Part shown: piece after piece, positions 1 through 44,440 of the stretch
Layout of the letters: each line of letters opens with the position of its first letter
Position numbering within the stretch: position 1 is the stretch's first letter
Assembly (NCBI GenBank): GCA_021827685.1
Contig: JAKAUM010000011.1
Location: 1-44,440, forward strand
Length of the DNA stretch: 44,440 nt
Direction: 5' to 3'
From: a bacterium
Lineage (GTDB): Bacteria; Patescibacteriota; Minisyncoccia; UBA6257; 2-01-FULL-56-20
Notes under the pieces: model-generated
The model's database searches: none
The model's input: the letters and a program-made list of their open reading frames with translations, nothing else
What the model was told of the DNA's origin: nothing
Position numbers and translations under genes: made by a program

Positions 1-110
1 TCCACCGGCTCGTCTGGGACTACAATCACCGCCGGATCCACTCCGCGCTCAAGATGCCGCCGTTACTGTTCGCAGAGCGCTACCAGAAACTCGTCGAAAA
101 AGTGTCTTAA
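1..110 (+). CDS. IS transposase, C-terminal fragment (DDE integrase core)
   Basis: Only the last 35 codons are in the window, read from base 3 to the TAA at 108-110. The peptide has the pattern WDYNHRRIHSALKMPP followed by LLFAERY. This is the usual end of the integrase (rve) core of IS3- or IS481-type transposases, where YNxxRxHxxL surrounds the last catalytic-helix region. The catalytic DDE residues would lie upstream of the window, so activity cannot be judged. The sequence just after the stop (104-125) may be the right end of the element. A tRNA gene follows within 50 bases. The family (IS3 versus IS481) is inferred from the tail motif only. Confidence 0.75.
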   Translation, partial: HRLVWDYNHRRIHSALKMPPLLFAERYQKLVEKVS

Positions 111-158
111 CTTTGGGGTCATTGACACGATTGCAAATCGCACGAGCTTCACTTCGGG

Positions 159-229
159 TGGACCCGAGGGGAATCGAACCCCTATCTGCCGGATGCAAAC
201 CGGCTGCTCTGCCACTAAGCTACGGGCCC
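159..229 (-). tRNA. tRNA-Ala (anticodon TGC)
   Basis: The minus strand folds into a complete cloverleaf of 71 nt. The acceptor stem is GGGCCCG/CGGGTCC, the D stem GCTT/GAGC, and the anticodon stem GCCGG/CCGGC with loop TTTGCAT. The T arm is AGGGG-TTCGATT-CCCCT and the discriminator is A. The G3-T70 wobble pair, the identity mark of tRNA-Ala, is present and agrees with the TGC anticodon. CCA is not encoded (ACCC follows), so a CCA-adding enzyme is needed. The gene is divergent from rpsL. Confidence 0.97.
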
Positions 230-245
230 GTCCGCGCGCACCTGC

Positions 246-274
246 ATGATAGCGTTTTGGTTGACAGAAAACAA
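246..274 (-). promoter_or_regulatory. Possible promoter of tRNA-Ala
   Basis: On the minus strand TATCAT (246-251) lies 16 bases before the tRNA, with TTGTTT (269-274) 17 bases further upstream. It overlaps the rpsL promoter on the other strand, so the two units would share a compact divergent control region. The -35 match is weak. Confidence 0.4.
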
Positions 275-289
275 CGCCCCGCTTACACT
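261..289 (+). promoter_or_regulatory. Promoter of the rpsL (str) unit
   Basis: A perfect -35 TTGACA (261-266), a 17-base spacer and a -10 TACACT (284-289). The predicted transcript starts at about 296, only about 4 bases before the rpsL ATG at 300, leaving no room for a Shine-Dalgarno site. Confidence 0.8.
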
Positions 290-299
290 TTATCAACAT

Positions 300-710
300 A
301 TGCCGACTATCGGTCAGCTGATCAAAAAGGGAAGGGCTCCGCAGAGGGCGAAAACCAAGGCGCCGGCTTTGTCGCGCTACTTCAATTCCATTAAGAACCG
401 GCCGGTGGAATCGGGATCGCCTTTTAAGCGAGGCGTGTGCGTGAAGGTGTTCACGACGACGCCGAAAAAGCCGAACTCGGCGCTCCGGAAGGTGGCGCGC
501 GTGCGCCTTACGAACGGCATGGAAATCACGGCGTATATTCCGGGCGAGGGGCACTCGCTCCAGGAGCACTCGATCGTGATGGTTCGCGGCGGGCGCGTGA
601 AAGACCTTCCGGGCGTGCGGTATCACGTCGTCCGCGGCGTCCTCGACACGACCGGCGTGGAAAACCGGAAACAGCAGAGGTCGAAGTACGGAACGAAGAA
701 GGCGAAATAG
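300..710 (+). CDS. rpsL: 30S ribosomal protein S12 (uS12)
   Basis: Protein of 136 aa in the decoding centre of the small subunit. It begins [12 protein letters not shown], as expected for the family. It carries the conserved [10 protein letters not shown] loop with the streptomycin-site lysine, and the [13 protein letters not shown] loop with the second lysine and the aspartate that is methylthiolated in other bacteria. Both lysines are the drug-sensitive wild-type residues. The ATG at 300 was chosen over an in-frame ATG at 246 because the upstream 18 codons overlap the promoter and do not match the family. It is the first gene of the str cluster, 12 bases ahead of rpsG. Confidence 0.97.
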
Positions 711-722
711 GGAAATACCAAG

Positions 723-1190
723 ATGAGAAAAAAGCGCGTCTATAAGAAGTATCGCAAGCCTGACGTCGTGCACGGCCGCGTCGACCTCGGCCGCTTTATC
801 AATTACGTCATGAAGGACGGGAAGCGTTCCACCGCGGAGCGGGTCGTCTACGGGGCGCTTGCGAAGGTCCAGGAGACGACGAAAGGAGACCCGATGGAGA
901 TATTCCAAAAGGCTCTCGAGAACGCCTCGCCGCTTTTGGAGGTCGCGTCCCGCCGGGTGGGCGGCGCGAACTACCAGGTGCCGCGCGAGGTGCGCCCCGA
1001 GCGCCAGTTCATTCTCGCGGTCCGCTGGATTATCGGCGCCGCGCGCGCCCGGAAGGGGAAGCCCATGGCCGACAAGCTCGCGGAAGAGCTCATGGCCGCC
1101 GCGAAGAACGAGGGCTCCGCGATAAAGAAGAAGCTCGATACGCACCGCATGGCCGAAGCGAACCGCGCCTTCGCGCACTTCGCGCGGTAG
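723..1190 (+). CDS. rpsG: 30S ribosomal protein S7 (uS7)
   Basis: Protein of 155 aa, the normal length for bacterial S7, which nucleates assembly of the 30S head and contacts the E-site tRNA. It starts [10 protein letters not shown] and carries the conserved blocks [31 protein letters not shown] and AHFAR near the C-terminus. It lies 12 bases after rpsL and 34 bases before fusA, the classical str order. No clear Shine-Dalgarno site precedes the ATG, so translation is probably coupled to rpsL. Confidence 0.97.
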
Positions 1191-1224
1191 GGCGGGAAAA
1201 CAGTTTGATACCGATTACGAGCAT

Positions 1225-3330
1225 ATGCCCCGGCAATATCCCATTGAAAAGACGAGGAATATCGGCATCATCGCGCATATCGATGCCGGCAAGACGACCG
1301 TGAGCGAACGGGTTCTTTTTTATACCGGCGTTTCGCATAAGATAGGCGAGGTTCATACGGGGGACACCGTGATGGACTGGATGGAGCAGGAGCGGGAGCG
1401 CGGCATTACGATTACTTCGGCTGCTACGACCTGTTTCTGGACGCCGACTTATCGCGCCCATGACAAGACCCACGAGCACCGCATCAACTTAATCGACACC
1501 CCGGGGCATATCGACTTCACGGTCGAAGTAAAGCGCTCGCTCCGGGTACTCGATGGCGCGGTCGTCGTGTTCGACGGGGTGGCCGGCGTCGAGCCGCAGT
1601 CCGAAACCAACTGGCGCTACGCGGACGAGTACCGCGTGCCGCGCATCTGTTTCATCAACAAGCTGGATCGCATGGGCGCGAGCTTCGTAAAGAGCTTCCA
1701 GTCCATAAAAGACCGCCTTACGCAGGACGCCATTCCGGCACAGCTCCCGATAGGGCTGGAGTCCGACTTTAAGGGCGTCGTCGACCTTCTTGCGAACAAG
1801 GCGTTCTCCTTCGAGGGCGAGCACGGGGAAGCCATCACGGAAATCCCGATTCCCGAAGAGATGAAAGGGGAGGTGGAGGCGGCGCGGCGCGCGCTCATTG
1901 AAAGGATCGCGGAAAACGACGACGAAACGATGGCGGCGTACCTCGACGGCAAGGAAATCGATCTCGCGACCCTGCGCCGCGTGCTCCGCAAGGCGGTGAT
2001 TGGAAACAAGATCGTCCCCGTCCTCTGCGGGTCCGCTTTGAAGAACAAGGGCGTGCAGTTCATGCTGGACGCCGTCATCGAATATCTTCCCGCGCCGACG
2101 GACCTGCCGCCGGTAAAGGGCCATGATCCGAAGACGGGCGCCGAAATCGAGCGCACGGCGAGCGACGAAGAGCCCTTCTCCGCGCTGGCATTCAAGATCG
2201 CGACCGATCCCTACGTGGGCTCCCTCGCGTTTTTCCGCAACTATTCCGGCGTCGTAAAGCGCGGCACGTATGTTTACAACGCGACGAAGGGCGCGCAGGA
2301 GCGCGTGGGCCGCATCGTGCGGATGCACGCGAACGACCGCGAGGAGGTGGAAGAGATTTACGCGGGCGAAATCGCGGCCATCGTCGGATTGAAGGACACG
2401 ACGACCGGCGACACGCTGTGCGATCCGGATCGCCGCATCGTGCTCGAGAAAATAACTTTCCCGGAGCCCGTGATCGGCATCCGCATCGAGCCGAAGACGA
2501 AGGCCGACCAGGAGAAGATGGGCACGGCGCTCCATCGCCTCGCCGAAGAAGACCCGACGTTCCGCGTCGCGGGGGATCCCGATACGGGGGAGACGATCAT
2601 CAGCGGCATGGGCGAATTGCATCTTGAGATCATCGTGGATCGGATGAAGCGGGAATTCGGCGTGGAGGCGAACGTCGGCCGCCCCCAGGTGGCGTACAAG
2701 GAGACGATCATGGGAGAAGCGGAAGCGGAAGGGAAATATATCCGCCAGTCGGGCGGCCGCGGGCAATACGGCCACGTCTGGCTCCGCGTGAAGCCGCTCG
2801 AGCGCGGAACGGGATTCGTCTTCCTGAACGAGATCAAGGGAGGCGTGATTCCGCAGGAGTTCATTCCCGCGACGGAAAAGGGCGTGAAAGAGGCGCTGGA
2901 CAAGGGCATCCTCGCGCATTATCCGGTGACCGACGTGGAGGTTACTTTATACGACGGTTCGTTCCACGAGGTGGATTCCTCGGAAGCGGCGTTCAAGATC
3001 GCGGGATCCATCGCGTTCCAGGAAGCCGCAAAACGCGCAAAGCCGGTTATTCTCGAACCCATCATGAAAATACAGGTGCTTGTCCCGCCGGATTTCATGG
3101 GCGAGGTGACCGGCAACCTGAACGCGAAGCGCGGCCGCATCGAAGGGCTTTCCGACAGGCCGGGACTTAAGGTAATCGACGCGCAGGTGCCCCTTTCCGA
3201 GATGTTCGGCTATGCGACCGAGCTTCGTTCCGCTTCGCAGGGCCGCGGTTCGTTTACCATGGAATTCGACCACTACGAGCCCGCGCCGGCGAACGTCGCA
3301 CAGCTTATAATAGAGGGGAAGAAGAGATAA
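1225..3330 (+). CDS. fusA: Elongation factor G (EF-G)
   Basis: Translational GTPase of 701 aa that drives tRNA-mRNA translocation and, with RRF, ribosome recycling. The G domain motifs are all present: P-loop HIDAGKTT near residue 19, RERGITI switch, DTPGHIDF and NKLDRMG. Domains II to V follow, including the [12 protein letters not shown]-type region and the domain IV segment with [11 protein letters not shown]. The length is normal and the protein appears intact. It is the third gene of the str cluster. tuf does not follow directly: a structured element, a DUF167 gene and dinB lie in between. Confidence 0.98.
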
Positions 3331-3332
3331 AG

Positions 3333-3442
3333 GTCCATCCGAATGTTCTTTCGGGTACGGTGTCGCGGCGTGCTCACCGCGCACCTCGCCCTCGGCCGCC
3401 TTCGCGGCCTGCGGGAACCCCTCAAGAACATTCGGATGGGTT
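3333..3442 (+). other. Branched inverted-repeat element downstream of fusA
   Basis: A 16-base arm at 3335-3350 is exactly complementary to 3424-3439, extended by G-T wobbles outward. Inside it lie two further hairpins: 3359-3368 with 3377-3385 (GGTG/CACC plus GCGG/CCGC), and GGCCGC-CTTC-GCGGCC at 3394-3409. A T-rich stretch (3441-3460) follows the outer stem. It could act as an unusually large terminator for the rpsL-rpsG-fusA transcript, a structured RNA, or the remains of a small mobile repeat. No second copy was seen in the window. Confidence 0.6.
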
Positions 3443-3458
3443 TGTTTTGGCTTTTCTT

Positions 3459-3464
3459 TATAAT
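3459..3464 (+). promoter_or_regulatory. -10 box of the DUF167 gene
   Basis: Exact TATAAT ending 6 bases before the ATG at 3471. With the usual spacing, transcription would start at the A of the ATG. No good -35 is visible. Confidence 0.55.
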
Positions 3465-3470
3465 TCACTA

Positions 3471-3701
3471 ATGAGGATAAAGGTAAGGGCGAAGCCGGGA
3501 GCGAAGCGGACGGAAGTGAATGTGGAATCGCGCCTGGACGGGGAGACCTATGTCGTCTCGGTTACGGAGCCGCCGCGGGCGGGGCGGGCGAACCGCGCGA
3601 TAGAGGACGCGCTTGCCCGGCATTTCGGCGTGCCGCGAGGGGCGGTGCGGATCGTCGCAGGTTTCATGGGGAGGGAGAAGACGGTGGAGATCATAATGTA
3701 G
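3471..3701 (+). CDS. DUF167 (YggU-like) family protein
   Basis: Small protein of 76 aa beginning MRIKVRAKPGAKRTEV. It has the family pattern VxxKPGAKR, then YVVSVTEPPRAGRANRAIEDALARHFGVP, and a basic strand before the end (VRIVAGFMGREKTVEI). These match the YggU/DUF167 fold, whose biochemical role is unknown. The ATG at 3471 is preferred over in-frame upstream starts because the upstream codons run through the inverted-repeat element and because a TATAAT box sits 6 bases before it. The gene lies alone between fusA and dinB. Confidence 0.85.
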   Translation: MRIKVRAKPGAKRTEVNVESRLDGETYVVSVTEPPRAGRANRAIEDALARHFGVPRGAVRIVAGFMGREKTVEIIM

Positions 3702-3785
3702 CGACCGCATAAAGCGCGGCTGACTTTCGGAACGCGCGAGATAATGCATCACCAGTTCTTCGTTCCCGCGAGGCCATAGCTGCGG

Positions 3786-3791
3786 TACTCT
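3786..3791 (+). promoter_or_regulatory. Possible -10 box of dinB
   Basis: TACTCT ends 6 bases before the GTG start at 3798, the same spacing as at other units here. The -35 candidate TTCCCG (3763-3768) is poor. Confidence 0.4.
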
Positions 3792-3797
3792 TAGTGG

Positions 3798-4949
3798 GTG
3801 CGTATCATCGCCCACGTCGACCTTGACGCTTTCTTCGCCTCTATAGAAGAGCGCGACAAGCCGCGCCTGCGGGGGCGGCCGATAGTCGTGGGTGCCGATC
3901 CCATGGACGGAAAAGGGAGGGGCGTCGTATCCACCGCCAACTATGCCGCGCGGAAGTACGGCATCCGATCGGCCATGCCCATTTCAAAGGCCTGGCAACT
4001 TTCGGAGGCCGCGCGCAAGCGTGGCGAAAAGCCCGCGGCATTCCTCGACGTGGATATGGAAAAGTACATCGAGGTTTCGGGACGCATTATGACCGTCCTC
4101 AAGCGCCACGTTTCGCACATCTCCCCGCGCGGCAAGGCGATGGTGGAAGCCGCGAGCGTGGATGAGGCGTATCTCGACCTCTCGCCGCTCGGCTCGTACG
4201 GGAAGGCGCGCGAGGCGGCGCAGCAGATCAAAGACGATATAAAGAAGAGCGAGCGCCTCACGGCGTCCGTGGGCGTCGGCTCGAACAAGCTTATTGCGAA
4301 AATCGCATCCGACCGAGAGAAGCCGGACGGGCTCACGGTCGTGCGTCCGGAGGACGCGGAGGCGTTCCTCGCGCCGCTCCCCGTCCGCGTCATCCCGGGC
4401 GTGGGCCCGAAGACGGAGGAGCTCCTCGCGCGGCGGGGCGCGCGCACGGTCGGGGACGCGAAGCGTTTTACGATCGAGGGCCTCCGCGACGAGCTTCGCC
4501 TGGGCAAATGGGGAGCGGACCTTTACGAGAAGCTGCGCGGGCGGGACGAGTCGCCGCTCATGGCCGAGCGGGTCGCGAAGTCCGTCGGGCACGACGTGAC
4601 CTTCGCGCATGACATGCCGATCGCATCCGCCCGGGAACGCAAAGCGCTCACGGACGCATTGGCGCGAATAGCGGGGGAGGTGATAAAGCGGCTCACGGGC
4701 GGCGGGTTCAAATCGTTCCGTTCCGTCTCCATCGTCGTTCGCTTTGCGGGCTTTACGACGAAAACGCGCGCGGTGACGCTCGAGAAGCCGGTGGCCGTTG
4801 AACCGGGCGCGGCTGTCGGACCCGCCGGCGCGCTTCGGACGATAGAGTTCCAATCCCTGAGACTATTCATGCCGTTCCTCGACCGCCGTGAGAACCCGGA
4901 ACGCAAGGCGATACGGCTGATCGGCGTCCGCGTTGAACGGCTCGCGTGA
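3798..4949 (+). CDS. dinB: DNA polymerase IV (Y-family translesion polymerase)
   Basis: Protein of 383 aa. It starts with GTG and reads MRIIAHVDLDAFFASIE, giving the first catalytic aspartate and the aromatic steric gate. The second acidic motif SVDEAYLD lies near residue 120. ASVGVGSNKLIAKIAS and the helix-hairpin-helix segment IPGVGPKTEELL follow, then a little-finger domain. No beta-clamp box of the QLxLF type is obvious at the C-terminus, although LRLFMPF about 30 residues from the end could serve. It copies past damaged bases with low fidelity. Its position between fusA and tuf is unusual. No LexA-type operator was recognised. Confidence 0.95.
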   Translation: MRIIAHVDLDAFFASIEERDKPRLRGRPIVVGADPMDGKGRGVVSTANYAARKYGIRSAMPISKAWQLSEAARKRGEKPAAFLDVDMEKYIEVSGRIMTVLKRHVSHISPRGKAMVEAASVDEAYLDLSPLGSYGKAREAAQQIKDDIKKSERLTASVGVGSNKLIAKIASDREKPDGLTVVRPEDAEAFLAPLPVRVIPGVGPKTEELLARRGARTVGDAKRFTIEGLRDELRLGKWGADLYEKLRGRDESPLMAERVAKSVGHDVTFAHDMPIASARERKALTDALARIAGEVIKRLTGGGFKSFRSVSIVVRFAGFTTKTRAVTLEKPVAVEPGAAVGPAGALRTIEFQSLRLFMPFLDRRENPERKAIRLIGVRVERLA

Positions 4950-5001
4950 CCATGCGGAGGGCATCCGGCTCGTCCGCGCAATTCACGGTATGTTCGCGGG
5001 T

Positions 5002-5031
5002 TTGACAGAAAACCTCGATCTAGTCTAGAAT
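5002..5031 (+). promoter_or_regulatory. Promoter of the tuf-rpsJ unit
   Basis: A perfect -35 TTGACA (5002-5007), an 18-base spacer and a -10 TAGAAT (5026-5031). The predicted start at about 5038 gives tuf a 5' leader of about 136 nt, in contrast to the very short leaders elsewhere in the window. Confidence 0.8.
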
Positions 5032-5037
5032 AACTTT

Positions 5038-5173
5038 CGTACTAATCCCGTCCGAGGACGACTTTTAGGTCGATTGGCTAACGTCTGGGGCGCGGGAGAA
5101 GGAAGAGCGGTGCGGGCGTAGCGACCCCGCGACACCGGGAGTATTTAATAAAAAATTAACCAACTAAAAACCA
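5038..5173 (+). promoter_or_regulatory. Structured 5' leader of tuf
   Basis: The leader contains a small hairpin CGAC-TTTTAG-GTCG followed by a stronger stem-loop. In the latter CGGTG (5108-5112) pairs with CACCG (5133-5137), and inside it CGGG (5113-5116) pairs with CCCG (5126-5129). An AT-rich unpaired stretch (5141-5173) leads to the ATG with no Shine-Dalgarno site. It is probably a translational or stability control region for a highly expressed gene. It does not show the conserved signatures of SRP RNA or of any riboswitch I recognise. Confidence 0.5.
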
Positions 5174-6373
5174 ATGGCAGAAAAAGAAAAATTTGACCGG
5201 TCGAAGCCGCATCTCAATGTCGGCACGATCGGGCACGTCGATCACGGAAAGACGACTTTGACCGCCGCGATCACGCACGTGCTTTTTATGAAGGGTCTCG
5301 CGAAGAAAGAAGAGAAAGTCGACCAGATTGACAATGCTCCCGAAGAGAAGGCGCGCGGCATCACGATCGCTCTCCATCACTCGGAGTACGAATCGGAGAA
5401 GCGCCACTATGCGCACATCGACGCGCCGGGGCACGCGGACTACATTAAGAACATGATCACGGGCGCCGCCCAGATGGACGGCGCGATCCTCGTGGTCGCC
5501 GCGACCGACGGGCCGATGCCGCAGACGCGCGAGCACATCCTTCTCGCGCACCAGGTGGGCGTGCCGAACATCATCGTGTTCCTCAATAAATGCGACATGG
5601 TGGACGACCCCGAGCTTATCGACCTCGTCGAGTCCGAAGTGCGCGAGCTTCTCAAGAAATACCAGTTCGACGGCGACAAGGCCCCGGTGATCCGCGGCTC
5701 CGCCCTGAAGGCGCTTGAGTCGAAATCTGCGGATGACGCGGACGCGAAGCCGATCCTCGACCTCGTGCACGCGATGGACGATTACTTCCCGACGCCGACC
5801 CGCGATCTCGACAAGCCGTTCCTTATGCCGATCGAGGACATTTTCTCGATTGAGGGCCGCGGCACGGTCGTAACCGGCCGCGTCGAGCGCGGAAAGGTAA
5901 AGGTGAACGAAGAGATTGAAATCGTCGGCCTCCGCCCGACCCAGAAAACGGTCGTGACGGGCATCGAGATGTTCAACAAGCTTCTCGACGAAGGCATGGC
6001 CGGCGACAACGTCGGCGCCCTCCTCCGCGGTCTTAAGAAAGAAGACGTGGAACGCGGGCAGGTGATCGCGAAGCCCGGCTCCGTTACGCCGCACGCCGAG
6101 TTCGAAGCCGAGGTGTACGTGCTCTCGAAAGAAGAAGGCGGCCGCCACTCGCCGTTCTTCAAGGGCTATAAGCCGCAGTTCTACATCAGGACGACTGACG
6201 TGACGGGCGAGGTGACGCTTCCCGAAGGCATGGAGATGGTGATGCCGGGCGATACGGTGAAAATTTCCGTGAAGCTCATCACGCCGGTGGCGCTCGAAGA
6301 GAAACAGCGCTTCGCCATCCGCGAAGGCGGCAAAACGGTGGGCGCGGGCGTCGTTACGAAAATAAACAGCTAA
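5174..6373 (+). CDS. tuf: Elongation factor Tu (EF-Tu)
   Basis: GTPase of 399 aa that delivers aminoacyl-tRNA to the ribosomal A site. It starts [33 protein letters not shown] with the P-loop GHVDHGKT. The switch I motif [17 protein letters not shown] and NKCDMVDD follow. The switch II region has DAPGH instead of the more common DCPGH. Domains II and III follow, with the [19 protein letters not shown] and [21 protein letters not shown] blocks. The length is normal. It forms a two-gene unit with rpsJ, 21 bases downstream, closed by the terminator at 6764. Confidence 0.98.
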
Positions 6374-6394
6374 CGGAACGCGCGGCATACGACC

Positions 6395-6724
6395 ATGGCA
6401 AAAAAGGAATCAGACGCGCCGCAGAAAGTGCGGCTCAGGATCAAATCCTACGACCACAAGCTGATCGACAGTTCGGCGCGCCAGATCATCGAGGCGGCCG
6501 AGCGGAACGACGCGAAGGTGGTGGGGCCGATTCCTCTGCCGACCGAGATCAAGCGCTACACCGTGAACCGCGCGACGTTCGTCCATAAGGATTCTCGCGA
6601 ACAATTCGAGCTCCGCGTGCATAAGCGGCTCGTCGAAATCCTGAACCCGACGCAAAAGATCGTGGAATCCCTTTCCAACTTGAATCTTCCCGCGGGCGTG
6701 GACGTGGAAGTGAAGATGGTATAG
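6395..6724 (+). CDS. rpsJ: 30S ribosomal protein S10 (uS10)
   Basis: Protein of 109 aa. It carries the S10 core [24 protein letters not shown], the extended loop around [33 protein letters not shown] and the C-terminal strand [13 protein letters not shown] short extra N-terminus of about 10 residues precedes the usual start. S10 sits in the 30S head and also serves as NusE in antitermination. Here it is joined to tuf and cut off from the rest of the S10 cluster by a strong terminator and a new promoter. Confidence 0.96.
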
Positions 6725-6763
6725 CGGCATCCGGGAGGGAATCCTCCGGACTGCCGATTGACG

Positions 6764-6787
6764 AAAAACCGCCTCCCGGCGGTTTTT
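6764..6787 (+). terminator. Rho-independent terminator after rpsJ
   Basis: AAAAACCGCC (6764-6773), loop TCCC, then GGCGGTTTTT (6778-6787). This gives a 10-bp stem with a CCGCC/GGCGG core and a T5 tail. It ends the tuf-rpsJ transcript and separates it from the rplC promoter 13 bases on. The A-run on the left could also allow weak function on the other strand. Confidence 0.9.
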
Positions 6788-6799
6788 CGTTTATGCCGC

Positions 6800-6829
6800 T
6801 TGACGCGCGGCGCCCGGTCTTGCTATACT
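6800..6829 (+). promoter_or_regulatory. Promoter of the rplC-led S10/spc cluster
   Basis: -35 TTGACG (6800-6805), an 18-base spacer and an extended -10 TGC-TATACT (6821-6829). The predicted start at about 6836 gives a leader of about 153 nt before the rplC ATG at 6989. This promoter probably drives the whole run of genes from rplC to map. Confidence 0.8.
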
Positions 6830-6835
6830 CTGAAC

Positions 6836-6988
6836 CAAGGTTTCTCGGAAGTTTATGCGAATACTCACCGCGTTTTTGCGCTTTGGAGGAAGACGCCAGT
6901 CGTTTTCTTTAAAGCACGATCCCGCCTAGGGCGGCGTTCGGGCGGCAGGAGCATGAACTTCCGGCGAAAACCCGGATTTTTTAATATC
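6836..6988 (+). promoter_or_regulatory. rplC leader with attenuator-like hairpin
   Basis: The leader holds a CCGCC-TAG-GGCGG hairpin near 6922-6934. Just before the gene is a terminator-shaped element: TCCGG (6960-6964), 7-base loop, CCGGA (6972-6976), then six T (6977-6982). The layout resembles a ribosomal-protein attenuator, as known for L4 control of the S10 operon in E. coli. The sequence is not recognisably homologous and the stem is only 5 bp. An in-frame ATG at 6953 lies inside the leader, so part of it may be coding. Confidence 0.5.
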
Positions 6989-7552
6989 ATGCCGTTCATT
7001 CTCGGAAAAAAACTGAAAATGACGCAGATTTGGAAGGACGGGAAAGTGGTCCCGGTCACCGTGGTCGGCGCCTTGCCGAATACGGTGAGCGCCCTCCGTA
7101 CGGAAAACAAGCACGGCTACGCAGCGGTGCAGGTTTCCCTTGGCGGGACGAAGCGCGAATTCCGCAACCGCGCGTGGTCGCCGATCGACGCGGCTTCCGT
7201 GAAAGAAGGGGATTCCGTGACGGTTGAGGCATTCAAGGAAGGCGAGAAGGTGCGCGTGGCCGGCGTGACGAAGGGCCGCGGGTTCCAGGGCGTCGTGAAA
7301 CGGCACGGTTTCGCGGGAGGGCCGAAGACGCACGGCCAGAAAAACCGTTTCCGCGCGCCCGGTTCCATCGGATCGACGGCGTTCCAGCGCGTCGTGCCGG
7401 GCCGGCGCATGGCGGGGCGCATGGGAGGCGACCGCGTGACGATAAAAAATCTCGTCGTGGCGGAAGTCGACAAGGAGCACAATCAGATTTTCTTGCGCGG
7501 CGCGGCGCCGGGCGCGCGCGGCGGTATTTTGGAAATCCGCACGGGCAGATAA
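6989..7552 (+). CDS. rplC: 50S ribosomal protein L3 (uL3)
   Basis: Protein of 187 aa, about 20 shorter than E. coli L3. It starts MPFILGKKLKMTQIW, which aligns with the usual MxGxxGxKxGMTxxF. It carries the core TKGRGFQGVVKRHGFAGGPKTHGQKNRFRAPGSIG and the central loop with GRRMAGRMGG that reaches the peptidyl transferase centre. An in-frame ATG at 6953, with AGGAG only one base before it, would add 12 residues. I prefer 6989 by family alignment. First gene of the S10 cluster, 21 bases before rplD. Confidence 0.95.
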   Translation: MPFILGKKLKMTQIWKDGKVVPVTVVGALPNTVSALRTENKHGYAAVQVSLGGTKREFRNRAWSPIDAASVKEGDSVTVEAFKEGEKVRVAGVTKGRGFQGVVKRHGFAGGPKTHGQKNRFRAPGSIGSTAFQRVVPGRRMAGRMGGDRVTIKNLVVAEVDKEHNQIFLRGAAPGARGGILEIRTGR

Positions 7553-7573
7553 CGATACAACCATCCGGCTACC

Positions 7574-8224
7574 ATGACCATGGACGTCTATAATTTGAAG
7601 AACGAGAAGGTGGGAACCGTTGAACTCCCGGCGGGCGTGTTCGGCGCGCGCTGGAACGAGGTGCTGGTAAAGCAGATATTGGAAGCCCAGCGCGCGAATG
7701 CGCGCGAACCGTGGGCGCATACGAAGACCCGGGGCGAGGTGCGCGGTGGCGGCAAAAAGCCGTGGCGCCAGAAGGGAACGGGGCGCGCCCGCCACGGCTC
7801 CATCAGGTCTCCTCTCTGGGTGGGCGGCGGAAAGGCGCACGGGCCCCGGAACGAGCGCGACTATTCCCAGAGCACGAATAAGAAGATGAAGCAGCGCGCG
7901 CTTTTTTCGGCGCTCTCGCGCAAGGCGGCGGATGCGGAGGTCAGGATATTCGATGCGTTCGCCGTGGAGCCGAAGACGAAACCGCTCGCGTCTGCGCTCC
8001 GGGGAATCCTTTCCATGGACAAGCATGCGAGGCGCTACGACGTGCTTTTCGTTTCGAACGGCATGAACCGGAACCTGCTCCGCGCGTCGGCGAACCTTAC
8101 GAAGGCGCGCGTCCTCGACGCCGGCTCGCTGAACCTCGAAGACATATTGAACCACAGGAATCTTTTCATAGAATTGCCGGCGGTCGCGGCGATTGCGAAG
8201 CATTACCGCGCCGCGGCGAAATAA
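7574..8224 (+). CDS. rplD: 50S ribosomal protein L4 (uL4)
   Basis: Protein of 216 aa lining the peptide exit tunnel. It begins MTMDVYNLKNEKVGTVELP; the second ATG at 7580 is an equally possible start. The extended tunnel loop is clear: TRGEVRGGGKKPWRQKGTGRARHGS, followed by the KAHGPR and NKKMKQRALFSALS blocks. In E. coli L4 also represses its own operon. The attenuator-like leader ahead of rplC makes a similar loop possible here, but that is inference. The gene overlaps nothing and is one base from rplW. Confidence 0.95.
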   Translation: MTMDVYNLKNEKVGTVELPAGVFGARWNEVLVKQILEAQRANAREPWAHTKTRGEVRGGGKKPWRQKGTGRARHGSIRSPLWVGGGKAHGPRNERDYSQSTNKKMKQRALFSALSRKAADAEVRIFDAFAVEPKTKPLASALRGILSMDKHARRYDVLFVSNGMNRNLLRASANLTKARVLDAGSLNLEDILNHRNLFIELPAVAAIAKHYRAAAK

Positions 8225-8225
8225 C

Positions 8226-8501
8226 ATGGCGGACCTCTTTCTCGTAAAGAAGCCGTGGGTGACGGAAAAATCCGTGCGGCTTTCCGCGGAACGGAAGTAT
8301 GCTTTTATCGTGAAACGCCGCGCGACGAAGCCGGAAATCAAGAAAGCGATCAAGGACGCGTACAAGGTTGACGCCGTTACGGTGAACGTCGTGAACCGTC
8401 CGCCCAAGCGCAAGCGCTTCGGCGCCGTGCGGGGAATGCAGGAAGGATACCGGAAGGCGATTGTCACCCTGAAAGAAGGCCAGAAAATAGATCTCCAATA
8501 A
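8226..8501 (+). CDS. rplW: 50S ribosomal protein L23 (uL23)
   Basis: Protein of 91 aa next to the exit tunnel, where it forms part of the docking site for SRP and trigger factor. It starts MADLFLVKKPWVTEKS and has the family motif YAFIVKRRATKPEIKKAIKDAYKVDAVTVNVVN, followed by the short GKRKRF-like loop (PPKRKRFGAVRG). The ATG at 8226 follows the rplD stop by one base. An in-frame ATG at 8193 lies inside rplD and was rejected. The rplB ATG follows the stop by one base. Confidence 0.95.
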   Translation: MADLFLVKKPWVTEKSVRLSAERKYAFIVKRRATKPEIKKAIKDAYKVDAVTVNVVNRPPKRKRFGAVRGMQEGYRKAIVTLKEGQKIDLQ

Positions 8502-8502
8502 C

Positions 8503-9339
8503 ATGAAATCCTACGCGCCCCGCACCGCATCACGGAGGAGCATGACCGCACCGAGCTACGGCGCGCTTTCCAAAACGCGTCCGTGGAAGTCCCTCCTGCG
8601 CCGCCTGCCCGCGCGCGGCGGACGGAATTCGCAGGGCCGCATCACGACCCGGCATCAGGGCGGGGGCAATAAGAAGCTCTACCGCATTATCGACTTCAAG
8701 CAGAACCGCATGGGAGAGAAGGCGCTCGTAGAGACCCTGGAATACGATCCTTACCGCACGGCGTTTATTGCCCGCGTGAAGCGCGCCGACGGAAGCCGCG
8801 CGTACGTGCTCGCGCCCGAAGGCATGCGCGCCGGCGCGGAAATCGTGACTGCCGAAGCCGCGCCTTTCACGCCGGGAAACCGGATGCCGCTCCGGAATAT
8901 TCCGGTTGGTTATCGCGTTTACAACATCGAACTCATCCCGGGCCGCGGCGGCCAGCTTGCGCGGTCGGCGGGCTCCTCCGCGGAAGTGCTGGCGAACGCC
9001 GACGGCTACACCGATCTTAAGCTCGCTTCGGGCGAGGTAAGGCGCGTCCCGTGGGGCGGGCTTGCGTCGCTCGGCCAGGTATCGAACGCCGAATGGAGCC
9101 TGGTGACCATCGGGAAAGCCGGCCGCTCGCGGTGGCTCGGCATCCGTCCGACCGTCCGCGGAAAGGCGATGAACCCCGTCGACCATCCTTATGGAGGCGG
9201 CGAAGGCAGCCAGCCGCGCGGCACCCGCAAGCCGAAGACGCTCTGGGGCAAAGTGACCGGAGGACATAAAACCCGCAACCGAAAAGCGCGGTCGAACAAA
9301 TTCATCCTGTCCCGCCGGCCGCCGCGGAAGAGGAAATAA
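8503..9339 (+). CDS. rplB: 50S ribosomal protein L2 (uL2)
   Basis: Protein of 278 aa, normal length. It starts [20 protein letters not shown], aligning with the usual N-terminus. The RNA-binding core [27 protein letters not shown] and the C-terminal [12 protein letters not shown] segment are present, the latter with the histidine implicated in peptidyl transferase function. The end is [16 protein letters not shown]2 bridges the subunits and is among the most conserved 50S proteins. It sits between rplW and rpsS in canonical order. Confidence 0.97.
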
Positions 9340-9347
9340 TCATCGCC

Positions 9348-9686
9348 ATGTCACGCTCGCTCAAAAAAGGACCGTACGTAGACCCTAAGCTCCTCGCAAA
9401 AATCGCGAAGGCGGGCAAGCCCGAGGACGCGCAGGCGATCAAAACGTGGTCGCGCGCTTCCGAAATCGCGCCGGAGATGGTCGGCTATAAATTTGCCGTC
9501 CACAACGGGAAGTCGTTCATCGAAGTGAGGATCGCGGAGGAAATGGTGGGCCACCGCCTCGGCGAGTTCTCGCCGACCAGGAAATTCGTGAAACACGGAG
9601 GAAAGATCCAGAAGGAGCTTGAGCTGAAGGCCGCCGAGACCCAGCGGACGCAGGCCGCCGCGGCAAAAGCGCCGGCGAAGAAATAA
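9348..9686 (+). CDS. rpsS: 30S ribosomal protein S19 (uS19)
   Basis: Protein of 112 aa in the 30S head. It starts [16 protein letters not shown] and has the conserved [29 protein letters not shown] block. The last 20 or so residues (after ELKAAETQ, ending AAAKAPAKK) extend beyond the usual length of about 92 and are alanine- and lysine-rich, probably disordered. It lies 8 bases after rplB and 6 bases before rplV. Confidence 0.96.
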
Positions 9687-9692
9687 AGCCCC

Positions 9693-10205
9693 ATGGAAAC
9701 GCAAACCGCAAAACTTCATTATTTGAGAATCGCGCCGCGCAAGGTGCGCAGCGTCGGCGACCTTATTAAAGGCCTCTCGGCGAACGAGGCCGAAGCCCAG
9801 CTTCTCCTCCAGCGCCGCCGGCCGGCCAAGGCGCTCCTTAAGCTCCTGCGCTCGGCGGTCGCGAACGCCGCCGCGAACAAGCGGTGGGACACGGGCCATC
9901 TTTACGTAGCGAGCGTCCGCGTGGACCAGGGGCCGATGCTCAAGCGCCACCTTCCCCGCGCGCGTGGCTCCGCGTCGCCGATACAGAAGAAAATGAGCCA
10001 TGTCACGCTCGTACTCGGATTGAATGAGACGCTCATGCCGAAATACAAGATCGTCGTGAAGAAAAAAGCGAAACTCCCGCCGGGAGAAGGGAGGCCCGGG
10101 AAGCGCGGGCCGCAGGCCGCTAAGCCGGAACGGGAAAAGCGCCCCGATCGCCCGCACGGATTCTTCAAACGGATGTTCAATCCGAAATCGCGCGCGTCAA
10201 AATAA
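9693..10205 (+). CDS. rplV: 50S ribosomal protein L22 (uL22) with basic C-terminal extension
   Basis: Protein of 170 aa. The first ~115 residues are a normal L22: LRIAPRKVRSVGDLIKG, then RAKALLKLL-type helix, the tunnel hairpin around GPMLKRHLPRARGSASPIQKKMSHVTLVL. The remaining ~55 residues are rich in Lys, Arg, Pro and Gly and end FFKRMFNPKSRASK, without similarity to a domain I know. L22 lines the exit tunnel near the macrolide site. It lies 2 bases before rpsC. Confidence 0.95.
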   Translation: METQTAKLHYLRIAPRKVRSVGDLIKGLSANEAEAQLLLQRRRPAKALLKLLRSAVANAAANKRWDTGHLYVASVRVDQGPMLKRHLPRARGSASPIQKKMSHVTLVLGLNETLMPKYKIVVKKKAKLPPGEGRPGKRGPQAAKPEREKRPDRPHGFFKRMFNPKSRASK

Positions 10206-10207
10206 CC

Positions 10208-10864
10208 ATGGGACAGAAAATCAATCCAAATTCATTTCGCCTCGGGATCACGAAGAACTGGCCGGTACGCTGGTTCATTAAGGGCGGCTATGCGAAATTC
10301 CTCGAGGAAGACGAGGCGATCCGCAAGGTGATCCGCGAAAAAATCGCGCTCGCGGGCATCGCCTCGGTTGAGATAGAACGCACCCAAGGGAGCCTTCGCG
10401 TGCTGATCCGCGCCGCCCGCCCGGGCCTCATCATCGGCCGCGGCGGGAAAGGAGTGGAAGACCTCAATAAGGCGATTGCCGACGCGATCCGCAAAGTGCG
10501 GAAGACGAAGGCGCCGATCCCGATGAGCGTGACGATCGAGGAGCTTAAGCGGTCCGAAATTTCGGCGGCGTACGTCGGCCAGCAGATCGCGTGGGATCTC
10601 GAGCGCCGGATGCCGTTCCGCCGCACGATGAAGAAATATTTGGAGCAGGTGGCGCAGAACAAGGACGCGAAAGGAGTAAAGATATATCTTTCGGGCCGCC
10701 TCGACGGGAACGAAATCGCGCGGCGCGAATGGCTCGTGCGCGGCGCACTGCCCCTGCAAACGCTTCGCGCAAACATCGATTACGGAAGGGCGACCGCGAA
10801 AACGGCGTACGGGACCATCGGCATCCGCGTCTGGATATATAAAGGGGAAATTTTTAACGCTTGA
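10208..10864 (+). CDS. rpsC: 30S ribosomal protein S3 (uS3)
   Basis: Protein of 218 aa. It starts MGQKINPNSFRLGITKNW, has the KH domain with the RNA-binding loop LIIGRGGKGVEDL, and the C-terminal S3 domain with GVKIYLSGRLDGNEIARREW and ending at GTIGIRVWIYKGEIFNA. It helps form the mRNA entry channel. Stop TGA is three bases from the rplP ATG. Confidence 0.97.
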   Translation: MGQKINPNSFRLGITKNWPVRWFIKGGYAKFLEEDEAIRKVIREKIALAGIASVEIERTQGSLRVLIRAARPGLIIGRGGKGVEDLNKAIADAIRKVRKTKAPIPMSVTIEELKRSEISAAYVGQQIAWDLERRMPFRRTMKKYLEQVAQNKDAKGVKIYLSGRLDGNEIARREWLVRGALPLQTLRANIDYGRATAKTAYGTIGIRVWIYKGEIFNA

Positions 10865-10867
10865 GCC

Positions 10868-11278
10868 ATGCTTATCCCGAAGAAAGTAAAACACCGCAAA
10901 TGGCATAAGGGGCGCTCGCGCAACCGCAAGATCGACACGCGGGGCACGGAGCTTTCTTACGGCGAATACGGCCTCCAGGCGATGAGCGGTTCCTGGATGA
11001 CCTCGCGCCAGATTGAAGCGGCGAGGAAAACAATCACGAATTTCCTTAAGCGCAGCGGCCGCCTCTGGATACGCATCTTCCCCGACAAGCCGGTTACGAT
11101 CCGCCCGCCCGAGACGACGATGGGAGGCGGAAAGGGGAACGTGGACCACTATGTTTTTCCGGTCCGCGCCGGGCGCGTACTCTTCGAAGTGGGCGGCGTT
11201 CCGGGTGAAACGGCGAAGGAAGCCCTGCGGCTTGCGTCGTTCAAGCTGCCGGTGAAAAGCAAAGTGATTTCGAAATAA
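10868..11278 (+). CDS. rplP: 50S ribosomal protein L16 (uL16)
   Basis: Protein of 136 aa, normal length, near the A-site tRNA and peptidyl transferase centre. It starts MLIPKKVKHRKWHKGRSRN and carries LSYGEYGLQAMSGSWMTSRQIEAAR, then the conserved GGGKGNVDHYVFPVRAG block and the VPGETAKEALRLASFKLPVK end. It lies between rpsC and rpmC with 3- and 6-base gaps. Confidence 0.97.
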   Translation: MLIPKKVKHRKWHKGRSRNRKIDTRGTELSYGEYGLQAMSGSWMTSRQIEAARKTITNFLKRSGRLWIRIFPDKPVTIRPPETTMGGGKGNVDHYVFPVRAGRVLFEVGGVPGETAKEALRLASFKLPVKSKVISK

Positions 11279-11284
11279 CGGACC

Positions 11285-11491
11285 ATGAAAAAAAACGAGA
11301 AGCGTGATTTGAAAGCAAGGCCCGCGGGAGAGCTCGCGCGCCTCGTCCGCGAGGCGGAAGAAAAGCTCCGCGGGTTGCGTTTTGACCTCGCGGCAGGCAA
11401 AGTAAAGGATATCAGCGTGATAAAAGAACTGCGGAAGAAGGTCGCCCGCATGAAAACATTCATCCATGAACCATCCGGAAACGCAAAATAA
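11285..11491 (+). CDS. rpmC: 50S ribosomal protein L29 (uL29)
   Basis: Two-helix protein of 68 aa close to the tunnel exit. It begins MKKNEKRDLKARPAGELARLV and shows the family pattern EKLRGLRFDLAAGKVKDISVIKELRKKVARMKT. Its last 26 bases overlap the start of rpsQ in another frame, a sign of tight translational coupling. Confidence 0.93.
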   Translation: MKKNEKRDLKARPAGELARLVREAEEKLRGLRFDLAAGKVKDISVIKELRKKVARMKTFIHEPSGNAK

Positions 11492-11756
11492 GAAGCGCCG
11501 CCTTTCGGGCGTCGTGGTATCGGACAAGATGCAAAAGACGCGCGTAGTCGCCGTTTCGCGCCTCAAGAAGCACCCGAAATATCTGAAGTACTACCGCGTG
11601 ACGCGCCGGTTCAAGGCGCACGACGCGGCGGACGAATATAAGACGGGGGAGGCGGTCGTGATCGAGGAAACGCGGCCCATCTCCCGCGATAAGCGGTGGC
11701 GGATTGTCGGGCGCGCCAAGGAAAGCGCCAAGGAAAACAAGGGGCGCACGGAATAA
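11466..11756 (+). CDS. rpsQ: 30S ribosomal protein S17 (uS17)
   Basis: Primary 16S rRNA binder of 96 aa with an OB fold. It has the family blocks LSGVVVSDKMQKTRVVAVSRLKKHPKYLKYY and RRFKAHDAADEYKTGEAVVIEETRPISRDKRWRIV. The start at 11466 lies inside the end of rpmC (26-base overlap). A later start is not available before the conserved core, so the overlap is real. A short Lys/Glu-rich tail follows the core. Confidence 0.94.
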   Translation: MNHPETQNKKRRLSGVVVSDKMQKTRVVAVSRLKKHPKYLKYYRVTRRFKAHDAADEYKTGEAVVIEETRPISRDKRWRIVGRAKESAKENKGRTE

Positions 11757-11760
11757 AAAC

Positions 11761-12129
11761 ATGATCCAGGAACGTTCCATATTGAAAGTGGCGGACAACA
11801 GCGGCGCGAAAGTCGTGCGGTGCTTCCGCATCCTCGGCGGCACGCGCCACCGTTACGCCAATATCGGCGACATCGTGGTCGCGTCGGTGCAGTCGGCGGA
11901 GCCCCGGAAGAACGTGAAGAAAAAGGATATCGTGAAAGTGCTCGTCGTCCGCACGAAAAATTCGCTCCGCCGCCCCGACGGTTCCTACGTCCGTTTCGAT
12001 GAGAATGCCGTGATTGTCGTGGACGCGAAAAAGGAGCCGGTGGCGACCCGCGTGTTCGGCCCCCTGCCGCGCGAGCTGAAGCAGAAGGGATTCGAAAAAT
12101 TGATGACCATGGCGGAAGAAATCGTCTAA
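11761..12129 (+). CDS. rplN: 50S ribosomal protein L14 (uL14)
   Basis: Protein of 122 aa, exactly the usual length. It starts MIQERSILKVADNSGAKVVRCFRILGG and ends at ELKQKGFEKLMTMAEEIV. It forms an inter-subunit bridge and binds the silencing factor RsfS in other bacteria. An upstream in-frame ATG at 11704 lies inside rpsQ and adds residues that do not belong to the family, so 11761 is used. Confidence 0.97.
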   Translation: MIQERSILKVADNSGAKVVRCFRILGGTRHRYANIGDIVVASVQSAEPRKNVKKKDIVKVLVVRTKNSLRRPDGSYVRFDENAVIVVDAKKEPVATRVFGPLPRELKQKGFEKLMTMAEEIV

Positions 12130-12137
12130 ATCCATCC

Positions 12138-12443
12138 ATGAAGATAAAAACGGGAGATAATGTGAAAATCATGTCCGGAAAGGACAAGGGGAAGACCGGG
12201 AAGGTCCTGATCGCGCGCCCTGCCGAAGGGAAGGTCGTGATCGAAGGGCTGAATCTTTTCGCAAAGCGGTCCCGGCCGAAACAGCAGGGGCAGAAGGGCG
12301 AGACGGTATTCGTGCCGCGCGCGCTTCCGGCGTCGCGCGTGATGCTCGTATGCGCGAACTGCAAGAACGCGGCGCGCGCGGGCTTCCGCGAAGAGGGCGG
12401 CCGCCGCGTGAGATACTGCAAAAAATGCCAAGCAGCCGTATAA
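12138..12443 (+). CDS. rplX: 50S ribosomal protein L24 (uL24), zinc-ribbon form
   Basis: Assembly-initiator protein of 101 aa. The KOW segment reads KIKTGDNVKIMSGKDKGKTGKVL, followed by VVIEGLNLFAKRSRPKQQGQKGE. The C-terminal third contains a four-cysteine pair CANC and CKKC, a zinc-ribbon version of the L24 tail seen in some bacteria and absent from E. coli. It lies 8 bases after rplN and 5 bases before rplE. Confidence 0.95.
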   Translation: MKIKTGDNVKIMSGKDKGKTGKVLIARPAEGKVVIEGLNLFAKRSRPKQQGQKGETVFVPRALPASRVMLVCANCKNAARAGFREEGGRRVRYCKKCQAAV

Positions 12444-12448
12444 CGAAC

Positions 12449-12970
12449 ATGCCGACCAACATCCACAAAGATAACGAAAAGAGAAGGAAGCAAGCCGGGG
12501 GATTCATCGAGAAGATCGTCCTTGACGCAGGCGTGGGCCGATTGAGCCAGACGCCGAATTTCGAGGAGAAGGCGCTCGTCCAGGTGATGCGCGACCTTGC
12601 TTCGATCACCGGCCAAAAGCCGCAGATACGCCGCGCGAGGAAATCCATCGCGGGGTTCAAGATCCGCGAGAACCAGATCGTGGGGCTTCGCGTTACGCTC
12701 CGGCGCGCCAGAATGGTTGATTTTTTCGAGCGGCTGATTAGAATAGTATTGCCTCGAGTCCGCGACTTTACCGGCCTTCCGCCGGAGAGCGTGGATCGCG
12801 CCGGCGTGCTTAACGTCGGCATACGCGAAGAATTCGTGTTTCCGGAAATCGCGCCGGAAAGCTCCCCCGTCGCATTTTCGCTCGGCGTCGCCATCGTTCC
12901 GAAGAAGCGCGACCGCGCGGCGGCGCTCCGCGAGTTCCGGGAAATGGGGGTTCCGTTCAAGAGGAAATAA
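12449..12970 (+). CDS. rplE: 50S ribosomal protein L5 (uL5)
   Basis: 5S rRNA-binding protein of 173 aa. It carries [10 protein letters not shown], the [33 protein letters not shown] core and the RVRDFTGLP and [13 protein letters not shown] blocks. The ATG at 12449 is preferred to upstream in-frame starts that lie inside rplX. It is slightly shorter than the E. coli protein (179). Two bases separate it from rpsN. Confidence 0.95.
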
Positions 12971-12972
12971 TC

Positions 12973-13158
12973 ATGGCAAAAGAATCCGTCATCGCGCGCA
13001 GTAAGAAGAAGCCGAAATTTTCCACGAGGATCGTCCGGCGCTGTTTTCGCTGCGGCCGCAAGCGCGCCTATATGCGCGATTTCGGCATTTGCCGCATCTG
13101 CTTCCGCGAAATGGCGACGAATCAGGAGATCCCCGGAGTGAAAAAAGCGTCATGGTAA
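12973..13158 (+). CDS. rpsN: 30S ribosomal protein S14, zinc-binding type (uS14)
   Basis: Short, zinc-binding (type Z) S14 of 61 aa. It has paired cysteine motifs [20 protein letters not shown] and the typical end IPGVKKASW. The short form contrasts with the ~100-aa zinc-free paralog used by many proteobacteria. It lies in the 30S head. The gene follows rplE by 2 bases and precedes rpsH by 9. Confidence 0.97.
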
Positions 13159-13167
13159 TCTAACTGC

Positions 13168-13548
13168 ATGTACTACCGAGTCCTCCCACAGCTGAAGAAC
13201 GCGATCCGCGCCCGCAAGGAAAGGGTGATTTTGCCTTTCTCCAAGATGGACCTCGCGGTATTGAACTCGCTTGCGGCGGCCGGCTTCGTGAAGGGCGTCG
13301 AAGAGGAAGCGGCGGGGCGCAGGACCGTTCTCGCGGTGCGGCTTGCGAAGGGGGAAGGCAAGGGGACGTTCTCCGACTTCAAGCTCGTGAGCAAGCCAAG
13401 CCGCCATACGTATGCCGATTACCGCAGTTTGCGCCCCGTAAGGCAGGGGCACGGCGTCGGCGTCCTCTCCACTTCCGCGGGCATCATGACCGACCGCGAA
13501 GCGAGGAAAAAGAAAGTCGGGGGCGAATATCTTTTCCAAATTTGGTAA
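13168..13548 (+). CDS. rpsH: 30S ribosomal protein S8 (uS8)
   Basis: Primary 16S rRNA binder of 126 aa. The N-terminal half shows [36 protein letters not shown]. The C-terminal half carries the S8 signature [33 protein letters not shown]. In E. coli S8 represses the spc operon. No matching leader was identified here. It ends one base before the rplF ATG. Confidence 0.95.
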
Positions 13549-13549
13549 C

Positions 13550-14059
13550 ATGAGCCGGCTTATCAAGAAATCCATAGTCGTCCCGGAAGGCGTTTCCGCA
13601 TCGGTTGCGTCCGGCGCCTTTACCGTAAAGGGCCCCAAGGGCGAACTTTCAGTGCCGCTTCGCGGCGGGGAGCTCTCGGTCGCGGACGGAAAAATTTCCG
13701 CGGGAAGCGGAACGCTTTGGGCGCTCGCGCGGAACGCCGTGGCGGGAGTGACCGAAGGGTTCGTAAAAAACCTCGAGATCGAGGGCGTCGGCTACCGCGC
13801 CGTGCTTGAGGGAAAAGAACTCGTCCTCCATCTCGGGTACGCGCTTCCCGTGCGGATGAAACTGCCGGAAGGGATTTCGGTTGCGGTGGAAAAGAACATG
13901 GTGAAGGTATCCGGCATCGATAAGGATCTCGTGGGGCGCGCGGCGGCGGAGATACGGGCCATGAAGAAGCCGGAGCCGTATAAGGGCAAAGGCATCCGTT
14001 ACCAGGGCGAAGTAATCCGTCGGAAAGCCGGCAAGAAAACGGCATCGTCGTCGGCATAG
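13550..14059 (+). CDS. rplF: 50S ribosomal protein L6 (uL6)
   Basis: Protein of 169 aa with the two repeated L6 domains. The first includes FTVKGPKGELSVPL. The second includes VEGVGYRAVLEGKELVLHLGYALPV-type sequence and ends with KPEPYKGKGIRYQGEVIRRKAGKK, the signature of the family. It lies near the factor-binding site and sarcin-ricin loop. It is about 8 residues shorter than E. coli L6. Confidence 0.96.
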   Translation: MSRLIKKSIVVPEGVSASVASGAFTVKGPKGELSVPLRGGELSVADGKISAGSGTLWALARNAVAGVTEGFVKNLEIEGVGYRAVLEGKELVLHLGYALPVRMKLPEGISVAVEKNMVKVSGIDKDLVGRAAAEIRAMKKPEPYKGKGIRYQGEVIRRKAGKKTASSSA

Positions 14060-14070
14060 GGACTAAACTT

Positions 14071-14427
14071 ATGAATGCAAGAAAGAAACTCAATGTGAAA
14101 AGGAAGCGGCGCGCCGCGCGGACGGCCGCGCGCATCCGCGGCACGGCCGGACGGCCGCGCCTCGTCGTGAACCGCACGAACCGCTACGTCTATGCCCAGC
14201 TGATCGACGATGCGAAAGGCGTGACGCTCGCCATGGCGTGGAGCCGCGGCACGGGCGGGCAGAAGGCGACGAAGAGCGACCAGGCGTTCGCCGCGGGAGA
14301 GGCGCTCGCCGCGAAAGCGGCGGAGAAGAAGATATCGGCCGTTGTTTTCGACCGGCGCTCGTCCAAATTCCACGGCCGCATCGCGCGCCTCGCCGAAGGC
14401 GCGAAAAAAGGAGGCCTAAAAATCTAA
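14071..14427 (+). CDS. rplR: 50S ribosomal protein L18 (uL18)
   Basis: 5S rRNA-binding protein of 118 aa, normal length. It shows RIRGTAGRPRLVVNRTNRYVYAQLIDDAKGVTLA, then AAKAAEKKISAVVFDRRSSKFHGRIARLAEGAKKGGL. It forms the central protuberance with L5. It lies 11 bases after rplF and 10 bases before rpsE. Confidence 0.95.
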   Translation: MNARKKLNVKRKRRAARTAARIRGTAGRPRLVVNRTNRYVYAQLIDDAKGVTLAMAWSRGTGGQKATKSDQAFAAGEALAAKAAEKKISAVVFDRRSSKFHGRIARLAEGAKKGGLKI

Positions 14428-14437
14428 AGAAAAATCC

Positions 14438-14935
14438 ATGCCGCAACCAAACATGCAATCGCGCGATCGCGAGAGAGCCAGGGGTCCGCGCATCATAAAA
14501 AAGGAAGAATTCAAGGAGCGCGTGCTCGATATGCGCCGCGTAACGCGCGTCGTCGCGGGCGGAAAGCGTTTCCGTTTCCGCTGTACGATCGTCTTGGGCG
14601 ATGAGAAGGGGCGCGTGGGCGTCGGCGTCGCGAAGGGGCTGGACGTCCAGCAGGCGGTCGCGAAAGCGAAAGCCGCCGCGAAAAAGAACATGATTGCGGT
14701 AATCCTGAAAGACAACCGGACGATCGCGCACGAGGTGACGGCGAAATACAGCGCGGCAAAGGTGCTCTTAAAGCCCGCAGGCGAGGGGCACGGCCTCCGC
14801 GCAGGAGGCGCGGCGCGCTTCGTGCTGTCGTTTGCCGGCGTGAAAGATGCGACGTCCAAAATCCTCGGCCGCACGCCGAACAAGCTTACGAACGCCATGG
14901 CGACGATCGAAGCGCTTAAAATGCTCAAGGCCTAG
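14438..14935 (+). CDS. rpsE: 30S ribosomal protein S5 (uS5)
   Basis: Protein of 165 aa. It has the S5 RNA-binding domain VLDMRRVTRVVAGGKRFRFRCTIVLGDEKGRVGVGVAKG and the second domain with LLKPAGEGHGLRAGGAARFVLSFAGVKDATSKILG. It is involved in decoding fidelity and mRNA unwinding. It is followed after 7 bases by rplO: rpmD (L30), which normally sits between them, is missing. Confidence 0.96.
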   Translation: MPQPNMQSRDRERARGPRIIKKEEFKERVLDMRRVTRVVAGGKRFRFRCTIVLGDEKGRVGVGVAKGLDVQQAVAKAKAAAKKNMIAVILKDNRTIAHEVTAKYSAAKVLLKPAGEGHGLRAGGAARFVLSFAGVKDATSKILGRTPNKLTNAMATIEALKMLKA

Positions 14936-14942
14936 ACCTACC

Positions 14943-15383
14943 ATGCAAATCCACGAATTAAAATCGACGAAGCGGCGCACCCAGCGCATCGGCCGCGGCG
15001 GCAAGCGCGGCAGCTACTCCGGCCGCGGCGTGAAGGGGCAAAAATCGCGCGCGGGGCGCCGCATGCGCCCGGCAGAGCGCGACGTCATCCTCCGCATCCC
15101 GAAGCGGCGCGGCTATCGCAACCTTCCGAAAGGCGCCGCCGTCACCGTTTTCAACCTCGGCGAACTTTCGGAGAAGCTCCGTTCGTTTGCGGAGGGGAAG
15201 GCGCCGGTCGTCCTGAATGCGGAACTCCTGAAAACGGCAGGCTTCCTCGGCCGGAATTTCAAGGGGCGCGTAAAAATCCTCGGCGACGGCGAAATCGTGT
15301 TTGCCGTATCCGTGGAAAAGCTCGACGTATCGAAATCCGCGGAAGAGAAGATCCGGAAAGCGGGAGGAAGCGTGGTAAAATAA
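14943..15383 (+). CDS. rplO: 50S ribosomal protein L15 (uL15)
   Basis: Protein of 146 aa. The glycine- and arginine-rich N-terminal extension (GRGGKRGSYSGRGVKGQKSRAG) threads into 23S rRNA. It is followed by a globular C-terminal half with FNLGELSEKL and LLKTAGFLGRNFKGRVKILGDGEI. The ATG at 14943 is chosen over in-frame starts inside rpsE. It sits 6 bases before secY, the usual order. Confidence 0.95.
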   Translation: MQIHELKSTKRRTQRIGRGGKRGSYSGRGVKGQKSRAGRRMRPAERDVILRIPKRRGYRNLPKGAAVTVFNLGELSEKLRSFAEGKAPVVLNAELLKTAGFLGRNFKGRVKILGDGEIVFAVSVEKLDVSKSAEEKIRKAGGSVVK

Positions 15384-15389
15384 CGTTTT

Positions 15390-16661
15390 ATGGGCAGGAT
15401 TTTCCAGATATTCAGGATTAAGGACCTTCGGAACAAGGTTCTTACCGTCGCGGGCTTGCTCGTCGCATACCGCGTGTTCGCCGCGATTCCGATTCCCGGC
15501 GTCGACGCGGCGCGCCTCGCGAGCTATTTCAACTCGAACCAATTCTTCGGATTCCTGAACTTCTTTTCGGGCGGCGGCCTGGCGAACCTTTCGGTCGTGA
15601 TGCTCGGGGTGGGCCCGTACATTACGGCGACCATCATCATGCAGCTTCTCACCATCGTTTTCCCGCGCATGAAGGAGATGTATTATGAAGAGGGCGCCCG
15701 CGGACAGGCGAAATTCAACCAGTATTCGCGCCTCCTCACCGTGCCCCTCGCCGTCGTGAATTCGTACGGCTTCCTCACGCTTCTTATCTCGCAGGGCGTC
15801 ATTAACCGGCCGCCGCTTTTCTCCTTTATTACGAACGTCATCGTGATCAGCGCGGGTTCGATGATCGCGCTCTGGCTCGGCGAACTCATTACCGAGCAGA
15901 AGATGGGCAACGGCATCTCGCTCATCATTCTGGCGGGCATCCTCTCGGGCTTGCCGCGGTTCTTCGGCACGGCGATCGTCTCGTACACGCCCGCGCTTCT
16001 CACGACCTACCTCGGCTTCGCGGTCGCGGCCGTCGTCCTGATTGGCGGGGTAGTGTACCTGAACGAAGGCGAGCGGAAGGTGCCGGTGGCCTACGCCCGG
16101 CGGGTCCGCGGCAATAAGATGTACGGCGGGGCGCAGAGCTACCTCCCCCTCAAGGTCAATGCGGCGGGCATGATTCCGCTGATTTTCGCGATTTCGGTGC
16201 TTCTCTTCCCGCAATTCCTCGCCTTCATCGTTTCCATATTTTCCGCCGCATGGGGCGTGAAGATAAACGGCTTCGCGCAGGCGTTCGTTTCGAATCAGTT
16301 CTGGTACGGCGCGATTTACTTCCTCCTCGTATTCGTCTTCACCTACTTCTACACCTCCATCACGTTCAATCCCGAGGAGGTGGCGAAAAACCTCCAGCAG
16401 GGCGGCGGCTTCGTGCCCGGCATCCGTCCCGGCGAAAGCACGCAGAAGTTCTTCTCGACGGTGATGAACCGCGTGACGTTCTGGGGAGCGGTCTTCCTCG
16501 GGCTCGTCGCCATTTTGCCGATCGTCGTGCAGTCCATCACGGGCGTCGCGGTGCTCACGATCAGCGGCACGGCGATCCTCATCGTCGTCGCCGTCGCGCT
16601 CGAAACCATGCGGATGGTGGATTCCCAGCTTACGGTCCGCGAATACGAAGGGATAGAATAA
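15390..16661 (+). CDS. secY: Preprotein translocase subunit SecY
   Basis: Multi-spanning membrane protein of 423 aa that forms the protein-conducting channel with SecE and SecG. Ten hydrophobic segments can be followed. Signatures include VYRVFAAIPIPGVD-type N-terminus, NFFSGGGLANLSVVMLGVGPYITATIIMQLL in the plug/TM2 region, LGELITEQKMGNGISLII, and the cytoplasmic loop YNEGERKVPVAYARRVRG-like segment used by SecA. It is the normal length for a minimal SecY. It is 7 bases from adk. Confidence 0.96.
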   Translation: MGRIFQIFRIKDLRNKVLTVAGLLVAYRVFAAIPIPGVDAARLASYFNSNQFFGFLNFFSGGGLANLSVVMLGVGPYITATIIMQLLTIVFPRMKEMYYEEGARGQAKFNQYSRLLTVPLAVVNSYGFLTLLISQGVINRPPLFSFITNVIVISAGSMIALWLGELITEQKMGNGISLIILAGILSGLPRFFGTAIVSYTPALLTTYLGFAVAAVVLIGGVVYLNEGERKVPVAYARRVRGNKMYGGAQSYLPLKVNAAGMIPLIFAISVLLFPQFLAFIVSIFSAAWGVKINGFAQAFVSNQFWYGAIYFLLVFVFTYFYTSITFNPEEVAKNLQQGGGFVPGIRPGESTQKFFSTVMNRVTFWGAVFLGLVAILPIVVQSITGVAVLTISGTAILIVVAVALETMRMVDSQLTVREYEGIE

Positions 16662-16668
16662 CCGGCGC

Positions 16669-17262
16669 ATGGACTTCGACGCCGTCATCGTCCTCGGGCC
16701 GCAAGGATCAGGAAAGAGCACCCAGGGAAGACGCCTGGCCGAGGAGCTTGGATTTGCGTACTGGGGCATGGGCGGAATCCTCAGGAAAATTTTGGAGCAG
16801 GGAGGGGCGCTCGCGGCCAAAGTGCAGTCAATAAAAGAGGGCGCGCTTCTTCCGGACGAGACGATTATCGAGGTGCTCGGCGACCGCCTCCTCGCGCTCC
16901 CGCCGCGGCAGGGGGTCGTTTTCGACGGCGTCCCGCGCAGGATGGGCCAGGCGCGCTTCCTTATCGATTTTTTGAAGAATCACGGGAGGGCGGTTCCCGT
17001 CACGGTTTTCATCGACGTGCCGCGCGAGGTTTCGCGCGCGCGGCTCGCCGCCCGCGCCGGCGCGGAAAATCGCGCCGACGATACGCCGGAGGGGATCGCC
17101 GAGCGGCTCCGATCTTACGAGGAAACAATGCAGCCGGTCATGGAATATTTAAAGAAGGAAACACGGTTCATCGGTATCGACGGGCAACCCCCGGTCGAGG
17201 AGGTGGCGAAACGGGTAGACGCCGCGCTCGGGATCGTGGAGTCGTCCGCCAAAGAGCAATGA
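16669..17262 (+). CDS. adk: Adenylate kinase (first of a tandem pair)
   Basis: Nucleoside monophosphate kinase of 197 aa that interconverts AMP, ADP and ATP. The P-loop is GPQGSGKSTQG near residue 10. The AMP-binding DGVPRR motif is at about residue 86, and the lid region reads ENRADDTPEGIAERLRSYEETMQPVMEYL. The lid is the short form with no zinc-binding cysteines. It lies between secY and a second adk-like gene, which it overlaps by 4 bases (ATGA). The usual STGDxxR segment is replaced by WGMGGILR. Confidence 0.88.
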   Translation: MDFDAVIVLGPQGSGKSTQGRRLAEELGFAYWGMGGILRKILEQGGALAAKVQSIKEGALLPDETIIEVLGDRLLALPPRQGVVFDGVPRRMGQARFLIDFLKNHGRAVPVTVFIDVPREVSRARLAARAGAENRADDTPEGIAERLRSYEETMQPVMEYLKKETRFIGIDGQPPVEEVAKRVDAALGIVESSAKEQ

Positions 17263-17864
17263 AGCGTTCCCCGAAGAAGCGTCCGGCGGCCGCTACCCCG
17301 TTCAATCTGATTTTGCTCGGGGATCCGGCATCGGGGAAAGCGACCCAGGCGGCCCGGATCGTCAAGCGCTACGGGATGTACGATTTCGACATGGGGCGCG
17401 AGCTTCTGAAGCCCGCCGTCCGGCGGAGCTTCGATTACGGGGGCACCACGGCCCGAGGCCGGCTTACGCCGACCGCGGTGGTGCGCGGGATTTTGCGCCG
17501 CACGATTCCGCGGATTCCCGCGCGGCGCGGCATACTTTTCGACGGCCATCCGAAAATGATCGGCGAGGCGAAGCTTGTCGCGAAACTGCTTATAGAAAAC
17601 CGCCGCGCCGATCCGCTCGTGCTCTACCTGCGCATCCCCATGCGGGAAACCATGCGGCGTGCGGAAGGGCGCATGCGCGACGACGATACGCGCGCGGCGC
17701 TCCGGCGCCGCGCGCGGTATTACCGCACGGAGGTCGGCAAAACCGTCTCTTTTTTCAGGAAGCGGTATAAGTTCGAAAAAATTTCCGGCGTCGGCGCGCC
17801 GGACGAAGTATGGAAGAAAATAACACGGGCCATCGAGGGCCGCTTCGCGCAGGGAACGTCTTAA
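17259..17864 (+). CDS. Adenylate kinase-like protein (second of the pair)
   Basis: Protein of 201 aa with the same fold as its upstream neighbour but clearly diverged. The P-loop reads LLGDPASGKATQAARI, keeping GxPxxGKxTQA. The AMP site reads FDGHPKMIGEAKLV (Lys in place of the usual Arg of DGxPR), and the NMP region is FDMGRELLK. Basic helices after MRDDDTRAALRRRARYYRTEV occupy the lid and post-lid position. It has a basic N-terminal extension of about 14 residues. The 4-base overlap with adk implies coupled expression. It could be an adenylate kinase, a related NMP kinase or a regulatory partner. The substrate cannot be told from sequence. Confidence 0.75.
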   Translation: MKRSPKKRPAAATPFNLILLGDPASGKATQAARIVKRYGMYDFDMGRELLKPAVRRSFDYGGTTARGRLTPTAVVRGILRRTIPRIPARRGILFDGHPKMIGEAKLVAKLLIENRRADPLVLYLRIPMRETMRRAEGRMRDDDTRAALRRRARYYRTEVGKTVSFFRKRYKFEKISGVGAPDEVWKKITRAIEGRFAQGTS

Positions 17865-17874
17865 CCTATTCATA

Positions 17875-18630
17875 ATGCTTAAAACCCCGGAGGAGATAAA
17901 AACCATGCGCGAAGGCGGGCGCCGGCTCGCCGCAGTAATCCAGGCGCTCAAGGAAAAGACGGAGCCGGGCGTCGCGACGAGGCAGCTCGACCGGCTCGCG
18001 TACCGGCTGATCCATGGAGCCGGGGCAAAGCCGGCATTTCTCCGCTATCGCCCCGCGGGCGCGCGGCATGCTTATCCATATACGCTCTGCATATCCCTGA
18101 ATGACGTTGTCGTGCACGGCCAGCCGTCGGGGCGCGTGATCGCGGACGGGGATCTCGTCAAGCTGGATTTAGGGCTCGTCTACGGAGGCCTCTATGTTGA
18201 CGCCGCCGTTACGGTGGCCGTCGGCGCGCCGGGCCGCCGCGAAGAGAAACTGGTCAATGCTACGAAAGAGGCGCTTAAGGCGGGGATCGCCGCGGCCCGG
18301 CCGGGGAGTACGCTGGGCGATATCGGCGCCGCAATCGAGAAAACGGTTCGCAAGCACCGGTTTACGGTCGCGGAAGGGCTTACGGGGCACGGCATAGGCC
18401 GCGCGCTCCATGAGGAGCCGACCGTCTGGAATTTCGGGAAGCCGGGGAGCGGCGCAAAGCTCGTCCCGGGCATGACGCTCGCGATAGAGCCGATGGTCGC
18501 CGCGGGCGGAGGGGAACTCCGCCAGCTTCTCGACGAAAGCTGGGGCACGGCCGACGGTTCGCCCGCCGCCCACTTCGAACATACGATCGCCGTTACGCAG
18601 GAAGGCCCGCTTGTGCTCACGGAAATATAA
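17875..18630 (+). CDS. map: Methionine aminopeptidase, type I
   Basis: Metalloprotease of 251 aa that removes the N-terminal methionine of new proteins. All five metal ligands are visible: Asp in VKLDLGLVYGG, Asp in LYVDAAVTV, His in LTGHGIGRALHEEP, Glu in MTLAIEPMVA and Glu in HFEHTIAVT. The N-terminus MLKTPEEIKTMREGG is typical and there is no SH3-binding or zinc-finger extension. It closes the secY-adk-map segment. infA, rpmJ and rpsM, which often follow, are not here. Confidence 0.97.
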   Translation: MLKTPEEIKTMREGGRRLAAVIQALKEKTEPGVATRQLDRLAYRLIHGAGAKPAFLRYRPAGARHAYPYTLCISLNDVVVHGQPSGRVIADGDLVKLDLGLVYGGLYVDAAVTVAVGAPGRREEKLVNATKEALKAGIAAARPGSTLGDIGAAIEKTVRKHRFTVAEGLTGHGIGRALHEEPTVWNFGKPGSGAKLVPGMTLAIEPMVAAGGGELRQLLDESWGTADGSPAAHFEHTIAVTQEGPLVLTEI

Positions 18631-18640
18631 TCTCCGGCTT

Positions 18641-18649
18641 TGGTATAAT
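18641..18649 (+). promoter_or_regulatory. Extended -10 promoter of the GT2 gene
   Basis: TGG-TATAAT (18641-18649) lies just after the map stop and ends 6 bases before the GTG start at 18656. No -35 is evident, as expected when an extended -10 is present. The predicted transcript starts at the start codon. Confidence 0.7.
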
Positions 18650-18655
18650 TTTCCT

Positions 18656-19420
18656 GTGGCAAAGCCGTACCTGTCGGTCATCATTCCCGCCTATAACGAG
18701 GCGGATCGGATTCCGAAGACGCTTCTCGACATCGATCGCCGCCTTTCTGCGGCGCCGTATTCCTATGAAATCATCGTCGTAAACGACGGTTCGCGGGACC
18801 GCACCGCCGAAGTCGTGGAAAGGATGAAACAGGCGGTGCGCAATCTGAAGCTCATCGATAACGCCGAGAATAAGGGAAAGGGCGGCGCGGTGCGCCAGGG
18901 GATGCTCCTCGCGGGCGGCGCGGTACGGCTTTTCGCCGACGCCGATAACTCCACGCCCGTCGATCAATTCGAAAAAATGACGCCGCTTTTCAAGGAAGGG
19001 TGCGGCGTCGTGATCGGTTCCCGCTCCGTGAAGGGCGCGAAGCTCGATCCGCCGGAGCCGCTCTTCCGCCGCATAATCGGCAAGGCCCTCAATCTTGCCG
19101 TTCGGGCGCTGATACTCCCCGGAATTTACGATACGCAGTGCGGATTCAAGGCGTTTACCGAAGACGCTGCGAAGCGCGTGTTCGCGGCGTCGCGCGTCGC
19201 GGGATGGGGATTCGACGTGGAGGCGCTCGCGCTTGCAAAGGCCATGGGCTATCGGATCGCCGAGGTGCCGGTATACTGGAAAAACGACGCGCGTTCGCAC
19301 GTGAAGATGTCCGCCGGTTTCCAGTTTCTAAGGGATGCGTTCCTCGTCCGCTGGCGCTTATGGCGGGGCGAATACGGCCTTATCGCGCCGCTTGACACGG
19401 CCCAGCGGCCTGCCGCATAA
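18656..19420 (+). CDS. Family 2 glycosyltransferase, dolichyl-phosphate glucosyltransferase-like
   Basis: Protein of 254 aa, GT-A fold, GT2 family. It starts with GTG: MAKPYLSVIIPAYNEADRI. Motifs are NDGSRDRT, the metal-binding FADADNSTP, GSRSVKGAK and the acceptor-side QCGFKAFT with GWGFDVEALALA. The pattern resembles ALG5/DPM1-type polyprenyl-phosphate sugar transferases, so it probably loads a sugar onto a lipid carrier for the cell envelope; the sugar is unknown. No transmembrane segment is evident. The GTG was chosen because an extended -10 lies 6 bases upstream and the upstream codons overlap map. Confidence 0.85.
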   Translation: MAKPYLSVIIPAYNEADRIPKTLLDIDRRLSAAPYSYEIIVVNDGSRDRTAEVVERMKQAVRNLKLIDNAENKGKGGAVRQGMLLAGGAVRLFADADNSTPVDQFEKMTPLFKEGCGVVIGSRSVKGAKLDPPEPLFRRIIGKALNLAVRALILPGIYDTQCGFKAFTEDAAKRVFAASRVAGWGFDVEALALAKAMGYRIAEVPVYWKNDARSHVKMSAGFQFLRDAFLVRWRLWRGEYGLIAPLDTAQRPAA

Positions 19421-19421
19421 T
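19392..19421 (+). promoter_or_regulatory. Promoter of greA
   Basis: -35 TTGACA (19392-19397), an 18-base spacer and -10 CATAAT (19416-19421), ending 8 bases before the greA ATG. It lies across the 3' end of the glycosyltransferase gene. Confidence 0.75.
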
Positions 19422-19429
19422 GCTCTCCT

Positions 19430-19885
19430 ATGGCAAAACAATATCTTACCAAAGAACGGCTCGAAGAGCTGAAAGGCGAGCTTGTGGACTTGAAAAATAA
19501 GCGGCGCATCGAGGTGGCGGAGCGCTTAAAGCAGGCGAAAGAATACGGAGACCTTTCGGAAAATTCCGAATATGCCGAAGCGCGCGAGGAGCAGGCGAGC
19601 GTCGAGTCGCGCATCGCCGAGCTTGAGGATCTTTTCAAAGAGGCGGTCACGATTGAGAAAACCGGCGGCGATACGGTAGCGGTCGGTTCCACGGTGACCG
19701 TGCGGCGCGGCGAGAAAACCATGGCCTATACGGTCGTCGGTTCCTATGAAGCAAAGCCCGAAGAAGGCCGCATTTCGAGCGAATCGCCCCTCGGAAAAGC
19801 TTTTTTAGAACATCGCGCGGGCGATGCGGTGAAAGTGGAAACGCCCGCCGGCGCGGCGATATACGAAATACTGAAGGTGGAATAG
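19430..19885 (+). CDS. greA: Transcription elongation factor GreA
   Basis: Protein of 151 aa that rescues backtracked RNA polymerase by stimulating transcript cleavage. The N-terminal coiled coil is clear (about residues 8-75) with the acidic tip GDLSENSEYAEAREEQ. The C-terminal FKBP-like domain includes RISSESPLGKAFLEHRAGDAVKVETPAG. The length is close to the usual 158. It has its own promoter and is followed by a GC-rich repeat region and lysS. Confidence 0.96.
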   Translation: MAKQYLTKERLEELKGELVDLKNKRRIEVAERLKQAKEYGDLSENSEYAEAREEQASVESRIAELEDLFKEAVTIEKTGGDTVAVGSTVTVRRGEKTMAYTVVGSYEAKPEEGRISSESPLGKAFLEHRAGDAVKVETPAGAAIYEILKVE

Positions 19886-19999
19886 GGTTCAGGCCGCGCC
19901 GCCGGCCGTAGCGCGCCGGCTGCAAGGCGCCGGCTCCGGCGCGAAAAAAACGGAAAGGACGCGGGCGCGGCACCTTGCGATGCGCCCGAAGCTTCGTCA

Positions 20000-20008
20000 T
20001 GATATGAT
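20000..20008 (+). promoter_or_regulatory. Extended -10 promoter of lysS
   Basis: TGA-TATGAT (20000-20008) ends 9 bases before the lysS ATG at 20018. No -35 at proper distance is seen. The transcript would have a leader of only a few bases. Confidence 0.6.
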
Positions 20009-20017
20009 TATTCGACG

Positions 20018-21511
20018 ATGCTCGAGGAACTCGTAAAAGAAAGGCGGAGAAAGCTCGAGACGCTCCGCCGGGCGGGAATCGATCCGTATCCTCCGCGCGT
20101 CGCGCGGACGCATGCAGTGGGCGGGGCCCTCGCGGATTTCGCGGCGCTCGCCGGGAAGGGTGCCGAGGTGGCGCTCGCGGGGCGCCTGCGGAGCTTGCGC
20201 GACCAGGGCAAGATTATTTTCGCCGACCTCGAGGACGGCAGCGGAAAAATCCAGGTGGTGCTTAAGGAAGATTCTCTCGCGGGAGGGGGGCTCGATTTTT
20301 GGCGGTCGGTCCTGGATATCGGCGATTTCGTCGCGGCGGCCGGAAAATTATTTACGACCCAGAGGGGCGAAAAAAGCCTGGAGGCGGCGCGGCTCACGAT
20401 GGCGGCGAAAAGCTTGCTGCCCCTGCCCGACAAATGGGCGGGCGTCGAGGACGAAGAGCTCCGCCTCCGTAAGCGCTACCTCGATCTTATTGCGACGCCC
20501 GAGCTCCGAGAACTCTTCCGCAAAAAAACCGCTTTTTGGGAGTCATTCCGCGACGGACTGAAGCGCGAGGGATTTACGGAAGTGGAAACGCCGGTTTTGG
20601 AATCGACGCCCGGCGGCGCGGAGGCGGAGCCGTTCAAAACGCGCCACCGCGCGCTCGGCGAAGATTTTTATCTCCGTATTTCGCTCGAGCTTCCCCTCAA
20701 GCGGCTTATCGTCGGCGGCTACGACAAGGTATTCGAGATAGGCCGGGTATTCCGGAACGAGGGAATCGATCGCGAACATCTCCAGGACTATACCCAGTTG
20801 GAATTCTATTGGGCATACCGCGACTATAACGACACCATGGCGCTCACGGAAAAACTTTATAAAGATGCCATTGCGAAAACCTGCGACGGACTCGTGACGG
20901 AGCACGACGGAGAAAAGATCGACTGGTCCGGGAAATGGCCGAAGATCGACTACCTTGATGCATTTAAGAAAGCGACGGGGCTTGATTTGGCTACGGCGTC
21001 GCGGGAGGATTTATTGGATAAGGCGGCAGGGCTGGATCTCGCGGCGGATGAGACGCTCGGCAAGGGGCGCCTGATCGACCTCATATATAAAAAGACGGTT
21101 CGGCCGCACCTTGTCGAGCCGTGCTTTCTCGTGGATCCTCCGGTGGAGATCGAGCCCCTGGCAAAACGGAAGCCGGAGAATCCCCGCGTCGTGGAAAGGT
21201 TCCAGATTATGGCGGCGGGCACCGAGCTTGGCAAGGGATTTTCAGAGCTCAATGACCCGGACGACCAGCGGGCGCGGTTCGAAGAGCAAATGCGGCTCCG
21301 CGCGGCGGGGGATCGCGAAGCACAGATGCTCGATGAGGATTTTGTGGAAGCGCTTTCCTACGGCATGCCGCCCGCCGGCGGTTTCGGCGTCTCCGAGCGG
21401 TTTTTTGCGGTATTGATGGATCGTCCAATCCGCGAATGCGTATTTTTCCCGCTTATGCGGACGGAGAAGGGCGGGGATAAGGATAAGGGGCGGACGCGCT
21501 CAGCCCAATAA
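20018..21511 (+). CDS. lysS: Lysyl-tRNA synthetase, class II
   Basis: Enzyme of 497 aa that charges tRNA-Lys. An N-terminal OB-fold anticodon-binding domain (VALAGRLRSLRDQGKIIFADLEDGSGKIQVVL) precedes the class II core. Motif 1 lies around FTEVETPVLESTPGGAEAEPF. Motif 2 is FEIGRVFRNEGIDREHLQDYTQ. The conserved ELGKGFSELNDPDDQRARFEEQ and the motif 3 region GFGVSERFFAVLMDRPIRECVFFP follow. Motif 3 deviates from the usual GLGIDR pattern but keeps the arginine. The gene is convergent with the next one, 47 bases away. Confidence 0.95.
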   Translation: MLEELVKERRRKLETLRRAGIDPYPPRVARTHAVGGALADFAALAGKGAEVALAGRLRSLRDQGKIIFADLEDGSGKIQVVLKEDSLAGGGLDFWRSVLDIGDFVAAAGKLFTTQRGEKSLEAARLTMAAKSLLPLPDKWAGVEDEELRLRKRYLDLIATPELRELFRKKTAFWESFRDGLKREGFTEVETPVLESTPGGAEAEPFKTRHRALGEDFYLRISLELPLKRLIVGGYDKVFEIGRVFRNEGIDREHLQDYTQLEFYWAYRDYNDTMALTEKLYKDAIAKTCDGLVTEHDGEKIDWSGKWPKIDYLDAFKKATGLDLATASREDLLDKAAGLDLAADETLGKGRLIDLIYKKTVRPHLVEPCFLVDPPVEIEPLAKRKPENPRVVERFQIMAAGTELGKGFSELNDPDDQRARFEEQMRLRAAGDREAQMLDEDFVEALSYGMPPAGGFGVSERFFAVLMDRPIRECVFFPLMRTEKGGDKDKGRTRSAQ

Positions 21512-21546
21512 AAAATCCGGCCGCGCAAGTTGCTGCGCGCGGCCGG
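21510..21546 (-). terminator. Terminator of the 21559-21993 gene, possibly bidirectional
   Basis: CCGGCCGCGC (21517-21526) pairs with GCGCGGCCGG (21537-21546), a 10-bp GC stem. On the minus strand the stem is followed by a U6 run (A6 at 21510-21515). It lies 12 bases beyond the minus-strand gene and right after lysS, so it can also block readthrough from lysS. Confidence 0.85.
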
Positions 21547-21558
21547 GGATGTTGCCCC

Positions 21559-21993
21559 CTAATGAGGGTGGGACGTTATGGATCGCTGTAGTCGTTGGCA
21601 CGCTTGGCGCCAACGCCGGCGATATTCCCGATTCGAGAGGCCGAGCTTTTGCCTCAACCGATAAGGATCCTCTCCCGTGAGCTCTCCGAGCACGATTTCG
21701 CGCTCGGTTCTCGAAAGGGAACGTAGTTGGGCAAGGATCTTCTTGATACGCTCATTCCGTAGGATGTTTTCTTCTACAGAATGGGCGCCCGAAGGGGAAG
21801 TCGCGGCGAGAACCTCAAGCTCCCCATCTTTGAGGCCGATGAATAGGAGAATCCTCCCTCGCCGTCCCTCTTCCCACTGGTGTCCGTGAATGGACGCTAC
21901 TATTTCCTGCGCTGTCTGCCCCGATGGGGAGGGTAGCGGGATCTCCATTTTTTCAGCAAGCGCGCATACACTCTCGCTGTCATTTAAAATCAT
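21559..21993 (-). CDS. Hypothetical protein with sigma-70 region-4-like helix-turn-helix
   Basis: Protein of 144 aa that I do not recognise as a known family. The first ~75 residues show no motif. The last ~60 (IKKILAQLRSLSRTEREIVLGE through LGLSNREYRRRWRQACQRLQ) match the pattern of sigma-factor region 4: a leucine-spaced helix, an ER motif, then a helix-turn-helix. No region 2 is present, so it is not a full sigma factor; it could be a regulator or anti-phage-type DNA binder. It has a good promoter, a 37-base leader and a proper Shine-Dalgarno (GGAG, 5 bases before ATG), unlike most genes here. Its GC content is lower than its neighbours', suggesting transfer. Confidence 0.7.
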   Translation of the reverse strand: MILNDSESVCALAEKMEIPLPSPSGQTAQEIVASIHGHQWEEGRRGRILLFIGLKDGELEVLAATSPSGAHSVEENILRNERIKKILAQLRSLSRTEREIVLGELTGEDPYRLRQKLGLSNREYRRRWRQACQRLQRSITSHPH

Positions 21994-22029
21994 GCGGACT
22001 CCTGAACAGACAAATTTTACTCCTTAACC

Positions 22030-22058
22030 AGTCTACTGCGTCCAGCGATAAGGGTCAA
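22030..22058 (-). promoter_or_regulatory. Promoter of the sigma-region-4-like gene
   Basis: On the minus strand, TTGACC (22053-22058), a 17-base spacer and TAGACT (22030-22035). The -35 directly abuts the dnaE stop codon. The leader of about 37 bases ends with GGAG five bases before the ATG. Confidence 0.75.
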
Positions 22059-25000
22059 TCACCCGATTTTTTTCGCCGCATCGCAGATGAGTTTTGCCTC
22101 GCCGTCGCGCGGAGAGAGCTTGCCCTGCGTAATAACGAGGTTATTTTCAACCCAGAGAGGCGCGGTTTTTTCATACACGCTGTTGAAGATGACGACTTCG
22201 ATTGATTTCTGAGAGGCATCCTCAATGGTCGCAAAAATCATCGGCTGGCCCGTTTTCGTGAATATTTTTTTCACTTTCGTGACCACCCCCGCCGCGCGGA
22301 CGCCGGCCCGTTCCTCCTGGATCGCCGCAAGCTCCGCGATCGGCCTCACGCCCGCCGCCTTGAGCCGGCCGGCATAGGCCGCAAGCGGATGTTCGGAGAG
22401 ATAAAACCCAATCAGTTCTTTTTCCCATGCAAGCCGTTCCTGGTTCGTTGCGGGCGGCGCCGGCTTGAGTTTCAGGGACGCGGCCGGGATGGCGTCGCCG
22501 AAGAGGGAGCCGCCTTGCCCCGCACCCGCGCCGTTCGCGCCGCCGTTTTTCCGCGCCGCCGCGGCAAAGCGCAGGATGTCGTCCATATTGGACAGCGCTT
22601 GATTGCGTTCGATGCCGAGCGAATCGAACGCCCCCGCCTTGATCAGGCTCTCGAGCGATTTTTTATTGAGGTCCTTATGCTGTATGCGCAGGAGCACGTC
22701 TTCGAAATTCTTGAAAGGCCCGCGCCGCATGCGTTCGTCGATGATGGCCCTCGTGATTTCGCTGCCGACGTTTTTCACCGCTTCAAGGCCGAAACGTATT
22801 TTTTCGCCTTCCGGCGCGAATGCGGCCGCGCTCCGGTTGATGTCGGGGGGCAGGACCTCCACGCCCGTCGCGCGCGCTTCCTGGATGAGGAACGAGATGC
22901 GCTCTATGTCGCGGACTTCGGCGTTCAGGAGCGCGGCGAAAAATTCTTCGCGGTAATGCGCCTTCAGGTACGCCGTCTGATAGCCGATGAGGGCGTAGCA
23001 GGCCGCATGCGATTTGTTGAATCCATACCGCGCGAAAGGCGGGAAGAGTTCCCATATCTGCCGCGCCGTCCGGGGCGGTATCCCGTTCGCAATCATGCCC
23101 TTTACGAGCTTTTCCCCTTGCTCGTCGAGGAGCGATTTTATTTTTTTTCCGATGGCCTTGCGGAGCGTGTCCGCCTCGGGGAGCGTGTAGCCCGCGAGGT
23201 CGCGGGCGATTTGCATCATTTGCTCCTGGTATACGCCGATGCCGTAGGTGTTCTTAAGGATCGGTTCGAGCTTCGGATGGAGATAGCTGATTTTTTCCTC
23301 GCCGTGCTTGCGCTTGATAAACGAAGGGATAAGTTCCATCGGCCCGGGACGAAACAGCGCGACCAGCGCGATAAGGTCCTCAAGGGCGGAGGGCGCGATT
23401 TCCTTCATGTAGCGGCGCATGCCGGACGATTCGAACTGAAATACGCCCGTAGTGTCGGCCTTCTGGAGGAGGTCGTACGTCTTTTTGTCGTCCAGCGGTA
23501 TCCGCGAAATATCGATTGCCCTGCCGCGCAGATCCCTCACGAGCCGGATCGTGTCCTCGATGATGGTGAGGTTCTTTAGTCCGAGAAAATCGATCTTAAG
23601 GAGGCCGAGGTCTTCCACGGCGTGCATCTCGAGCTGCGTGATAATGATGTTCCTTTCCTGCGGAGCGAACTGCAGGGGCACCCGCTCGATGAGCGGTTCT
23701 TTCGCAATCACGGTGCCGCAGGCGTGGACGGAGGCATGGCGCGCCACGCCTTCAAGGTGCCGCGCGGTATCGATCAGTTTTTTCGCTTCAGGGTTCGCGT
23801 CGTAAAGCGCGCGGAGCTCCGCCACGTTTTTCAGGCACTCGTCGAGCCACCCCTCTTTCATCCCTTGCGTCGGATTGAAAGGAATCAGCTTTGCAATCCG
23901 GTCGCAGAAGGCGTAGGAATATCCCATGGCGCGTCCGGCATCGCGGATCGCCGCGCGCGCCGCCATGGTCCCGAACGTGATGATGCGCGCCACGCGGTCC
24001 TCGCCGTATTTTTCCCGCGCGTAGGCGAGCACTTCGTCGCGGCGCGCGTCGGCGAAATCAATGTCGATGTCCGGCATCTGGATGCGTTCCGGATTCAGGA
24101 AGCGCTCGAAGAGGAGCCCGTATGCCAGGGGATCGATGTCCGTGATGCCGAGGACGTAGGAAACCAAGCTTCCCGCGGCGGAGCCGCGGCCCGGCCCCAC
24201 GGAGATGCCGTGCGCCTTCGCCCACCGGATAAGATCCTGCACGATGAGGAAATAATCGGCGAACCCGGTCTTTTTTATCACGCCGAGCTCGTATTCCAGC
24301 CGCGCACGGAATTCTTTTCTTTCATCCTCCGGCAAGCCGGCCTCATCCGGGAATCTCTCCGGCAGCCGCTCCGCCACAAGCTCGCGGAGATAGGCATCCG
24401 CGGTTTTCCCCTCCGGCTTCGGAAAATCGGGGAGCAGGACACTGCCCAGTTCGATTTCGACGTTGCAGCGCGCGGCGATTTCCGCCGCGCGCGCGACCGC
24501 TTCCGCGCCTCCCGGTACTGCGGCGAATTTCTCCTCCATCGCTTCCGGCGAGAGGATGGAAAAGTCGTCCTCTTTCATGGTCATCCGGTCGTCGTCCGAG
24601 AGCTGGTTCCCGGTTTGCACGGCAAGCAGGACGTCGTGGTATTCGGCGTCTTCGGAGCGCGTGTAGTGGCTGTCCTGCGTCGCGACGAGCGGTATGCCGG
24701 TTTCCGCCGAAAGCCTTAAAAGCAGCGGCTCAATCTTTTCCGAATCCGGCACATGGGGATGCTTTTGGATTTCGAGGAAATAGTTTTCGTTGCCGAAAAT
24801 CCCGCGGTATTCCTCCGCGGCGCGGCGGGCTTCTTCAAAACGCCCGGCCTGGAGCGCGCGGCCTATCTCGCCGCCGATGCACGCGGAAAGGGCGATGAGC
24901 CCCTCGTGGTGTTCGCGGAGGAGGTCTTTGTCCACGCGCGGGCGGTAATAATAACCTTCAAGGTGGGCCTTGGAGACAAGCTTAATGAGGTTTTGCCATC

Positions 25001-25286
25001 CGGTTTGGTTTTCGGCGAGGAGGACGAGATGGTAGTATTTTTCGCTCGCCTCCTTTGAAAAACGGTCGCGCGGCGCGACGTAGGTCTCGACGCCGAGTAC
25101 GGGTCTCACCTTCGCCTTCTTCGCCGCCTTATAGAACTCGACCGCGCCGTAAAGCGCGCCGTGATCGGTCAGAGCCACGGCGTCCATGCCGAGCTCTTTC
25201 ACGCGCGCAACGAGTTCATCGATCTTCGTAAGGCCGTCGAGGAGGGAGTAGTGGGAATGCGTATGAAGGTGGGCGAATTTAGGCAT
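22059..25286 (-). CDS. dnaE: DNA polymerase III alpha subunit (replicative polymerase)
   Basis: C-family DNA polymerase of 1075 aa, DnaE1 type. The N-terminal PHP domain begins MPKFAHLHTHSHYSLLDG and includes ALTDHGALYG, with metal-binding histidines retained. The palm has the catalytic pair in PDIDIDFADARRDEV (about residue 402) and a third acidic site in KIDFLGLKNL. The fingers carry YGFNKSHAACYALIGYQTAYLK. A helix-hairpin-helix and C-terminal OB domain (RAAGVVTKVKKIFTKTGQPMIFATIED) follow. The start at 25286 is set by the PHP motif; in-frame codons to 25373 are non-homologous and lie in the leader. It stops one base before the next promoter. Confidence 0.97.
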   Translation of the reverse strand: MPKFAHLHTHSHYSLLDGLTKIDELVARVKELGMDAVALTDHGALYGAVEFYKAAKKAKVRPVLGVETYVAPRDRFSKEASEKYYHLVLLAENQTGWQNLIKLVSKAHLEGYYYRPRVDKDLLREHHEGLIALSACIGGEIGRALQAGRFEEARRAAEEYRGIFGNENYFLEIQKHPHVPDSEKIEPLLLRLSAETGIPLVATQDSHYTRSEDAEYHDVLLAVQTGNQLSDDDRMTMKEDDFSILSPEAMEEKFAAVPGGAEAVARAAEIAARCNVEIELGSVLLPDFPKPEGKTADAYLRELVAERLPERFPDEAGLPEDERKEFRARLEYELGVIKKTGFADYFLIVQDLIRWAKAHGISVGPGRGSAAGSLVSYVLGITDIDPLAYGLLFERFLNPERIQMPDIDIDFADARRDEVLAYAREKYGEDRVARIITFGTMAARAAIRDAGRAMGYSYAFCDRIAKLIPFNPTQGMKEGWLDECLKNVAELRALYDANPEAKKLIDTARHLEGVARHASVHACGTVIAKEPLIERVPLQFAPQERNIIITQLEMHAVEDLGLLKIDFLGLKNLTIIEDTIRLVRDLRGRAIDISRIPLDDKKTYDLLQKADTTGVFQFESSGMRRYMKEIAPSALEDLIALVALFRPGPMELIPSFIKRKHGEEKISYLHPKLEPILKNTYGIGVYQEQMMQIARDLAGYTLPEADTLRKAIGKKIKSLLDEQGEKLVKGMIANGIPPRTARQIWELFPPFARYGFNKSHAACYALIGYQTAYLKAHYREEFFAALLNAEVRDIERISFLIQEARATGVEVLPPDINRSAAAFAPEGEKIRFGLEAVKNVGSEITRAIIDERMRRGPFKNFEDVLLRIQHKDLNKKSLESLIKAGAFDSLGIERNQALSNMDDILRFAAAARKNGGANGAGAGQGGSLFGDAIPAASLKLKPAPPATNQERLAWEKELIGFYLSEHPLAAYAGRLKAAGVRPIAELAAIQEERAGVRAAGVVTKVKKIFTKTGQPMIFATIEDASQKSIEVVIFNSVYEKTAPLWVENNLVITQGKLSPRDGEAKLICDAAKKIG

Positions 25287-25370
25287 GAAATTGTTCTTCC
25301 GGACGCCGCGCCGACTTTCCGGCGCGTCCGCCCGCGTTGCCCTCGCAAGCGAGGATGCGGAACACGATGC
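25287..25370 (-). promoter_or_regulatory. Structured leader of dnaE
   Basis: Two strong hairpins lie between the likely start site and the ATG: CCTCG-CAAG-CGAGG (25341-25354), and CGCGCCG/CGGCGCG (25307-25313 with 25320-25326) extended by GGA/TCC. No T-run follows, so they are not terminators. No Shine-Dalgarno precedes the ATG. They may control translation or mRNA stability of the polymerase. Confidence 0.45.
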
Positions 25371-25376
25371 CACTCC

Positions 25377-25404
25377 ATTTTACACGAACTGCCGGCGGAA
25401 ACAA
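25377..25404 (-). promoter_or_regulatory. Possible promoter of dnaE
   Basis: On the minus strand TAAAAT (25377-25382) with a poor -35 TTGTTT (25399-25404) 16 bases upstream. It predicts a start near 25370 and a leader of about 85 bases. Confidence 0.4.
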
Positions 25405-25454
25405 AATGCGCCGCGGGTGCGCAGGCGGCGGGGCCGCCCATCCCGCGATTCGCG

Positions 25455-25481
25455 TTTACAGAAGCCGCCGCGTCTTATAAT
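25455..25481 (+). promoter_or_regulatory. Possible promoter of tRNA-Thr(TGT)
   Basis: TATAAT at 25476-25481 lies 24 bases before the tRNA. TTTACA (25455-25460) is a candidate -35 but the spacer is only 15 bases. Confidence 0.45.
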
Positions 25482-25505
25482 ATAGTGGGGTTATATCGGA
25501 GTTCG

Positions 25506-25577
25506 GCCGGAGTAGCTCAATGGCAGAGCAGCGCTTTTGTAAAGCGAAGATTGGAGGTTCGAGTCCTCTCTCCGGCT
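25506..25577 (+). tRNA. tRNA-Thr (anticodon TGT)
   Basis: Complete 72-nt cloverleaf: acceptor GCCGGAG/CTCCGGC, D arm GCTC-AATGGCA-GAGC, anticodon loop TTTGTAA, T arm GGAGG-TTCGAGT-CCTCT and discriminator T. The anticodon stem has one mismatch at its outer pair. CCA is not encoded. Acceptor stem and most of the T arm are the same as in the tRNA-Thr(CGT) gene at 36093, so the two are close paralogs. Confidence 0.96.
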
Positions 25578-25615
25578 CAGCAATCAGACAAGTGTCATTT
25601 TCAGAAAAATTTTGC

Positions 25616-25638
25616 CGCGCTTCGCGGAGCGAAGCGCG
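25616..25638 (+). repeat. Perfect 10-bp hairpin between two tRNA-Thr genes
   Basis: CGCGCTTCGC (25616-25625), loop GGA, then GCGAAGCGCG (25629-25638). No T-run follows on the plus strand, so it is not a standard terminator. It could protect the tRNA transcript end or be a repeat relic. Confidence 0.6.
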
Positions 25639-25670
25639 CCTCGCCGCCGCAAGCCGCCACCGCAGGGTGC

Positions 25671-25699
25671 TTGAAAAATGTTTCCCGGAACGGTACCTT
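25671..25699 (+). promoter_or_regulatory. Promoter of tRNA-Thr(GGT)
   Basis: TTGAAA (25671-25676), a 17-base spacer and TACCTT (25694-25699). The predicted start lies a base or two before the tRNA 5' end. Confidence 0.5.
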
Positions 25700-25707
25700 T
25701 AAGCGGT

Positions 25708-25780
25708 GCCGATGTAGCTCAGCTGGCAGAGCAACTCCATGGTAAGGAGTAGGTCGGCGGTTCGAATCCGCCCATCGGCT
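25708..25780 (+). tRNA. tRNA-Thr (anticodon GGT)
   Basis: Complete 73-nt cloverleaf: acceptor GCCGATG/CATCGGC, D arm GCTC-AGCTGGCA-GAGC, anticodon stem ACTCC/GGAGT with loop ATGGTAA, T arm GGCGG-TTCGAAT-CCGCC and discriminator T. It reads ACC and ACT codons. CCA is not encoded. Confidence 0.97.
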
Positions 25781-25860
25781 CAGGATGGTATCGCAGTATC
25801 GGCATGGGTTCCGCGGCGGACGGATGCCGCGTCTTTGATGATCGCCCCGCCCATGGCGCC

Positions 25861-25889
25861 TTGCCAATCCGCCGCTGTTCGGCTAACAT
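25861..25889 (+). promoter_or_regulatory. Promoter of rpmG
   Basis: TTGCCA (25861-25866), a 17-base spacer and TAACAT (25884-25889), which ends exactly 6 bases before the rpmG ATG. It predicts a leaderless mRNA. Confidence 0.6.
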
Positions 25890-25895
25890 AATGCC

Positions 25896-26075
25896 ATGGC
25901 AAAGGTAAAGAGAGCCGACAAGCTGATCACGCTCCGCTGTTCTTCCTGCAAGCGGCGGAATTACTATACGAACAAGAACAAGAAGAAGGTGGAACGGAAG
26001 ATAGAATTGCAAAAGTATTGCAAGTGGTGCCGGAAGAAGACGATCCACAAGGAAGCGCGCATCACGGGGAAATAA
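25896..26075 (+). CDS. rpmG: 50S ribosomal protein L33 (bL33), zinc-ribbon form
   Basis: Small protein of 59 aa: MAKVKRADKLITLRCSSCKR through YCKWCRKKTIHKEARITGK. Two CxxC pairs form the zinc ribbon of the C+ type L33. It lies near the E site of the 50S subunit. A second ATG at 25891 is in another frame and opens nothing useful. It sits among tRNA genes (tRNA-Thr upstream, tRNA-Trp 23 bases downstream), as often seen in bacteria, and may be co-transcribed with tRNA-Trp. Confidence 0.94.
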   Translation: MAKVKRADKLITLRCSSCKRRNYYTNKNKKKVERKIELQKYCKWCRKKTIHKEARITGK

Positions 26076-26078
26076 ACG

Positions 26079-26084
26079 TATAAT
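26079..26084 (+). promoter_or_regulatory. -10 box of tRNA-Trp
   Basis: Exact TATAAT between rpmG and tRNA-Trp, 14 bases before the tRNA. No clear -35; readthrough from rpmG is equally possible. Confidence 0.4.
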
Positions 26085-26098
26085 TAATAGGAAGCGAA

Positions 26099-26169
26099 GG
26101 GGGCATCGTTCAATGGCAGGACGGCGGTCTCCAAAACCGCCAACGTGGGTTCGATTCCTACTGCCCCCG
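26099..26169 (+). tRNA. tRNA-Trp (anticodon CCA)
   Basis: Complete 71-nt cloverleaf: acceptor GGGGGCA/TGCCCCC, D stem GTTC/GGAC, anticodon loop CTCCAAA on a GCGGT/ACCGC stem, a TTCGATT T loop and discriminator G, the usual base for tRNA-Trp. CCA is not encoded. It reads UGG only, consistent with UGA being a stop in this genome. An AT-rich ThyA-family gene follows directly. Confidence 0.96.
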
Positions 26170-26246
26170 CGAGTAGGGCGATAAAAAACTCCTTATGATA
26201 TGAGGGCGGTTTTACGTCCGGAGGTTCTCACTCGGGATCTTATAAC

Positions 26247-26275
26247 TTTACTCGCGTCCATTTCCGGTTTAGGAT
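26247..26275 (+). promoter_or_regulatory. Possible promoter of the ThyA-family gene
   Basis: TTTACT (26247-26252), a 17-base spacer and TAGGAT (26270-26275), ending 8 bases before the ATG at 26284. Confidence 0.4.
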
Positions 26276-26283
26276 ATTGGACG

Positions 26284-27171
26284 ATGAACGATTTTGACAG
26301 GCAATATCTGTCGCTTTTAAAACGTGTATTATCTCGCGGCGAGAGAAGAATAACTCGATCTGGGGCTGGGACGATAAGTGTTCACGGAGAGATGATTAAG
26401 CACGATCTCTCGAGGGGATTTCCTTTGACTACCCTGAGGGCAATACCATTCCGGTTGGTGTCAACAGAGCTCGAATGGACATTGAGGGGTAAGACCGACA
26501 AAAATTCGCTACAAGCACTTAATAATCATATTTGGGACAAATTTTGCAATCCGACGCATGTTAAACATCTTAAAAACTATGAAAAGAAATTTGGCAGCGC
26601 TTTCAAAGATAACGATTTAGGTCCCATATACGGATTCCAGTGGCGTCATTTCGGCGCCAGGTATACCGGCCCGAATTCGGATTACAAAGGCCTCGGGTTC
26701 GACCAGATTAAGACCATCATCAAATTGTTGAAGAGTCGGTCGTTCTCTAAAAGAATGGTCATAACGAACTGGAATCCGGCTCAAGTCGAAGAAATGGCGG
26801 TACCTTGCTGCCCTGTTGCGTTCTCGGTCATAAGGCACGGGGACAGGCTGAACCTCTCATTTTTTCAGAGATCGGCCGATGCAGTCATAGGATTGCCATT
26901 CGACTTTGCTTTCTATGCCCTCCTGTTGCACCTTTTCGCTCTAGAGGCCCGCTTGAAGCCTGGCAGTATCGTCGGGTTTTTCAATAATATCGAGATTTTT
27001 GATCAACATATCGCAAACGCCAAGAAGCTGATTCGGCGAACGCCTAAAAGGCTTGCCAGGATGGAGACGAGAGATTTCAAAACCATATTAAAGTGGAAGC
27101 ACGATGACTCGCGGCTCGCGGGGTATAAGCCCAACGATCAATTGAAATTTGAGGTTCATTTCTCAAGTTGA
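26284..27171 (+). CDS. Thymidylate synthase-family protein, possible dCMP (hydroxy)methylase
   Basis: Protein of 295 aa with the ThyA fold throughout: ITRSGAGTISVHG (phosphate arginine), STELEWTLRGKTD, LGPIYGFQWRHFG, MAVPCCPVAF (catalytic Cys at about 176), FQRSADAVIGLPFD, LKPGSIVGFFNN. ThyA has PFN where this has PFD (Asp207). In E. coli ThyA that Asn recognises the uracil ring, and in T4 dCMP hydroxymethylase it is Asp. The His after the catalytic Cys is Pro, and the HxY pair that holds the sugar reads EIF. The substrate may therefore be dCMP rather than dUMP. The start at 26284 is set by alignment; an ATG at 26200 adds non-family residues. Codon and base use are far more AT-rich than the neighbours, a sign of transfer. 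Confidence 0.8.
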   Translation: MNDFDRQYLSLLKRVLSRGERRITRSGAGTISVHGEMIKHDLSRGFPLTTLRAIPFRLVSTELEWTLRGKTDKNSLQALNNHIWDKFCNPTHVKHLKNYEKKFGSAFKDNDLGPIYGFQWRHFGARYTGPNSDYKGLGFDQIKTIIKLLKSRSFSKRMVITNWNPAQVEEMAVPCCPVAFSVIRHGDRLNLSFFQRSADAVIGLPFDFAFYALLLHLFALEARLKPGSIVGFFNNIEIFDQHIANAKKLIRRTPKRLARMETRDFKTILKWKHDDSRLAGYKPNDQLKFEVHFSS

Positions 27172-27267
27172 AAAGCTTCCGCGTATCGCCAAAAGCCGCA
27201 GGGGTCGCCCGCGTTGTCTCCGGCGATCCGGCGGGAAAAAATATTTGGACCGGTTTGTATCGCCGGG

Positions 27268-27276
27268 TGCTATAAT
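27268..27276 (+). promoter_or_regulatory. Extended -10 promoter of the rlmB unit
   Basis: TGC-TATAAT (27268-27276) ends 7 bases before the ATG at 27284. It predicts a leaderless or nearly leaderless mRNA. Confidence 0.7.
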
Positions 27277-27283
27277 CAGTGCC

Positions 27284-28180
27284 ATGGCGAGGAAGCGCGA
27301 GGGGAGGCGTGATGGAAAGCGCGGCGGCTTCGGCAGTGAGGCGCGGCGCGGGAAGATTTACGTCTACGGGCGGCATGCGCTCCGTGAGGCGCTCGCGCAT
27401 GCGCCCCGCGCGGTGCGGAAAGTGTTTCTCGCGCCGCCGCTCGCGGAGGACCGCGAGCTTGCGCGCCTTTTAGAGAGGGAGCGTATCCCTGCCGAAATCA
27501 TGCGGGGAGGCCGTGAGGCCTCGCGCATGGTGGGGGAGGATGCGGCGCACCAGGGCGTGATCGCCGTCGTGGATCCGGAGAAGCTTGTCGTGGATTTCGA
27601 CGAATTTTTCAGCCGCGAACTTGAGGCGCGAATCTCCTCTGACACCCTGTTCGTGCTTTTGGACGAACTGACCGATCCGCACAATGTCGGCGCGATCATC
27701 CGCTCCGCGGCGGCATTCGGCGCGGACGGAGTCCTGATCCCGCCGCACAACCAGGCGCCCATCACGGGATCGGTCGTGAAAGCGTCCGCCGGCATGGCGT
27801 TCCGCATCCCGCTTCTCGCGATCGGCAACGTAAACCGGACGGTGGACGTCCTGAAAGACGCGGGATTCCGCGTCTACGGACTTTTAATGAACGGGGACAC
27901 GGAACTTGCGGACGAGCCGTTCAGCGGCCCTTCCCTTATTATCGTCGGCAACGAGGCCTCGGGCATCCGCGAAAAAACGCTTGCGCGGTGCGATGCAAAA
28001 TTGCGCATCCCGATGCATCCCCGCGCGGAATCATTGAATGCTTCGGTATCGGCCGCAGTCGCGCTCTATTCATGGAGCGCGAAGCATCCGGCGGCGCTCA
28101 AGAGCGGCGCCGGGCCGGAGGACGCGCCGCCGCGCGAGGCGCCGCCCGCGCCGCCGGAAAAGAAATATCATGGAATTTGA
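27284..28180 (+). CDS. rlmB: SpoU/TrmH-family RNA 2'-O-methyltransferase (RlmB-like)
   Basis: Protein of 298 aa. A basic N-terminus leads into the substrate-binding domain (KIYVYGRHALREALAHAP). The SPOUT methyltransferase domain has its three motifs: LDELTDPHNVGAIIRSAAAFGADGV, GPSLIIVGNEASGI and LRIPMHPRAESLNASVSAAVALY. These form the knot that binds SAM. The family methylates guanosine 2'-OH in 23S rRNA (RlmB) or tRNA; the exact target is inferred. A proline- and alanine-rich tail of ~30 residues follows. The last 11 bases overlap the next methyltransferase gene. In-frame codons upstream of 27284 overlap the promoter and were rejected. Confidence 0.88.
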   Translation: MARKREGRRDGKRGGFGSEARRGKIYVYGRHALREALAHAPRAVRKVFLAPPLAEDRELARLLERERIPAEIMRGGREASRMVGEDAAHQGVIAVVDPEKLVVDFDEFFSRELEARISSDTLFVLLDELTDPHNVGAIIRSAAAFGADGVLIPPHNQAPITGSVVKASAGMAFRIPLLAIGNVNRTVDVLKDAGFRVYGLLMNGDTELADEPFSGPSLIIVGNEASGIREKTLARCDAKLRIPMHPRAESLNASVSAAVALYSWSAKHPAALKSGAGPEDAPPREAPPAPPEKKYHGI

Positions 28181-29075
28181 ACGCAAAGATTTAACCGCGG
28201 AGCCGTGGGCGGATTATGAGCTTATCGATTCCGGCGCAAACCGGAAGCTCGAGCGTTTCGGCGAATATCTCCTGATCCGGCCGGAAACGCAGGCGCTTTG
28301 GCGCCCGTCCGCGCCCGGCGCGTGGAAAAATGCGCGGGCTGAGTTCGTCTTCGAGGGCGGCAAGGGCGCATGGCGGGGCAGGGGCGTTCCGGAAAAGTGG
28401 GGGCTCAGCTGGGGTGCCGCGCGGTTTACCGCGCGGCTTACCTCGTTCAAGCACACGGGACTCTTTCCGGAACAGGAGGAAAATTGGCGGTGGATAGAGG
28501 CGCGGGTTCGGGCGCAGTCCGGCGCCGCGCCGGCGCAGGTTCTGAACCTTTTCGGCTATACCGGGATTGCGAGCATCGCCGCGGCGCAGGCGGGCGCCTT
28601 CGTGACGCATGTAGACGCCTCAAAACAGAGCAATGCGTGGGCGAAGGAAAACGCGGAATTATCCGGGCTTCGCGCCGCCGCCGGCGGGGGCATCCGCTTC
28701 ATTACGGACGACGCTTTGGGGTTTGTCATGCGCGAAGGGCGCCGCGCCGCGCGTTACGACGGGATTGTCCTCGACCCGCCGGCGTTCGGGCGGGGGCCGA
28801 AAGGGGAAGTATGGCGCATTGAAGAACATCTGCCTGCCCTGCTCGCCGCGCTCGGGAAAATCCTTAAGAAAGAGGCCGGATCGTTTTTCCTTTTGAACGG
28901 CTATGCGGCGGGATATTCCCCGCGCGCGTTCCTGCGGGCCGTGGAGGATTTTTCCCCGGAATGGCGCGCCGGCTCCGCCGGGGCGCCGCGCGGCGAATTC
29001 GGAGAGCTTTGCATAAAAGAATCCGCTTCGATGAGATGCGTGCCGTCGGGGATTTATGTCCGGCTCGTTCTATAA
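28170..29075 (+). CDS. Class I SAM-dependent methyltransferase (RlmI/RlmK-type)
   Basis: Protein of 301 aa. The SAM site is plain: LNLFGYTGIASIAAAQAGA, then the acidic THVDASKQSNAWAKENAELSG. The catalytic-type motif IVLDPPAFGRG is in place, and LLNGYAAGYSPRAF follows. The pattern matches COG1092 enzymes that methylate 23S rRNA bases, but no PUA domain is seen at the N-terminus, so the precise target is uncertain. The gene overlaps the end of rlmB by 11 bases, making a two-gene RNA-modification operon. It converges on the pilin gene with 26 bases between. Confidence 0.8.
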   Translation: MEFERKDLTAEPWADYELIDSGANRKLERFGEYLLIRPETQALWRPSAPGAWKNARAEFVFEGGKGAWRGRGVPEKWGLSWGAARFTARLTSFKHTGLFPEQEENWRWIEARVRAQSGAAPAQVLNLFGYTGIASIAAAQAGAFVTHVDASKQSNAWAKENAELSGLRAAAGGGIRFITDDALGFVMREGRRAARYDGIVLDPPAFGRGPKGEVWRIEEHLPALLAALGKILKKEAGSFFLLNGYAAGYSPRAFLRAVEDFSPEWRAGSAGAPRGEFGELCIKESASMRCVPSGIYVRLVL

Positions 29076-29101
29076 AGAGGCCCGCGCCCCCGCCCGCCGC
29101 G

Positions 29102-29578
29102 TTAATACGTGATAAGCCCCGCCGTGTTCACGCTGATAGTCGTGCTCGCGGAAGGGGCGCCGTTCGTCATGAGATCGAGGACGACGGAGGTCGCGGCGGA
29201 CGGGATGCCGGTGAGCTCGGTGAACGTGATTTCAAGGGCGCCGCCGCTCGGAACGGTCGAGCTGTCGAACTGGACATCGGGAGGCAGTGGATAGACGCCG
29301 GTGCGCGAATTCGTGGAGTAGGTTCCCGAAAAAAGGGCGTAGAATGGCGCGCCCGCGGTCGTATTGTCCATGCGGACGCCCCACGAAGCGCCGCCGTCCT
29401 GGTTTACGGCGCGGCTTTGCGCCTCGCGCAGAAGGGTGCCGATTTCGTTGGCCGTGTTCGTGAGATCGCGCGTGTTGCGCACGGAAAAGAGCGAAACCGC
29501 CGTCACGACGGAAATGATGACAATGATGCCAAGGACGATCATGAGTTCTATGAGCGTGAACCCGCTTCGGCGTTCCAT
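29102..29578 (-). CDS. Type IV pilin-like prepilin
   Basis: Protein of 158 aa with a textbook class III signal: MERRSG-FTLIELMIVLGI, with cleavage expected after Gly6 and methylation of the new N-terminal Phe. The hydrophobic helix (about residues 7-30) anchors the protein before assembly. The rest is a Thr-, Ser- and Gly-rich periplasmic-type domain of the GspH/pseudopilin kind. The peptidase and assembly ATPase are not in the window. It may be a pilus subunit or a minor pseudopilin for DNA uptake or host attachment. The start at 29578 is supported by a TATAAT box 6 bases upstream. Confidence 0.88.
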   Translation of the reverse strand: MERRSGFTLIELMIVLGIIVIISVVTAVSLFSVRNTRDLTNTANEIGTLLREAQSRAVNQDGGASWGVRMDNTTAGAPFYALFSGTYSTNSRTGVYPLPPDVQFDSSTVPSGGALEITFTELTGIPSAATSVVLDLMTNGAPSASTTISVNTAGLITY

Positions 29579-29584
29579 CCGTCC

Positions 29585-29590
29585 ATTATA
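29585..29590 (-). promoter_or_regulatory. -10 box of the pilin gene
   Basis: Exact TATAAT on the minus strand, ending 6 bases before the ATG at 29578. No convincing -35. It predicts a leaderless mRNA. Confidence 0.6.
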
Positions 29591-29625
29591 CCCAATTTCC
29601 CCGCCTGTCCCGCGAGTTATCCTCA

Positions 29626-29653
29626 TTGCATCCGTCTGCGGGTCGCGTAAAAT
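29626..29653 (+). promoter_or_regulatory. Promoter of ftsA
   Basis: TTGCAT (29626-29631), a 16-base spacer and TAAAAT (29648-29653), ending 8 bases before the ftsA ATG. It is divergent from the pilin promoter. Confidence 0.6.
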
Positions 29654-29661
29654 AAGAGGGA

Positions 29662-30909
29662 ATGAAGCTTAAGCGCATCGCCGGCGGGAGCGATTACGTG
29701 ACGGGATTGGACGTTGGCACGTCGTCTATTAAATTTGCGGTCGCGGAGCGCCGCGGGACGAAGCCCGTCCTCGTGCACGCGGAGCAGATTCCGTGCTCGG
29801 GGATGCGCAAGGGGGCCATTGCCGAGATGAGCGAGGTTTCGCAGGCGCTTTCCCGCGCGATCGCGAAAGTGAAGAAAATCGCGAAGCCTGCCGCAAAGAA
29901 CATTTATGCGAGCATCGGCACGCCGCAGGCAAAAATGCAGTCGGGCCACGGCATCGTCGCGGTGTCGCGCGCGGACGCGGAGATTTACCAGGACGATATC
30001 GACCGCGCGGTGCGCGCGTCGCAAGCGGTGAACCTGCCGCAGAACAGGGCGATCATCCATACGCTCGTCCGCGAATTCGTCGTGGACGGGGTGGGGGACA
30101 TCGCGGATCCCCTCGGGCTGTCCGGGAGCCGGCTCGAGGTTCGGAGCTTGATCATCGACGCGTTCGCGCCGCACGTGAACAGCTTGATCCGGGCGGTGGA
30201 GCTTGCGGGAGGCGAGGTGAGCGGGCTCGTGTTCGGACCGCTCGTCGCCGCGCGCGCCGCGCTTTCGAAGCGCCAGCGCGACCTCGGCACCGCGCTCGTG
30301 GACATCGGCTTCGGCACGACGGGACTTTCCGTATATGAAGAAAACCGGCTGATCGGAGTCGCAAAATTTCCGGTGGGGGCGAGCAATATTACGAACGATC
30401 TCGCAGTCGGCCTGAAGATTCCAGTGGATGCCGCCGAAGAAGTGAAATTGAACTACGGTTACGCCGAGGCGAAAGAGGTCGGGGCGAAGGAGCAGATCGA
30501 CCTGAAAAAAATAGTTCCGGAGGCGAAGGGCCCGGTGTCGCGGCGCTTCGCCGCGGAGATCATCAGCTCGCGGCTCGAAGAGATATTCGACCTCGTAAAC
30601 AGCGAGCTGAAATCAATGCGGAAATTCGGCGAATTGCCGGGCGGCGTCGTCCTCGTCGGCGGCGGCGCGAAGCTCCCGGGCGTTACGGATCTTGCGAAAC
30701 AGGAAATGCACCTTTCCGCCCAAATCGGCTGCGCGCTTTCCGGGGAATGGAGCGCGGAAGGGGGCGCGTTCAAGGAGTTGCTGGAAGACCCCGAATACGC
30801 CGGCGCATTCGGCCTTGTTTTATGGGCGATGGATGGCGAGGGATGGATCAAGGCGGAGGCGGCCGAAGGCTGGGGATTCCGGAAGATATTCCGCTATTTT
30901 GCGCCCTAA
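29662..30909 (+). CDS. ftsA: Cell division protein FtsA
   Basis: Actin-like ATPase of 415 aa that tethers FtsZ to the membrane. The nucleotide-binding motifs are GLDVGTSSIKFAVAE (phosphate 1), GTALVDIGFGTTGLSVYEENRLIG (phosphate 2) and GGVVLVGGGAKLPGV (adenosine). The SHS2 (1C) domain lies in between. The C-terminus WGFRKIFRYFAP looks like the amphipathic membrane-binding helix of the family. It lies 44 bases upstream of ftsZ, the standard pairing. Confidence 0.96.
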   Translation: MKLKRIAGGSDYVTGLDVGTSSIKFAVAERRGTKPVLVHAEQIPCSGMRKGAIAEMSEVSQALSRAIAKVKKIAKPAAKNIYASIGTPQAKMQSGHGIVAVSRADAEIYQDDIDRAVRASQAVNLPQNRAIIHTLVREFVVDGVGDIADPLGLSGSRLEVRSLIIDAFAPHVNSLIRAVELAGGEVSGLVFGPLVAARAALSKRQRDLGTALVDIGFGTTGLSVYEENRLIGVAKFPVGASNITNDLAVGLKIPVDAAEEVKLNYGYAEAKEVGAKEQIDLKKIVPEAKGPVSRRFAAEIISSRLEEIFDLVNSELKSMRKFGELPGGVVLVGGGAKLPGVTDLAKQEMHLSAQIGCALSGEWSAEGGAFKELLEDPEYAGAFGLVLWAMDGEGWIKAEAAEGWGFRKIFRYFAP

Positions 30910-30927
30910 ACCGCCGTCTGATACAAT
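30899..30927 (+). promoter_or_regulatory. Promoter of ftsZ
   Basis: TTGCGC (30899-30904), a 17-base spacer and TACAAT (30922-30927). It starts inside the end of ftsA and gives ftsZ an additional, separate start with a leader of about 20 bases that contains AAGGA. Confidence 0.55.
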
Positions 30928-30953
30928 TTTCATATTAAAGGAAATATATCCCC

Positions 30954-32291
30954 ATGCCGCCTGCCAGTAAAAAAGGAAAATTTCAGCCGCTTGCCACGAA
31001 CGTCAAGGTGATCGGTATCGGCGGCGGCGGCGGAAACGCGGTCGCGCGCATGGCGCGCGACTTCTACCGCGGCGTCGATTTCGTCGCAATCAATACTGAT
31101 CATCAAGACCTCGACCATTGCGAGGTGAAGCGCCGCCTCTATATCGGCAAGGGGCTTACCAAGGGTCTCGGTACGGGGATGAACCCCGATCTCGGGCGGC
31201 AGGCCGCGGAGGAGAACCGCTCGGAGATCAGCGAAGCCGTGAAGGACGCGGATCTCGTATTCCTCGCGGCGGGCCTCGGCGGCGGCACGGGCACGGGCGC
31301 CACGCCCGTGGTCGCGGAAGCCGCGAAACAGGCCGGGGCGCTGACCATCGCGGTCGTCACAAAGCCGTTTTCTTTCGAGGGGAGCCAGCGCGAGCGCATT
31401 GCGGCCGAGGGCCTTATGAAATTGAAAGACAAGGTGGACGCGCTCATCGTCGTTCCGAACGATCGCATTTTCACCGTGATAAGCAAGGACACCCCGATCA
31501 TCAAGGCGTTCGAGGCGATTGACGATATCCTGCGGAATGCGCTGAAGGGGCTCGTCGAGCTTATTGCGACTCCCGGCATCATCAACGTCGACTTCGCGGA
31601 CGTGAAGAGCATCATGCAGGATTCGGGCGTTACGGTCATCGGCGTCGCCGCGGCGAGCGGGCAGGACCGCGCGGTGAATGCCGTGACCGCCGCCTTGCAC
31701 TCGCCCTTGCTCGAAACGAGTCCCGAGGGCGCGAAGGGCGTCCTGCTCGGCATTTCGGGCAGCCGCGACATGAAGATGACCGAAATCAACGATGCGGCGA
31801 AGGTGGTTGCGCAGACCGCCGACCCTGGCGCGCGCATCATTTTCGGCGCATACCATGACCGGAATCTGAGGCCGGGGCAGATAAAGGCGACCGTGATTGC
31901 GACGGGCTTCAACGGCGGGCAGGCAACGGCGCTTTTCGGGGCGCCGGGCCACTATGACCGGCAGGGGAGCATGTTCGGCGGCGGCGTTGCCGCTGCGGGA
32001 TCCGGCGCGCCGCGCGCGGCCGGCCTCCGTCCCGCGGGAAACGAGCCTTTCGGCGCCGCGCCTTCCTCCTCCGACGCGGTTTCAAGGAAGCCTCAGGGAA
32101 CGGGTGCGAGGGACGGCGCGTTATCCGGCGCGGCCGAAGACGCCGCGTTCGGGAAGGAAACGGCCCCCGAACGTCCCGCGCCGCGCGGCGGCGCTTCTTC
32201 TTCCGCGGACCGGGAAGCTCCCTCCACGAAGGAGCGCAAGGAAAACGACGCATGGGATATTCCCGCGTTTCTCCGGCGGCGCAAGCGGTAG
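30954..32291 (+). CDS. ftsZ: Cell division protein FtsZ
   Basis: Tubulin-like GTPase of 445 aa that forms the division ring. The N-terminal VKVIGIGGGGGNAVARM, the tubulin signature GLGGGTGTGATPVVAEAAK and the T7-loop region IINVDFADVKSIM are all present. Residues after about 340 form a low-complexity linker rich in Ala, Gly, Pro and Ser. This ends in DIPAFLRRRKR, the conserved C-terminal peptide that binds FtsA. A very short conserved insert GKGLTKGLGTGMNPDLG replaces the usual wording of the early loop but fits the family. It is convergent with rmuC, 7 bases away. Confidence 0.97.
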   Translation: MPPASKKGKFQPLATNVKVIGIGGGGGNAVARMARDFYRGVDFVAINTDHQDLDHCEVKRRLYIGKGLTKGLGTGMNPDLGRQAAEENRSEISEAVKDADLVFLAAGLGGGTGTGATPVVAEAAKQAGALTIAVVTKPFSFEGSQRERIAAEGLMKLKDKVDALIVVPNDRIFTVISKDTPIIKAFEAIDDILRNALKGLVELIATPGIINVDFADVKSIMQDSGVTVIGVAAASGQDRAVNAVTAALHSPLLETSPEGAKGVLLGISGSRDMKMTEINDAAKVVAQTADPGARIIFGAYHDRNLRPGQIKATVIATGFNGGQATALFGAPGHYDRQGSMFGGGVAAAGSGAPRAAGLRPAGNEPFGAAPSSSDAVSRKPQGTGARDGALSGAAEDAAFGKETAPERPAPRGGASSSADREAPSTKERKENDAWDIPAFLRRRKR

Positions 32292-32298
32292 CCGGCGG

Positions 32299-33351
32299 CT
32301 AAAGGAGCTGTTCGGTCTTCTCCCTTTCTTCAAGCTCGGCGCTCGCGCCGATTTTTAGTATGTCTTTGTCGATTTTTCCGAATTCCTTGTAAGCGGTGTG
32401 ATAGGCGTTCGTCGTGGTTGCGAGGTGCGCGCCGATTTTTTCCAGATACTCTTCGTAGCGCTCAAGATGTTTTTGGAGCTCTCCCACGTTCTTCCTGATG
32501 AGCTCGGCGGACTTATTGATTTCGATCTGGCGCAGGCCCTGGAGCGCCATCTGGAGATAGGCATAGAATGTCGTGGGCGAAACGGGATAGACCCGCTTCT
32601 CCGACGCGTAGTGGATGAGGTCGCGCTCGGCGGCCGATCCGACTTTGTTCACGAGGAGATCGTAGTAGAGCGCTTCGGAAGGGATGAACATGAACGCGAA
32701 GTCCACCGTGTTCTCGCCGGGCTTGATATATTTCGACGTTTCATCGATACGGGTTTTGAGGTCGTTATGAAGCGCGCCCTCGAAGCGCTTCCGCTCTTCG
32801 TCGGTCGCCGCGCCCGCGAGGCGGTTATAGTTTTCCAAGCTGAATTTCGAATCGATGGGGATGATCTTGTCCTCGTAAAAGATCACTGCGTCCACGATAT
32901 CCTTCCCGTCCCCGAAGGGATACTGCAGCTGGTACGCGCCGGGCGGGAGGACATTTTTAAGGACCATTTCAAGGAAATATTCGCCGAGCACGCCGCGCTG
33001 TTTCGGATTTTTCAGGATATCCTGCAAGCTCCGGAGCTGGTCCGCGAGCGAGACGACCTGCTTCTGGCCTTCAGAGACCTTCATTATTTCACCCGTGATT
33101 TCCTTCACGATTTTCGTGTTCTCGTTCGCCTGCGCAAGCACGTGCTTCGTCGAGTCGCCGAACTGCGCGGTGAGCGTCTTTGCGAGGGCGCCCATCTCCT
33201 CGCGGATTTGCTTTTGCTGGTCCTGGATCTGGTTTTGAATTAGCAGCAGCGCCTGGCTGTCTTTCGCGTCCCGCTCTGCGGGCCGTTTCCGCAGATGCCA
33301 GGCGATAAAGGCGAAGAGGGCGATGACTATAACGAGGAGTGCCGGTTCCAT
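32299..33351 (-). CDS. rmuC: RmuC family protein
   Basis: Protein of 350 aa. It has an N-terminal membrane segment (ALLVIVIALFAFIAWHL), then a coiled coil rich in Gln and Glu (about residues 30-110). The RmuC domain follows, with a restriction-endonuclease-like fold: KQRGVLGEYFLEMVLKNVLPPG, DAVIFYEDKIIPIDSKFSLENY and the FMFIPSEALYYDLLV segment. RmuC limits inversions at short inverted repeats in E. coli; its chemistry is not settled. The ATG at 33351 is preferred to a GTG two codons earlier because an extended -10 box ends 6 bases before it. Confidence 0.9.
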   Translation of the reverse strand: MEPALLVIVIALFAFIAWHLRKRPAERDAKDSQALLLIQNQIQDQQKQIREEMGALAKTLTAQFGDSTKHVLAQANENTKIVKEITGEIMKVSEGQKQVVSLADQLRSLQDILKNPKQRGVLGEYFLEMVLKNVLPPGAYQLQYPFGDGKDIVDAVIFYEDKIIPIDSKFSLENYNRLAGAATDEERKRFEGALHNDLKTRIDETSKYIKPGENTVDFAFMFIPSEALYYDLLVNKVGSAAERDLIHYASEKRVYPVSPTTFYAYLQMALQGLRQIEINKSAELIRKNVGELQKHLERYEEYLEKIGAHLATTTNAYHTAYKEFGKIDKDILKIGASAELEEREKTEQLL

Positions 33352-33357
33352 ATGCAC

Positions 33358-33366
33358 ATTCTATCA
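33358..33366 (-). promoter_or_regulatory. Extended -10 promoter of rmuC
   Basis: On the minus strand TGA-TAGAAT (33358-33366), ending 6 bases before the ATG at 33351. It predicts a leaderless mRNA. Confidence 0.65.
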
Positions 33367-33395
33367 TTTGGCGCCGGGAAGCACGAGGGCGCGAT

Positions 33396-33443
33396 CGCAG
33401 AAATAAAAACCCCGCGCGATCGCGCGGGGTTTTTATTTCTGCG
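33396..33443 (-). terminator. Terminator after the RRM gene, 48-base perfect palindrome
   Basis: The sequence from 33396 to 33443 is its own reverse complement. It gives a CCCCGCGCG-type core flanked by AAATAAAAA on one side and TTTTTATTT on the other. It folds into a very strong hairpin with a U-rich side on either strand. It ends the RRM transcript (minus) and isolates rmuC. Confidence 0.92.
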
Positions 33444-33458
33444 GCTGCCGAGCCGGTT

Positions 33459-33764
33459 TTACCAGCTCTGGCGTCCGCCGCCGTAGCCGCCGCCATTTCC
33501 ACGGGGAGCGCGGGGCTCGAGGGGCTTGGCTTCGTTTACGGTCAGCTTGCGGCCGCCGAAGTCCTTGCCGTTCCACATTTCGATCGCCTTCTGGGCTTCC
33601 TCATCGGATGCCATTTCGACGAAACCGAAGCCGCGCGAGCGGCCCGTCATTTTGTCGACGATGATCGTCGCGGAAGAAACCGTTCCTGCCTGCGCGAACG
33701 CGCTCTGGAGCTCTTCCTGCGTGGTGGAATAGGGCAAACCTCCTATATACAATTTAGTAGCCAT
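33459..33764 (-). CDS. RRM-domain RNA-binding protein, glycine-rich tail
   Basis: Protein of 101 aa. One RNA recognition motif fills residues 3-80: RNP2 is LYIGGL and RNP1 is RGFGFVEM, both with the aromatic residues that stack on RNA. The tail is Gly- and Arg-rich (GNGGGYGGGRQSW). Such proteins are common in cyanobacteria and Patescibacteria and are often cold-induced RNA chaperones. It has its own strong promoter, a leader of about 110 bases and a strong terminator, suggesting high and regulated expression. Confidence 0.93.
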   Translation of the reverse strand: MATKLYIGGLPYSTTQEELQSAFAQAGTVSSATIIVDKMTGRSRGFGFVEMASDEEAQKAIEMWNGKDFGGRKLTVNEAKPLEPRAPRGNGGGYGGGRQSW

Positions 33765-33873
33765 TTTTGCTATGTTGATGTAAGGCGACCTGCTTCTCCT
33801 CTGCCTGTCCGACGGCGGGTTCGCAAAGCGAAGCGGCGCCGATCAAACAAAACCTACTAAGAACACTTACACG
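33765..33873 (-). promoter_or_regulatory. Structured leader of the RRM gene
   Basis: The leader of about 109 bases contains a two-part hairpin: CGGCG with CGCCG (33813-33817 and 33837-33841), enclosing TTCGC-AAA-GCGAA (33820-33832). Cold-shock-type genes often carry long structured leaders, which makes temperature control plausible but unproven. Confidence 0.45.
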
Positions 33874-33879
33874 CTCTTT

Positions 33880-33908
33880 ATTATACCGTGCCACCAAAGA
33901 ATATGCAA
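33880..33908 (-). promoter_or_regulatory. Promoter of the RRM gene
   Basis: On the minus strand TTGCAT (33903-33908), a 17-base spacer and TATAAT (33880-33885). The -10 is near-symmetrical (ATTATA on the other strand) and lies at the start of the divergent MutY-like gene. Confidence 0.75.
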
Positions 33909-34781
33909 GCCGGTTCCGCGGGAGCCGTCAATTCCGCCGAAATCCGCCGATTCAGGTCCGCCGTATGGCGGCATTACCGCCGCCTTGGCCGCCACGGCCT
34001 TCCGTGGCGGCTTACGCGCGACCCGTACCGCATCCTGGTTTCCGAGATCATGCTCCAGCAGACGCAGGTTTCCCGCGTCCTGAAATTCTACCCGAGATTC
34101 ATCGGGGCGTTCCCGGATTTCGGTGCGCTCGCGCGCGCGGAGACGAGGGACGTGCTCCGGGCGTGGCAGGGGATGGGGTATAACCGGCGCGCCTTGGCGC
34201 TCAGGCGACTCGCCGGCATCGTCGCGGCGGAGCACCGTGGCCGCCTTCCGCGCGGCCGTGCGGCGCTTGAGGCCCTGCCCGGGGTCGGTCCCGCGACCGC
34301 AGGCGCCGTCCGCGCGTTCGCCTTCAGCGAGCGGGAAATTTTTATAGAGACGAATATCCGCCGCGCTTTCATGCGATGGTTTTTCCGCGGGCGGCGCAGG
34401 GTAACGGATGCGGAAGTCAGGCGTTATATCGGACGCGCCCTCGATCCGGAAAACCCGCGCGAATGGTACTGGGCGCTCATGGATTACGGCGCATGGCGCG
34501 GGGGAGGCGGCGGACGGACGGAGGGCGGTGCGCGCGGCGGCGCGAATCCGAACCGCCGGAGCGCGCATTACCGAAAACAGCCGCGTTTTGCCGGTTCCGC
34601 CCGCGAACTGCGCGGAAAGATCCTAAAAATCCTTTTGCGGACGGGGCGGGCCTCCGTGCGGGCGCTGGCTAAAGAAACAGGGAAGTCGTATAAAGAGATA
34701 GTGCGCATCGCGGAAGGGCTCGCAAAGGACGGGTTCGTGTCGGGAACAAAAAAGAGGACACACATCGAATTATCTTCATGA
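33903..34781 (+). CDS. MutY-like A/G-specific adenine glycosylase without iron-sulfur cluster
   Basis: HhH-GPD protein of 292 aa. VSEIMLQQTQV holds the MutY glutamate, and the helix-hairpin-helix reads LEALPGVGPATAGAVRAFAF. The position of the catalytic Asp reads FIETNIRRAF, that is Glu. No cysteine occurs anywhere, so the C-x6-C-x2-C-x5-C iron-sulfur site is absent. Its place after MDYGAW is a Gly-rich loop, then PNRRSAHYRKQPRF. Residues after about 230 look like a winged helix (RALAKETGKSYKEIVRIAEGL) in place of the NUDIX-like 8-oxoG reader. An in-frame GTG at 33888 is a possible start. It overlaps the next gene by 4 bases. Confidence 0.8.
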   Translation: MQAGSAGAVNSAEIRRFRSAVWRHYRRLGRHGLPWRLTRDPYRILVSEIMLQQTQVSRVLKFYPRFIGAFPDFGALARAETRDVLRAWQGMGYNRRALALRRLAGIVAAEHRGRLPRGRAALEALPGVGPATAGAVRAFAFSEREIFIETNIRRAFMRWFFRGRRRVTDAEVRRYIGRALDPENPREWYWALMDYGAWRGGGGGRTEGGARGGANPNRRSAHYRKQPRFAGSARELRGKILKILLRTGRASVRALAKETGKSYKEIVRIAEGLAKDGFVSGTKKRTHIELSS

Positions 34782-36022
34782 AAAATATAAAAAGACGGAC
34801 GAAGGCGGTCGGGGCGGCGGTTTTCATCGTCGCGGCAGCGGTTTTCCCCGGCTTTCCTGCGGCGGGATTTCCCGCCGGCGCGGCAGTGCCGGCGCCCGTG
34901 CCCGTGGCGCAGGCCGCTTCCCGCCCGTTTTATTACGCCGTGTGGCTCCCGTTTTGGCGGAGCAAGAGCGGCGCGACGGACGTTTCGCTCCACCTAAACC
35001 GGCTTCATGAAGTAAGCCCGTTTTCATATGCAGTACGCCCCGACGGGACGCTCGTTGACGATTTAAGAATAGGGGACGGGTCGTGGAACCCTTGGTTTTC
35101 CGCCGTCCGCGCCGCGGGCGTAAAAATCATTCCGACGGTCGCATGGCTCGACGGCAATGCCATCAATGCGCTCCTTTCGGACGGCTCCGCGCGGCGGGCG
35201 CTCGAAACCCGGATCGCCGATCTCGTGAAGCAAAACGATTTCAGCGGGATCGACATCGATTTCGAAGGGATGCCGTCGAGCACGAGGAATTATTATTCGC
35301 TTTTTATCTACGGCCTGGCGCTTCGGCTCCATCCCGCGGGCAAGACGCTCGCCTGCACGGTGACGCCGCGCATGCCCGAAAGTTCGATGTACGCATCGAA
35401 CCCCCTTCCTCCGATCGCATATTCCGAAAATTATACCGTCCTCAACCGTTATTGCGACGAGGTGCGGGTGATGGCATACGACCAGGGGCTGATCGATATA
35501 AAACTTGACGCCTCGAAGGGCAACGGCACGCTTTATGCGCCGGTGGCGGATCCTGCGTGGGTTCGGAAGGTGATTCTGGAGACGATCCGGTGGGTGAATC
35601 CGCGCAAGGTGATGCTCGGGATTCCGACGTACGGATATGAATACCAGGTTTCGTGGCGCATGGGTGCGACGACGTACGAGCGCGTGCGCAGTTTCGATTA
35701 CACGGGCGCGATGGAACGGGCGCTCAGCATGGGCATCGTGCCGTACCGGAACAATGCCGGCGAACTTTCGTTCGCTTATTCCTCGAGCACCCATATCACG
35801 GGCGTTCCCAGCGTCCTTACGGGCATTGTGGCGTCCACGTTGCCCGCGGCGCTTGCGGGGAGCGGCCCCGATTCCACCTCGACGACGTTTTTCGTTTCCT
35901 TCAGCGACGCGCAGGCCATAGCCCAGAAGATCGCGCTCGCGAAAGCGTTCGGCCTCCGCGGAGCGATCCTTTTCAAGGCGGACGGCGGGATGGATCCTGC
36001 GACGTGGAACGTCATGCGGTGA
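34778..36022 (+). CDS. Secreted glycoside hydrolase family 18-like protein
   Basis: Protein of 414 aa. A basic N-terminus and hydrophobic, Ala/Gly/Val-rich segment (residues 1 to about 46, ending AQAAS) form a signal peptide. The GH18 barrel shows VKIIPTVAWLDG, the catalytic motif FSGIDIDFEGM with the acid Glu, EVRVMAYDQ and KVMLGIPTYGYEYQV. The pattern resembles YaaH/SleL-type peptidoglycan or chitin hydrolases more than true chitinases. It may trim the cell's own wall or act on a neighbour's. It overlaps the MutY-like gene by 4 bases (ATGA), so they share a transcript. Confidence 0.85.
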   Translation: MKNIKRRTKAVGAAVFIVAAAVFPGFPAAGFPAGAAVPAPVPVAQAASRPFYYAVWLPFWRSKSGATDVSLHLNRLHEVSPFSYAVRPDGTLVDDLRIGDGSWNPWFSAVRAAGVKIIPTVAWLDGNAINALLSDGSARRALETRIADLVKQNDFSGIDIDFEGMPSSTRNYYSLFIYGLALRLHPAGKTLACTVTPRMPESSMYASNPLPPIAYSENYTVLNRYCDEVRVMAYDQGLIDIKLDASKGNGTLYAPVADPAWVRKVILETIRWVNPRKVMLGIPTYGYEYQVSWRMGATTYERVRSFDYTGAMERALSMGIVPYRNNAGELSFAYSSSTHITGVPSVLTGIVASTLPAALAGSGPDSTSTTFFVSFSDAQAIAQKIALAKAFGLRGAILFKADGGMDPATWNVMR

Positions 36023-36042
36023 ACGCCCGACGCGTCCCTGCG

Positions 36043-36071
36043 TTGACCCGCGGCCGTTTCCAGAGTATCTT
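36043..36071 (+). promoter_or_regulatory. Promoter of tRNA-Thr(CGT)
   Basis: TTGACC (36043-36048), a 17-base spacer and TATCTT (36066-36071), 21 bases before the tRNA. Confidence 0.65.
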
Positions 36072-36092
36072 TGTGGGGTCGACGGTTTCCGC

Positions 36093-36164
36093 GCCGGAGT
36101 AGCTCAACGGCAGAGCAATGCTTTCGTAAAGCAGAGGTTGGAGGTTCGATTCCTCTCTCCGGCT
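36093..36164 (+). tRNA. tRNA-Thr (anticodon CGT)
   Basis: Complete 72-nt cloverleaf: acceptor GCCGGAG/CTCCGGC, D arm GCTC-AACGGCA-GAGC, anticodon loop TTCGTAA, T arm GGAGG-TTCGATT-CCTCT and discriminator T. It reads ACG. CCA is not encoded. It is nearly identical to tRNA-Thr(TGT) at 25506, which suggests duplication followed by an anticodon change. Confidence 0.96.
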
Positions 36165-36173
36165 CAACGGCGC

Positions 36174-36179
36174 TATAAT
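36174..36179 (+). promoter_or_regulatory. -10 box of prfB
   Basis: Exact TATAAT ending 7 bases before the prfB ATG at 36187, right after tRNA-Thr(CGT). It predicts a leaderless mRNA. No good -35 is visible. Confidence 0.6.
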
Positions 36180-36186
36180 GAAAACG

Positions 36187-37216
36187 ATGAATGAGATAGC
36201 TGATCTTGACAAGCTTTCGGACGAAGCCCGCCGGCTGGGCGGGCGCCTTTGACGTCCGCGCGAAGGAACGGCGCATTGCCGAACTCGAGGCGGAGATGGC
36301 ATCCGCCGATTTTTGGAGCGACCGGGCGCGGGCAGACCGGAAAATCCGCGAGCTCGGCGAGGTCGGCGAGGTCGTAAACCGCTTCCGGGCGATCGAGGGA
36401 GACATCGCGGCGCTCAGGGAAAATTTTGATGCGGAAAGATTCCGCGGGCTTGCCGGGGAATTCCGGAAATTCGAGCTCGATCAGCTGTTCACGGGGCGCT
36501 ACGACGGCCGCGCGGCGGTCCTCGCGGTCTATCCGGGCGCGGGAGGGGAGGATGCGGAGGACTGGGCCCGCATGCTCGGCGTCATGTATGAAGGCTATGC
36601 GCGCCGGCGCGGATGGAAAATAAAGGTGATTGACGACGGCCCGCGCTCGCGGACGGTCGAAATAAGCGGCGACCGCGCGTACGGATACCTGAAGCGCGAG
36701 TCCGGCGTGCATCGGCTCGTGCGCATTTCGCCGTTTTCCTCGAAAAAACTGCGCCATACGTCCTTTGCGCTCGTGGAAATCGTGCCCGACCTGCCGCCGC
36801 TCGAAGAGTCGCAGCTCAATATTCCCGAAAAGGATCTAAAGGTGGAGTTCTACCGGTCGGGCGGCCCCGGCGGCCAGAATGTGAACAAGGTGGAAACCGC
36901 CGTGCGCGTCGTGCATCTTCCGACCGGACTTGCCGTGAGCTCGCAGGCCCAGCGGTCGCAGGCGCAGAACCGCGAATACGCGACGAAGCTCCTTAAGGCG
37001 AAGCTGTTTCATCTGATGGAAAAGGAAAAGGTGGATGAGGTGGGCGGCCTGCGGACGAAGGTCAAGCCGGAATGGGGGAACCAGATCCGTTCGTACGTCC
37101 TGAATCCCTATCAGCTCGTGAAAGACCACCGTACCGGGGTCGAAACGGCGAAGGTGGACGGGGTTCTCGCGGGAGATCTTGACCTTTTCGTTGAGTCGGA
37201 GATAGAAACGTTGTAG
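36187..37216 (+). CDS. prfB: Peptide chain release factor 2, with programmed +1 frameshift
   Basis: Release factor of 342 aa that reads UGA and UAA. Translation starts at 36187 (MNEIADLDKLSDEARR) and meets an in-frame TGA at 36250-36252 inside CTTTGAC. A +1 shift at CTT continues as DVRAKERRIAELEAEM. The codon-recognition SPF tripeptide (RISPFSSKK) marks it as RF2, and the catalytic GGQ lies in RSGGPGGQNVNKVETAVR. The join is 36187-36249 with 36251-37216. The frameshift lets RF2 limit its own synthesis. It is followed by ftsE and ftsX, a common order. Confidence 0.96.
36241..36253 (+). promoter_or_regulatory. prfB: Programmed +1 frameshift site of prfB
   Basis: CTT TGA C (36247-36253), the classic RF2 slippery site, preceded by a G-rich stretch (GGGCGGG) with a 3-base gap that can act as the internal Shine-Dalgarno-like stimulator. 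Confidence 0.93.
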
Positions 37217-37219
37217 AAT
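37191..37219 (+). promoter_or_regulatory. Promoter of ftsE-ftsX
   Basis: TTGAGT (37191-37196), a 17-base spacer and TAGAAT (37214-37219), overlapping the prfB stop codon. The leader would be about 39 bases. Confidence 0.5.
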
Positions 37220-37264
37220 GGAGGGGCGGGCGTTTTGCATTGCGGCACGGCGGAAACTTTTGCA

Positions 37265-37948
37265 ATGATTGTTTTCCAAGGAGTTTCAAAGCGTTATGAG
37301 CATCATGCCTCCGCACTGGAGGATGTTTCTTTCGAGGTGGGGCCCGGCGAATTCGTTTCACTCGCCGGCCGTTCGGGCGCCGGGAAGTCGACCATCATTA
37401 AACTTCTCATCGGCGAAGAAAAGCCGACGAAGGGCCGCGTTTTCTTCGGCCAATATGAGGTGGGCAAGCTCGAAGACCAGGATCTTCCCGCATTCCGCCG
37501 CCATATCGGCGTCGTGTTCCAGGATTTTCGCCTGCTTCCCGCGAAGACAGCTTATGAAAACGTCGCTTTTGCCCTTGAGGTCGCGGGGCGGCCTGAGCGG
37601 GAAATCGCCGAACTCGTTCCCCAGGTGCTCGACATGGTCGGTCTTGGCGACAAGATGAAGAATTTCCCGTCGGAGCTCTCGGGCGGCGAGCGCCAGCGGG
37701 TCGCGATCGCGCGGGCGATGATCCACCGGCCGGAAGTCGTGATTGCGGACGAGCCGACCGGAAACCTCGATCCGTTCCACACTTTCGAGATCGTGAAGCT
37801 CCTCGAGAAGATCAACCAGCTCGGCACCACGGTCGTCCTTGCGACGCACGACAAGGAAGTGATCAATAATCTCGAGCGCCGCGTGATTACGCTCGACCGG
37901 GGCCGCCTCGTCCGCGACGAAGCGAAGGGAAAATATATACTTGTCTGA
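37265..37948 (+). CDS. ftsE: Cell division ATP-binding protein FtsE
   Basis: ABC ATPase of 227 aa. It starts MIVFQGVSKRYEHHASALEDVSFEV. Walker A is AGRSGAGKST, the Q-loop lies in VVFQDFRLLP, the ABC signature is LSGGERQRVAIARAM, Walker B is VVIADEPTGNLD and the H-loop is LATHDKE. With FtsX it couples ATP use to peptidoglycan hydrolase activation at the septum. The ATG at 37265 is set by family alignment. It overlaps ftsX by one base (TGATG). Confidence 0.96.
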   Translation: MIVFQGVSKRYEHHASALEDVSFEVGPGEFVSLAGRSGAGKSTIIKLLIGEEKPTKGRVFFGQYEVGKLEDQDLPAFRRHIGVVFQDFRLLPAKTAYENVAFALEVAGRPEREIAELVPQVLDMVGLGDKMKNFPSELSGGERQRVAIARAMIHRPEVVIADEPTGNLDPFHTFEIVKLLEKINQLGTTVVLATHDKEVINNLERRVITLDRGRLVRDEAKGKYILV

Positions 37949-38859
37949 TGGTCACCGTCATTTCGCGTATTTTCAATTTCGGCTTCAAGAACTTCCGCCG
38001 CAACGGATGGCTTTCGACGGCGACCGTGGCAATCATGGCGCTCGCGCTTTCCGGTTTCATGGCGCTCATGATTTTCGGCACGATTACGAACGCCGCCGCG
38101 GCGGCGATAGAGAATAAGATAGATATCAGCGCCTATTTCACGACGAACACGCCGGAGGACACGATTTTGAGCATCAAGCAGTCGCTTGAACAATTGCCGC
38201 AGGTCGCGGACGTGCAGTATGTTTCGCGCAACCAGGCGCTCGCCGCGTTCAAGGCGGCGCATCAGAACAACCCTACGATCACCCAGGCTCTCGGCCAGCT
38301 GAATTCCAATCCGCTCGAGGCGTCGCTCAATATAAAAGCGAAGGATCCGAGCCAGTATGCGTCGATCGCGCAATATCTCTCCGCGCCGGCCATCGCCCAG
38401 TATTTGGATGGCCCGCCGAGCTATTACGACAACCAGGCCGTGATCGAGCGCCTCACGAAGATCGTGCAGGTCGTTACGACGGGAGGATTCCTCGTGACGA
38501 TCCTTCTCGCGCTCGTCGCCGGACTCGTCGTGTTCAATACGATCCGCATCGCGATTTACTCCAACCGCGAGGAGATCGGCGTCATGCGCGTCGTGGGGGC
38601 TTCGAACGCGTTCGTCCGTGGGCCGTACGTCGTCGAGGGGATGATCTGCGCCGCGATCGCCGCGGCCGCGAGCTTGGTTCTCGTCGCGCCCGTACTCTAT
38701 TTCATCTCTCCCTATCTTGATATTTTCATACCCGGCCTCGGCATTTTCCATTATTTCTGGACGCATTCGCCGCTCCTTTTCTTCTATGTCCTGCTCTTCG
38801 GCGTAGTCATAGGGGCGTTTTCGAGCTTCGTCGCCGTGCGCCGGTACCTGAAAAATTAG
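37948..38859 (+). CDS. ftsX: Cell division protein FtsX
   Basis: Membrane protein of 303 aa. A cytoplasmic N-terminus (FGFKNFRRNGWLSTATVAIMALALS) leads into the first membrane helix. An external domain of ~130 residues follows, with the typical ISAYFTTNTPEDTILSIKQSLEQLPQVADVQYVSRNQAL. Three more membrane helices close the protein (residues ~165-295), with IRIAIYSNREEIGVMRVVGASNAFVRGPYVVEG as the FtsX/MacB signature. It partners FtsE, whose stop codon overlaps its start. Confidence 0.95.
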   Translation: MVTVISRIFNFGFKNFRRNGWLSTATVAIMALALSGFMALMIFGTITNAAAAAIENKIDISAYFTTNTPEDTILSIKQSLEQLPQVADVQYVSRNQALAAFKAAHQNNPTITQALGQLNSNPLEASLNIKAKDPSQYASIAQYLSAPAIAQYLDGPPSYYDNQAVIERLTKIVQVVTTGGFLVTILLALVAGLVVFNTIRIAIYSNREEIGVMRVVGASNAFVRGPYVVEGMICAAIAAAASLVLVAPVLYFISPYLDIFIPGLGIFHYFWTHSPLLFFYVLLFGVVIGAFSSFVAVRRYLKN

Positions 38860-38876
38860 ACGGAGGCGGCATTTTC

Positions 38877-38885
38877 TGTTACTAT
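38877..38885 (+). promoter_or_regulatory. Extended -10 promoter of the atp operon
   Basis: TGT-TACTAT (38877-38885) ends 8 bases before the atpB ATG at 38894. No strong -35. It predicts a nearly leaderless transcript for the whole operon. Confidence 0.6.
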
Positions 38886-38893
38886 TGGCGCGT

Positions 38894-39673
38894 ATGCAGC
38901 CGATTTCGATCCGCGCGGAAGTGATTTTCCGCATAGGAGGCTTCCCCGTGACGAATGCGACGCTCCTCGGGTTTATTACCTTTGTCCTGCTCGCTTCGGT
39001 GGCTTTGGCCCTGCGCAAGCGGCTTGCGCTCGTGCCGGGACGCATCCAGAACGCCGCCGAAATCGTGGCGGAGGGGTCGCTGGACCTCATGCAGTCGGTT
39101 CTCGGGACGCGGAGGCAGGCGGAAAAATATTTCCCTCTCATCTTCACGGTTTTCCTTTTCGTGGTTTCCGCGAACTGGCTCGGGCTCCTGCCGGGCGTGA
39201 GCTCGGTCGTCATAAGGGCGCCGGATGGCGCAGTCGTTCCGCTTCTGCGGTCTCCCGCGAGCGATCTTAACTTCACGTTCGCCCTCGCCCTCATCGTAGT
39301 CACCTTTGCAAACGCCTTCGGGGTGGCGGCAACGGGGTTGGGCGCGCGGCTCAGATTCTTTTTCAATCTCAAGGGACCCATAGATTTTTTCGTCGGCATC
39401 CTTGAGTTAATTTCGGAATTTGCTAAAATCATATCGTTTGCATTCCGCCTCTTTGGAAACATTTTTGCGGGGGAGGTTCTGCTTGCGATCATGGCGTTCC
39501 TTATGCCGTATCTCGCCCCCCTCCCGTTCATGCTTCTCGAGGTCTTTGTCGGTTTCATTCAGGCGTTCATTTTCGGGATGCTGACGCTCGTTTTCGTTTC
39601 CATGGCGATTTCCCATGGAGATGATTCCGACGGGCATGGAAGGGAAAAGGTCGGCCAAATCTCACACGCATAA
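38894..39673 (+). CDS. atpB: ATP synthase F0 subunit a
   Basis: Integral membrane subunit of 259 aa that forms the ion half-channels. It has at least five hydrophobic segments. The essential arginine is in FAFRLFGNIFAGEVLL, and the last helices include FVGFIQAFIFGMLTLVFVSMA. The ATG at 38894 (MQPISIRAEV) is preferred to a TTG three codons earlier. The C-terminus is short, His- and Asp-rich (SHGDDSDGHG). First gene of the operon; atpI is absent. Confidence 0.94.
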   Translation: MQPISIRAEVIFRIGGFPVTNATLLGFITFVLLASVALALRKRLALVPGRIQNAAEIVAEGSLDLMQSVLGTRRQAEKYFPLIFTVFLFVVSANWLGLLPGVSSVVIRAPDGAVVPLLRSPASDLNFTFALALIVVTFANAFGVAATGLGARLRFFFNLKGPIDFFVGILELISEFAKIISFAFRLFGNIFAGEVLLAIMAFLMPYLAPLPFMLLEVFVGFIQAFIFGMLTLVFVSMAISHGDDSDGHGREKVGQISHA

Positions 39674-39907
<234 letters not shown>

Positions 39908-40414
39908 ATGTCCCAACTCGCCGGCCAATTAGGAATAGATTGGCGCCTGCTGCTCAGCCAGGCGGTCAATTTTTTCCTTTTGCTCCTCGTGCTCCGCATT
40001 TTCGTCTATAAGCCGCTCCTGAAGCTCTTGCGCGATCGCAGGGAAAAGATCGAAAACGGCCTTATGAAGGCCGAGGAAGCCGGACGGCGGCTTGAGGCCG
40101 CGGAAGAGGAGCATAGGAGGCGCTTGAAAGATGCCGAGGCCGCGGCGGTAGGCATTCTCCGGAAGGCCGAGACTGATGCGAAAGGGCTCGAGGAACGGCT
40201 CGTCGCTGCGGCGAGGAAGAAAGAGGCGGACGAGCTTGCGAAGATCGGCGCGGCCCTCCGCGCGAAAGAAGAGGAGTCGCGGCGCGCCGTGGAGGCGGAA
40301 GCGGTCGCATTCGTAAAGAGCGTGGTCGCGAAGACGGTAGAACTTTCGCCCGAATCGGTCGATGACGCCCTTGTCGCGCGGGCGGTAAAAGAATTGAAGC
40401 AGGCCGCATCATGA
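39908..40414 (+). CDS. atpF: ATP synthase F0 subunit b
   Basis: Peripheral stalk subunit of 168 aa. It has one N-terminal membrane helix (LLLSQAVNFFLLLLVLRIFVYKPLLKLL), then a long charged helix of about 130 residues rich in Ala, Glu, Lys and Arg that forms the dimeric stalk. The ATG touches the atpE stop directly (TAAATG). The end overlaps atpH by 4 bases. Confidence 0.94.
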   Translation: MSQLAGQLGIDWRLLLSQAVNFFLLLLVLRIFVYKPLLKLLRDRREKIENGLMKAEEAGRRLEAAEEEHRRRLKDAEAAAVGILRKAETDAKGLEERLVAAARKKEADELAKIGAALRAKEEESRRAVEAEAVAFVKSVVAKTVELSPESVDDALVARAVKELKQAAS

Positions 40415-40791
40415 AGCACCCCGCCCATTTTTACGCGAAAGCGCTCGCGGAAGCGGCGTCCGCGCCGGATGCCGAAGGGCGCGCCATCGCGAAAAATTTT
40501 GCGGAACTGCTCGCGCGGAACGGCGACGAGGCGCTCGCGCGGAAAATACTCGAAGAGGCGTCGCGTTACGCGCGCGGCAAGAGCGGAATACGGAAGGTCG
40601 CGATAGGGTCGGCGCGCCCGCTCACGCCGGCGCAGAGGAAGGCGCTTGCACCCATCCTGCGGCCGGGCGACGTGGTCGTTGAAGAAGTCATTCCCGATCT
40701 CATTGCCGGCGTGCGCGTGATCGTGGATGACGAGATGCTCTTCGACGGGTCGCTGAGGGGCCGGCTGGATGCGATATTTAAAAATAATTAA
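40411..40791 (+). CDS. atpH: ATP synthase F1 subunit delta, shortened
   Basis: Protein of 126 aa, against about 178 for most bacterial delta subunits. The N-terminus [20 protein letters not shown] corresponds to the usual YAxAL start. The end ([29 protein letters not shown]) is the family signature, so both ends are present and the helical N-terminal domain is compressed. It joins the b stalk to the alpha3-beta3 head. It overlaps atpF by 4 bases. Confidence 0.88.
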
Positions 40792-40799
40792 ACAATCAC

Positions 40800-42323
40800 G
40801 TGGCCTACGAAATCATTGAAAAACTGAAAAGAGAGATAGAGGGGTTCAAGGAAAAGCCGGAGTGGGCGGAAATCGGCCGCGTGATTGAGGTGGGCGACGG
40901 CATCGTAAAAATTCTCGGCTTAAGGAATGCCATGAGCCAGGAGATTCTGCGCATTGAAACGCCGAAGGGCCCGAGAGCCGCGCTCGCGCTGAACCTCGAG
41001 GAGGAATCGGTGGGCGCGCTCGTACTCGACGACTTTCTTGCGATTGAGGTGGGGAATGCGGTAAAGCGCACGGGCGAAGTGCTCTCCATCGAAGTCGGCG
41101 ACGAGCTTATCGGCCGCGTGATCGATCCCCTCGGGTCGCCGCTCGACGGGCAGGGCCCGATTTTCAAAAAAGATTCGAATCCGCGGCGGAATCCGCTCGA
41201 AGCGCGGGCGCCTTCGGTTCTCGAGCGCGAAAGCGTGAACACCCCGATTCATACGGGCATCAAGGCGATTGACGCCCTGATCCCCATCGGCCGCGGCCAG
41301 CGCGAGCTTATCATCGGTGACCGGCAGGTCGGAAAAACCGCGGTTGCGCTGGATGCCATCTTGAACCAGAAGAACGATGCGGGGCGCCGCACGCCGATCT
41401 GCATTTACGTCGCGGTGGGCCAGAAAGAATCGAAGGTCGCGAAGATCGCGGAGACGTTGAGGAATCACGACGCGATGCGGTACAGCATCGTGGTTGCGGC
41501 GCCCGCATCGTCGCCCGCGGCGCTTTGGTATCTCGCGCCATATGCGGGCTGCGCGATAGGGGAATATTTCCGCGACAAGGGCATGGATGCGCTCATCGTC
41601 TACGACGACCTTTCGAAGCATGCGTGGGCGTACCGCCAAATTTCGCTCCTGCTCCGCCGGCCGCCGGGCCGCGAGGCGTATCCGGGCGACGTATTTTATC
41701 TCCACTCGCGCCTCCTTGAGCGCGCCGCGAAGCTCTCCAAGGAAAAGGGCGGCGGTTCGCTCACCGCCCTGCCCATCGTGGAAACCCAGCTCGGCGACGT
41801 GACGGCGTATATTCCCACGAACATCATTTCCATCACAGACGGCCAGATTTTCCTCGAAACCGATCTTTTCAACCAAGGCCAGCGGCCGGCGTTGAATGTC
41901 GGCATCTCCGTCTCGCGCGTGGGATCCACCGCGCAGACGAAGGCGATGAAAAAGGTAACGGGCAAGCTCAAGCTCGCGCATGCCCAGTTCCGCGAACTCG
42001 CCGCATTCGCGCAGTTTGCGGCGGATGTCGACGAGGCCACGCGCAAGCGCATTGCGGAAGGGCAGAGAATCAACGAAATCCTAAAGCAGGACGATCTCGC
42101 GCCTGTGCCGATGGAAGAGCAGGTCTGCGTATTCTATGCGGTGCTCGGGGGCTATTTCGCGGACATCCCCACGGAAGACGTGAAGAAAAAAGAAGGCGAG
42201 CTCACGGAATACCTCCGCCGCCTTCATGACGACGACATCCTGAAGCCGATCCGCGAGACCGGCGAGCTCCCCGAAGCGGCGGAAAACGCCCTGAAAAAAG
42301 CCCTGGATGATTTCCTGAAATAA
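40800..42323 (+). CDS. atpA: ATP synthase F1 subunit alpha
   Basis: Regulatory nucleotide-binding subunit of 507 aa. It starts with GTG at 40800. The P-loop is [11 protein letters not shown] near residue 170, with Val where most alpha subunits have Thr. [64 protein letters not shown] and the [32 protein letters not shown] block are all typical. It lies 8 bases after atpH and one base before atpG. Confidence 0.97.
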
Positions 42324-42324
42324 C

Positions 42325-44440
<2,116 letters not shown>

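Follow-up and report, generated by a model that had tools for sequence, protein, structure and literature searches.

Within the 44,440-nt stretch of patescibacterial DNA analyzed here (the window), a gene at 26284..27171 on the forward strand (ORF P0001, 295 aa) encodes a variant member of the ThyA superfamily that we predict to be a cytosine-nucleotide C5 methylase. The protein appears to have switched to a cytosine nucleotide, a reading well supported by its combination of Asp177 and Pro147 (E. coli numbering), by an ortholog and by a parallel in Xp12-group phages. Our favored explanation, for which we judge the case about evenly balanced, is that P0001 is a neofunctionalised, probably horizontally acquired thymidylate synthase (TS) paralog that would methylate its substrate to 5-methyl-dCMP or 5-methyl-CMP.

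An intact TS-fold protein with a rebuilt active site

In profile searches P0001 scored 237.4 bits against PF00303 (curated cut-off 24.3), matched thymidylate synthases in NCBIfam, PHROGs and PDB, and exceeded the TIGR03284 cut-off, while scoring far below those of the PRK01827 models. Its AlphaFold model (mean pLDDT 93.7) superimposes on solved thymidylate synthases with a Z of 39.6 and an rmsd of 1.4 A over 279 aligned residues; T4 gp42 and MilA are absent from the 50 rows listed in that comparison, which is uninformative either way. The sole poorly predicted part is the C-terminal end, the folate-closing tail in thymidylate synthase, which in the window protein and its ortholog alike is altered and extended by about two residues. 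The frame is open from an upstream ATG at 26200, and the start of the ortholog falls near 26284.

We compared residues in a 157-row alignment of E. coli ThyA, T4 gp42, and phage and patescibacterial proteins, using E. coli numbering. Beyond its PF00303 score, the protein carries the Cys146, Glu58, Tyr94, Asp169, Arg127 and Arg166 expected of the TS superfamily and retains Trp80 and Ser167. The catalytic nucleophile is Cys176 (E. coli C146; codon 26809..26811, forward strand, as are all codons given here). By contrast, the canonical residues of a dUMP methylase are replaced: His147 by Pro177 (26812..26814), the pyrimidine-reading Asn177 by Asp207 (26902..26904; PMC8670742, PMC5175136), and the His207-x-Tyr209 pair that binds the 3'-OH by Glu237-Ile238-Phe239 (26992..27000). 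Further swaps are Arg126' to Lys156 (26749..26751; Lys133' in the CMP enzyme MilA, PMC5175136), Asp205 to Asn235, Trp83 to Phe87, Lys48 to Arg52 and Leu143 to Val173. A reading of this DNA from sequence alone had already delimited the ORF, recognized the ThyA frame with a Cys at about 176, and pointed to the Asn-to-Asp (PFN to PFD), His-to-Pro and HxY-to-EIF changes; translation, PF00303 and the alignment bear out each of these. Overall, 49 of the 67 columns that are near-invariant in 45 ordinary ThyAs are kept and 18 are changed.

The one ortholog recovered from the genome collection, 64% identical over 294 residues, is encoded in the metagenome-assembled genome of Candidatus Zambryskibacteria RIFOXYC1_FULL_39_10 (locus L025, 4986-5885). 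All of the active-site swaps listed above are identical in this protein, and at 14 of the 18 changed columns it has the same new residue, indicating that the changes in the window protein are not due to chance. The two genes differ at 32, 17 and 65% of first, second and third codon positions, respectively, indicative of purifying selection on the pair; together with the common swaps, this shows that the gene is not decaying. In L025, the ortholog and a gene for a YfbR-like HD 5'-nucleotidase (4376-5005) lie between rpoC and dnaG and overlap at the ortholog's start, which hints at a place for the ortholog in nucleotide or nucleoside metabolism. We rejected the nucleotidase as an obligate partner, as the window genome lacks a homolog.

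P0001 is not the only thymidylate synthase of its cell. The window genome (567 kb in 13 contigs, 90% complete, 59% GC) encodes on contig 9 a canonical ThyA that scores 322 bits, retains Asn177 and HxY and lies close to a dCTP deaminase gene (a Pfam match) and a DHFR-like gene (from reading the translated ORF); a search of the genome for ThyX found none. We therefore rejected the possibility, raised in the sequence-only reading as an argument against a new activity, that P0001 is the sole TS. The contig-9 protein (L001/L004) itself carries an insertion ahead of the Cys (ALPDEAARFPICH), and its phosphate loop reads DAHNA where SRR is usual; several genomes of the family share both traits. A second, divergent TS in which Asn177 and HxY are present is encoded in the L025 genome too. 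In trees built after taking out the diagnostic columns, the window protein and its ortholog form a pair (100/100 support) on a branch of its own; the nearest ordinary ThyAs, those of Patescibacteria and DPANN, make up its sister group and do not enclose it, and the other thymidylate synthases of the two genomes fall on different branches. Neither of the sequence-checkable outcomes that the sequence-only reading had set against its proposal, a sole TS and a place within ordinary ThyA, was seen.

A cytosine signature and its parallel in 5mC phages

T4 gp42, MilA and BcmA owe their cytosine specificity to Asp at position 177 (PMC5175136), and in the MetaGPA study positions 177 and 147 best separated TS homologs on cytosine-modified DNA from others (PMC8670742). 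According to work cited in the latter paper, giving a canonical TS an Asp in place of Asn177 moves its activity from dUMP toward dCMP, yielding 5-methyl-dCMP. The window protein has both features of this signature, Asp at 177 and a non-His residue at 147, and the parallel with T4 and the ThyA substitution that had been proposed from the sequence agree with these papers.

Pro147 is present in 8 rows of the 157-row panel, each time with Asp177; these rows are the window pair and TS-like proteins from phages of the Xp12 group, and Phe83 and Arg48 are also common to the two sets. The group includes AXL1 gp63, which has V-P-C-P and G-L-P-Y-D motifs, as do its relatives in IMG/VR; the Cys-Pro dipeptide is thus found in the window protein, its ortholog, AXL1 gp63 and the relatives of the latter. 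Xp12 DNA is fully 5-methylcytosine (5mC), and the same has been inferred for AXL1 DNA (PMC7653180, PMC9206674). Gp63 of Stenotrophomonas phage AXL1 (L168, 10623-11564) is annotated as a dTMP-forming TS yet has Cys-Pro and Asp177, and judging by these residues it is likely the dCMP methylase behind the phage's inferred 5mC. The best tree places the window pair and the Xp12 group far apart (100/100), so that Pro147/Asp177 would be a convergence; forcing them into one clade gave a borderline p-AU of 0.052, which is not a clear rejection.

Asp177 alone is not diagnostic, since three ThyAs from the same order as the window genome (L011 in G021, L111 in G110 and L125 in G229) carry it in a canonical site with His147 and HxY intact; our claim rests instead on the combination. 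For at least one of the three, that in G021, no other PF00303 protein was found in the genome, and such organisms may make dTMP via 5-methyl-dCMP or may tolerate Asp on dUMP. The ordinary-looking clade to which they belong (VAPCHC, SDxHIY) alternates between PFN (L114, L131) and PFD (L011, L111, L125). For the window genome, we rejected a deaminase route from 5-methyl-dCMP to dTMP, as it contains no PF00383 protein; a PF00383 deaminase does lie near the other TS of the L025 genome.

Product, sugar pocket and competing explanations

In hydroxymethylases of this superfamily, the third position ahead of the Cys is Asp or Glu and the second ahead of the Tyr is Ser or Thr (PMC6400193). This T4-type signature (Asp145/Ser94) is absent from the window protein, which has Val173, a mild change from Leu143, and Pro114/Ile115. 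Both sites are TS-like, from which we infer that the reaction ends in hydride transfer and yields a methyl group. Coupled with Asp177, the loss of His147 and the Xp12-group parallel, the missing signature leads us to read P0001 as a putative C5 methylase of cytosine nucleotides. The sequence-only reading had proposed a pyrimidine other than dUMP under the title of a dCMP hydroxymethylase, with a methylated product as an alternative. Its switch to a cytosine nucleotide is upheld by Asp177/Pro147, the ortholog and the phages; its comparison with hydroxymethylases is not, and 5-methyl-(d)CMP seems the better fit to the residues.

In the mechanism we propose, Cys176 would attack C6 of the pyrimidine while Asp207, in place of Asn177, would hold and protonate the N3/N4 face of cytosine. 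The one-carbon unit would come from 5,10-methylene-tetrahydrofolate, and TS-type hydride transfer would then turn it into a methyl group, so that dihydrofolate would be released along with 5-methyl-dCMP or 5-methyl-CMP. Glu237, Phe239 and Lys156 would rebuild the sugar pocket.

Among the 157 rows, Glu207/Phe209 is confined to two, the window protein and its ortholog, and only in this pair is it combined with Lys126'; Phe209 with His207 appears in 15 rows, mostly Nomurabacteria-type ThyA. The Glu207/Phe209/Lys126' set implies altered sugar recognition. For Glu207/Phe209 we know of no characterised precedent, and these residues could serve a quite different ligand. MilA recognizes the 3'-OH of CMP through Lys133', its counterpart of R126', and enzymes of the MilA/BcmA type pair this Lys with Ala at the S167 position (PMC5175136). 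The window protein has the Lys (Lys156) but retains Ser197 at the second position, where MilA has Ala176, making both dCMP and CMP candidate substrates.

Several other explanations have to be weighed against a cytosine-nucleotide methylase. The sugar pocket itself raises the prospect that the enzyme is active on another pyrimidine ligand, whether one with a different sugar, one from a small-molecule pathway, or imported nucleotides that it would demodify in reverse: the pair-only Glu207/Phe209/Lys126' set falls on residues in contact with the 3'-OH and phosphate, and the 5'-nucleotidase gene overlaps the ortholog. We nevertheless consider this unlikely, given that the nucleotidase has no counterpart in the window genome, that Ser167, which hinders ribose, is kept, and that pathway genes are absent nearby. 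Rather unlikely, too, is a hydroxymethylase resembling T4 gp42 or MilA, in which water would replace hydride in the last step to give 5-hydroxymethyl-dCMP or -CMP. Such an enzyme would account for Asp177 (as in T4 gp42, MilA and BcmA), Lys126' (as in MilA and BcmA) and the loss of Trp83 (as in T4), but the water-activating Asp145 is Val173, Ser94 is Ile115, MilA's second ribose determinant is missing and the tree position is far from T4 gp42.

Replacement of the near-invariant His147, HxY, Arg126 and Asp205, together with the altered folate-closing tail, would suit a TS-fold protein that has lost catalysis and serves in binding or regulation, and the sequence-only reading had left room for an inactive enzyme. 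We find this improbable because the nucleophile, Glu58, Tyr94, Trp80 and Asp169 are retained, the swaps recur identically in the ortholog, and part of the set is also present in phage enzymes. An ordinary dUMP thymidylate synthase that tolerates the changes would explain why the top library matches are thymidylate synthase families and why the TIGR03284 cut-off is passed; it is very improbable in light of the canonical TS already in the cell, the shift toward dCMP attributed to Asn177-to-Asp in the work cited in PMC8670742, and the scores far below PRK01827 cut-offs.

Origin, significance and comparison with known systems

Sampling about 1,450 genomes in all, we found no further members in 244 genomes of the order, in 384 and 380 genomes sampled from the class and the phylum, respectively, or in 397 drawn from the L025 genome's order; 80 loci from the genome collection yielded one member, L025. 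Searches of IMG/VR by protein, by two-member alignment and by two motif patterns returned no member. The contig is chromosomal, encoding ribosomal protein L2, EF-G, ATP synthase and a DnaE-like ORF, and given the IMG/VR scans we rejected a phage or prophage origin. At 46% GC and 54% GC3, the gene departs from its neighbors and the canonical thyA (59-66% GC, 75-79% GC3), and this GC3 of 54% against about 77% indicates that it is probably foreign, that is, probably acquired horizontally. It stands alone between a tRNA-Trp gene immediately upstream (26099..26170, forward strand) and a gene for a SpoU-type rRNA methylase (rlmB), with no attachment-site repeats seen around it. The tRNA-Trp/rlmB synteny is not conserved in the family and is too shuffled to reveal an empty site. 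Within the window, no modification partner genes adjoin the gene, and a defense-system library search gave no match. Elsewhere the window encodes an HhH-GPD base-excision glycosylase with a C-terminal winged helix-turn-helix match (33888-34781) and a glycosyl hydrolase family 18 (chitinase-like) protein (34778-36022), the latter in a 0.57-Mb genome.

C5 methylation of free cytosine nucleotides is known from phage Xp12, and hydroxymethylation from T4 and antibiotic clusters; to our knowledge, no dedicated enzyme forms 5-methyl-(deoxy)CMP in ordinary cells. If our reading is true, the presence of such a dedicated enzyme beside a normal TS in a cell with a genome of only some 0.57 Mb would mean that 5-methylcytosine enters DNA or RNA via the precursor pool or that it belongs to an unknown modified-nucleotide metabolism. 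More tentatively, P0001 may be a chromosomal enzyme of a free cell that makes free 5-methyl-(d)CMP with a new sugar grip (Glu207/Phe209/Lys126') and a Pro147/Asp177 pair independent of the 5mC phages. Because that pair recurs, it could offer a simple way to recognize from sequence the TS relatives specific for cytosine, all of which are now annotated as thymidylate synthase.

Set beside known systems, the window pair has as its nearest non-members the ordinary ThyAs of its Patescibacteria/DPANN sister branch (L026, L028; 43-47% identity), which, unlike the window protein, retain Asn177, His147, His207 and Arg126. T4 gp42 (17% identity) has the TS fold, the Cys nucleophile, Asp at 177 and a non-His residue (Thr) at 147, as in the window protein, but it differs in its Asp145, Ser94 and His216/Tyr218, for which the window protein has Val, Ile and Glu/Phe, and in lacking the TS C-terminal tail that is present in the window protein. 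MilA, the CMP 5-hydroxymethylase of the mildiomycin cluster, and BcmA use Asp186 for cytosine and a Lys133' equivalent to Lys156; MilA differs in having Ala176 for Ser167, in keeping His216/Tyr218, and in its extra C-terminal helical domain and antibiotic gene cluster. The Xp12-group dCMP methylase, as represented by AXL1 gp63 and relatives, which are putative 5mC-forming enzymes, has the TS fold, Cys-Pro, Asp177, Phe83 and Arg48 of the window protein and, like it, lacks the Asp145/Ser94 hydroxymethylase pair. However, the phage proteins are 24% identical to it and retain His207-x-Tyr209 and Arg126, and their genes sit with those for dCMP deaminase, DHFR and a pyrophosphohydrolase, whereas the window gene stands by itself.
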